Shown here: positions 1 through 41,884 of the stretch, piece by piece
Layout: each line of letters opens with the position of its first letter
Position numbering within the stretch: the stretch's first letter is position 1
Assembly (NCBI GenBank): GCA_016867495.1
Contig: VGJL01000010.1
Coordinates: 1 to 41,884 of the forward strand
Reading direction: 5' to 3'
Origin: Candidatus Eisenbacteria bacterium
GTDB taxonomy: Bacteria; Eisenbacteria; RBG-16-71-46; CAIMUX01; VGJL01
DNA length: 41,884 bases
Made by a program: the position numbers and the translations under genes
The notes under the pieces: model-generated
Databases searched by the model: none
Seen by the model: the letters and a program-made list of their open reading frames with translations, nothing else
What the model was told of the DNA's origin: nothing

Positions 1-1
1 C

Positions 2-292
2 GGGATCACGGCGCGCGTCTCCAGGATGGCCATCGATCTGGCGCGCAAGGAGGGAGCCAAGGTCGGCTTCCTGCGCCTGATCACCGTCTGGCCGTTCCCC
101 GAGAAGCGGATCCGGGATCTGGCCCGGAAGACGAAAGCCTTCGTCGTCCCGGAGATCAACTATGGACAGATGGCGCTCGAGGTGGAGCGGTGCGCGGCCG
201 GGGCCGCCGGGACGGTGCACGTGCCGCATGGCGGCGGCGGTGTCCACGATCCCGAAGCCATCTTGAAGGCGATCCTGGGGGTGAAGCGATGA
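2..292 (+). CDS. korA: 2-oxoacid:ferredoxin oxidoreductase alpha subunit, C-terminal part (5' end outside window)
   Basis: This is the last 96 residues of the alpha subunit of a 2-oxoacid:ferredoxin oxidoreductase (2-oxoglutarate type by its neighbours). These enzymes oxidatively decarboxylate a 2-oxoacid with CoA and pass electrons to ferredoxin. The visible part is the C-terminal domain with the family pattern G-I-T-A-R-V, then VGFLRLITVWPFP and VVPEINYGQM. The reading frame is open from base 2, so the gene begins upstream of the window. Its stop TGA overlaps the start of the beta subunit as ATGA, showing translational coupling. The substrate is inferred; the visible segment alone cannot separate the 2-oxoglutarate from the 2-oxoisovalerate type. 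Confidence 0.85.
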   Translation, partial: GITARVSRMAIDLARKEGAKVGFLRLITVWPFPEKRIRDLARKTKAFVVPEINYGQMALEVERCAAGAAGTVHVPHGGGGVHDPEAILKAILGVKR

Positions 293-1185
293 GCACGATC
301 CTGGGCAGGATGGAGCTTCCGCTCGAAGAGCATCCGATCGCTCCCTACATCCGGATGGACAGGATGCCGCACATCTGGTGCCCCACCTGCGGCATCGGCA
401 CGGTGGTCAAGTGCTACGCCACGGCGCTCGAGCAGTCGCAGCTCGACTTGGACAAGGTGGCGGTCGTCTCTGGCATAGGCTGCACAGGGAGAGTCGCGGG
501 ATACCTGAAGCTCGACGGCTTCCACAGCACGCACGGGCGGGCGATCCCGTTCGCGACGGGATTGAAGCTCGCGCGGCCCGAACTCCTCGTCACGGTCTTC
601 TCAGGCGACGGCGACCTCGTCGGCATCGGCGGCAATCACTTTATCCACGCCGCGCGCCGGAACATGGACCTGATGATCGTGCTGGTCAACAACTTCATCT
701 ATGGGATGACGGGCGGGCAGAACGCGGCCACGACTCCGCCGGGGGCCAAGACCTCCACGATGCCCTTCGGAAACTACGAGAGGCCGTTCAATCTGCCCCA
801 TCTGGCGGCGAGCTGCGGGGCCACCTATGTCGCGCGCTGGACGAGCCTGCATGTGCGGCGGCTGACGAAGTCCTTCCGAGAAGCGCTGGGCAGGAAGGGG
901 TTCCGGTTCATCGAGGTGATCGCTCCCTGCTCGACCCTCTATGCGCGATTGAACAAGCTCGGCACCGGGTACGATCTGATGCGCTTCTATCACGACAACG
1001 CCGAGATCCAGCACGGAGCCGACGTTCGGGATCTGGACATCGCCTTTCAGGACCGGATCATCTGCGGCAAGTTCATCGACGAGGAGCGCCCGACCTTCCA
1101 GGAAATGATGATGGCGCACTACAAGAAGGTGCTCGGAGAGAAGTACGTGCCGATGTCGCCCGAGGGAGGCTGGATCCATGAGTAG
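289..1185 (+). CDS. korB: 2-oxoacid:ferredoxin oxidoreductase beta subunit (TPP-binding)
   Basis: 298 residues, the usual length for KorB. It binds thiamine diphosphate and takes part in decarboxylation of the 2-oxoacid. A WCPTCGIG motif near residue 30 supplies cluster ligands. The TPP/Mg motif runs from GDGD near residue 106 to the NN pair in LVNNFIYGMT some 27 residues later. GIGCTGR and HGRAIPFATG are further family signatures. The ATG at 289 overlaps the stop of the alpha gene, and the 3' end overlaps the gamma gene by 8 bases. Placement directly before Hdr genes suggests that its electrons, as reduced ferredoxin or directly, feed the Hdr complex. A separate delta (ferredoxin) subunit is not in view and may lie upstream. 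Confidence 0.92.
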   Translation: MSTILGRMELPLEEHPIAPYIRMDRMPHIWCPTCGIGTVVKCYATALEQSQLDLDKVAVVSGIGCTGRVAGYLKLDGFHSTHGRAIPFATGLKLARPELLVTVFSGDGDLVGIGGNHFIHAARRNMDLMIVLVNNFIYGMTGGQNAATTPPGAKTSTMPFGNYERPFNLPHLAASCGATYVARWTSLHVRRLTKSFREALGRKGFRFIEVIAPCSTLYARLNKLGTGYDLMRFYHDNAEIQHGADVRDLDIAFQDRIICGKFIDEERPTFQEMMMAHYKKVLGEKYVPMSPEGGWIHE

Positions 1186-1771
1186 GACGGAGATTCGGAT
1201 TACGGGATTCGGCGGCCAGGGGGTTGTCCTGTGCGGGTACATCATCGGACGCGCTTGCGCGATCAACTCCGACCTGCACGCGACGATGGTCCAGAGCTTC
1301 GGCCCCGAGGCCCGAGGATCCTCGTGCAGCGCGACCCTGGTCGTCGCGGACGTCGAGGTTCTCTATCCCTACATCAAGAAGCCCAACATCCTCGTCGTCA
1401 TGTCTTCCGAGGGATACCAGAGGTTCTCGGACGAGCTGGACGGCGAGGGGACCCTGATCTACGAGAAAGATCTCGTGCACCCCACAGCGAAGCCGGGCCA
1501 GCGGAGCTTCGGCGTCCGATCAACCTGGATCGCCGAATCGATGGGCAAGCCGATCGTTCAGAACATCGTGATGCTCGGGTTCTTCACCGCGGTGACGAAG
1601 ATCGTCACACGGGAACAGATGCGGGAGGCCGTGAAGGCATCGGTTCCGGCGGGCACGGAGGAGTTGAATGTGAAGGCCTTCGAGGCGGGATGGGAGGCCT
1701 TCGAGCAGGAATACGGCCCGGGCGGGCCGGCGCGCAAGGAGAGCGCCTTGAAGGAAGCCGACAAGGCCTGA
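1178..1771 (+). CDS. korC: 2-oxoacid:ferredoxin oxidoreductase gamma subunit
   Basis: 197 residues with the gamma-subunit signature [13 protein letters not shown] at the N terminus, followed by [11 protein letters not shown], a pattern found in the KorC/PorC CoA-handling subunit. It completes the KorABC core enzyme. The ATG at 1178 lies inside the end of korB. The C-terminal 25 residues are charged and lysine-rich, which is typical of a loose tail. A gap of 47 bases follows before the HdrA gene, which has its own strong AGGAGG ribosome site, so it is likely the same operon. Confidence 0.9.
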
Positions 1772-1818
1772 GGCCGCAGCGCCGGTTGCAACAGAGGAGT
1801 CTCAGGAGGCAATTGAGA

Positions 1819-4800
1819 ATGAGGTCACGGCGCCCGCGCGCGCAGAGTCCCCCCAAAGCGGTGGCGGAGAAGCGCGCGCTCGTAATCGGAGGCGGAATCG
1901 CGGGGATTCAGGCCGCGCTGGATCTCGCGAACGCGCGCATACCCGTGACGCTGGTGGAGAAGTCGCCGTCGCTCGGCGGCCGCATGGCCCAGCTCGACAA
2001 GACCTTCCCCACCATGGACTGCTCGATCTGAATTCTCGGCCCTAGGGCCATGGATGCCGGTCGGCATCCGCTGATCGAGGTCGTCACGAATGCGGAAGTC
2101 ATCGCGTGCGAAGGCGCGCCGGGGGACTTTCGCGTCCGCATCCGAAAGAACCCGCGCTACGTCCGCGAGGACAAGTGCGTCGCCTGCGGGCAGTGCGTCG
2201 ATACCTGTCCGATGGTCGGGGGCAACGAGTTCGACGTGGGGCTCAAGGCCCGCAAGGCGATCTACCGCCCCTTCCCCCAGTCCGTGCCGGCAGCGTATGT
2301 CATCGATCCGGAGGCCTGCCTCAACTTCACGCCCTTCCTCAGCCAGAAGCAGAAGAAGACCCTCGAGAAGGTTCAGGAAGTCAAGAAGCGCAAGCAGGCC
2401 GACTATCCGCTCCGCTTCCTGCCGTGCGGGCATTGCATGAAGTCCTGCCTGGTGGATGCCGTCGACTTCGACATGCTCCCGGAGGAGAGGGAGATCGACG
2501 TGGGCGGGATCCTCGTCGCCGTCGGATTCCAGGAATTCGACGCGCGGAAGCTCGGCAACTACGGATATGGACGTTTCCCGAATGTCATCACGAGCCTCGA
2601 GCTCGAACGGATGCTCAACGCCTCCGGCGTCACGCTCGGTCACGTCGTGCGTCCCTCCGATCGGACGACGCCGAAGCGGATCGTCTTCGTCCAGTGCGTG
2701 GGCGCGCGGGGCGAGGGGGGAAGGCCCTACTGCAGCCGCTTCTGCTGCATGAACGCCGTGAAGGACTCGATGCTGATCAGGATGCACGATCCCGAAGTCG
2801 AGGAAGTGACGATCCTCTACACCGACCTTCGGGCCTTCGGCAAGGGTTTCGACGAGTTCGTGGAGCGATCGAGGAACGAGCGAAGCGCGGTCTATGTCCG
2901 GGGACGCCCGGCCAAGATCGAGCAGGTCGAGGACGGGAGTCTGGAGATCTTCGTGGAGGACACGCTGGAGCACGCGCAGAAGCGGATGCGGGCGGACCTC
3001 GTCGTCCTCTCCGTCGCCGCGGCGCCGAACGAGGGGGCGCTGGACCTGGCGCGGATGCTCGGGATCGAGACCGACGCCTATGGGTTCATGGCGAGAGAGG
3101 ATCCGGCGGTCTCGGCCGTCGAGACGACGCGCGAGGGGATCTATGTCTGCGGAAGCTCGGTGGGGCCGCAGGTGATCCCGGACTGCGTAGCGCAGGCATC
3201 GGCCGCCGCCGCGCGCGCCGAGCTGTTCCTGGCCGGACACCGGAGCGAGAAGCGCGAGAAAGAGGTGGAGCCGCTCGATCTCTCGGGTCCCCTTCGGATC
3301 GGGGTGATGATCTGCCATTGCGGGATCAACATCGGCGGCGTCCTCGACGTGGAAGGGCTCGTAGGCCGCGCGGCCGGGCTTCCCGACGTGGTCGCGTCGA
3401 AGGGGCATCTCTTCTCCTGTTCCTCGGTGGGACAGGACGAGCTGGCGGAGATGATCCGCGAGCACAAGCTCAACCGGATCGTCGTCGCGGCCTGTACGCC
3501 GCGGACGCATGAGCCGGTCTTCCGCGGGGCCTGCGCGCGGTTGGGCTTCAATCCATACCTGCTGGAGATGGTGAACATCCGGGATCAGTGCTCCTGGGTC
3601 CACGCGAACGAGCCGGAGGCGGCGCAAGAGAAAGCCTGGGCTCTGATCCGCATGGGAGTCGCCCGCGCGCGGCATCTCGCCCCGCTCGCCGAGGGCGAGG
3701 CGCCGATGACGCGCAGCGCTCTCGTGATCGGCGGCGGCATCGCCGGGATCCAGGCCGCGACCGATCTCGCGGCCCAGGGTTTCCCGGTGACCCTCGTCGA
3801 GAAGGGCAAGGAGCTTGGAGGCAGACTGGCGGGGGAGGGCCTCAAGCACCTCTATCCGAACATGAGGGCGGCCCGGGACGTGCTGCGCGAGAAGCTCCAG
3901 CGGCTGGAAGAGAGCGGCGCGCGGGTTCTGCTCGAGACGGAGGTCGCCGGCATCAAGGGGTTCGTCGGGAGCTTCGAGGCCACGCTCAAAGGACCGACCA
4001 GCGAAGTTCTTCCCGCAGGAGCGATCATCCTGGCGATCGGCGCGGACCTTCACGACCCCGCCGGCGAGCATGGCTACGGCAGGCTGCCGAACGTTCTGAC
4101 GAGCGACGATCTGGAGCGGCTCTTCACCGGATCAGGAGAGGAGATCCTGATCGAGGGGAAGAAGCCGAAGAGCGCGGCCTTCATCCTCTGCGTCGGATCC
4201 CGCGATCCGAACGGCTATCCGGGATGTTCGCGCTATTGCTGCCCCACGGCCATCAAGCAGGCCATGATCCTGTCCCGCCAGGGTATCGACACCACGATCT
4301 TCTACCGCGACATCCGCACGATCTCGACGGGAGCCGAGGAGATGTACCGCGAGGCGCGCGGACTCGGGATCCTCTTCGTCAGGATACCGCCCGAGCGCGC
4401 CGTGGAGGTGATCGGCGGCGAGCGGGCCGAGGCGGTCCGCTGCCATGACGACCTCCTCGCGCGCGAGCTGGAGGTTCCCGCCGATCTCGTCGTCCTGAGC
4501 GTCGGAATGCGCCCGAGGCAGCCCGACACGGATCGATTTCACGACATGCTCAAGGCGAGCGTCGGCCTCGACGGCTTCTTCATGGAGAGGCATCCGGAGC
4601 TGGCGCCCGTCGAGACGGTCGTGGAGGGGATTCTGCTGGCGGGGACCGTGCAGGGCCCGAAGGACTTGGTCGACTCCGTCGCCCAGGCGTCGGCCGCAGC
4701 CGCGAAAGCCGCGGTCTTCCTCGCGCACGAGAAGGTGAAGATCGATCCCACCGTCGCGGCGGTCCACGAGGCGCGTTGTCGCGGCTGCGGGAAGTGCGTC

Positions 4801-5001
4801 GAGATCTGCGAGTTCCAGGCGCCGGTCCTCGTCGAGATCGCGGAGGGCGTGCATGTCGCGAGGATCAACCCGTCGGTCTGCAAGGGATGCGGCACCTGCG
4901 CGAGCTGGTGTCCCTCGGGGGCGATCACGGCGATGCACTTCACCGACCGCCAGGTGTTCGCGATGATCGACGAGCTGCTCGCCGAGGAGGCGGCGCCGTG
5001 A
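1819..5001 (+). CDS. hdrA: Selenocysteine-containing double-module HdrA-like flavoprotein (UGA at 2029-2031 read as Sec)
   Basis: 1060 residues with UGA read as Sec71. HdrA carries the FAD that splits electron pairs in heterodisulfide-reductase-type bifurcating complexes. Module 1 (about 25-490) starts with [11 protein letters not shown], reaches PTMDCSI-Sec-ILGP where relatives have CSxCxLxPK, then has a [11 protein letters not shown] cluster site and FVQCVGARG. Next comes an [10 protein letters not shown] domain (about 495-620) and a second FAD module from about residue 630 ([24 protein letters not shown]). The protein ends in two ferredoxin motifs, [11 protein letters not shown] and [11 protein letters not shown]. 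The second module lacks the Cys/Sec segment. The start ATG has AGGAGG nine bases upstream. The frame is the same on both sides of the UGA and all family motifs continue, which argues against a pseudogene. It overlaps the next gene as GTGA. Confidence 0.9.
2029..2070 (+). promoter_or_regulatory. Sec UGA codon and bacterial SECIS hairpin of hdrA1
   Basis: The UGA is followed, after 20-21 bases, by a perfect hairpin: GGATGCC (2052-2058), loop GGTC (2059-2062), GGCATCC (2063-2069), extendable by a T-G pair. The GGU(C) loop and the UGA-to-loop distance of 27 bases fit the bacterial SECIS read by SelB. A smaller GGCC-type inverted repeat lies between the codon and the hairpin. The same element, almost base for base, occurs in the second HdrA gene (7308-7349). 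Confidence 0.88.
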
Positions 5002-5510
5002 GCGGGGCCCTGAAGCCGGCCGCGCGGCGCCCTCGCGTCGGGGATTCCGGGGCGTCCTGGGATCCCAGCATCGTCGTCTTCGCCTGCAACTGGTGCTCCT
5101 ACGCCGGGGCCGACACCGCGGGAGTATCGAGGATCCAGCAGCAGCCCCACTTCCGGATCATCCGCGTCATGTGCTCGGGGAGGATCCAGCCGGGATTCGT
5201 CCTGCGGGCGTTCGAGAAGGGGGCCGACGGCGTTCTGGTGTCGGGATGCCACTTCGGCGACTGCCACTACATCTTCGGGAATCATCGGGCCGTCGAGCAG
5301 TTCGACAAGACGAAGAAGGTCGTCCGTCTCCTCGGGATCGAGGAAGGGCGCCTCCGCCTCGAGTGGATCAGCGCGGCGGAAGGGGCCCGGTTCGCACAGG
5401 TGATCGGGGAGTTCACCGACACGGTTCGCAGGCTCGGTCCTAGCCCGCTCGGAGCGAGCGCGGGACGGCGATCGGCCGCGCAACCGGCAAGAGGCGAGAC
5501 CGAGCCATGA
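4998..5510 (+). CDS. mvhD: MvhD-like [2Fe-2S] electron-transfer protein
   Basis: 170 residues. MvhD proteins pass electrons between HdrA and a partner dehydrogenase or hydrogenase. The core has all family cysteines: FACNWCSYAGAD near residue 28, RVMCSGRI, and SGCHFGDCHY. The C-terminal 25 residues are arginine/alanine-rich and outside the family. The start is GTG at 4998, overlapping the stop of hdrA1 as GTGA; this start places the MvhD core at the expected distance. A second MvhD domain is fused to the C terminus of the other HdrA in this operon, so the complex would hold two such units. The partner redox enzyme is not visible here. Confidence 0.88.
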   Translation: MSGALKPAARRPRVGDSGASWDPSIVVFACNWCSYAGADTAGVSRIQQQPHFRIIRVMCSGRIQPGFVLRAFEKGADGVLVSGCHFGDCHYIFGNHRAVEQFDKTKKVVRLLGIEEGRLRLEWISAAEGARFAQVIGEFTDTVRRLGPSPLGASAGRRSAAQPARGETEP

Positions 5511-6667
5511 CGCTGACGCAAGATCTGCTCAAGGCGGCCGGGAGGTCCAGGGCGTGGGCCTGCTACGACTGCGGCAAGTGCACGGCCACTTGCCCCGTGA
5601 GCCGGACCGGGCGCGACTACAGCCCGCGCCGTCATGTCCTCGCGACGGTTCTCGGCCACGAGGATGAGATCCTGAGCGACGGCAAGATCCACGCGTGTCT
5701 CACCTGCTCGCTGTGCGACCAGCGATGCCCGGCGCAGGTGCGCTACACCGATCTCATGCTCCTGCTCCGCGAGATGGCTCATCGGGAAGGGGTCGAGCCC
5801 GAGTGTCCGCACGGCGGCGCGTTGCAGTCGGTCATGCGCATGATGGCCGGAGGCAAGACCGAGCAGGACCGGATGGGGTGGATGCCGAGCGATCTCCGCG
5901 CCGACCCCGAGAAGGGGGAGGTCTTCTACTGGACCGGCTGCTCCATGTACTACGACGCCTTCTTCCCCGAGCTCGAGTCGCGCGCGCTGCGCGGGACCGA
6001 GGCGGCCGTCAGGGCGCTCAACCGTCTCGGGATCGTCCCGGTCGTCTCGCCCCGGGAGCGCTGCTGCGGCCACGACCTCCTCTGGAACGGGGATCGCGCG
6101 AGCTTCGAGCGGCTCGCCGAGCACAATGTGGACCTTGTCGCCGGGAGCGGAGCGGCGACCCTCGTCGTTTCCTGCGCCGAGTGCCTTAGAACATGGTCGA
6201 TCGACTACGCCCCGCGCTTCAAAGGGAAGGCGCCGAGGATCGTCCACATCTCGACCTATCTGCTCGAGCGCCTCCCGGACCTTCGCATCGCCGCGAGGGA
6301 GCCGCTGCGGGTCACCTACCAGGATCCTTGCCGCCTGGGTAGGCATCTGGGGATCTATGACCCCCCGAGGGAGCTTCTTGCGGGGATCCCCGGGGTCGAG
6401 CTCATAGAGATGCGTCACGCGCGCGCCGCCGCGGGCTGCTGCGCCGGAGGAACCTGGTCGGACTGCGACCGCTTCGCGAAGCAGATCCAGGTGTCGCGCC
6501 TCAGGGAAGCGCGCGCCACGGGCGCCGAGGTCCTGGTCACCGCCTGTCCGAAGTGCCAGATCCACTTTCGATGCGCCATGAAGGATCCCAAGGTCGGGGA
6601 AGAAGTGCAGATCGAGATGAGGGATCTTGCGGAGATCGTCGCGGAGGCCCTCGCTCCGAACGAGTAA
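5507..6667 (+). CDS. HdrC-HdrB fusion (HdrD-like) iron-sulfur protein with two CCG domains
   Basis: 386 residues. The N-terminal HdrC-like part has two [4Fe-4S] motifs, CYDCGKCTATCP (about 19-30) and CLTCSLCDQRCP (about 64-75). The rest has two cysteine-rich CCG domains: WTGCSMYYD...RCCGHD...SCAECLRTW, and QDPCRLGRHLG...GCCAGG...CPKCQIHF. Proteins of this build (HdrD, GlpC, LutA and DsrK relatives) hold the catalytic or terminal iron-sulfur site. The first CCG is closer to the general HdrD/DsrK type than to methanogen HdrB. ATG overlaps the stop of mvhD (ATGA). The natural electron acceptor (disulfide, quinone or other thiol) cannot be told from sequence. Confidence 0.85.
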   Translation: MTLTQDLLKAAGRSRAWACYDCGKCTATCPVSRTGRDYSPRRHVLATVLGHEDEILSDGKIHACLTCSLCDQRCPAQVRYTDLMLLLREMAHREGVEPECPHGGALQSVMRMMAGGKTEQDRMGWMPSDLRADPEKGEVFYWTGCSMYYDAFFPELESRALRGTEAAVRALNRLGIVPVVSPRERCCGHDLLWNGDRASFERLAEHNVDLVAGSGAATLVVSCAECLRTWSIDYAPRFKGKAPRIVHISTYLLERLPDLRIAAREPLRVTYQDPCRLGRHLGIYDPPRELLAGIPGVELIEMRHARAAAGCCAGGTWSDCDRFAKQIQVSRLREARATGAEVLVTACPKCQIHFRCAMKDPKVGEEVQIEMRDLAEIVAEALAPNE

Positions 6668-6701
6668 ACGAGACGGCCGCTGAGAGGAAGGGGAGAGACC
6701 G

Positions 6702-9140
6702 ATGATACGCGAGCAGACCGACGACGGCGTCCGGGTGGGCGTCTTCGTCTGCGACTGCGGGTTGAACATTGCGGGCGCCGTGGACTGCGCCGACGTGGCG
6801 GAGTACGCAAGCACGCTGCCGGACGTGGCCTGCGTCGTACGCAACAAGTACACCTGCGCCGACCCGGGCCAGAACGAGATCAAGACCGCGATCCAGCAGC
6901 ACCGGCTGAACCGGGTCGTGGTCGCATCCTGCACGCCCAGGCAGCACGAGCCGACGTTCCGCCAGTGCGTCTACGAGGCGGGCCTGAATCCCTATCTGAT
7001 GGAGATGGCCAATCTGAGGGAGCACTGCTCCTGGGTCCATCCCACCGATCGGGATGGCGCCACGTGGAAGGCGAAGGATCTCGTGGCGGGGGCGGTGGCG
7101 CGGGCCCGGCTCCTGCAGCCGCAGGAAGAGATGAGCGTCCAGGTGACCAAGCAGGCGCTCGTGATAGGGGGCGGCGTGGCCGGCATCGAAGCGGCCCTGC
7201 AGCTCGCCGATGCCGGGCATCGAGTGGTGCTGGTCGAGAAGGAGGCGTCGATCGGCGGGATCATGGCCCAGCTAGACAAGACCTATCCCACGATGGACTG
7301 CTCCATATGAATTCTCGGCCCTAAGGCCATCGATGCCGGTCGGCATCAGAAAATCGAGCTCCTGACCTATAGCGAAGTCGAAGAGGTCTCCGGCTACGTC
7401 GGCAACTTCACGGTCAAGATCCGCAAGAAGGCGCGCTATGTGGACCCTTCGCTCTGCAACGCCTGCGGCGAGTGCTCGAAGATCTGTCCGGTAGTCAAGC
7501 CGGACGAGTTCCAGATGGGGCTCTCGTCCCGCAAGGCGGTCTACATCCCCTTCCCGCAGGCGGTCCCATGCTCCTATGTCCTCAACATGGACGACTGCCT
7601 GGGGAACAATCCGCTCGCCTGCGGCAAGTGCGCCGAGGTCTGCGAGAAGAAGGCGATCAACTACGACGACCGCGATCAGATCGTCACGCGCGAGGTCGGA
7701 GCGATCGTCGTCGCGGTCGGCCTCGATGTCTACGATCCCACCGAGATGGACGAGTATGGATACACGCGATTCGAGAACGTGATCACGTCGATGGAGTTCG
7801 AGCGCCTGATCTGCGCGGGGGGGCCCACGGCGGGGCACTTCGTCCGGCCCAGCGACCAGAAGAGGCCCCAGAGGATCGGGTTCATCCAGTGCGTCGGCTC
7901 GAGGAATCCGAAGATCGGCCGCCCCTACTGCTCCAATATCTGCTGCATGAACACGGTGAAGGACACGCTGCTGCTCGCGGACCACTATCCGGACGTGGAG
8001 AACACGGTCTTCTACCAGGACATCCGCGCCTTCGGAAAGATGTTCGAGGACATGTTCCAGCGCTCCAAGGAAGCGGGAACGCGCTACGTCCGCGGGCTGC
8101 CGGGGGACATCGAGGAGGATCCGGTCACGCGCAATCTCGTCATCACCGTGGAGAACACCACTTCCGGCCGCATCGAGCGCCACGGGCTGGACATGGTGAT
8201 CCTCTCCGTCGGCGTCGAGCCCCGGAAGGACCTGGACAAGATATGCAGGATGCTGACCCTCTCGCGGACCTCGGACGGCTTCCTGATGGAGTCGCATCCC
8301 AAGCTCAAGCCGGTCGACGCTCCGACGCGGGGCGTCTACTTCGCCGGCTTCTGCGAGTCGCCGAAGGACATCAAGGACGCCGTCTGCCAGGCGGGCGCGG
8401 CCGCGTCGCGCGGCGGGGCGCTCCTCAACGCGGGACGGATCAAGATCGAGGCGATCACCAGCCGCATCGACGAAGCGGCCTGCAAGAAGTGCGGACTCTG
8501 CGCGGCGGTCTGCCCCTATGGCGCGATCGTCTGGAAGAAGGGAGACGTCGCCGTCGTGGTCGAGGCGGCGTGCGCGGGCTGCGGCGCGTGCGGCGCGACC
8601 TGCCAGTTCGGGGCGATCACGATGCGCCACTTCACAGATGATCAGATCCTGGCGCAGGTGAGGGCGATCCTGGCCGATCGTCCGCAGGAGAAGGTTTTCG
8701 CCTTCGCATGCAACTGGTGCTCCTATGCGGGGGGCGACATGGCGGGGATCTCGAGGATCCAGTATCCGGCGACGGGACGCGTCATTCGGACGATGTGCTC
8801 GGCCCGGGTCTCGGAAGAGATGGTCCTCGAGGCGTTCCGTTGCGGAGCGCCTGTCGTGCTCCTCTCGGGCTGTCACTACGCGGACTGCCACTACATCAAC
8901 GCGAATCGCCAGACGGTCAAGAGGATGCAACGCCTCTGGGACAAGCTGGAGGCGGCGGGGGTGCGCCCGGAGCGGCTTCAGCTCGAGTGGATCAGCGCCG
9001 CTGAAGGACAGAAGTTCGCCAAGGTGATGAAGCAGATGGAGGAGCTGCGGCGCACCGTGACGGCGGAGGAGATCCAACACGCGCGGAAGGCGCTGCGGCC
9101 GAAGCCGAGGAAGGTGGCGGTGGAGGAGGTCGTAGGCTAG
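6702..9140 (+). CDS. hdrA: Selenocysteine-containing HdrA-MvhD fusion protein (UGA at 7308-7310 read as Sec)
   Basis: 812 residues with UGA as Sec203. Order of parts: N-terminal FVCDCGLNIAG domain (about 8-130); FAD module from GGGVAGIEAALQL (about 155); PTMDCSI-Sec-ILGPK; ferredoxin motifs CNACGECSKIC and CGKCAEVCEKK; the second half of the flavin domain (FIQCVGSRNPK); two more ferredoxin motifs (CKKCGLCAAVC, CAGCGACGATC); then an MvhD domain from about residue 664 (FACNWCSYAGGD, SGCHYADCHY). It has the complete motif set of a bifurcating HdrA plus its electron entry domain in one chain. The start ATG has GGGGAG upstream. Frame and homology continue across the UGA. Confidence 0.9.
7308..7349 (+). 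promoter_or_regulatory. Sec UGA codon and bacterial SECIS hairpin of hdrA2
   Basis: The UGA is followed by hairpin GATGCC (7332-7337), loop GGTC (7338-7341), GGCATC (7342-7347). The loop starts 27 bases after the UGA, exactly as in hdrA1. From the UGA through the hairpin the two genes differ at only two positions (A for G in the spacer, C for G just before the hairpin), although flanking codons differ at many synonymous sites. This supports selection on the RNA structure. Confidence 0.88.
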
Positions 9141-9189
9141 GCCGAGATGACCCGCTGCGCGGGCGAAGCGAGCCCAACTGGAGGCACGA

Positions 9190-9354
9190 ATGGGGGCGAC
9201 GATCGAGAAGTTCCGATGCATGATGTGCGGCCACGAGTACGAGGAGGCCGTCGAGAAGGGAGAGGACAAGGAGCGATCCTGTCCGAAGTGCCGCTCCAAC
9301 AGCATTCGCCACCTCAAGAAGAGGCCGGCGGCCAGGGAGTCGCTCCAGGGATGA
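9190..9354 (+). CDS. 54-residue zinc-ribbon/rubredoxin-like small protein
   Basis: A short gene inside the Hdr operon. It encodes MGATIEKFRCMMCGHEY near the start and SCPKCRSNSI later, so two CxxC knuckles about 20 residues apart, as in small zinc ribbons and rubredoxin-like proteins. GGAGG sits just before the ATG, and there is one gene on each side within 50 bases. Similar small knuckle proteins accompany Hdr and other redox operons, where they may carry iron or zinc. The exact role is unknown. The stop region overlaps a further ATG with no convincing product. Confidence 0.75.
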   Translation: MGATIEKFRCMMCGHEYEEAVEKGEDKERSCPKCRSNSIRHLKKRPAARESLQG

Positions 9355-9394
9355 ACGGGGATCGGCGCAAGAAGGGGATCGGAGGCGGGGCCCG

Positions 9395-10837
9395 ATGATC
9401 GGCAACGACGAAGGCCGGGAGGGAGCCGTCCGGGTCGACTTCGCCTTCAAGCGAGAGCTGGCGAAGAAGATCGAGGGGAACCTCGCGAGCTACTGCTACC
9501 AGTGCGGGGCCTGCGCGGGCGATTGCCCCGCCACGACCTACAGCGGCAACCGGTTCAATCCGCGCGAGATCATGTTGAAGGTTCTCTACGGCCTCGGCGA
9601 TGAGCTGCTCACGAAGGAGTCGATCCTCTGGGAGTGCACCAACTGCTACAACTGTCATGAGCGATGCCCGCAGGAGGTGAAGCCGGTAGAGGTCATCATC
9701 TCCCTGAAAAACATGCTTGCCGATCGCGGGATCTGCCCCGAGCCCGTGGAACAGGTCATTCGGACGTTCGAGTCGAGCGGTCGAACGACCCCGATGACAT
9801 CGGCCGTCAATCGGCAGCGGGAGTCATATGGCCTCTCTCCCCTGATGGATGTCCCGATGGAGGAGGTTCGAGCGCTCATCGAACCGGAGGCGGGACCGGT
9901 GATCGCCACGGCGGCCGAGTTCCCCGAGATCGCGCGGAGGCCGGCCCCGACCTCCACCGACTCGCAAGGCTCGCGCCGCTTCGCCTTCTTCCCCGGCTGC
10001 TTGATCCCCGTGAGGCATCCGGCGATGGAGTTCGCGATTCGCCATACGCTCTTGAACCTCGGCATCGAGATCGTCGACCTCGAGGGCGCCTCCTGCTGCC
10101 CCGATCCGATCTACTTCAAGTCCAAGGACAAGCTGTCGTGGCTCTGCGTCGCCGCCCGCAATCTCTGCCTGGCCGAGGAGCAGGGCGTCGATCTGTTCAC
10201 GAACTGCTCCGGGTGCACGGCGACCCTTTCGGAGACCTACCACCTTCTTCATGACGATGCGCTGCGGGCTCGGGTGAATGAGAGGCTGGCGAGGATCGGG
10301 AAGAGGTACGAGGGCCGAAGCCGCATTCGCCACATCGTGACCCTGCTGAGGGACGTCGTCGGCTATGAAGCCGTCAGGGCGTCGGTCGTTCGGCCTCTCG
10401 AAGGGCTCAACGTGGCGATCCACTACGGCTGCCATCTTCTGAAGCCGAGCAAGATCATGGCGGTGGATGATCCGAACAACCCGATCGTGATGGAGAACCT
10501 AGTCGAGGCGCTGGGGGCGAAGCCCGTCCGCCACAGGAACTGGCACCTGTGCTGCGGGAAGGCCTGTCAGGCGGAGGACATCCCCTCGAACATGATGCAC
10601 GATCTCCTCGGCGCCGTCCGGGAAGAGCGGGCCGACCTTCTGGGGTTGATCTGCCCGACCTGCTTCGGCCAGTTCGATCACGGGCAGGCGAAGATCGCGG
10701 CGCAGTTCGGGGAGGAGTTCGGCACGCCCGCCGTCTACTACTTCCAGCTTCTCGCGTTCGCGCAGGGCGTTTCCTACGACAAGCTGGGATTCGCGAGGCA
10801 GCGCTTCAAGCCGGAGTGCTTGAAGAGGTTTGAATAA
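9395..10837 (+). CDS. hdrB: HdrC-HdrB fusion with canonical HdrB noncubane-cluster CCG motifs
   Basis: 480 residues. The N-terminal HdrC part has CYQCGACAGDCP (about 29-40) and CTNCYNCHERCP (about 79-90). After a linker, the HdrB part begins at FFPGCLIP (about 195) and shows ASCCPDPIYF, NCSGCTATL, then YGCHLLKPS, HLCCGKACQ and CPTCFGQFD. These are the cysteine sets that hold the two noncubane [4Fe-4S] clusters of HdrB, which cleave disulfides in methanogens. It is therefore the better candidate in this operon for a heterodisulfide-reductase-type active site. It is the last gene of the operon; the ATG overlaps a short upstream frame and lies 40 bases after the zinc-ribbon gene. The natural substrate is unknown. 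Confidence 0.88.
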   Translation: MIGNDEGREGAVRVDFAFKRELAKKIEGNLASYCYQCGACAGDCPATTYSGNRFNPREIMLKVLYGLGDELLTKESILWECTNCYNCHERCPQEVKPVEVIISLKNMLADRGICPEPVEQVIRTFESSGRTTPMTSAVNRQRESYGLSPLMDVPMEEVRALIEPEAGPVIATAAEFPEIARRPAPTSTDSQGSRRFAFFPGCLIPVRHPAMEFAIRHTLLNLGIEIVDLEGASCCPDPIYFKSKDKLSWLCVAARNLCLAEEQGVDLFTNCSGCTATLSETYHLLHDDALRARVNERLARIGKRYEGRSRIRHIVTLLRDVVGYEAVRASVVRPLEGLNVAIHYGCHLLKPSKIMAVDDPNNPIVMENLVEALGAKPVRHRNWHLCCGKACQAEDIPSNMMHDLLGAVREERADLLGLICPTCFGQFDHGQAKIAAQFGEEFGTPAVYYFQLLAFAQGVSYDKLGFARQRFKPECLKRFE

Positions 10838-10893
10838 GGCCCGGCTCCGGCGGCCGCCCCGGCTCCGGCAGGTGTAGTCTCCCAGCCCCCTTG

Positions 10894-10902
10894 TGCTATA
10901 CT
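10894..10902 (+). promoter_or_regulatory. Extended -10 promoter before the exported amidohydrolase
   Basis: TGCTATACT: a TGn followed by TATACT, five of six matches to TATAAT. No good -35 is seen. Transcription would start near 10909, giving a leader of about 28 bases that contains the ribosome site CCGGAGG before the ATG at 10937. Confidence 0.5.
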
Positions 10903-10936
10903 GGTCTGCGCGCGATCCACATCCGGAGGCCCAACG

Positions 10937-11341
10937 ATGAGATCTCTCGTGTGTCTGCCAATCGCCGCGGCTCTCGTGCTTCTGTTGTCGGGGTCCGCAC
11001 CCGCCCGAACTGCGATCTACGACATCCAGTACACGACCGATCCGTCCGGCAACTCCCCCATGGTGGGTCAGTCGGTGACGATCTCGGGCATCGTCACAGC
11101 GATCTTCGTCAGCGGCTATGTCGTCGCCGAAGAAGCAGGACCCTGGCATGCCATCTACGTTTACTCCACCCGAGACGGACCGAAGGTCGGCGACGAGATA
11201 GGGCTGAGCGGAACGGTATTCGAGTCCGGAGGCATGACGCGCATCTCGAGCGTTACGAGCTACACCCGACTCTCCCAGGGGAATGCCCTGACCCCATGGC
11301 CCGTGAATGCCCCCGGATCGGCGATGCGCTGGAGTCCCTGA
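10937..11341 (+). CDS. Exported protein, N-terminal part of a frameshifted amidohydrolase gene
   Basis: 134 residues: a signal peptide (MRSLVCLPIAAALVLLLSG, cut near APA-RT), then a beta-rich domain starting YDIQYTTDPSGNSP and SVTISGIVTAIF. This OB-like module often comes before extracellular enzymes in FCB-group bacteria. The frame ends soon after a run of five C (about 11308-11313), where the sense of the domain (IGDALESL...) continues in the next gene's frame. One missing base would join the two. It could be a sequencing or assembly error, a real mutation, or -1 frameshifting. Ribosome site CCGGAGG and an extended -10 promoter precede it. Confidence 0.7.
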   Translation: MRSLVCLPIAAALVLLLSGSAPARTAIYDIQYTTDPSGNSPMVGQSVTISGIVTAIFVSGYVVAEEAGPWHAIYVYSTRDGPKVGDEIGLSGTVFESGGMTRISSVTSYTRLSQGNALTPWPVNAPGSAMRWSP

Positions 11342-13020
11342 CCGGAGTCCTCTTCTTCACGAGCGGGGCATTCAAGGTCGAGCCGAGGACGACGGCCGAC
11401 ATCAGTGGGGAGGTCATACCTTCCTATGCGCTTCTCGGGACCGTCGTGACGATGGATGACGGCCTGAGCGTCCTTCAGGACGCCTACGTGATCATCCGAG
11501 GCGACCGGATCGTCGCCATACAGCAAGCCGAACCGCCGGGAGTGCCGATCGTCGATTGCGAGGGTCTGATCTTCCCGGGCCTGATCGACGCCCACAATCA
11601 TGCAGTCTGGAACATCCTCGACCTGATCCCGTTCAACCGGACCTTCAACGATCGCTCTGAGTGGCGCGCGCATCCGCTCTATGCGGACTTCCAGACGCAG
11701 TACTACGCCATGCGCAACTATGGAGGCTCCGACGCGCAGACCTCGAACGCCTACAAGCTTGCCGAGGTCAGGGCGTTGTGCGCCGGGACCACGATGATCC
11801 AGAGCACCAACTGCAACGGCCCTGCCTACGACTACTTCGCCCACCAAGGAATCGGCATCGGCAATGCCGAGCGGTTTCCCAGCAGGGTCTTTGATTCGGT
11901 GTTTCCTCTCAATGAGACCCAGGCGTTCTGGACGCAGAAGCGCGGCGAGTACTGGGAGCGCTTCGTCATCCACCTGTCGGAGGGGATCAACGCCGGCGCG
12001 CTGCAGGAGTTCTACACCTGGCGGGACTGGGGCATGCTCGATGGGCGGACCACGATCCTCCACGGCGTTCCCTACGGTCCGAGCGAGTGGACGCAGATGG
12101 CCGCGGCCGGCGCGAGCCTGGTCTGGGCGCCGGCCAGCAACTGGTATCTGTACGCGGCATCGCCGAACATCCCCCAGGCCCTGGCCGCCGGCGTGAATGT
12201 CGCGATCGCTCCCGACTGGACCGAGTCGGGATGCCGGGACATGCTCGCGGAGATGAAGTACGGCTACGCGCTGAACGTCTCCCTCTGGGGCGGCATGCTG
12301 ACGGCGGAGGACTTCGCCCTATTCGCGACGCGCAACGCCGCGCAAGCCATGGGGCTCCACGAGAGGACCGGCAAGCTTGCGCCAGGGTTCCAGGCGGATT
12401 GCCTGGTCATTCCGGGCGACCCGCAGAGCCCCTACGATGCGCTGCTGGCCGCGGATCCGGCCGACGTGCGACTGACCGTCGTCAGCGGCCGGCCGATGTA
12501 CGGCGATCAGGAGTTGATGACGCAGTTCCCGTTCCTGGAGAGCATGGAGGAGATCGAGATCTGTGGCCGCGAGAAGATGCTGGCTGTTCAGGTCGACGCC
12601 TTCGCGATTCCGGCCTCCGACAAGGCGATGTCCCTCGTCATCTCGGAGCTGGAGGAGGCTTACGGCCATGCCCTTCCGCGGGTCTGCGCGTTTCTCGGCC
12701 CTTACTACTGCTCGGCCGCCGGCGCGGATGATCTGGCCCATGCTGGCGGTCCTTCGCTCTCGGTCTGGCCCAATCCCTCTCGCGGATCAGCGACGCTCAA
12801 GCTTGGCGGCCTGGGCGGCGGTCCCGCCCGTCTTGAAATCTATGACGGGCGTGGAGGGATCGTTCGTGGTCTCCTCGCAGGAACGCGGGGCGCTGCGGAT
12901 CGCCTCGCCGTCTGGGACGGTCGGGACGAGGCCGGGAGAAGAGTGGCGTCGGGCGTTTACTTCGTTCGCCTCGACGGCGGCACGCGAGCCTCGGGCGCGA
13001 AGATCCAGCTGATTCGGTAG
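11296..13020 (+). CDS. Amidohydrolase with C-terminal FlgD-like domain (C-terminal part of the frameshifted gene)
   Basis: 574 residues from an in-frame ATG that is probably not the true start; the gene most likely begins at 10937. It continues the N-terminal module (IGDALESLTG), then has an imidazolonepropionase/cytosine-deaminase-like amidohydrolase: GTVVTMDDG, the metal motif FPGLIDAHNHAVW, HGVPYGPSEW, WAPASNWYL, IAPDWTESG, and the closing LAPGFQADCLVIPGDP. The end (about 500-574) is a FlgD-type immunoglobulin-like domain with WPNPSRGSATL and ASGVYFVRLDGG, common in secreted proteins of this group. It is probably an exported or surface metal-dependent hydrolase of unknown substrate. Confidence 0.8.
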   Translation: MARECPRIGDALESLTGVLFFTSGAFKVEPRTTADISGEVIPSYALLGTVVTMDDGLSVLQDAYVIIRGDRIVAIQQAEPPGVPIVDCEGLIFPGLIDAHNHAVWNILDLIPFNRTFNDRSEWRAHPLYADFQTQYYAMRNYGGSDAQTSNAYKLAEVRALCAGTTMIQSTNCNGPAYDYFAHQGIGIGNAERFPSRVFDSVFPLNETQAFWTQKRGEYWERFVIHLSEGINAGALQEFYTWRDWGMLDGRTTILHGVPYGPSEWTQMAAAGASLVWAPASNWYLYAASPNIPQALAAGVNVAIAPDWTESGCRDMLAEMKYGYALNVSLWGGMLTAEDFALFATRNAAQAMGLHERTGKLAPGFQADCLVIPGDPQSPYDALLAADPADVRLTVVSGRPMYGDQELMTQFPFLESMEEIEICGREKMLAVQVDAFAIPASDKAMSLVISELEEAYGHALPRVCAFLGPYYCSAAGADDLAHAGGPSLSVWPNPSRGSATLKLGGLGGGPARLEIYDGRGGIVRGLLAGTRGAADRLAVWDGRDEAGRRVASGVYFVRLDGGTRASGAKIQLIR

Positions 13021-13027
13021 CGGGCCC

Positions 13028-13045
13028 GCCGGCTTCTCCGCCGGC
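13028..13045. terminator. Possible hairpin between convergent genes
   Basis: GCCGGC, loop TTCTCC, GCCGGC. It lies between the converging amidohydrolase and PTS genes, but has no T-run on either side, so it is only a weak terminator candidate. Confidence 0.3.
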
Positions 13046-13083
13046 TCCGGATTCTCGGCCCGTTCCGCGGGGCTGGGCTCCCG

Positions 13084-13590
13084 TCAGTCCCCCATCAGAC
13101 GCATCGCGCGGATGACTTCCCCCTCGTCCTTGGCTTTCAGAAACGCCTCGCGAACGTCGGTGGTCTGGAAGGCAACCGCCATCTGCTTGTAGATCTTCAG
13201 ATACTGCGCGTCGTCATAGGGCGGGGCGACGATCACGAAGAAGAGATGGGCCGGCTGGCCGTCGAGGCAGTCGAATTCGAGCCCACGGCTCGAGCGGGCG
13301 AAGGCGAAGAGAAGCTCCTTGGCGTGAATCGTTCGAACGTGGGGAACGGCGATGCCGCGCACGAGGCCCGTGCTCGCCTTCTTCTCGCGGCTCAGAAGAT
13401 CAGTGTGGAGTTTTCCCACGCTCCCCGTTCTGCCGCCGGCCTCGACGAGTTGCGCAAGCTCCAGGAGCGCCTCTTCCTTGACCCGCCAGATGTATCGCTC
13501 GCGGGGAAGGGGCGGCTCCTCCTGGGGAGGGTTTTGGGTCTCCATCTCGAGCTTGATCAGCTCGGGTCTCAGGAGACGGGCCAGATTCAT
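13084..13590 (-). CDS. PTS EIIA (fructose/nitrogen type) domain protein
   Basis: 168 residues. The core matches EIIA of the PTS fructose/PtsN family, with the phosphorylatable histidine in VRGIAVPHVRT (about residue 82) and the following AFARSSRGLEFDCLDG and HLFFVIVAPP. The N-terminal 45 residues are a proline- and glutamate-rich leader. No other PTS protein is nearby, so a regulatory phosphoacceptor role is more likely than sugar uptake. The start was put at MNLARLLRPE; the frame is open further upstream, so a longer form is possible. It follows korB2 by 84 bases and may share its transcript. Confidence 0.8.
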   Translation of the reverse strand: MNLARLLRPELIKLEMETQNPPQEEPPLPRERYIWRVKEEALLELAQLVEAGGRTGSVGKLHTDLLSREKKASTGLVRGIAVPHVRTIHAKELLFAFARSSRGLEFDCLDGQPAHLFFVIVAPPYDDAQYLKIYKQMAVAFQTTDVREAFLKAKDEGEVIRAMRLMGD

Positions 13591-13674
13591 GAAATCGCCT
13601 CGGCTCACGCCGCATTCCAGCATGGCGCAATGGCTGGGCCACGCGGGAGGCGGCCGCATACGCTCCTTACGGGT

Positions 13675-14553
13675 CTATGAGAATCTCCTTATGATCCTCT
13701 CCGTGTCGATCGGCGGCTCCGGAGACGGCCGCCGGCCTCCCTTGTACAACATGTCCGTATAGGATGGCCGGTCGACCTCATAGAAGACGCCCAAGTAGTA
13801 GGTGTCTGGCGGATCTCCCGTGAGGCGGAGCGCGGCCCATATGTCGTTCGTGTCGTGGTCGTCCGGAATCGGCACGACGTGGCTCTGATAGTAGTCGTAT
13901 CCGATGCTCTTGTTGAACGTGACGCAAGGGCTGAGGACATGAATGAACGAGAAGCCATTGTGGCGGATCCCGCGGTCGATCATGGCGGCGAGCTCCTTGG
14001 GGTAGGAGGAGAAGCCGCGGGCGACGTAGGTCGCGCCGTAGGAGAGCATGAGCTGGACCGGTTGGATCGAGTACTCGAAGGAGCCATAGGGGCTCGCCTT
14101 GGTCGTCGTTCCGGGGTCCGAGGTGGGAGACACCTGCCCCTTCGTGAGGCCGTAGATCTGATTGTCCATGACGATGTAGGTGATGTTGATGTTCCGCCGG
14201 GCGACGTGCGACACATGTCCGCCGCCGATGGAGAAGGCGTCTCCATCGCCTCCGACGACGAGGACATCGAGGGCCGGATTGGCCGTCTTGACCCCCACCG
14301 CCACTGGGAGAGCGCGTCCGTGGGCTCCATGGAAGCCGTAGGCCCTGATGAATCCGGGCATGCGGCTCGAGCATCCGATGCCGGAGACGACGACCAGGCG
14401 ATCGGGGTCGATCGCGGTCGTGGCCAGCGCGGAGAAGATCGAGTTCAGCACCCCATAGTCGCCGCACCCGGGGCACCAGACGGGCTTGCGGCTGCTCTTG
14501 TAGTCGGCCGCCCTTCTCGTGGCGGCAGTCGTCGAGGGCTCGGGCGGGTTCAT
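13675..14553 (-). CDS. korB: Second 2-oxoacid:ferredoxin oxidoreductase, beta subunit
   Basis: 292 residues. VWCPGCGDYGVLN near residue 25 gives the first cysteine pair, and SGIGCSSRMPG follows. The TPP motif GGDGDAFSIGG runs on to VMDNQIYGLTKGQ, and the segment ends with HVLSPCVTFN. This is the typical aerobic/anaerobic KorB type with a conserved TYYLGVFYEVDRPSY tail. It overlaps the fused gamma-alpha gene as ATGA. It belongs to a different KOR subfamily from the enzyme at the left edge, so the genome holds at least two 2-oxoacid:ferredoxin systems. Most likely it is the TCA-cycle 2-oxoglutarate enzyme, but pyruvate cannot be excluded. Confidence 0.9.
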   Translation of the reverse strand: MNPPEPSTTAATRRAADYKSSRKPVWCPGCGDYGVLNSIFSALATTAIDPDRLVVVSGIGCSSRMPGFIRAYGFHGAHGRALPVAVGVKTANPALDVLVVGGDGDAFSIGGGHVSHVARRNINITYIVMDNQIYGLTKGQVSPTSDPGTTTKASPYGSFEYSIQPVQLMLSYGATYVARGFSSYPKELAAMIDRGIRHNGFSFIHVLSPCVTFNKSIGYDYYQSHVVPIPDDHDTNDIWAALRLTGDPPDTYYLGVFYEVDRPSYTDMLYKGGRRPSPEPPIDTERIIRRFS

Positions 14554-16295
14554 GGCGCCATCTCCCTTATCTTCTTCAGCACGTCGCCGCGCTGGATCGG
14601 CAGGCCGTCGTAGCGTGTCACGACAACCGGGTCGAACCCCGGAATCTGCGATCGGAGAAACGCGGCATACTGCCCCGACATGTTTCCCTCGATCACGAAG
14701 ACCTTTTTGCAGGATTGGATGAAGGCCCGGATATCTTCATTGGGACTCGGGTAGATCATGCGCGGGACGAAGCCGCCCGCCTTGACTCCCGCTCCGCACG
14801 CGATCTGCACGGCCTCGCGGATCGGCCCGGCGGTCGACCCCCACCCGATTACACCGATGTCCGGGTTGGCGTCGCCGTATCTCTTCACGGAGCCGAACTC
14901 CTTCAGGACCCCGGTCAGCTTGCGCTGCCGCTTTTCCATCATCGCCCGCCTCGTCGGCGGATCGTAGGCGGGCTTCCCGTCCTCGGCGTGCTCGAGTCCC
15001 GTCACGACATGCGCGCCGCCGATCGTGCCGGGTATCGTCCTGGCGGAGACCCCATTCTCCGTGAGCCGGTAGCGGAAGTAGAGAGCCTGGTCCACGATCT
15101 CCTGGGGAGGGCACAGGGGGGACGTCACCGGCTTCGCGCGCAGGAGGGAACGCGGGAGGTCAGCCCTGCGGAAGCCGAGCGCCTGCTCCGTGAGCACGAT
15201 GACGGGGAGCTGATAGCAGTCGGCTACATCGAACGCGAGTTGCATGATCTCGAAGCAGTCGCGGATCGTCGTGGCGGCGAGGACGACATGAGGCGCGTCG
15301 CCGTGAGTCGCGGCGAGCGCGAGGGAGAGGTCGGCCTGCTCGGTCTTGGTCGGAAGGCCCGTGCTCGGACCCCCGCGCTGGACATTGACGATGACGCAAG
15401 GAATCTCCCCCATGGAACTCAAGCCGATCAGCTCGGCCATCAACGAGAGTCCGGGTCCCGAGGTCGCGGTCATGGACCGCACGCCCGTGAAGGAAGCCCC
15501 GAGAACCGCCCCGATGCTCGCGATCTCGTCCTCCGCCTGATACATGGCGCCGCCGACGCGCGGCAGCTCATAAGCGAGGATCTCCATGATTTCGGTCGCC
15601 GGGGTGATCGGATAGCCTCCGAAGAAGCGGCAGCCGGCGTAGAGCGAGCCGAGCGCGACCGCCTCGTTGCCGGAGAGGACGATGAACCCCTCGCCCTCCT
15701 CCTCCTTCAGCTCGAAGGGATCGTGCTTCTCGACGTGCGCCACGGCATAGTCGTAGCCTGCCGTGAAGGCGTTGAGGTTGTCCTGCAGGATCTTCCCGCT
15801 TCTTTTCGCGAATCGTTCCGCGAGGTTCTTCTCGATCATGACCCTGGAGAATCCGAACAGGGCCGAGACCGCCCCCACGGCGACCATGTTCTTCGTTCTG
15901 GGCTCTCCGACATCCTTGCGCGAGATCCGGTCCATCGGGATCTGGTAGACGATCCGGTCCGCGAGCTCCGGATGGCGCCTCTGGACCGGATCATCGTGCT
16001 CTCCGTCGATCACGAGGACGCCGTGCTGGGCGAGGTCGGGGCCGTGGAGGCCGTAGGCATCCTCGTTGAACGCGACGAGGATGTCGTACTCGTCGCCGAG
16101 GCTGTATACATGGTCGAGGCACAGCCGGAGCTTGACCACGGAGGGGCCTCCGCGCGCTTCCGCCGGGAACGTGCGGAAACTCGAGCTGTGGATGTTCATT
16201 CTGGCGGCCGTCATGGTGAGGATGTCGCCCGCGAGGACGACTCCCTCCCCCGACTCACCGCCGATGCCGACGACGAACTCCCGGACCGCCTCCAT
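14550..16295 (-). CDS. korA: Second 2-oxoacid:ferredoxin oxidoreductase, fused gamma-alpha subunit
   Basis: 581 residues. The gamma domain comes first (VGIGGESGEGVVLAG, then TFPAEARGGPS), followed from about residue 205 by the alpha (pyrimidine-binding) domain with FFGGYPITPATEIME, MTATSGPGLSLM and NVQRGGPSTGLPT, and the C-terminal transketolase-like part (GWGSTAGP, PRMIYPSP, EGNMSGQ). The gamma-alpha fusion is usual for two-subunit KorAB enzymes. The start was chosen at MEAVREFVV because GGGAGG lies four bases upstream; a longer open frame exists. The non-coding 230 bases upstream hold GC-rich inverted repeats but no clear promoter. Confidence 0.92.
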   Translation of the reverse strand: MEAVREFVVGIGGESGEGVVLAGDILTMTAARMNIHSSSFRTFPAEARGGPSVVKLRLCLDHVYSLGDEYDILVAFNEDAYGLHGPDLAQHGVLVIDGEHDDPVQRRHPELADRIVYQIPMDRISRKDVGEPRTKNMVAVGAVSALFGFSRVMIEKNLAERFAKRSGKILQDNLNAFTAGYDYAVAHVEKHDPFELKEEEGEGFIVLSGNEAVALGSLYAGCRFFGGYPITPATEIMEILAYELPRVGGAMYQAEDEIASIGAVLGASFTGVRSMTATSGPGLSLMAELIGLSSMGEIPCVIVNVQRGGPSTGLPTKTEQADLSLALAATHGDAPHVVLAATTIRDCFEIMQLAFDVADCYQLPVIVLTEQALGFRRADLPRSLLRAKPVTSPLCPPQEIVDQALYFRYRLTENGVSARTIPGTIGGAHVVTGLEHAEDGKPAYDPPTRRAMMEKRQRKLTGVLKEFGSVKRYGDANPDIGVIGWGSTAGPIREAVQIACGAGVKAGGFVPRMIYPSPNEDIRAFIQSCKKVFVIEGNMSGQYAAFLRSQIPGFDPVVVTRYDGLPIQRGDVLKKIREMAP

Positions 16296-16526
16296 GAAAC
16301 CTCCCAGGCTTCCCTCGGGGACTGAACGCGCAGGGCGCATGAGGATCGGCGAAGCCGGCTCCCCTCGTCGTCCCTTCTACACTTGCCGGCGGGCGCTCTG
16401 CCGGCCCGCCTTGCCTCGGGCGGGCCTATCCATACAAGTTACGGACCCCCCCTTCACGAAGACAAGCGGAAAGATAGGCCGAGAGAGGCTACCTCGCTAG
16501 CAGACGGCGAGTTAGCGGCGCGGGAA

Positions 16527-17582
16527 ATGCGCTACCATTCACGTGTGTCGGAAACGCCGCTCATCTCCATCCTCCTCCCGGTGCGGGACGCGGAGGAGTT
16601 CCTCCCCGCGTGCCTCGATTCCCTCATCGGGCAGGACTTCAAGGACTGGGAGTGCCTCGCCGTCGACGACGGATCCCGCGATCGTTCCGCGGCGGTCTTG
16701 GATGAATGGCGCCTGCGCGATCGCCGCATCCGAGTGATGCGGATGTCCGGGGAAGGCGGGATCGTCCGTGCGCTCGAGGCGGCCCGCCGGGAAGCGCGCG
16801 GCTCGATCCTGGCCCGCCAGGACGCCGATGACCGGAGCCTTCCCGAGCGGCTCGCCCGACAGGCCGAGACGCTCGAGCGCCACCCGGATCTGGCCGCGGT
16901 CGGCGCGCTCACCCGCCCCGAGGGGAGAATCTCGGGGGGCATGAGCCGCTATCTCGATTGGCTCTCCGGTTGCGTGACGGCGGAGATCTGCGCGCGCGAG
17001 ATCTGGATCGAGAGCCCCCTCGCGCACCCGACGGCGATGATGCGGGCCGCGGCGATTCGCGGTCTCGGAGGGTACCGGGAGATGGGGTGGCCCGAGGACT
17101 ACGACCTCTGGCTGCGGCTTCATCGAGCCGGACAGCTCATCTCGAATGTCGCTGAGGTTCTCTACTGCTGGCGCGATCACCCCGATCGCCTCTCGCGAAG
17201 GGACCCGAGGTACAGCCCCGCCGCGTTCCTCCGTTGCAGGCTCCATCATCTGAGACGCCATCTCGCGGAGAAGAAGATCGTCAGGCCCCTAATCGTGTGG
17301 GGGGCGGGGCGCGACGGAAGACGGCTGGCGCGAGGATGGGAGGAGGAGACCCGCTCGGCGCCCCCCGCTCCCGAGATCGTCGGATTCGTCGACATCGATC
17401 CGCGCAAGATCGGCAGGGAGAGGCGGGGCCGTCCCGTCCTCGACATGCAGAGCGCGATGCGCGCCCATCCCGAGGCGTTCTTCTTGGTCGCCGTCGGGGT
17501 TCCGGGGGCGCGGGAGCTGATTCGCGATTCGCTTCGAGCCGAGGGGCGAGAAGAGGGCGCCGACTTCCTCTGCCTGCACTAG
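16527..17582 (+). CDS. Family 2 glycosyltransferase with C-terminal nucleotide-binding-like domain
   Basis: About 351 residues. The GT-A fold shows ISILLPVRDAEEFL, VDDGSRDRS, LARQDADDRS (the DxD metal site) and GWPEDYDLWLRL. After about residue 245 a Rossmann-like region follows (RPLIVWGAGRDGRRL, VGFVDIDPRKIG), similar to the sugar-acyltransferase or dehydrogenase-type domains attached to some GT2 enzymes. It probably transfers a sugar in cell-surface glycan synthesis. The start is uncertain: the ATG at 16527 has a weak ribosome site. A GTG at 16545 gives MSETPLISIL, and lies seven bases after a TACCAT that could be a -10, which would make a leaderless message. Confidence 0.85.
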   Translation: MRYHSRVSETPLISILLPVRDAEEFLPACLDSLIGQDFKDWECLAVDDGSRDRSAAVLDEWRLRDRRIRVMRMSGEGGIVRALEAARREARGSILARQDADDRSLPERLARQAETLERHPDLAAVGALTRPEGRISGGMSRYLDWLSGCVTAEICAREIWIESPLAHPTAMMRAAAIRGLGGYREMGWPEDYDLWLRLHRAGQLISNVAEVLYCWRDHPDRLSRRDPRYSPAAFLRCRLHHLRRHLAEKKIVRPLIVWGAGRDGRRLARGWEEETRSAPPAPEIVGFVDIDPRKIGRERRGRPVLDMQSAMRAHPEAFFLVAVGVPGARELIRDSLRAEGREEGADFLCLH

Positions 17583-17591
17583 CCGGGGGCT

Positions 17592-18542
17592 TCAGGACAG
17601 GGCCAGCATTCTCCGGATCGGGACCAGGGCGCGCTTGCGGATCTCTTCGTCGAGGCGGATCTCGGGCCGCCCGTCGCGCAAGCAGAGATAGAGCTTCTCC
17701 AAGGTGTTGAGCCTCATGTGCGGGCACTCGTTGCACGCGCAGGACGAATCGGGAGGAGCCGGGATGTAGGTCTTCCCAGGCGCCATCTTCTCCATCTGAT
17801 GGATGATTCCCGGCTCGGTCGCGATGATGTAGACCTCGCCCGCATCCTCCACGACGAACTTCAGGATCGAGCTGGTCGACCCGATGTGGTCAGCGTGCCG
17901 CAGCACCGACTCCTCGCACTCCGGGTGCGCCACGATCTGGGCCGCCGGATGCCGCAGCTTGAGCTGGACGATCTTCCTCTCCGAGAAGAGCTCGTGCACC
18001 TCGCAGGATCCGGGCCAGAGGATCATCGGGCGGCCGGTCCTGCTCATGATGTAGCGGCCAAGGTGCTGATCCGGGGCGAAGACGATCCCTTGTCCTTCCG
18101 GCACCGACCGGACGATCTTCTCCGCGTTGGACGAGGTGCAGATGATGTCGGACATCCCCTTCACCGCCGCCGAGCAGTTGATATAGCTCACGACGAAGTG
18201 ATCGGGGTATCTCGAGAGGAAGGCCTGGAAGGCCTCCGGGGGACAGCCGTCGGCGAGAGAGCAGCCCGCCTCCAGGTCGGGGACGACCACGAGCCGATCG
18301 GGGTTCAGGATCTTCGCGGTCTCGGCCATGAAGTGGACTCCGGCGAAGACGATGACGCGCGCCTCGGTCTTCTCCGCGGCCTGGGCCAGGGCGAGACTGT
18401 CCCCGACGCGGTCGGCGATGTCCTGGATCTCGCCCTCCTGATAGTAGTGGGCGAGAATGACCGCGTTCTTCTCCTTGCGGAGGCGCTCGATCTCCCCGTG
18501 GATATCGAGGCCGGGGTCGATCTCCGACGACATCGAGGCCAT
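17592..18542 (-). CDS. nadA: Quinolinate synthase A
   Basis: 316 residues. NadA condenses iminoaspartate with dihydroxyacetone phosphate to quinolinate in NAD synthesis, using one [4Fe-4S] cluster. Conserved blocks are [73 protein letters not shown] and the closing [11 protein letters not shown]. The three cluster cysteines are in INCSAA, HPECEE and CNECPHM. The start was chosen at MASMSSEID with GGGAAG upstream; an upstream in-frame extension has no family similarity. A TGCTAGGAT (complement of 18611-18619) upstream may be its extended -10. No nadB or nadC is adjacent. Confidence 0.93.
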
Positions 18543-18644
18543 CTCTTCCCTCACGCTGAGCGTTCCCGCCCCCCGCCTCCCTTCGCGTGGAGTCCCGCTC
18601 GCATGCTCCCATCCTAGCACGAGGCAGAACGCCTCCTTTCCTTC

Positions 18645-18653
18645 TGCTATCAT
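18645..18653 (+). promoter_or_regulatory. Extended -10 promoter, probably leaderless, before the membrane glycosyltransferase
   Basis: TGCTATCAT: TGn plus TATCAT. Only eight bases separate it from the ATG at 18662, so the expected start of transcription is at or next to the start codon. No ribosome site is present, which agrees with a leaderless message. Confidence 0.45.
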
Positions 18654-18661
18654 CGCCTCCG

Positions 18662-20833
18662 ATGGAACCTGCGCGGAGCGCGACCCCGCACGGCGAAGGC
18701 GGCGGGCCAACGGCGGCGCGAGGCGGGACTGCGGATAGCCGGCCAGGGCCGTCTCGCGATCTCGCCCTCTGGGGGATTCTGGCGCTTGGCCTCTTGCTGC
18801 GCCTCTGGAAGCTCGACGGCGATCTGCCCTACGTCCTCCACTACGACGAGCCGACCATGGTGGACAACGCCGTCTGGATGTGGCGGCACGGGACGCTGAA
18901 CCCGCACTTCTTCAACTATCCGACCGGCCTCATCTACCTGCTCGCCGCCTTCTACGGGCTCGTGATGCTGGGAGGAGTCATCGCGGGGCGGTTCGACGGT
19001 TTCGCGCAGGCGCTCCAGTGGATCGGTTCCGGGACCTATCCGCGTCCGCCCGAAGGAGGGGTTCTCTACTTCTACCCGACCCTCGGCGTCCCCGCGCTCT
19101 ATCTGATCGGCCGCTCCATCAGCGTCGCCGCGGGCGTCATCGCGATCGCGGCGATCCATGCCGTCGCCCGCCGGATCGGCGGGAGTCCGAGGGCGGCCCG
19201 CATGGCCGCGTTCTTCCTGGCCGTTTCCCCGCTCGCCGTCGAGCACTCCCATCTGATCACCACCGACATGGCGTCGGCCGGGCTCGCGACGCTGGCGCTT
19301 CTCGGCGCGATCAGAGCGGAAGCGGGAGGAAGGAAGGAGTGGATCTTAGCCGGGATCCTCGCCGGACTCGCCGCGGGAACGAAGTACAACGCGGGACTCG
19401 TGGCCTTGGTCCTTGCCGCCCTCGCGGTGTGGCGCTGGCGCTCCGAGGGGATGAACGCGACCCGACTTCTCTTGTACGGCGCGCTCGCGGCGGCGCTCGC
19501 CTTCATCGTCACGACCCCTTATGCCGTACTCGACTTCTCCCGTTTCGCGAAGGACCTGGCGTACGAGTTCCACAGGGTCTCATCGATCACCCCGACCTTC
19601 CGGGGCGCTGAAGCCGTCGAGGCCACTCCAGCGGAGAAGATCGGAGGGATCGTCTGGCACAACCTGGGGGCGGCGGGGATGATCGCGGCCCTCGCAGGCG
19701 CGGCGGCGGCGATCAGGACGCGGCGATTCGGCCCGTCGGCGGTGGTTGTCTGGGTGGCGGCGACATTCCTGCCGATGTTCATGTGGGAAAGCCTGTATGC
19801 CCGCTACATCCTCCTTCCGTGGCCCGCCGTCCTCTTGCTCGCCGCGTGGGGCGTGGAGGCCGTCCTCGGATCGATCTCAAGGTGGCGGAAGCTCACTCCT
19901 GACGCGGAAAGGAAAGTCCTCGCCCTGCTCCTGATCCTGGTGCTCCTGCCGGGGACGATCCGTCTCGTCAGGCGCGAGTCGCGCCGCGCGACGCTCGATC
20001 CCCGGATCGAGATGACGGCCTGGATCGATGAGAACGTCCCGGCGGGAGAGAGGGTCGTCATCGAGCCGGGAGGGGCGTTCCCCCGGACGGATCGGCTCAC
20101 AGTCGATAGGATCGACTTCCTCGGCCGCGAACTGCCGGCGACATACCTCTCCCGCGGGATTCGCTTTCTCGGCGCGTCGGGGCGGGAGCGCCTGGTCCGA
20201 GGAGAGGAAGCCTGCAGGGGCGTCTTCAGGAATCTCGACGCGATCAAGGACTCCTCCGACATCGTCTGGTCGCGGGATCGCTACGCGATCTACTACCTTC
20301 GCGGCCGGCTGGAGTGGGAGGACTCGCTCTCCGCCGCGCTCGATCGCGGGGACCTGGCCGGGGGGAGGGAGATGCTGGAAGCGAGGACGGAAGCGTTTTC
20401 CCCGACGCCGTATCTGTGGAAGACCCTCTCCTTTCTGCGTCTTCAGCTCGGGGACACGGCGGCGGCGGCGCAGGGGTATCGAATCGTCGCCGCCATGGAC
20501 ACGACGGATGTCGAGACGCCGTTGATCCTCTCGGACCTCGCGCTCGGAGAGAGGGACTGGGACGAGGCGCTGCGCCATCTCGCGGTCGCGCGGCGGATCT
20601 CCCCGCGGGCGCACCTGATCCATCACAACCTGGCGGTGGCCTACCTGTACAGGGCGCAGGATCGGCTGCGCGCGGGCGGCAGGGACTCGGCCCGAGTCGA
20701 TTGGAATCGGGCGCGCGAGAGCGCGGCCTACTGTGCTAAGGTCGCTCCCGCGGATCCGGAGATGCTGGCCATCCGGGACCAGGTCGATCGGATGGGGCGA
20801 AGATGGGGATTCGAGGAGGGGAGACGACCTTGA
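18662..20833 (+). CDS. Polytopic family 39/83-type membrane glycosyltransferase with C-terminal TPR region
   Basis: 723 residues. The first transmembrane helix ([16 protein letters not shown]) is followed by the luminal DE-type catalytic loop, here [15 protein letters not shown], as in ArnT/PMT-like enzymes that use polyprenyl-phosphate sugars. About ten more helices follow, with [14 protein letters not shown] and [11 protein letters not shown] as typical family loops. From about residue 580 the chain is soluble and helical with TPR-like repeats ([30 protein letters not shown]). It likely glycosylates a lipid or protein at the outer face of the inner membrane. Its TGA overlaps the TTG start of the ABC ATPase (TTGA), suggesting coupling. 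Confidence 0.8.
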
Positions 20834-21759
20834 TCCAGGTTCAGGACCTGCGGAAGAGCTTCGGGCAGACGCGGGCGGTCGACGGGATCACCTTCGCCGT
20901 GTCGGAGGGGATGATCTATGGGCTGCTCGGGCCGAACGGCGCCGGCAAGACGACCACGATCTCCTGCATCACGGGACTCCTGATGCCGGACGGAGGCAGG
21001 ATCGTCCTCGACGGATGCGAGCTCGCCTCCGATCCCATCCGCTTCAAGCGATCGATCGGCGTGGTGCCGCAGGAGACGGCGCTCTATCCAACCCTCACGG
21101 CCTACGAGAACGTGGCCTACTTCGCTTCCCTGCACGGGCTCTCGGGGGCGGATCTTCGCGGCCGGGCGGGGCAGATCCTCGATCGCGTCGGCCTCTCGGC
21201 AGGGTCGAAACAGCAGGCGCGGACCTTCTCGGGCGGCATGAAGAGACGATTGAACCTCGCGATCGGCTTGATGCACCGCCCTCGACTTCTGCTCCTTGAT
21301 GAGCCGACGGTCGGGATCGATCCCCAGGCCCGCATCAACATCCTCGACGTGGTTCGCGAGATCCAGCGGGAGGGGACGGGAATCCTCTACACCACTCACT
21401 ATCTCGAGGAAGCGGAGACCCTGTGCGACAGGGTCGGAATCATGGACCACGGCCGGGTTCTCGCCGAGGGGACTGTCTCCGAGTTGCGGAGCATGGTGGG
21501 GGAGGGGACGGTCGTCGCTCTCAGGGGGAAGTTCCGGGCCGAGGCGCTCCGCGCCTCGATCGCGTCCGATCCGAGCATCCATCTTCTCTCTCTCGAGGAT
21601 GACGCGGCGATGCTCTCCGTGGGAGGCGCCGCTCGCGCGGTCGCGGATCTGCTCTCATCGCTTCTTCGCGGGGGAATCGAGGTCGAGGAAATCTCGATGA
21701 GGGAGGCGAGCCTCCAGAACGTCTTCCTCAAGTTGACGGGCCGCGAGCTGAGGGACTGA
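20830..21759 (+). CDS. ABC-2 type exporter, ATP-binding protein
   Basis: About 309 residues. Walker A is GLLGPNGAGKTTT, the Q-loop VVPQETALYPTL, the signature TFSGGMKRRLNLAIG, Walker B LLLLDEPTVGIDP, and the H-loop TTHYLEEAE. The C-terminal 80 residues carry the extension usual for DrrA/NodI-type exporters. The start is taken as TTG at 20830 because GGAGGGGAG lies seven bases upstream and the TTGA overlaps the previous stop. An ATG at 20803 would add nine residues. With the two permeases that follow it forms an exporter for an unknown drug, lipid or glycan. Confidence 0.93.
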   Translation: MIQVQDLRKSFGQTRAVDGITFAVSEGMIYGLLGPNGAGKTTTISCITGLLMPDGGRIVLDGCELASDPIRFKRSIGVVPQETALYPTLTAYENVAYFASLHGLSGADLRGRAGQILDRVGLSAGSKQQARTFSGGMKRRLNLAIGLMHRPRLLLLDEPTVGIDPQARINILDVVREIQREGTGILYTTHYLEEAETLCDRVGIMDHGRVLAEGTVSELRSMVGEGTVVALRGKFRAEALRASIASDPSIHLLSLEDDAAMLSVGGAARAVADLLSSLLRGGIEVEEISMREASLQNVFLKLTGRELRD

Positions 21760-21764
21760 CGGTC

Positions 21765-23009
21765 GTGCGGACGGTCTTGCTGTCGCTGCGAAAGGACCTG
21801 CTGAGGTGGGTTCGGTCCCCGATCCTGCCCCTGGTGTTCCTGTCCTTCCCGATCGTCTTCGCCCTGTTGATCGGGCTCGCGTTCGGGGGCGGCGATGAGA
21901 TCGCGCCGATCAAGCTCGCCCTCGTCAACGAGGACGATGGAGTCGTCTCAAGGCTCATCTCCTCGGCCTTCACATCGAGGAGAGCGCCCGTCGCCTTCCA
22001 GATCCAGGAAGCGGACTCCGCAGGCGGATTGCGGCTCGTGGAGAACGACAAGGTCTCCGCCATGCTCCGGGTCCCCGCGGGATTCAGCGACAGTCTCTTC
22101 AGCGGAGGCACGAGCTACCTGGAGGTCGTGAAGAATCCCGCCGAGGCCGTCTACCCGCGGATCGTGGAGGAGTACGCCGGCGTGCTCGCGCTGCTGGGCA
22201 CGGGCGCTTCCCGGATCCTCGGCGATCCCTTGAGCGGAATCCAGGAGCAGGTCGAGTCGAGGGCGGCTCCCACGGACGCATTCCTCTCGGCTGTCTCGGT
22301 CGACATCGGACGACAAGCGCGGAAAGCGGCCCGCTATGTCTTCCCGCCGGCGATCTACCTGCGGTCCGGAGAGACGGAAGGGGACGACCGTTCCTCCTCG
22401 TCGCCCCTCAAGGTGGCTCTCTTCGTCCTGCCGGGCATGGCGACCTTCGCCCTCCTCACCCTCGCCATCGCGAGCATGTCGGACTTGAGGCGCGAGAGAT
22501 CGGCGGGCACGCTCGCCCGTCAGCTCGCGGGCCCGGTCCGCCCTTGGAATCCCGTCGCGGCCAAGATCGGCGTGACCCTGATCCTGGGTCTCATGTGTAT
22601 CGTCATTCTTGGGATCCTCGCCGCGATGTGGGGAGACGGCAAGGTCTCCATCGCGGGCTTCGCTGTCCTCTCGTTCGCCTTCGCGCTCTGCGCCACCGGA
22701 TTCGCGACGCTCATGCAATCTCTCTTCGAGTCCGAGACCGCCGGCAGCGCCTTCGGATCGATCGTCGTCATGGTGATGTCGCTCCTGGGCGGGAGCTTCA
22801 TTCCTCTCTCGGTGCTGCCCGGCTTCGCCCGCAGGATCGCCCCCTTCACGCTGAACTACTGGGCGAACACGGGGTTTCACAAGCTCCTCTTCGAGAAGGC
22901 CTCTCCTGCGGAACTCCTTCCGAACGTGGGCATCCTGATCGGGATGGGTGTGTTGTTCGTGGCCGTCTCCCTGCCCTTGATGCGCAAGCGAATCCTGAGG
23001 GGGGCCTAG
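21765..23009 (+). CDS. ABC-2 type exporter permease, subunit 1
   Basis: 414 residues with a GTG start. One N-terminal helix (LPLVFLSFPIVFALLIGLAF) is followed by a large extracytoplasmic domain (about 45-215) and then five or six C-terminal helices, the layout of the YhgE/YbhR-like ABC2_membrane_3 group. The loop LRRERSAGTLARQLAGPVRP is the conserved coupling segment after the external domain. It starts five bases after the ATPase gene and is followed after one base by the second permease, so the three are co-translated. The substrate is unknown. Confidence 0.88.
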   Translation: MRTVLLSLRKDLLRWVRSPILPLVFLSFPIVFALLIGLAFGGGDEIAPIKLALVNEDDGVVSRLISSAFTSRRAPVAFQIQEADSAGGLRLVENDKVSAMLRVPAGFSDSLFSGGTSYLEVVKNPAEAVYPRIVEEYAGVLALLGTGASRILGDPLSGIQEQVESRAAPTDAFLSAVSVDIGRQARKAARYVFPPAIYLRSGETEGDDRSSSSPLKVALFVLPGMATFALLTLAIASMSDLRRERSAGTLARQLAGPVRPWNPVAAKIGVTLILGLMCIVILGILAAMWGDGKVSIAGFAVLSFAFALCATGFATLMQSLFESETAGSAFGSIVVMVMSLLGGSFIPLSVLPGFARRIAPFTLNYWANTGFHKLLFEKASPAELLPNVGILIGMGVLFVAVSLPLMRKRILRGA

Positions 23010-23010
23010 C

Positions 23011-24171
23011 GTGCTGCGCGCCGTCATCCTGATCGCGTTGGGCGAGCTTCGCCTTGTCTTCAAGGAGCGCTCGGCCATCATCTGGATGCTCGCGATGCCG
23101 ATCGCCTTCATCGGACTCTTCGGATCGTTCATGGGATCGGGGAGCGCGGTGAGGCCGACAGGCCTGACGGTTCGGGATGACGACAACACATTCCTTTCCG
23201 AGCGCATGATCGAGAGCCTGCGAGGCGAGCTGTTCAGCATCCGGATGGCCGAAGAAGGAGACACGCTCCGCCCGCCGGCCCGCACTCTGACGATCCCCGC
23301 GGGATTCTCGGACAGCCTCGTCTCTGGACGGCGCGTGGGTCTGGGTTTCGAGGAGAGGAGCAACGCGAACGAACAGCACACTCTCGCGGCGCGCGTCCAT
23401 GTCCAGAAGGCGATCGCTCGGATGCTCATGACCCTCGTAGAGATCGACACTTCCCTCGCAGCGGGCGGGCTCCCGTTGGAGGGAGAGTCCTTCCGGGCGG
23501 AGTTCCGTCGACTCATGGAGCGGCCCGATCTGATCGCCGCGAAGGCGCGAACGGCCGGCAAGGGCAGGGCGGTCCCGCAAGGATTCGCGGCGAGCGCGCC
23601 GGCCATGCTGGTTTTCTTCGTCATGATGAACACGGTGATCTACGGAGCCATCCTGTTGACGCAGGAGAAGCAGACTCGCTGTCTGGCGCGCCTCGCCGCC
23701 CAGCCTGTGAGCCGCTTCGGTCTGCTCTCCGGAAAGCTGCTCGGGCGGATCCTGCTCGCCCTTGCGCAGGCCGCCCTCCTCCTTGTCGTGGGCCGTCTCG
23801 CCTTTGGAGTCTACTGGGGACCGAGCCCGGCGGCCCTCACGGTCCTCGTCTTCTGCCTTGCCGCCGCGTGCGGGTCGCTCGGCCTGATGCTCGGCTCCGT
23901 TCTACGAACCACGGAGCAGGCCTCGGCGATCGGCTGGATCATCCCCCTCATCCTCGGCGCCATCGGAGGGTGCTGGTGGCCCCTCGAGGTCGTTCCCGGC
24001 TGGCTTCGGACCGCCGGGCACATCTCTCCGGCCGCCTGGGCGATGGATGGGCTCCACGGATTGATCTCGTTCGGTCGAGGGGGAGAGGCTGTGGTCTGGC
24101 CGAGTCTCGTCCTGATCGCCTACACGATCCTCTTCCTGGGCCTGGGAGTGAGGAAGCTGCGGAGCGAGTAG
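23011..24171 (+). CDS. ABC-2 type exporter permease, subunit 2
   Basis: 386 residues, GTG start one base after the previous stop. Same layout as subunit 1: a first helix (AIIWMLAMPIAFIGLFGSF), an external domain with TLTIPAGFSDSLVSG that parallels LRVPAGFSDSLFSG in subunit 1, then helices from about residue 205 (MLVFFVMMNTVIYGAILL). The coupling loop is EKQTRCLARLAAQPVS. The shared AGFSDSL segment shows the two permeases are paralogues forming a heterodimer. In the next 238 non-coding bases a TTGACA (24213) and a hairpin before the methyltransferase are the only signals seen. Confidence 0.88.
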   Translation: MLRAVILIALGELRLVFKERSAIIWMLAMPIAFIGLFGSFMGSGSAVRPTGLTVRDDDNTFLSERMIESLRGELFSIRMAEEGDTLRPPARTLTIPAGFSDSLVSGRRVGLGFEERSNANEQHTLAARVHVQKAIARMLMTLVEIDTSLAAGGLPLEGESFRAEFRRLMERPDLIAAKARTAGKGRAVPQGFAASAPAMLVFFVMMNTVIYGAILLTQEKQTRCLARLAAQPVSRFGLLSGKLLGRILLALAQAALLLVVGRLAFGVYWGPSPAALTVLVFCLAAACGSLGLMLGSVLRTTEQASAIGWIIPLILGAIGGCWWPLEVVPGWLRTAGHISPAAWAMDGLHGLISFGRGGEAVVWPSLVLIAYTILFLGLGVRKLRSE

Positions 24172-24370
24172 GCAGGGACGGCTGCTCGCCGCCTCACCGG
24201 GGCCCTCCGGCCTGGTTGACATCACCCCCGTCTCGCCCGATCATGCGACAGCGTGACAAGCAATCTCGAGGGACGAGAGCTTCTCGGGGGGCGTTACGAG
24301 ATCCTCGTGAAGCACTCCCCAGACAACCGCAGCGGCAGCGCCGCGCTGTTTGCGACGGGTAGCAGCAGTT

Positions 24371-24395
24371 GACTCCGCCGGAATCGCGCGGAGTC
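24371..24395 (+). other. Perfect 8-bp hairpin just before the methyltransferase ribosome site
   Basis: GACTCCGC (24371-24378), loop of nine bases, GCGGAGTC (24388-24395). GGAGG follows at once. It could be a terminator for upstream reading or a control of translation of the TTG-started gene. There is no T-run. Confidence 0.35.
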
Positions 24396-24409
24396 GGAGG
24401 GCTCGCGCG

Positions 24410-25207
24410 TTGACGCTCCGAAGGCTGATCAGGGGTCTCAGGCTCTACGCGCAGGGATCGCTCGCCTGTCTCTATCTCGCGGCGGGGGGATTCCTTCTTC
24501 GCAGGAACCGGCCGCTCCTGCGCGAGGTCGCGAGCCGTCTCGGCTCCGGCGGCCTTCCGGGGGGGCGCCCGCGCGGGCTCATACCGCCGCGCCCTCTGGG
24601 GGAGGTCATCAAGACCTCGACGACCGTCACGCTCGCCGAGCTGGAAGATGCGGACGGGGCCGTGAGCCTTCTCGAGCTCGTCGTCATCGCGTCGCTCGTC
24701 CGGGAACAGGATCCCTCGCTGAGTCTCGAGATCGGCACCTTCCACGGCCGCACGACGCTGAACATCGCGATGAACCAGCGGCCCGGCACAGAGGTGATCA
24801 CTCTCGATCTCCCGGCTGAGGACCTGCCGCGCGTCGACAAGGCGCTGGAGGACTCCGACAAGAAGTACATCCTCAAGGATTCATCGGGCGCCCGGTTCGC
24901 CGGCCGGCGGACGGAGGCGCGGATCGTCCAGCTCTATGGAGACTCTTCGCGGTACGACTTCTCCCAGTACGCCGGCAGGGTCGATCTCGTCTTTGTCGAT
25001 GGCGCGCACAGCTACGACTTCGTGCTGAACGACTCCCGCGTGGCGCTGAGTTGCGTCCGCCCGGGGGGCGTTGTGCTCTGGCACGACTACGACACGCCGC
25101 ACTGGCCCGGCGTTACGCGCGCCCTGAACGAGCTCTACCAGACGGACCCTCGCTTCGCGGAAGTCATGCACATCGAGGGCACGTCGCTCTGTCTTCTGCG
25201 CCGTTGA
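24410..25207 (+). CDS. Class I SAM-dependent methyltransferase (Methyltransf_24 type), membrane-near
   Basis: 265 residues. The SAM motif is SLEIGTFHGRTTLNIA (about 105-120), followed by VITLDLP and VDLVFVDGAHSYDFVLND and then PGGVVLWHDYDTP, matching the Methyltransf_24 group that acts on sugars or small substrates. The N-terminal 40 residues include a hydrophobic stretch (GSLACLYLAAGGFLL), perhaps a membrane anchor. The start TTG at 24410 was chosen since GGAGGG lies nine bases upstream. Its place next to a glycosyltransferase/exporter cluster suggests glycan modification, but the substrate is unknown. Confidence 0.8.
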   Translation: MTLRRLIRGLRLYAQGSLACLYLAAGGFLLRRNRPLLREVASRLGSGGLPGGRPRGLIPPRPLGEVIKTSTTVTLAELEDADGAVSLLELVVIASLVREQDPSLSLEIGTFHGRTTLNIAMNQRPGTEVITLDLPAEDLPRVDKALEDSDKKYILKDSSGARFAGRRTEARIVQLYGDSSRYDFSQYAGRVDLVFVDGAHSYDFVLNDSRVALSCVRPGGVVLWHDYDTPHWPGVTRALNELYQTDPRFAEVMHIEGTSLCLLRR

Positions 25208-25300
25208 GCGCGGGATCGATCGGGGTGGGTTCGAAGGACCCCGACGGTTCCCTTCGCCCGAGTCCATCGGGAGCGGAGTCCACGGCGCCGGATTGCGGGA

Positions 25301-27103
25301 TCAGTCCGCGAGCACGACCTTGCGCGTGTAGGCGACGCCCGCGGCGCGCAGGTTGAAGAAATAGACTCCCGCGGCGGCGCGCAGGCCCGAGTCGTTCGTT
25401 CCGTCCCAGGCGATCTCGTGCTTGCCTCCCGCGATCCGGCCATCGAGCAATGTCCTGACACGGCTTCCCTGCAGGTCATGGACCGCCAGGCTCACCGTCT
25501 CATCGAAGAGAAGCTCGAAGGAGATCGCCGTCGAAGCGCGGAAGGGGTTGGGCGCGACGCCCGCGATGGATCCGGCGGCGGGCGCGCCATCCTCGTCCAC
25601 TCCCGCCGCAGGCAAGACGACCTCGAAGGAGTACCATGCCGCCGGCTCTGCGCGGGGCATTCCCTCCCGGCGATTCGACTCGTCGACGGCGTGGATGTAG
25701 TAGTCCACCGTCGTTGCGCTCGGTTGAGCCGGGATCATGGCCTGATACCAGTCCGCGGGCGCGTCGGGAAGCAATGTGGAGGAGGCGAAGGAAGGCGGCG
25801 TCTGACCGGTTGGATAGGCCCGCCACCAGACGAGGAGCGAATCCGCCTTCAGCCCCGCCTCGCTCCGGTCGTCGATCATCGCTCGAATCGGCACGGGGGC
25901 GTAGGCGTCCCATTCGACGATCGGGGTGTGTTCGATCCGCAGCATGCCGCCGTCGGCGATTCCCATGACCCTGCAGTGGAGGGCGTCGTCCGTCAGCCAG
26001 CCGCTGTAGGAGACGCCGATCACCTCATAGCCCGGCATGGCGGCGCCGTAGACCTGGAGGGCGTTGGCGTCCCCCGGCGACAAGCTGAACGTGGGGACGA
26101 GGACCTTGTCGTTCAGGATCAGGGAGTTTGTGTAGGCGGCGACGTTCGAGCCTCCGATGCTTGGGCAGAAGACCCGGACGACGCGGTAGTTCCTGCCCGT
26201 GGAACTCTGGAGGGAGGCGATCAGAGTCGCGTTCTGTTCGAGTTCCGGGTAGTCGCCGTGGCCCGAGGCGACCTGCTTCATCACGATCGTCTCCTCGTCG
26301 AGGAGCTTGGCCCAGCAATCGATGTGGTGAATCCCGGTCGTCGCGATATCGGGCACGACGTTGTAGGTGTTCAGTCCGTAGTAGTCCTGCATGAGCTGGA
26401 AGATCTGCTCGTGCGTCCTGCTCGCGTTTTCCGTCCAGACGAGATCGGTGGAGAAGGAGATCCCGTATCCATCGGTCATGTAGTTGCCGCCCGTGTGCCA
26501 GAGATCGTGCGTATGGACGGGGATTCCCCAGTGCTGCCCGCAGACGATCGGGACCGCGTTGTCGTTCGGCCTGTACGGACGGTTGTAGTAATGATCGATG
26601 ATCCTGATGTCGCCGTTGCCGTCGAAGACGAACCAGGGGCCGTAATCGCGCGTCCAGTATGAATCGGACGGCGCGATGATCCAATCGACTCCGTTGGGGT
26701 CGATTCCGTTCGCCTGGAAGTTGGTCCGAGCTGTGCTGTAGGAGCTGGAGGAGACGACGCAGGCGATCTGGACGTCCTCGTCCATCTCGCGGATCAGCGA
26801 GTAGGGAATCCCGAGGGGGTAGCGGATGAGCGCCATCGTCATCGGTTCGTACTCGGCCACGTTGCGGATCGGCGCCGCCGGCGGCGGGTCGTTGACCAGG
26901 AGCCGCAGCGGGGGAATTCCCCCATAGGCGGCCCGCTCCTCCGGGGTCTCCCAGCTCGGGAGCTGCTTCGCCGTGCGGTCGACATCCCATTCCCAGCGGT
27001 CGATCGTCGGCGCTTCGAGGCCCGGATCTGGGGCGGAGATGGCGGGTATGGCCGCCAGAGCGAGGAGAAGCGTGAAGAGCGCGGGTACGGGATTGCGTGG
27101 CAT
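25301..27103 (-). CDS. Exported peptidylarginine/agmatine deiminase-like enzyme with FlgD-like C-terminal domain
   Basis: 600 residues. A signal peptide (ALFTLLLALAAIPAISA) is followed by a PAD_porph catalytic domain. The catalytic set known from Porphyromonas PPAD can be placed: Asp in WTRDYGPWF (about 149), His and Asp in HHIDCWAKLLD (about 261), and the nucleophile Cys in DDALHCRVMG (about 375). The chain continues with a beta domain and ends in a FlgD-type domain (APNPFRASTAIS ... AAGVYFFNLR). Such enzymes convert peptidyl- or free arginine derivatives to citrulline forms outside the cell. GGAGG lies before the ATG. Whether the substrate is protein arginine or agmatine is not decided by the sequence. 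Confidence 0.85.
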   Translation of the reverse strand: MPRNPVPALFTLLLALAAIPAISAPDPGLEAPTIDRWEWDVDRTAKQLPSWETPEERAAYGGIPPLRLLVNDPPPAAPIRNVAEYEPMTMALIRYPLGIPYSLIREMDEDVQIACVVSSSSYSTARTNFQANGIDPNGVDWIIAPSDSYWTRDYGPWFVFDGNGDIRIIDHYYNRPYRPNDNAVPIVCGQHWGIPVHTHDLWHTGGNYMTDGYGISFSTDLVWTENASRTHEQIFQLMQDYYGLNTYNVVPDIATTGIHHIDCWAKLLDEETIVMKQVASGHGDYPELEQNATLIASLQSSTGRNYRVVRVFCPSIGGSNVAAYTNSLILNDKVLVPTFSLSPGDANALQVYGAAMPGYEVIGVSYSGWLTDDALHCRVMGIADGGMLRIEHTPIVEWDAYAPVPIRAMIDDRSEAGLKADSLLVWWRAYPTGQTPPSFASSTLLPDAPADWYQAMIPAQPSATTVDYYIHAVDESNRREGMPRAEPAAWYSFEVVLPAAGVDEDGAPAAGSIAGVAPNPFRASTAISFELLFDETVSLAVHDLQGSRVRTLLDGRIAGGKHEIAWDGTNDSGLRAAAGVYFFNLRAAGVAYTRKVVLAD

Positions 27104-27207
27104 GTTGCTTCCTCCGCGTCGCTGCGTGTTTGCGCCCAGGGGCCGAAGCAGGATTTTCACAATTCTACAGGATCTGACCGGCCTCTGACAAGCGGGTCGG
27201 CAGCGCG

Positions 27208-28896
27208 TCAGTCTTGGGCCTGCTCCTCGAGCCGCGCGCGGACGCGCTCCGAGATCTTCTGACCGCGATCGGATGTGCTGGCCAGAAGCGACCCGGCCCG
27301 AGAGGCGACATCGCGCGCCCAACCTTTGTCGGCGATTCCGGGAAGGTTGATCATCACGTTGTCGTAGGCGCCCTCCGCGCAGGCGACGGTGACGAGGGCG
27401 GCGACGGCGGCATCGCTCGCCGAGTTCGGGTTGCCTCGGGTAGCGGCGGCCTCCGCGAGATCGAGAACAGCGGCCGTTCGCTCGAGGACTCCCAGGGGAA
27501 CGCGGATCGCTTCCCGGGAAGCCTCCTGGATCGCTTCCTCGCGCGCCTGCTGCTCTTGTGCGGTCTTCTTCGGCAGACGCCCGGCGGCCATGACGGCATT
27601 GAACGCGTCGGTGTCGCGGTCGATGTCATCGAGGAAGGCGTCCTTCAGGCGCTGGCCATCCTCCGCGATCTTGATCATCTCCTCTCGCGCCGCCTCGTGC
27701 CCTTTCTTGCCGACGGTGAGGTTCGCGACCATGGCCGCCAGGGCGGCGCCCAGAGCGCCGCAAAGCGCGGCCACGCTTCCTCCGCCGGGGGCGGGCGAGT
27801 CGGTCGACAGCTCGTCGACGAAGTCGCGCACGCTCCTGTCGATCAACAGGCGTCCCCCCTCGCGGACGCGGTACTCGATGATCTTCTTCATGGGATCGAA
27901 GGGCGAGATGTCGTTCAGCCCGAGAGACTGCACGGCCACATGGACGAGTTCGGCATCGGGGACGCCCGTCGATTCCCCTTGGCGCTCGAGATAGTAGCGA
28001 CCGGCCGAGCGCATCGCGTCCAGCGGGATCAATCCCACCAGCTCGCTCCCCGTGACCCGGAGCCCGAGCTTGGCCGCCTCCGTCACGCAGGCCTCGAAGG
28101 CGAGATGCGGGGGCGTGAGGTGGTAGTTCAGCAGGTTGATCGAGACCTGCGCGCACCCGTACTCCTCGATCGACCATCCGACCGCCCGCACCGCCCGCAG
28201 AAGCCCGGGCTTCCGCACGGGACTCCCGTCCTCTGCGAGGACCTGCGCCCCGCTTGAATCGCGCGCGATCCGCCCCGTCTCGCGGATGTTGAGCGCGACC
28301 TCGTTGGCGAGCCGCTTGTCCCGCGTGTTCAAGTTCACGTTGTAGGCGATCAGGAAGTCGCGGGCGCCGATCACCGTCGCGCCGGATCTGGCGTTGAACG
28401 CGGCGGGGCCGAAGTCGGGGACCCAGGCGGGATCCTTCAGCTTGTCCGCGAGACCCTCGTACTCCCCGGCGCGGATGTCGGCGAGGCTTCGCCGCTCCGG
28501 GCGGGACGCGGCGTGCTCGTAGAGGTAGATCGGAATCGCGAGCTCGCGCCCCACGCGCTCGCCGACGGCGCGCGCGATCTCGACGCAATCCTCCATCGTG
28601 ACGCCGCTCACCGGAACGAACGGACAGACATCGGTCGCCCCCATGCGCGGATGCGCCCCCTTGTGCCGGCTCATGTCGATCAAGGCCGACGCGCAGCGGA
28701 TCGCGCGGAAGGCCGCCTCCGCCACGCCCGCGGGCGAGCCGACGAGGGTCACGACGGTGCGGTTGGTGTCCGCGCCCGGGTCGACATCGAGGAGGCGCAC
28801 TCCCGCCACCCCCTCGATCTCGCGGGCGATCGCATCCAGGACGGAACGGTCCCGCCCCTCGCTGAAGTTGGGAACGCACTCGACCAGGCCGGCCAT
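27208..28896 (-). CDS. ftcD: Glutamate formiminotransferase / formiminotetrahydrofolate cyclodeaminase
   Basis: 562 residues, the length of the bifunctional protein. The N-terminal formiminotransferase (about 1-330) shows ECVPNFSEGRD and the catalytic His region SRHKGAHPRMGATDVCPF. The C-terminal cyclodeaminase (about 360-562) shows DELSTDSPAPGGGSVAAL and NPNSASDAAVAAL. It moves the formimino group of formiminoglutamate to tetrahydrofolate and then forms methenyl-tetrahydrofolate with release of ammonia, in histidine degradation. The start is at MAGLVECVP with AGGAGG upstream. No other hut gene is in view, so it may serve folate one-carbon supply. Confidence 0.93.
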   Translation of the reverse strand: MAGLVECVPNFSEGRDRSVLDAIAREIEGVAGVRLLDVDPGADTNRTVVTLVGSPAGVAEAAFRAIRCASALIDMSRHKGAHPRMGATDVCPFVPVSGVTMEDCVEIARAVGERVGRELAIPIYLYEHAASRPERRSLADIRAGEYEGLADKLKDPAWVPDFGPAAFNARSGATVIGARDFLIAYNVNLNTRDKRLANEVALNIRETGRIARDSSGAQVLAEDGSPVRKPGLLRAVRAVGWSIEEYGCAQVSINLLNYHLTPPHLAFEACVTEAAKLGLRVTGSELVGLIPLDAMRSAGRYYLERQGESTGVPDAELVHVAVQSLGLNDISPFDPMKKIIEYRVREGGRLLIDRSVRDFVDELSTDSPAPGGGSVAALCGALGAALAAMVANLTVGKKGHEAAREEMIKIAEDGQRLKDAFLDDIDRDTDAFNAVMAAGRLPKKTAQEQQAREEAIQEASREAIRVPLGVLERTAAVLDLAEAAATRGNPNSASDAAVAALVTVACAEGAYDNVMINLPGIADKGWARDVASRAGSLLASTSDRGQKISERVRARLEEQAQD

Positions 28897-29065
28897 CCGC
28901 CGCCTCCTTTCCACGTCTCCGGAATGCCTGAGGCTACGGGCCCCGCCCGCCGCCGGTCAAGCGCGGGCCGGAGGGTCCGGCATCGGGACGAGCCCCGGCG
29001 GCCATCGTCCTTGAGGCGGTCGCCCCGGGGCACCATTCCCTCTCCCCCGCGCCCGCGGGGACCGC

Positions 29066-29071
29066 TATCAT
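29066..29071 (+). promoter_or_regulatory. Possible -10 element (TATCAT) before the OmpA-like lipoprotein gene
   Basis: CTATCAT in a 219-base non-coding stretch, about 60 bases before the ATG. It resembles the -10 elements of other genes here, but no -35 or TGn is present. Confidence 0.3.
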
Positions 29072-29133
29072 CTGTCTCCGGACCGCATGGCGTCGAGATT
29101 CCCGTTCCGTGGCGCCAAAGGAAGGAGAGAAAG

Positions 29134-29664
29134 ATGAAGCACTCGTTCCCCCTCTTTATCGTGATGTGCGCCGTGGCAGGCATCGCCCTAACCGGCTGCG
29201 CCGCCAAGAAGACTCAGGTCGCGGGCGGCGCGGATCGATCGGGCGCCACCCCCGCGGACAAGTCGACCGCCGCTCCCGCGAAGTGGGAATACAAGGACGC
29301 CCCGACTCCGCCCTTCGATGGAACGCCCGAGAAGTTCCTGACCTCCTTCGGATTCGAGGAAGGAGCGTCGGTGCTCAAGTCCGAGGCCATGGGGGCATGC
29401 CAGGAAGCGGTGAAGGAGATCGAAGGGACGCCTGACGCCAGGATCCTCGCGGTCGGGTTCGCCGACGGGATCAAGGAGAAGGACACCGCGGAACGGCTGG
29501 GAACGGAACGCGCCGAGGCCGCCCGCCGCTTCCTGGGCACGCTCGGCATCGCCTCGACGCGAGTCCATGTCGCCTCCTTCGGATCGCGCTACTCCACCGC
29601 GCGGGACTTCGAGACGATCAAGCAGGGGCACGAGCGCAAAGTCGAGCTCTGGGTGTTGAAGTAG
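29134..29664 (+). CDS. OmpA-like (Pal type) lipoprotein
   Basis: 176 residues. A lipoprotein signal (FIVMCAVAGIALTGC, lipobox LTGC) is followed by a low-complexity linker of alanine, threonine and lysine. From about residue 60 comes an OmpA-family peptidoglycan-binding fold: TSFGFEEGASVL, ILAVGFADGIKEKDTA, LGTERAEAARRFL and VHVASFGSRYS. The segment after the GFADG position is where NxxLSxxRAxxV is usually found, here LGTERAEAA. It probably sits at the outer membrane and contacts peptidoglycan. GAAGGAGAG is a strong ribosome site. No Tol genes are nearby. Confidence 0.8.
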   Translation: MKHSFPLFIVMCAVAGIALTGCAAKKTQVAGGADRSGATPADKSTAAPAKWEYKDAPTPPFDGTPEKFLTSFGFEEGASVLKSEAMGACQEAVKEIEGTPDARILAVGFADGIKEKDTAERLGTERAEAARRFLGTLGIASTRVHVASFGSRYSTARDFETIKQGHERKVELWVLK

Positions 29665-29752
29665 GCGGTCGCCTCGCCGCCCGGCCCCTTCGCGCGATTT
29701 CGTCGCGCCGGCCCGGCCTGGCGGAGCCCGAGACGCGGGGCGAACTCCGGGC

Positions 29753-30220
29753 CTACCGGATCGCCCCCTCCTTGCCCAGGAGCCTGCGCAGGAGTCCGAT
29801 CTGGCCCAAGTGATACGCCTCATGGAAGTGGAGCATGGCGATCTTCTCGGCCACGGTTCCATCAGGACCCGCCGCCGTGAGTCGCTCGGGAGAAGTCCGC
29901 GCCAGGGCCGCCACGATCCTCTCCTGTGAGCGATCGATGGCGCCCAGGATCTTCTCCAGGGGAGCCGCGGCGCCCGCATCGATCATCGGTTTCGAGCCGC
30001 GGATGTAGGGGGCCGACTCCGCCTCGGTCCAGATCGCCGGCTCCTCGAGGAGCCGCAGGATCGAGTTCCGCTGCTGGGCGATGTGTCCGAGGACCCAGTT
30101 GATGCAGTTCCCCGCCCCGGGCGGCTGAGCGAGGCTCTCCTCGTGGGTGATCCCTTTCATGTTCACGCCGAGCACGTGGTGGTTGATGCCGAAGAGCATG
30201 GCCAGCACTTCCGCGTTCAT
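29753..30220 (-). CDS. DinB-superfamily metal-dependent protein
   Basis: 155 residues, four-helix DinB/YfiT fold. Likely metal histidines are seen in VLGHIAQQRN (about 46) and in the C-terminal HFHEAYHLGQIGLL. Members include thiol S-transferases (bacillithiol, mycothiol) and proteins of unknown role. The ATG overlaps the end of mfd on the same strand (ATGA at 30217-30220, the mfd stop overlapping this start), so it is translated together with mfd. A stress-related function is possible but unproved. Confidence 0.75.
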   Translation of the reverse strand: MNAEVLAMLFGINHHVLGVNMKGITHEESLAQPPGAGNCINWVLGHIAQQRNSILRLLEEPAIWTEAESAPYIRGSKPMIDAGAAAPLEKILGAIDRSQERIVAALARTSPERLTAAGPDGTVAEKIAMLHFHEAYHLGQIGLLRRLLGKEGAIR

Positions 30221-33200
30221 CGTTCCTCCTGTGGGGTTTCTTGGCCGTCGGTCGCCCCCGGGCCTCCCCGCACGGTCCCGGGCATGGCGATCTCCGTCTC
30301 GAGCAGGCTGCGCAAGATGGCGAGGGCTGAGTGGATCGGGCCCAGATCCGGGTCGATCTGCTGGCAGGTGATCCGATGGCGCCCGCGAGCCGGCGTCCTG
30401 AACTCGACCGGGACCGGCGCCTCCGCGATCCGCTTGATGTCGCCGCGCGTGAGCGGCTCGCGGAACTCCAGCATGATCAGGCGCCGGCGTATCGTGGCCG
30501 TCTCGACGCCCGCCTGTCCCGCCAGGAGGCGAACCCTCCGCAGATCGAAAAGGTGCCGCCCCGGATCGGGGAGGGATCCGAATCGATCGCGGACTTCCTC
30601 CTCGATCGCGGCCACGCCCTCGATCTCATTCGTGTCGGCGAGGGACTTGTACAGGTTCATCTTCTCCCGCACGTCCGGGACGAAGCCGTCGGGGAGATAG
30701 GCCTCCAGATCGGTGACGATCCGCGCCTCGCGCGGCGCCTCGAGGGGAATCCCCTTCAGCTCGCGCACCGTCTCGTCCAGGAGGCGGCAGTAGAGATCGA
30801 AGCCGACGTTCAGGATGAAGCCGTGCTGTTCGGCGCCGAGGAGGTTCCCCGCCCCGCGGATCTCGAGGTCCCGCATCGCGAGCTGGAAGCCGGAGCCCAA
30901 GTCGCCGAACTCCTCGATCGCCTTCAGGCGCTTCTGGGCCTGCTCGGTGATCGATCGATAGGGGGGAGTGAGTAGGAAGGCATAGGCCTTCCTCGACGAG
31001 CGTCCCACCCGGCCCCGCAACTGGTAGAGCTGGGCGAGGCCGAAGGTGTCGCCGCGGTTCACGAGGATCGTGTTCACGTTCGGGAAATCGAGGCCCGATT
31101 CGATGATCGCGGTCGAGATGAGGACGTCGTACTCCTTGGCGAGGAAGTCGCGCATCACCCTCTCGAGATGCTGCTCGCGCATCTGCCCGTGGGCGATCGC
31201 GAATCTCAGGTGGGGGGCCAGGCCGGCGAGATAGCCCGCGATCGCGTCGATCGACTCGATCCGGTTGTGGACGAAGAACGACTGTCCGCCGCGGTCGGCC
31301 TCGCGCATCAGCGCGTGGGCGATCAAGTCGTCTCGGAACTCGACGATCTCGGTCTGGATCGGGCGCCTGTCGACAGGCGGCGTCATGATGGTGGACATGT
31401 CCCGCCCGCCGGAAAGGGCCAGATGGAGGGTCCGCGGGATCGGCGTCGCCGTGAGGGTGAGGCAATCGACGGTCTCGGTGAGCTTCTTCAGTCGCTCCTT
31501 GTGGACGACGCCGAAGCGGTGCTCCTCGTCGATGATCAAGAGGCCGAGTTCGCGGAAGACGACATCCTTCTGGATCAAGCGATGGGTGCCGATCAGGATG
31601 TCGACACGTCCCTTGCGAAGCTCCTCGATGACGGCCTTCTGCTCCTTCGCCGATCGGAAGCGCGAGAGCATCTCGACGCGGACCGGGAACTCGCGCAGCC
31701 TCTCGCTGAAGGTATCGAAGTGCTGCTCGGCCAGGAGGGTTGTCGGCACCAGCACGGCGACCTGCTTGCCGTCGATCACGGCCTTGAAGGCGGCGCGCAG
31801 CGCCACCTCCGTCTTGCCGTAGCCGACATCGCCGCAGACGAGCCGGTCCATCGGGGCCGGCGACTCCATGTCGGTCTTGACCTCGGAGATCGCCTTCAAC
31901 TGATCGGGCGTCTCTTCGTAGGGAAAGGCCAGCTCGAGCGCGGCCTGCGCGTCGCTGTCAGGCGCGAAGGAGTGTCCCGGCCGGGAGCGGCGAATGGCAT
32001 AGGTGCGCAACAGCTCCTCTGCCATATCACGGATCCGGCGCTTGATCTGCGCCTTCTTGCGCGCCCAGGTCGGCGTCCCGAGTCGGCTGAGCTGCGGGCG
32101 ATGCCCTTCCTCGGCCGAGTAGCGCTGGACGACGCTCAGCTGCTCGACCGGGATGTAGAGCTTGTCGCCTCCCGCGTACTCGAGCGTCATGCAATCGGTC
32201 TCCTGCCCGTCGACGAGCAGGCGCGAGAGCCCGCGATAGACGCCGATGCCGTGATCGATGTGGACGACGAAGTCCCCCTGGCTCATCGCCAGAAGCTCCT
32301 TGACGGAGATGCCGCGCGAGAAGCGGCGGCCGGCGCTGCGGCGGCGGGTGCGGGCGAAGATCTCGTGGTCCGTCAGGACGGCGAGGCCGATGTCGGGAAT
32401 CTCGAACCCGCCCGCGAGGTTGCCGACATGGAACTCCGCCGGGACGGGATGGAGAAGCTCGGAGAGCCGTTCCCGGTGGGGCTCGGTGTCGCAGAGGATG
32501 TGGATGCGGGGGCAAGTCTCCCGCAGGCGGAGGATGTAGGAGCGGGTCAGCTCCAGGTTTCTGCCGAAGCGCTCGGCGGGGCGGGTGTGCATCCTGTGGG
32601 CGTCTTCTTCGCCGGCATCGCTCGCCGACTGCGAGAACTCGATTCGGACGGGGGTGGAGTCGTCGGGCGCCTCGATGGAGCGATCACGGGACTCGCCGGC
32701 ATCGCAGCGCGTCGCGCCGGCGAGATCGGCGAGAACGGCGAAGAGACGATCAGGCGGCGAGACGACGCGGCCTCCCTCCACCGCCGTCTCATAGGCGTTC
32801 GCGGCTGCCTCGATGATCGCCTCGGATATCGATCGCAGCCTCGCCGGCTCCTCCAGGACGATCCAGGCGGGCGAGGGAAGATAGGCCCCCGGCTGGACGA
32901 GCGGAATGGGATAGAAGCCCGCCAGCCATTCCGAGCCGTCGAACATCCCCTCGCCGCGGACCAGATCGACCAGCGCCTCCTCGACGCCGCCGCGCTCTTC
33001 GAGGACGCGCCCGGCCTCCTCGCGCTCCGCCGCGGACGGCTGAAGGGCGGCAGTCGGCAAGATGACGACCTCCTGCTGCGTCCCAAGGGAACGCTGCGTG
33101 AAGACATCGAACTCGCGGAGGCTCACGATCTCGTCGCCGTCGAACTCGCAACGCACCGGGTGCTCTCGGCCGAGCGTGTAGATGTCGAGGATGCCGCCGC

Positions 33201-33792
33201 GCCTGCTCGCGTCACCGTATTCTCCGACCATCGGGGAGAGTTCGTAGCCGACATCGACGAGGTGCCGCACCAGGATGTCGGGATCGGCACTCTCGCCCAC
33301 CCTCAGCGTCCGTATCCGATCTCGCAGCCATGCGGGCTCGGGGACCTTGCGCATCCAGGCCGGCGGCGTGGTCACGATGACGCGAAGGTCGCGCAACATG
33401 GGGAGCGAGGCCGGGGAGCCGAGGGCGAGGGCGCTCAGGATCTCGGCCCGGACCGACCGCGCTGGACTCCGGGCGGGAGCGGCCCCGTATGGGTCCTCGC
33501 CGAGATCGGGGAAGAGGACGGCGGAGCGCGGCCCCAGGAGGAAGTCGATGTCCTCCCGGATCTCGTCGGCGTCATGAGCCTCGGCCGTGATCAGGACGAT
33601 GGGCGCCGCGCGCTCTCTGGCCAGCGCGGCGAGGGCGAGAGAGCGCGTCGAGGCGACCAATCCTCCGATGCGAGCACGTTTTGCCCCGCCTCGAAGGTCG
33701 GCGAGGACCTTCGCGAAGGCGGGCCAGGCGGCGAACCTCTCGAGGATGGAGTCCGCTACCGAGAGGCCGACCCGAGCGTCCGCTCTTGGCAT
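30217..33792 (-). CDS. mfd: Transcription-repair coupling factor
   Basis: 1191 residues, standard length. Mfd removes RNA polymerase stalled at DNA damage and recruits UvrA. Visible: the UvrB-like N-terminal part (GPRSAVLFPDLGEDPYG, GDASRRGGILDIYTLG), the polymerase-binding CarD-like segment (MSQGDFVVHIDHGIGVYRG), Walker A GDVGYGKTEVALRA (about 650), the DEEH box LLIIDEEHRFGV, TLTATPIPRTLH, and the helicase C part STAIIESGLDFPNVNT and QLRGRVGRSSRKAYA, then the TRCF C-terminal domain. A TATACT lies ten bases before the ATG, so the message is probably leaderless. It is the last recognisable core gene before the cassette array. Confidence 0.95.
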   Translation of the reverse strand: MPRADARVGLSVADSILERFAAWPAFAKVLADLRGGAKRARIGGLVASTRSLALAALARERAAPIVLITAEAHDADEIREDIDFLLGPRSAVLFPDLGEDPYGAAPARSPARSVRAEILSALALGSPASLPMLRDLRVIVTTPPAWMRKVPEPAWLRDRIRTLRVGESADPDILVRHLVDVGYELSPMVGEYGDASRRGGILDIYTLGREHPVRCEFDGDEIVSLREFDVFTQRSLGTQQEVVILPTAALQPSAAEREEAGRVLEERGGVEEALVDLVRGEGMFDGSEWLAGFYPIPLVQPGAYLPSPAWIVLEEPARLRSISEAIIEAAANAYETAVEGGRVVSPPDRLFAVLADLAGATRCDAGESRDRSIEAPDDSTPVRIEFSQSASDAGEEDAHRMHTRPAERFGRNLELTRSYILRLRETCPRIHILCDTEPHRERLSELLHPVPAEFHVGNLAGGFEIPDIGLAVLTDHEIFARTRRRSAGRRFSRGISVKELLAMSQGDFVVHIDHGIGVYRGLSRLLVDGQETDCMTLEYAGGDKLYIPVEQLSVVQRYSAEEGHRPQLSRLGTPTWARKKAQIKRRIRDMAEELLRTYAIRRSRPGHSFAPDSDAQAALELAFPYEETPDQLKAISEVKTDMESPAPMDRLVCGDVGYGKTEVALRAAFKAVIDGKQVAVLVPTTLLAEQHFDTFSERLREFPVRVEMLSRFRSAKEQKAVIEELRKGRVDILIGTHRLIQKDVVFRELGLLIIDEEHRFGVVHKERLKKLTETVDCLTLTATPIPRTLHLALSGGRDMSTIMTPPVDRRPIQTEIVEFRDDLIAHALMREADRGGQSFFVHNRIESIDAIAGYLAGLAPHLRFAIAHGQMREQHLERVMRDFLAKEYDVLISTAIIESGLDFPNVNTILVNRGDTFGLAQLYQLRGRVGRSSRKAYAFLLTPPYRSITEQAQKRLKAIEEFGDLGSGFQLAMRDLEIRGAGNLLGAEQHGFILNVGFDLYCRLLDETVRELKGIPLEAPREARIVTDLEAYLPDGFVPDVREKMNLYKSLADTNEIEGVAAIEEEVRDRFGSLPDPGRHLFDLRRVRLLAGQAGVETATIRRRLIMLEFREPLTRGDIKRIAEAPVPVEFRTPARGRHRITCQQIDPDLGPIHSALAILRSLLETEIAMPGTVRGGPGATDGQETPQEER

Positions 33793-33802
33793 CTAGGGCG
33801 GG

Positions 33803-33808
33803 AGTATA
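33803..33808 (-). promoter_or_regulatory. -10 element of mfd, leaderless arrangement
   Basis: TATACT on the minus strand, ten bases from the mfd ATG (33790-33792). Transcription would start about four bases before the ATG. No ribosome site is present. Confidence 0.45.
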
Positions 33809-33935
33809 GCGGATCGCGGAGGCGATGAGCGCTCTTCGAGGCGGGGTCCGCGCGGCCGTGGTCGCATCCTCGGCGTCGGGGCGGTTGCTCCATTAAGCCT
33901 TGCGGTTGTCTCCTCGGCATGGAGGAAAGGGAGTG

Positions 33936-33962
33936 TTGAATGTCGGGGTTCCGGTGTATGAT
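33936..33962 (+). promoter_or_regulatory. Candidate promoter at the head of the cassette array
   Basis: TTGAAT (33936-33941), 15-base spacer, TATGAT (33957-33962), pointing into the cassettes. This is the only plausible two-box promoter in the non-coding stretch 33793-34154 between mfd and the first cassette gene; that stretch shows no gene and no integrase. The spacer is one or two bases short, so the call is tentative. Confidence 0.35.
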
Positions 33963-34154
33963 GGACTCGCCCAGGAGATAGGCCGGCGCGGGATGGAACA
34001 CCAGGGAACAGGCCAGATTTCGAGCCCCCGCAACCCCGGCCATCCGGCAGGCGACAGGCGGGAGATCGGCGTGACTCTTCGCGGCGACTATCCGACCATC
34101 TCGCACCGCTCCGCGGCATATCCTCGTGGAGGCGCAGCGGCATCGCGCCGTTTT

Positions 34155-34622
34155 GTGGGAACCAAGGAGACAAGGAATCTGAACAAGGTCTTGCGCCGCA
34201 GGTTGCTGGTCGGAGTCGCTGCCCTTGCTACCCTTCTTTCCCTATCCTGCGACTCGAACGAAACCGATGAGCGCGTGCCCCCCGCGTCCAAAGGGCTGTC
34301 CGGTGTGTGGGTAGGTGTCGTTTACGACGCGTGCGACATTCCCGAGATGGTCGATCCGGAGTTGGTGCTGGATCTCGTCGAGGTCGATTCGGTGATCGCA
34401 GGAACGTCCTGGATCCGCTGTGGAGGGGGCCCAGATTCATTGGTTTCGGGTGTGTGGAATGGCGGTCTGGTGTCCTTCTGCAGTCGTGGTCCAGAGGCCG
34501 ACCACGAGTTTTCTGGCTCCCTTGTGGGTATGAACCGCCTCGAGGGTACGTACCGGTTTCGACTGAGGGCGACGGGCGAGTACGTTTGGAGTTCATCCTG
34601 GTATGCAGATCGGGAAGACTGA
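34155..34622 (+). CDS. Predicted lipoprotein, first gene of the cassette array
   Basis: About 155 residues. The N-terminal hydrophobic stretch LLVGVAALATLLSLSCDSN looks like a lipoprotein signal with a poor lipobox (Ser at -3). The mature part is short and beta-rich with the start SGVWVGVVYDACD and the block LEGTYRFRLRATGEY, which recalls lipocalin-like small domains, but I do not recognise the family. The GTG at 34155 is a legal start, yet the best-placed start is a CTG at 34179 that gives MNKVLRRRLL with AAGGAG nine bases upstream. An attC site follows 20 bases after the stop. Confidence 0.6.
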   Translation: MGTKETRNLNKVLRRRLLVGVAALATLLSLSCDSNETDERVPPASKGLSGVWVGVVYDACDIPEMVDPELVLDLVEVDSVIAGTSWIRCGGGPDSLVSGVWNGGLVSFCSRGPEADHEFSGSLVGMNRLEGTYRFRLRATGEYVWSSSWYADRED

Positions 34623-34641
34623 GGACCGTGAAGGTCGCCGT

Positions 34642-34769
34642 GCATAACGGCGCGGTGGAGCAGGCGGCGATCCCGTCCCGCTCTTGGCGGAGGTGCTGCA
34701 GAGTGAAGCGACGGGCCCGTGTGGGCCAACAGCGGTCCGAATGGCCGCAGCTCAACGAGAGCGTTATGA
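34642..34769 (+). repeat. attC site A (128 bp)
   Basis: The ends are fully complementary: CATAACG at 34643-34649 and CGTTATG at 34762-34768. The inner arms share GAGCAGGCGGCG, CGCTCTTGGCGG on the left and GGGCCAACAGCGG, CCGCAGCTC on the right. The GTT is at 34763-34765, and the ATG of the next gene lies within the right core box. Confidence 0.85.
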
Positions 34770-35260
34770 CTACGGGCGGTCGCCCACTACCTGTTGTGCG
34801 ACGACCAAGTCCAGGAGGCGTATTTGCTCTTCTCTTTGTCATCGCGTTTTCGGCTCCGGGGTGCTGCGTGATCGGCGCGGCTGCAGCACATCGGAGCGAG
34901 ATCAAGAGGGATCGGGCAACAAGAGGCAACGTCGGGTTGTTAAACACGATGACACGGGGCACGATGGTCACTGTCAAACAGGCCGGGGCGCCCGCTGTCA
35001 CCGGCAAGTTCCTGGGGTGTTCGGTGGCTGGAACGAGCGACGCCGAGCCTCTGGGGGGGGGTGGCGACGAGTTGCTACATCTTCGTGTTGGTCGGCGATC
35101 CGTAGCAATCAGGACGGAGCATGTTGAGTGGGTGGAGCTGAAGTCCTCTCCTCATGTAGTATTGGCTGGCTTTGGCGTGGGCTTAGCTGTTGATCTCTTC
35201 GTTCTCTATCGTTTGTTTCTGCCGCTTTCCGGCCTAGGGGGTTATGGGACACTGAGATGA
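34766..35260 (+). CDS. Cassette-encoded membrane protein with lipoprotein-like signal
   Basis: 164 residues. The start ATG lies inside the core box of attC A. The N terminus has a signal-type helix (GVFALLFVIAFSAPGCC) with a possible lipobox before Cys. The middle (TRGTMVTVKQAGAPAVTGKFLG ... VAIRTEHVEWVEL, quoted in part) looks like a small beta barrel of SH3/Sm-like type. The C terminus has a hydrophobic helix (VVLAGFGVGLAVDLFVLYRL). I do not recognise the family. No ribosome site can be seen before the ATG because attC sequence precedes it. The gene is followed at 12 bases by attC B. Confidence 0.65.
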   Translation: MTTGGRPLPVVRRPSPGGVFALLFVIAFSAPGCCVIGAAAAHRSEIKRDRATRGNVGLLNTMTRGTMVTVKQAGAPAVTGKFLGCSVAGTSDAEPLGGGGDELLHLRVGRRSVAIRTEHVEWVELKSSPHVVLAGFGVGLAVDLFVLYRLFLPLSGLGGYGTLR

Positions 35261-35272
35261 GCAATGCATGAG

Positions 35273-35400
35273 TCGTAACAGCGTGGTGGAGCAGCCGGCG
35301 ATCCCGTCCCGCTCTTGGCGGAGTGGCTTCAGAGGAATGCGGAGGGCAAGGGTGGGCCAAAAGCGGCCAAGTCCGCCGCTGCTTAACGCGAGCGTTGGAT
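35273..35400 (+). repeat. attC site B (128 bp)
   Basis: Left core CGTAAC (to 35279), right core GTTGGAT (35394-35400), which is a full match to GTTRRRY. The inner arms carry GAGCAGCCGGCG, CGCTCTTGGCGG and GGGCCAAAAGCGG, CGCCGCTGCTTAA. Confidence 0.82.
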
Positions 35401-35420
35401 ACTGCTGGGGAGCCCATGAG

Positions 35421-35981
35421 ATGAAACCCGCCCTCGTCGCGTTGCTGATCGCTTCATGCGGGGTGGTCGCTGCCCAGCCCGAGGTCACGCCGATCGATGA
35501 GTGCGGTTTCCTTGAGCAGGTCGGGGACTGCATCTTCTTTGAACCGAACAACAGCTGGGATCTACTCGTCACCGACCTTGCAGTGCTTCCTGACTCGCTT
35601 GTCTATAGACCCGTGAGGCTCATCGGTGATCTGGTCTCCTGTCAATATGACTGTGCCGGGTGGACATACCGCAGCTGCATTGTCGGCACTCAGGTTGGGA
35701 CATGCGAGCGCGTCGACCTGGGTTGTGGTGTCCTGCAGGAGGACGTCACGGACTTCTGCCATGTCTGGATCTCTCCAGTACACGGCATTCTACCTACGTC
35801 ACTCTATGGTCACGCAGACGGTGATACGGTTAGAGTGCTTGGCGTCATCGACCGCAGTGTTCTATCAACGTGCATGTTCGGGGACGGAAGCCTCTGCAAC
35901 GAAGTATTCTACGAATGCGTCGACAGCGTTGACGCAACCAGGAACATCACATGGGGCAAGCTGAAAGGCATCTTCAGGTGA
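35421..35981 (+). CDS. Cassette-encoded exported cysteine-rich protein, family member 1
   Basis: 186 residues. A signal peptide (MKPALVALLIASCGVVAA) is followed by a mature region with about 13 cysteines. It shares with two other cassette proteins (36137-36718 and 40090-40674) the layout: IDxCG near the start, a DCxxF step, a LGCGVL block in the middle (here DLGCGVLQEDV), GDTVRxxG, a Cys-rich part and a C-terminal W-G-K-L-K tail (ITWGKLKGIFR). The cysteines suggest disulfides in the periplasm or outside. Function unknown. GGGGAG eight bases before the ATG is the ribosome site. This is the most distant member of the three. Confidence 0.7.
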   Translation: MKPALVALLIASCGVVAAQPEVTPIDECGFLEQVGDCIFFEPNNSWDLLVTDLAVLPDSLVYRPVRLIGDLVSCQYDCAGWTYRSCIVGTQVGTCERVDLGCGVLQEDVTDFCHVWISPVHGILPTSLYGHADGDTVRVLGVIDRSVLSTCMFGDGSLCNEVFYECVDSVDATRNITWGKLKGIFR

Positions 35982-35991
35982 TCGGCGCGGT

Positions 35992-36119
35992 GCCGAACGG
36001 CGCGGTGGAGCAGGCGCCGGATCCGTCTCGCTCTTGGCGGAGTGGCTCTCGAGGAGTGCGGAGGCCAGGAGTGGGCCAAGAGCGGTCGGTCTCGCCGCTG
36101 CTCAACGCGGGCGCTAAGC
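35992..36119 (+). repeat. attC site C (128 bp), altered core
   Basis: Left core GCCGAAC (35992-35998). The right core reads GCTAAGC (36113-36119), which is GTTRRRY with the second T changed to C. The arms GAGCAGGCGCCGG, CGCTCTTGGCGG and GGGCCAAGAGCGG, CGCCGCTGCTCAA are intact. The changed triplet may block recombination here. Confidence 0.8.
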
Positions 36120-36136
36120 ACATGCGAGAGAGACGT

Positions 36137-36718
36137 ATGAGTCTAGCTAAGACATGGTTCAGCACCTGCCTCATGCTGAGCTTAGCCGCATGCTCAACAA
36201 GCGAGGCGGAGCGAATCGATAGCTGCGGCCAGATCTACCGCGATCGTGACTGCTTGCTCTTCTTTGCGTACGGGGGTCCTCATCCAGGTTGTTCCTACGT
36301 TCTCCCGGACACCGCTCAGCTGGCGGTGGATTCCGAGTGGCGTATCGTCGGTGATGCGCGACGGATGTCACGCAGGTGTGGGTACATCACGTACTACAAC
36401 GCCTTGGATCCCGTGAGCATTGGTCCGTGCGTCCCGGAGACGCTGGGTTGCGGTGTGCTGTGGAATTTCGAACCGGAGTATAACTGCTACGTCTGGTCGA
36501 AGCTTGGGTACGTAGAGACCAGGCTGCTGACGGACGGGCTTCATGGGTTCGATTTCGGGGATACGGTCTTCGCGGTTGGGATTCGAATGCCTTGCATCGA
36601 CATTTGCATCTGTGGATGCGGCTGCCTGGTCCACTATGAGTTCAGCGCGTGTGGTGACACGCTGACACCCGTAGAGAGAATGTCATGGGGCCGGGTGAAG
36701 GCCCTCTACAGGGAGTGA
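36137..36718 (+). CDS. Cassette-encoded cysteine-rich lipoprotein, family member 2
   Basis: 193 residues. A lipoprotein signal (FSTCLMLSLAAC, lipobox LAAC) is followed by a mature domain closely similar to the protein at 40090-40674: RIDSCGQI, DCLLFFAY, SEWRIVGDAR, CVPETLGCGVLW, YVWSKLG, GDTVFAVGI, CICGCGCL, and the tail MSWGRVKALYRE. At least eleven cysteines are shared in register. It must act at the envelope; the function is unknown. An ATG at 36122 would give five more residues. The two close copies in one array, each with its own attC, point to cassette duplication followed by divergence. Confidence 0.7.
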   Translation: MSLAKTWFSTCLMLSLAACSTSEAERIDSCGQIYRDRDCLLFFAYGGPHPGCSYVLPDTAQLAVDSEWRIVGDARRMSRRCGYITYYNALDPVSIGPCVPETLGCGVLWNFEPEYNCYVWSKLGYVETRLLTDGLHGFDFGDTVFAVGIRMPCIDICICGCGCLVHYEFSACGDTLTPVERMSWGRVKALYRE

Positions 36719-36726
36719 AACGGAGT

Positions 36727-36854
36727 GCCTGACAGCGCGTTTGAGCAGGCGGCGGATCCGTCTCGCTCTTGTCGGAGTGGCTCTCGAGGAGTGCGGAGGG
36801 CAGGAGTGGGTCAAGAGCGGTCAGTACCGCCGCTGCTCAACGCGGGCGTTGGGG
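36727..36854 (+). repeat. attC site D (128 bp), altered left core
   Basis: The left core is GCCTGAC (36727-36733), RYYYAAC with the first A changed to G. The right core is GTTGGGG (36848-36854). The arms TTGAGCAGGCGGCGG, CGCTCTTGTCGG and GGGTCAAGAGCGG, CGCCGCTGCTCAA are kept. Confidence 0.8.
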
Positions 36855-36876
36855 GTCTATTCAGGAGGGCCCGACC

Positions 36877-37386
36877 CTGAGGCTCTGTATCCTGTTCCTG
36901 GCAGTGCTACTCGCAGTCCACGTCCCGCGGGCATACGGCCAACTGATCTTCGGCTGCGACGCCTCACTCCATGGTAGCCGGGTTGTTCCGCCGACTAACT
37001 CGCCGGGCGGCGCCTCATTCGAGTTCACATTTGCCGCCTGCGCAGGTTGCTATGACTGTGTGACTGGGTCCACGGTTGACTCGCTCGCGGTGATCTTCCG
37101 TTACCAGCTCTTGGCGGGGACGCCGACAGGTGCCTCGCTTTTTGCCGGGGAGCCAGGAGTGAACGGTGTCTTCCTGCGTCGGATGGCAAGTGGTTACTTT
37201 GCGAGCGGCGATACACTGTACGTCCACATCATCCCTGACGAGTGCGACGACTTCACGTATGGAAGCACCTACGTGGTCATCGAAACCGATGTGTATCCGA
37301 GCGGGGAGGTTCGCGGGCAACTGAGATGTCACGTATCTCCCGTTGTGGAGGAGTCGTGGGGTTTCCTCCGTTCGCTGTATCGATGA
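36877..37386 (+). CDS. Cassette-encoded exported CHRD-like domain protein
   Basis: About 169 residues. After a signal peptide (LFLAVLLAVHVPRAYG) comes a CHRD-like domain: ASLHGSRVVPPTNSPG near the start, LYVHIIPDE, and the closing YPSGEVRGQLRCH, which is the usual CHRD end. CHRD proteins are exported beta-sandwich proteins of uncertain role. The C-terminal tail ESWGFLRSLYR matches the tails of the cysteine-rich cassette proteins, although the domains are unrelated. No ATG, GTG or TTG is suitable; AGGAGG (36863-36868) points to a CTG at 36877 as start (MRLCILFLAV). Confidence 0.65.
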   Translation: MRLCILFLAVLLAVHVPRAYGQLIFGCDASLHGSRVVPPTNSPGGASFEFTFAACAGCYDCVTGSTVDSLAVIFRYQLLAGTPTGASLFAGEPGVNGVFLRRMASGYFASGDTLYVHIIPDECDDFTYGSTYVVIETDVYPSGEVRGQLRCHVSPVVEESWGFLRSLYR

Positions 37387-37387
37387 C

Positions 37388-37516
37388 CCCTAACAGCGCG
37401 GTGGAGCAGACGGCGCTCCCGTCCCGCTCTTGGCGGGTTAGCTGGAGTGCTCGTTCGCTGGTCCGTGTGGGCCAAGAGCTGTCCGAATCGCCCGCAGCTC
37501 GACGCGGGCGTTACAT
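37388..37516 (+). repeat. attC site E (129 bp)
   Basis: Left core CCCTAAC (37388-37394), right core GTTACAT (37510-37516). The arms GAGCAGACGGCG, CGCTCTTGGCGG and GGGCCAAGAGCTG, CGCCCGCAGCTC match the other sites. Confidence 0.83.
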
Positions 37517-37596
37517 CCCTTTACGTGGTCCCGCCCAGCATGAGGGGAGCTGCTACTCCGGGTTGTGCTCCAAGAATGTCACTGTGGAGGAACACG

Positions 37597-38397
37597 ATGA
37601 GATCTCGCCTGACTCTGAATCACATACTGGTTCTAGGACTAGTAACCTGCCTGACGGCCGGGTGTGGCACTTCCTATACACTCTCAATGCAGGCTCACCG
37701 CGATCCTCTCAACGACAGCGTTGTGACCGCCGCCTTGAAGGGTGCGCCTTGTCGAAAGGTCATGGTGATACCTCCATCCGGAACTATTCGGGGGAAGTTC
37801 GATCGATTCATCGCCCTGTTTGAAAAGGAGCTCATGAGAGCGGGTGTCACCGTGGTTTCGGGTGCCGTTACTGGCAGGATTGTCCTGAGCACCGAATCTG
37901 ACACCACTGTCCACCGGGTCGAAGCGGCGAGGCCGCTCTCCGACGCTGAGAGGGCGTTGGTCATGGCCGAGGGAACTGGAGCGGAGGCTTTGTTTCAGCT
38001 CGGCGACTTCGAATGGGAGGCCTCATCACCAACTAGGTTCTTTGCAGCTCTTCCACCAGGCTCAGCCAAGCAGTTCATTGAGGTTAGCCGAGATGAGTAT
38101 AACAGTACCTCCAGACTGAGGAGACTCTGCTTCGAATCTCAGAAGCTTCGCTTTACTGGTCGGCTCACTGACCTGCAGTCCGGGACGTTGCTGGCATCAC
38201 TTGATGTAAGCTGTCCAATGAACTACACGCTCCCTGAAGACTACGTAGCGCGCTTTCGTTCTGACTCGAGGGGTCCTGATGTTGAGCACATGAAAGAGAA
38301 CTTCGCGTATAAGGAAGGGTCATGGGTCGAGCAAGCACGGGGGGATACTGAGATTCGGGTGATCCGTCTGATAGCAGCACTCATCACGGGTCGATGA
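37597..38397 (+). CDS. Cassette-encoded lipoprotein
   Basis: 266 residues. The lipoprotein signal ends in the lipobox LTAGC. The mature part begins with SYTLSMQAHRDPLND and a strand-loop-helix block (KVMVIPPSGTIRGKFDRF ... LMRAGVTVVSGAV). This recalls the CsgG/LpoB-like lipoproteins that have an alpha-beta sandwich, but the match is by eye only. It then has GAEALFQLGDFEWE and the late segment LTDLQSGTLLASLDVSC, again of CsgG style. GGAGG lies six bases before the ATG. It lacks the W-G tail of its neighbours. The gene begins 80 bases after the end of attC E, the longest such gap in the array apart from the IS site. Confidence 0.65.
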   Translation: MRSRLTLNHILVLGLVTCLTAGCGTSYTLSMQAHRDPLNDSVVTAALKGAPCRKVMVIPPSGTIRGKFDRFIALFEKELMRAGVTVVSGAVTGRIVLSTESDTTVHRVEAARPLSDAERALVMAEGTGAEALFQLGDFEWEASSPTRFFAALPPGSAKQFIEVSRDEYNSTSRLRRLCFESQKLRFTGRLTDLQSGTLLASLDVSCPMNYTLPEDYVARFRSDSRGPDVEHMKENFAYKEGSWVEQARGDTEIRVIRLIAALITGR

Positions 38398-38426
38398 AGG
38401 GAGCATGAGGGGGTGGTCGTAACCTG

Positions 38427-38552
38427 ATCTAACTACGCTTGAGCAGGCGGCGATTCCGTCCCGCTCTTGGCAAAGTGGCTCCTGGGTGACACGACGATTC
38501 GGGGTTGCCTAAGAGCGGTCCGGTCCGCCGCTGCTCACCGCGGGCGTTGATA
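38427..38552 (+). repeat. attC site F (126 bp), target next to the IS110-type element
   Basis: Left core ATCTAAC (38427-38433), right core GTTGATA (38546-38552). The arms GAGCAGGCGGCG, CGCTCTTGGCAA and TTGCCTAAGAGCGG, CGCCGCTGCTCAC are kept. The IS110/IS1111-type element begins right after the GTTGAT. Confidence 0.82.
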
Positions 38553-38560
38553 TGACTTCC

Positions 38561-38833
38561 ACTGTCAAGGACGTTTGAGAGCTGGCGGTTTACATGCGTG
38601 TTCTCCGGGAAACGAGAAGGTTCAGGGAAGAGGCGGAGCCAGCAGTCACGACGGTTGATCCTGCTGATATCCGTGGGTTGGTTACCACCTTGCTTGATTC
38701 CGTCCAGCGCCTTCCTCTGTCTAGGCACGAGGGTCGACCGAAGTCGCCTCTTAACGCCGCCGAGGGTTGCGCCAAACCGGGGCCGCGCCTCTTCCCGGAA
38801 AACCGGTTCATGCCTGGTTCGCCGAGTGCGGAC
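38561..38833 (-). ncRNA. Candidate bridge-RNA region of the IS110/IS1111-type element
   Basis: 273 non-coding bases downstream of the transposase gene, the position of the bridge RNA in IS1111-type elements. On the minus strand it contains GCGGCGTTAA (complement of 38748-38757), which resembles the right core of attC (GCGGGCGTTRR). This would fit a target guide. No structure was computed; the call rests on position and this short match. Confidence 0.3.
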
Positions 38834-39949
38834 TCAGGCCTTCCCGTTTACCTGTCCAGCGATCGCCCACATGAAGGCGGCGAGTTCGCGGGCGATGGCG
38901 GTGACAACGACGTTGGGGTTCTTGCCTCGCGCGGTCAGCCGACGGAATCGCTTGCAGAGCCGGACCTGCGCTTTCCAAGCGATGTCCTGAACGGGCTTGG
39001 GGAGTTTCTCCAGCCGTTTCCGGATGTGTTCGGAGACCTTGGCCGGATGGCGGTAGGCCCAGGCGCCTTCCACAAGGGCGCGGCGGGCATGGGCATTGCC
39101 CCCTTTGGTGATCCCACCCTGGCGCCGGCCCTCGCCCGAGGAGTACTCGCTGGGGATCAGGCCCAGGAAGGCGGCGAGCTGTCGGGGAGTATCAAAGCGA
39201 GTCAAGTCTCCGATCTCGGCGACAGCGGTGACGGCGGTGATCTGCTGCACACCGCGGAGGGCCTGCAGCGCCTCGACGACGGGGTTCAGGCGCCAGCCAG
39301 GGAGGAACTCGGCGAGGTGTTCTTCGATCCGTTGCAGCCGCTCGGCATGGTCGTCGATTGCGCGGAGGTACTCTTGGAAGACGACCTGTTGCGCCGGGGT
39401 GGGACAGACGATGCGGGCGAGGAACCGACGGTGGGCGTCGTTCCAGTTGGCGCGGCCGACGTAGTGGAGGCCGAGGCGAAGGAGAAAGGACTTCAGGCGC
39501 TGGCGGGCGCCCTTGAGATCGATGACGGCATCCTCGCGGGCGCGGGAGAGGTCGCGGATAGCCTCATCCTCGACCTGAGGGACATAGGCCGTGGTGAGGT
39601 CGCCGGAGCGCAGCAGGCGGGCGAGCTGCACGGCGTCGCGGCGGTCTGTCTTGAGGCGATCACCGGGCTTGCGCGGGATGAGAGAGGGAGCGACGACCAA
39701 GCACTCGAGTCCCTTGGAGGTGAGATGTCGATAGAGGACGTAGCCACAGGGGCCGGCTTCATAGGCAAACACCACGCGCGAGGCACGACTCTGCAGCCGT
39801 CGGACCATCTTGTCGATGTCGCATTCGCGGGTCCCGATGGGACCAACGAAGATCGGTTCATCGGTGCGCTCCGGCCCGCAGGTCGCCACCGCGATCGAAT
39901 CCTTGTGCACGTCGAGACCCACGAAGAGGACGGTGGTAGACTGTGACAT
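38834..39949 (-). CDS. IS110-family (IS1111 group) transposase
   Basis: 371 residues. The N-terminal DEDD RuvC-like domain starts with [15 protein letters not shown] and has [12 protein letters not shown] and [15 protein letters not shown]. The C-terminal Transposase_20 domain has [18 protein letters not shown] and [17 protein letters not shown], whose serine is the likely second catalytic residue, and closes with [14 protein letters not shown]. These are the full domains of an active IS110 recombinase. The start at 39949 is preceded by GGGAGG at six bases. Some IS1111 members insert at attC sites, which agrees with its position here. Confidence 0.92.
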
Positions 39950-40089
39950 GGCTGACCTCCCGATTCGGTTGGATGCCTTTGGTGCCCAACATGCGGCTCT
40001 GGCCTTCGAGGCTAACCCGCGACAAGGTCGGGGGGCAGCCACTCCGACGAACGGAAGTCATGATGTCTAGGCATCTGAAGGGTAGTGGT

Positions 40090-40674
40090 GTGAACCGACT
40101 GAGGACGTGGCTTAGCGTCGGTCTCTTTCTGGGCATGGCGACGCTTTCTGCAGGAGCGGAGGGGGAGCGCATCGATTCCTGCGGCCGGATCTCCCGTATG
40201 GGCGACTGCCTCGTGTTCCAGGCGTACTCGGGCTCGCCGCGTCGCGACTATGTGCTGCCCGACACGACCTATGTGAAGGTGGGTTCGGAGTGGCGGATCG
40301 TAGGCGATGCCCGGCTTCAAACGCGAGTGTGCTGGACCTGGTCCTATCGGTACGCTCTTGAGGTTATCAGCATCAGTCCTTGTGTTCCGGAGACGCTTGG
40401 CTGCGGCGTTCTGTGGGATTTCAATCCGGACTACGACTGCTACGTCTGGTCGGAGCTTGGCAACGCGGCGAATACGATCCTGGTGGGACCTGACCTTCAT
40501 GGTTACGCCCTCGGGGATACTGTCCGGGCGATTGGAGTTCGTGACCCCTGCCTCGACGTCTGCATCTGCGGTTGCGGTTGTCTTTCTCAGTCGCGATTCA
40601 CCAGCTGTGGGGACACGGTGACGTCGGTAATGAAGCTGTCATGGGGCCGAGTGAAGGCCCTCTATGGGGAGTGA
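40090..40674 (+). CDS. Cassette-encoded exported cysteine-rich protein, family member 3
   Basis: 194 residues. Signal peptide (TWLSVGLFLGMATLSAGA), then RIDSCGRI, DCLVFQAY, SEWRIVGDAR, CVPETLGCGVLWDF, CYVWSELG, GDTVRAIGV, CICGCGCL and the tail LSWGRVKALYGE. It is the closest relative of the lipoprotein at 36137-36718, but has a plain signal peptide in place of the lipobox. The GTG at 40090 has GAAGGG upstream. An ATG at 40063 also lies in frame. If the IS is removed, the gene starts about 35 bases after attC F, so the IS has separated it from upstream transcription. Confidence 0.7.
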   Translation: MNRLRTWLSVGLFLGMATLSAGAEGERIDSCGRISRMGDCLVFQAYSGSPRRDYVLPDTTYVKVGSEWRIVGDARLQTRVCWTWSYRYALEVISISPCVPETLGCGVLWDFNPDYDCYVWSELGNAANTILVGPDLHGYALGDTVRAIGVRDPCLDVCICGCGCLSQSRFTSCGDTVTSVMKLSWGRVKALYGE

Positions 40675-40682
40675 AACGTGAC

Positions 40683-40810
40683 CTCTAACCCCGCGGTGGA
40701 GCAGGCGGCGATCCCGTCCCGCTCTTGGCAGGGTGGCTCCCGCGTGACACGGCGGTTCGGAGTGGGCCAAGAGCGGTCCGGTCCGCCGCAGCTCAACGCG
40801 AGCGTTGGCT
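40683..40810 (+). repeat. attC site G (128 bp)
   Basis: Left core CTCTAAC (40683-40689), right core GTTGGCT (40804-40810). Paired arms are GAGC (40699-40702) with GCTC (40791-40794), GCGGCG (40705-40710) with CGCCGC (40784-40789), and CGCTCTTGGC (40720-40729) with GCCAAGAGCG (40766-40775). Confidence 0.86.
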
Positions 40811-40823
40811 GAAGGCGAGTATC

Positions 40824-41297
40824 ATGACGATCAACCTGAGACCGGCGACCGAGAACGACAAGTGGTTCTGTCGGCGAGTGCATCACGAGGCGTATCGCGA
40901 CGTGGTGACACATCAATTCGGCAGATGGGATGAGGCCATGCAGGATGCGTTTTTCGACAAAGGATGGGCTTCGACTCCCCATCAGGTCGTCGAACTGGCC
41001 GGCAGTCCGGTGGGATGCTTCAGTCGGGAGATCGAACCAGACCACATCTTCCTTGCGGAAGTGCAATTGCTGCCGGAGTACCAGAATCGAGGCATCGGAT
41101 CGAGTCTTGTGAGACTGCAGCAGGACGAAGGCGCGAAATTGGGCGTGCCCGTACGCTTGCGTATCTTGAAAGAAAACCGAGCGCGGCGGCTGTATGAACG
41201 GCTGGGTTTTGTGGTCACCGGCGAGACGGAAACGCACATGGAGATGGAATGGACAACCAACAAGCCCATACAGGCGGCGCGGTACCCGCGCGCCTGA
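40824..41297 (+). CDS. Cassette-encoded GNAT acetyltransferase
   Basis: 157 residues. A single GNAT domain: start INLRPATENDKWFC, core strand and P-loop VQLLPEYQNRGIGSSLVRL (the QxxGxG acetyl-CoA site), and the late LKENRARRLYERLGFVV. Such enzymes acetylate small amines, antibiotics or protein termini; the substrate here is unknown. GNAT genes are common cassette cargo. Its attC (H) is of the short type and overlaps the last 43 bases of the gene, so this cassette probably came from another integron. It is one of two cytoplasmic proteins in the region, the other being the IS transposase. Confidence 0.88.
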   Translation: MTINLRPATENDKWFCRRVHHEAYRDVVTHQFGRWDEAMQDAFFDKGWASTPHQVVELAGSPVGCFSREIEPDHIFLAEVQLLPEYQNRGIGSSLVRLQQDEGAKLGVPVRLRILKENRARRLYERLGFVVTGETETHMEMEWTTNKPIQAARYPRA

Positions 41298-41312
41298 TGG
41301 GCGCCGTTATGC
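41255..41312 (+). repeat. attC site H (58 bp, classical short type)
   Basis: Left core AACCAAC (41255-41261), right core GTTATGC (41306-41312). The stem is CCCAT/ATGGG, CAGGCG/CGCCTG, CGCGG/CCGCG with loop TAC (41283-41285). It has two extrahelical bases on the left arm, A41270 and G41277, the usual attC strand marks. It is unlike the seven long sites in arm sequence. Confidence 0.85.
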
Positions 41313-41358
41313 CAACGAAGAGACCCGCGAGTTGATCGGCGCAAGGGGTAGCTGAGCA

Positions 41359-41760
41359 ATGAACCAGTCTTCTCGAATACGACTCGTCGCCCTGGCAGCT
41401 GGACTCGTTGTCGGGTTCCTATCAGGTTGTGCGGACTCGGGCGACGACTGGGAATATACCGATTGCGTTGTCTTCACCCTGGCGCTGCCAGACACGGTCG
41501 ATGCCGGCCAGTCAATCTCCGCTCGCGTCACAGGAGCCTCGGGTTGTGCTCCCTGCTGTCGATTCGAGGGCGTTGCGGTTGGCGAACAATCAGGCTGGTG
41601 GGTGCTCGAGCCGCGCACCCGATGCAAGCGGAACCCCAGCAGCCCCTGCCCGCCCTGTGACTACTTCTTTGACGAGCTTGTCACCATACCCGGGCAGAAC
41701 CCCGGTTTGCTACGGGTGCGAGCCGTTTCCTATGGTCACGATCTGGTGGATTCAGTCTGA
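41359..41760 (+). pseudogene. Cassette lipoprotein gene cut by an IS3-family element
   Basis: 133 visible residues. A lipoprotein signal ends in LSGC, followed by a short cysteine-rich domain (DTVDAGQSISARVTG, CAPCCRF, CKRNPSSPCPPC). The reading frame ends at a TGA (41758-41760) that is the first three bases of the IS3-type terminal repeat, so the true C terminus lies beyond the IS outside the window. The start ATG has AAGGGG upstream. I do not recognise the family; the pattern resembles small Ig-like exported domains. Confidence 0.7.
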
Positions 41761-41884
41761 ACCGCCCCGGGTTTTCCGGAGAGTTCATTCCGTGACTCCG
41801 GCCAATTCGGCTGGAGTCTGTTGACGACGATAGTACGCCTCCTCATGCTCAACCGGTGGAACATACCCGATCGGCTCAAGGAGA
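41758..41884 (-). mobile_element. IS3-family element, left edge in view (partial)
   Basis: It begins with TGAACCGCCCCGGG and TTTTCCGGAGAG, a TG-starting inverted-repeat type frequent in IS3-family elements, 25 bases before the end of an IS3 orfB on the minus strand. The rest is outside the window. Confidence 0.75.
41785..41884 (-). CDS. IS3-family transposase (orfB), C-terminal end
   Basis: The last 32 residues include EPIGYVPPVEHEEAYYRRQ and a TPAELAGVTE end. The IGY-(I/V)-PP-xE-xE-xxYY pattern is the common tail of IS3-family OrfB (DDE integrase fold) proteins. The frame is open to the right edge. Confidence 0.82.
   Translation of the reverse strand, partial: LLEPIGYVPPVEHEEAYYRRQQTPAELAGVTE

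Follow-up and report, generated by a model that had tools for sequence, protein, structure and literature searches.

The chromosomal integron of Vibrio cholerae carries VCR sites that are long, near-uniform in length and arms, and species-specific. Sedentary chromosomal integrons have large arrays, usually of tens of cassettes. In the chromosomal integrons of Treponema, the integrase gene (intI) is transcribed toward attI (PMC3607928), and attI lies downstream of intI in archaeal integrons (PMC9668308). An array of at least two attC sites with no intI beside it is a CALIN, and most of the reported archaeal integrons are of this kind (PMC9668308). A 2021 list of integron-bearing phyla contained neither Eisenbacteria nor Krumholzibacteriota (PMC8618304). 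No publication joining integrons with either phylum was found in the literature searched, in which the integrons of the present lineage seem to be undescribed.

In this study, we analyzed a stretch of 41,884 nucleotides from an Eisenbacteria genome (the window), in which a first-pass annotation had claimed that seven sites, each about 128 bp long, separate small plus-strand genes and that a 58-bp attC site follows them. As shown in Table 1, all eight sites were found where they had been placed. Like those of Vibrio cholerae, the long sites are near-uniform in length and arm sequence and are genome-specific. However, the integrase orientation is opposite, and the array is far shorter, with nine cassettes up to the contig end. 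The layout with intI toward attI is common to the lineage of the window, Treponema (PMC3607928), and archaea (PMC9668308), whereas the window array lies in a different phylum, has a genome-specific attC family, and appears to have lost its integrase. It resembles a CALIN in having an attC cluster without an adjoining intI, but it keeps the 3′ end of intI and a leader at its head, so the cause can be read.

Table 1. Features of the cassette array in the window (R2 and R3, attC covariance models; R3 matches are on the bottom strand; C6, a second contig of the same genome).
Feature	Coordinates	Strand	Description	Evidence
intI 3′-end remnant	33921..33962	+	about 14 codons	similarity to C6 intI pseudogene
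Leader	33963..34152	+	probable attI core at its end (GTT, 34150-34152)	homology ends at GCGCCGTT
Cassette 1 gene	34155..34622	+	lipoprotein-like; start codon uncertain	no Pfam family
attC 1	34642..34769	+	128 bp	R3 35.3 bits, E 8e-6
Cassette 2 gene	34766..35260	+	membrane-protein-like	no Pfam family
attC 2	35273..35400	+	128 bp	R3 28.9 bits, E 2e-4
Cassette 3 gene	35421..35981	+	secreted-like; C-terminus TWGKLKGIFR	
attC 3	35992..36119	+	128 bp; 3′ core GCT, not GTT	R3 25.9 bits, E 1e-3
Cassette 4 gene	36137..36718	+	lipoprotein-like; C-terminus SWGRVKALYRE	
attC 4	36727..36854	+	128 bp; 5′ core GAC, not AAC	R3 35.1 bits, E 9e-6
Cassette 5 gene	36904..37386	+	CHRD domain; C-terminus SWGFLRSLYR	PF07452, E 5e-8
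attC 5	37388..37516	+	129 bp	R3 32.1 bits, E 4e-5, match 37391-37513
Cassette 6 gene	37597..38397	+	lipoprotein-like	no family over cut-off
attC 6	38427..38552	+	126 bp	R3 28.6 bits, E 2.5e-4
IS110-family transposase	38834..40042	-	between attC 6 and cassette 7	PF02371, PF01548
Cassette 7 gene	40063..40674	+	cassette 4 homologue; C-terminus SWGRVKALYGE	DNA repeats D2-D4
attC 7	40683..40810	+	128 bp	R3 41.1 bits, E 4e-7
Cassette 8 gene	40824..41297	+	GNAT acetyltransferase	PF13508, PF00583, over cut-off
attC 8, short type	41255..41312	+	58 bp	R2 16 bits (window's best match); R3 29.2 bits, E 2e-4
Cassette 9 gene	41359..41760	+	lipoprotein-like; contig ends at 41884, no further site before the end	

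The claimed uniformity also held. The long sites measured 126-129 bp, and the AAC...GTT ends were present apart from the changed cores of sites 3 and 4, GTT and AAC each being intact in seven of the eight sites. The core heptamers showed 0-2 mismatches to RYYYAAC and GTTRRRY over the eight sites. Pairwise identity among the seven long sites was 64-87%. A repeat search returned a 139-nt unit in seven copies at the seven long-site positions, and a 31-base arm pattern occurred seven times in the window versus not once in 100 dinucleotide shuffles. Every long site (7/7) began 1-29 bp after a plus-strand stop codon, and the 58-bp site overlapped the 3′ end of the GNAT acetyltransferase gene. The attC direction was the same along the whole array, with the sites at gene 3′ ends. 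In the aligned long sites (alignment A4), two bases on the 3′ arm (columns 109-110) stand opposite one (column 22). An extra base on the 3′ arm of the folded bottom strand is a mark of attC, and in a proteobacterial set (alignment A5) it stands on this arm too.

Alignment A5 was made from seed sites collected by a simple rule beside proteobacterial intI genes. In its fold, 13 of 19 pairs were changed on both sides, which none of 500 shuffles reached. The short-type attC model built from it, R2, found attC arrays beside intI in MAGs that carry the labels Acidobacteria, Rokubacteria, Krumholzibacteriota, Planctomycetota, and Myxococcales, as well as in three genomes of the phylum of the window, nearly all matches being on the bottom strand. 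Model R3 was then built from R2 matches and contains no sequence of the window's genome; a few seed rows were drawn from other genomes of the phylum. When R3, which had a short calibration and a few seed rows that read true sites on the wrong strand, was run over the whole window, its top eight matches were exactly the eight sites (E 4e-7 to 1e-3), versus E 1.4 for the best match elsewhere. All eight matches were on the bottom strand with ends agreeing within 3 nt, and the top strands scored far lower. R2 alone gave E of about 7 on the 128-bp sites, and no Rfam family matched the region. Because the cores are imperfect, no more than two of the eight sites were recognized in cassette orientation by a home-made site finder. 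It also gave three stray matches in the first 34 kb and was retained only for the seed sites near proteobacterial intI and for the layout comparison. The test against an attC model, proposed in the first-pass annotation, was thus passed by all eight sites with an independent model. These results indicate with high confidence that the sites in the window are attC sites.

In the 3.35-Mb genome, eight copies of the 128-bp family are present, seven in the window and one on contig C6. The bottom-strand free energy was better than that of shuffles for sites 3, 4, 6, and 7, the 58-bp site, and the C6 site; for sites 1, 2, and 5, the free-energy fold was no better than shuffles. In a hand-drawn structure of the eight long sites (seven in the window and one on C6), 87% of cells pair, and no compensatory changes were found among these eight. 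These folding results, together with the damaged cores of sites 3 and 4, would fit copies of recent shared ancestry on which strong selection has gone.

The annotation had reported no integrase in view. This was correct in that no intact intI lies within the window, but the 3′-end remnant (Table 1) had been overlooked. Over 33921-34155, the window showed 78% identity to an integron-integrase pseudogene on C6, covering its 3′ end and leader. Homology of the two loci ended at GCGCCGTT, beyond which the first cassettes differed. The one 128-bp site of C6 is found 3′ of the intI pseudogene and in the same orientation. An in-frame TGA interrupts the pseudogene, an N-terminal stretch is missing, and nothing aligns to TIGR02249 positions 193-223; its pieces sum to 279.7 bits versus a cut-off of 265. 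Just upstream of the remnant, on the strand opposite to the array, is mfd (30217-33792), identified by sequence and not by family search. Given the similarity of 33921-34155 to the C6 intI end and leader, the simplest reading is that the window array was once preceded by an intI of its own, since deleted except for about 14 codons, and would therefore be a CALIN with a relic platform. A complete integron has attI at the array head, a Pc promoter that drives the first cassettes, and an intact intI beside the array, and of intI only the remnant is present here; with eight attC sites within 6.7 kb and no intact intI alongside, the array is classed as a CALIN. The GTT at the end of the leader is likely the attI junction, a step that we infer because GTTTTGT, the heptamer of this putative attI, departs from the canonical form.

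Most cassette products are short, secreted- or lipoprotein-like, and have no Pfam family. Further copies of the IS110 element were sought in the genome in order to fix its ends, and none was found; it is single-copy. The C-terminal end of the C6 cassette 1 protein was like that of window cassette 5, and a C-terminal pattern matched by cassette proteins 3 and 4 was present in 35 of the 47 phylum genomes. C6 also carries GNAT genes, and inspection by eye alone suggests that KilA-N/ORF6N-like and BrnT/BrnA-like cassettes are present there.

We then considered whether the sites or the contig could have another origin. Across the other 46 phylum genomes, no convincing match to the 128-bp family was found; within the 47-genome set, the family is specific to this genome. 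The exact pattern of the 128-bp site gave no match in IMG/VR, the site gave none in a plasmid collection, and the 58-bp site gave none on plasmids. In the rest of the genome, R3 found two sites on C6, including a second type, and one site on C117. High similarity among the copies without covariation would also be expected of a REP- or MITE-like palindromic repeat lying between genes by chance. However, only eight copies exist, every one in a cassette array and none convincing in the 46 relatives, and the sites are therefore not scattered REP-like repeats. Moreover, all lie directly behind plus-strand genes and match the independent attC model on the correct strand and with the correct ends, and an intI remnant and leader stand at the array head. 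We rejected such repeats on the distribution of the copies, and they are extremely improbable here. A binning error, by which the contig would be foreign to the genome and the array uninformative on the lineage, is also very improbable. Fragmentation of the assembly into 373 contigs and an estimated contamination of 3% would favor such an error; nevertheless, C6 of the same genome shares the 128-bp site type and the leader, and many genomes of the phylum have the C-terminal pattern seen in cassette proteins 3 and 4.

It is unlikely, although less so than these two, that the array is still active through an integrase acting in trans. A single intact IntI was found in the genome, an N-terminally extended open frame of 488 aa on contig C35, which scored 379 bits to TIGR02249. 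An intact intI copy could also be missing from an assembly of 373 contigs, and no damage is apparent in site 7 or the 58-bp site. Against this, the C35 integrase belongs to a distant clade: in the IntI tree, it shares a long branch with the G003, G006, and G008 copies. On the 5′ side of the G003 copy lie an attI-like core and a small cassette gene, which is the canonical divergent layout and opposite to that of the window; in all four genes of this type, the 5′ side is close to a contig end. From this clade and the layout of the clade-mate, we judged the C35 integrase unlikely to be the enzyme of the window array. Several sites are damaged, and activity of the array is unsupported because no intact integrase of the matching type was found anywhere in the genome, where this type comprises the C6 pseudogene and the window remnant. 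The array with a deleted integrase remains our preferred reading.

The comparison across the phylum, which is one class among the 47 genomes compared, had also been proposed in the annotation. We found TIGR02249 matches over the cut-off in 13 of the 47 genomes and attC sites (R3, E <= 0.02) in 25. In several phylum genomes, attC length was often typical of the genome: five sites of 140-141 bp on a single contig (G040), four of 93-96 bp on a single contig (G037), six of 107-112 bp (G002), and five of 59-60 bp on a single contig (G012). Krumholzibacteriota was also tried as the host phylum; a Krumholzibacteriota oligopeptidase was at most 45% identical in the phylum versus 42% in an outgroup genome, which argues against this placement, although the comparison is of one protein only, with paralogues. 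We tentatively suggest that the phylum may have its own long-standing integron system. This system would comprise genome-typical attC lengths (60 to about 140 bp), platforms ordered from intI to attI, repeated integrase loss with the arrays left in place, in some genomes an additional integrase clade that has an N-terminal extension and the opposite layout, and, on some cassette proteins, a C-terminal tag common in the phylum.

In six phylum genomes, a GTTA core (mostly GTTAGRY) was found 200-400 bp downstream of intI, preceded by ATATCC- or GGATAC-like motifs. Wherever the contigs of the relatives extend far enough, attC arrays continue on the intI strand. Since attI-like cores and same-strand arrays lie 3′ of intI, the integrase gene points toward attI and the cassettes in these genomes. 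The IntI tree has 76 rows, and the layout is known for 31 integrases. As labelled, with four phylum members placed from the attI-like core alone and C6 from its single locus, 16 toward-attI and 15 divergent integrases fell on two sides of one branch (support 94/68). The layout requires one change on the tree, and none of 500 label shuffles was as low.

Taken together, the window very probably holds a chromosomal integron cassette array ordered from intI to attI to cassettes, whose intI was later deleted, leaving an attC cluster without an integrase. The cassette-array claim of the first-pass annotation was borne out by the attC model, the orientation of the sites, their position behind genes, their genome-wide distribution, the intI remnant, the shared leader, and the one-strand layout seen in relatives; the genome-wide search it had suggested yielded the C6 pseudogene, the intact C35 gene, and one extra copy of the site. 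Its suggestion of an undescribed integron type was not supported, as TIGR02249, the standard integron-integrase family, includes the integrases of this lineage and the layout is already known from Treponema (PMC3607928) and archaea (PMC9668308). The substrate of the integrase would have been the folded bottom strand of attC. Small genes, each with its own 3′ attC, would have been inserted successively at attI by the integron integrase, on a platform in which intI, attI, and cassettes all lay on one strand. Deletion would then have removed intI save for about 14 codons while the leader and attI were kept. The loss of the integrase probably came after array growth, and, unless it is served in trans by an integrase, the array may now be largely frozen.

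These results extend the range of integrons to an uncultivated phylum and provide a readable case of a chromosomal array orphaned through integrase deletion. The clean split of layouts at one branch of the IntI tree makes the history of the layout testable. If the reading of a tag common in the phylum is true, cassettes would circulate within the phylum and feed a host-specific protein-export route.

A short motif, [ST]WGx[VL]Kx[LIM][YF]R, was found at the C-terminus of proteins, including those of cassette genes 3, 4, 5 and 7 of the window. The stop codon follows the motif directly or, rarely, 1-4 residues later. When the motif was searched as a regular expression in the fetched loci, all matches (52/52) were located at the C-terminus. 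The DNA pattern encoding the tag was matched in 35 of the 47 genomes of the phylum, with at most 15 matches per genome; the reversed pattern gave 0 matches. The tag was not present in family f7, and one Krumholzibacteriota cassette protein has a similar C-terminal ending. The tag resembles a signal for sorting or anchoring. A literature search on this tag found no paper.

Several other genomes of the phylum also carried attC sites of uniform length, each genome having its own size. In the array on C6, another contig of the window's genome, we found a second attC family unrelated to the first, whose two copies are 95% identical over 88 nt; the first copy matched R3, the attC covariance model built without this genome (E 2.5e-5). 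The same array carries a BrnT/BrnA-like toxin-antitoxin pair, judged by eye, in which the toxin is seemingly frameshifted. In the window array, the IS110-family element is present as the only copy in the genome, and approximately 280 bp of non-coding DNA separates attC 6 from the end of its transposase gene.

The N-terminally extended integron integrases formed one clade, which the IntI tree places at the end of a long branch. In all four (4/4), a contig end lies near the 5' side; in the case of genome G003, this side of the integrase holds an attI-like core together with a small gene.

Features and their positions
Feature	Location	Detail
C-terminal tag	window stops 35981, 36718, 37386, 40674; loci L057, L157, L165-L176	
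IS110-family element	window 38553-40062	immediately after attC 6
Second attC family, C6	L014:9411-9526 and about 10143-10250	flanking 9603-10127
BrnT/BrnA-like cassette, C6	L014:10250-10807	
attC, G040	C104	140-141 bp
attC, G037	C83	93-96 bp
attC, G002		107-112 bp
attC, G012	C300	59-60 bp
attC, G025	L042:9848-9909	62 bp
attC, Geobacter sp. MAG label	L116:9704-9765	
Extended integrases	L003/L015 (C35), L046, L047, L048	

The G025 site shares 97% identity with the listed site from a contig that bears the label Geobacter sp. MAG. Because of this identity, the two sequences suggest a recent exchange of cassettes between phyla.
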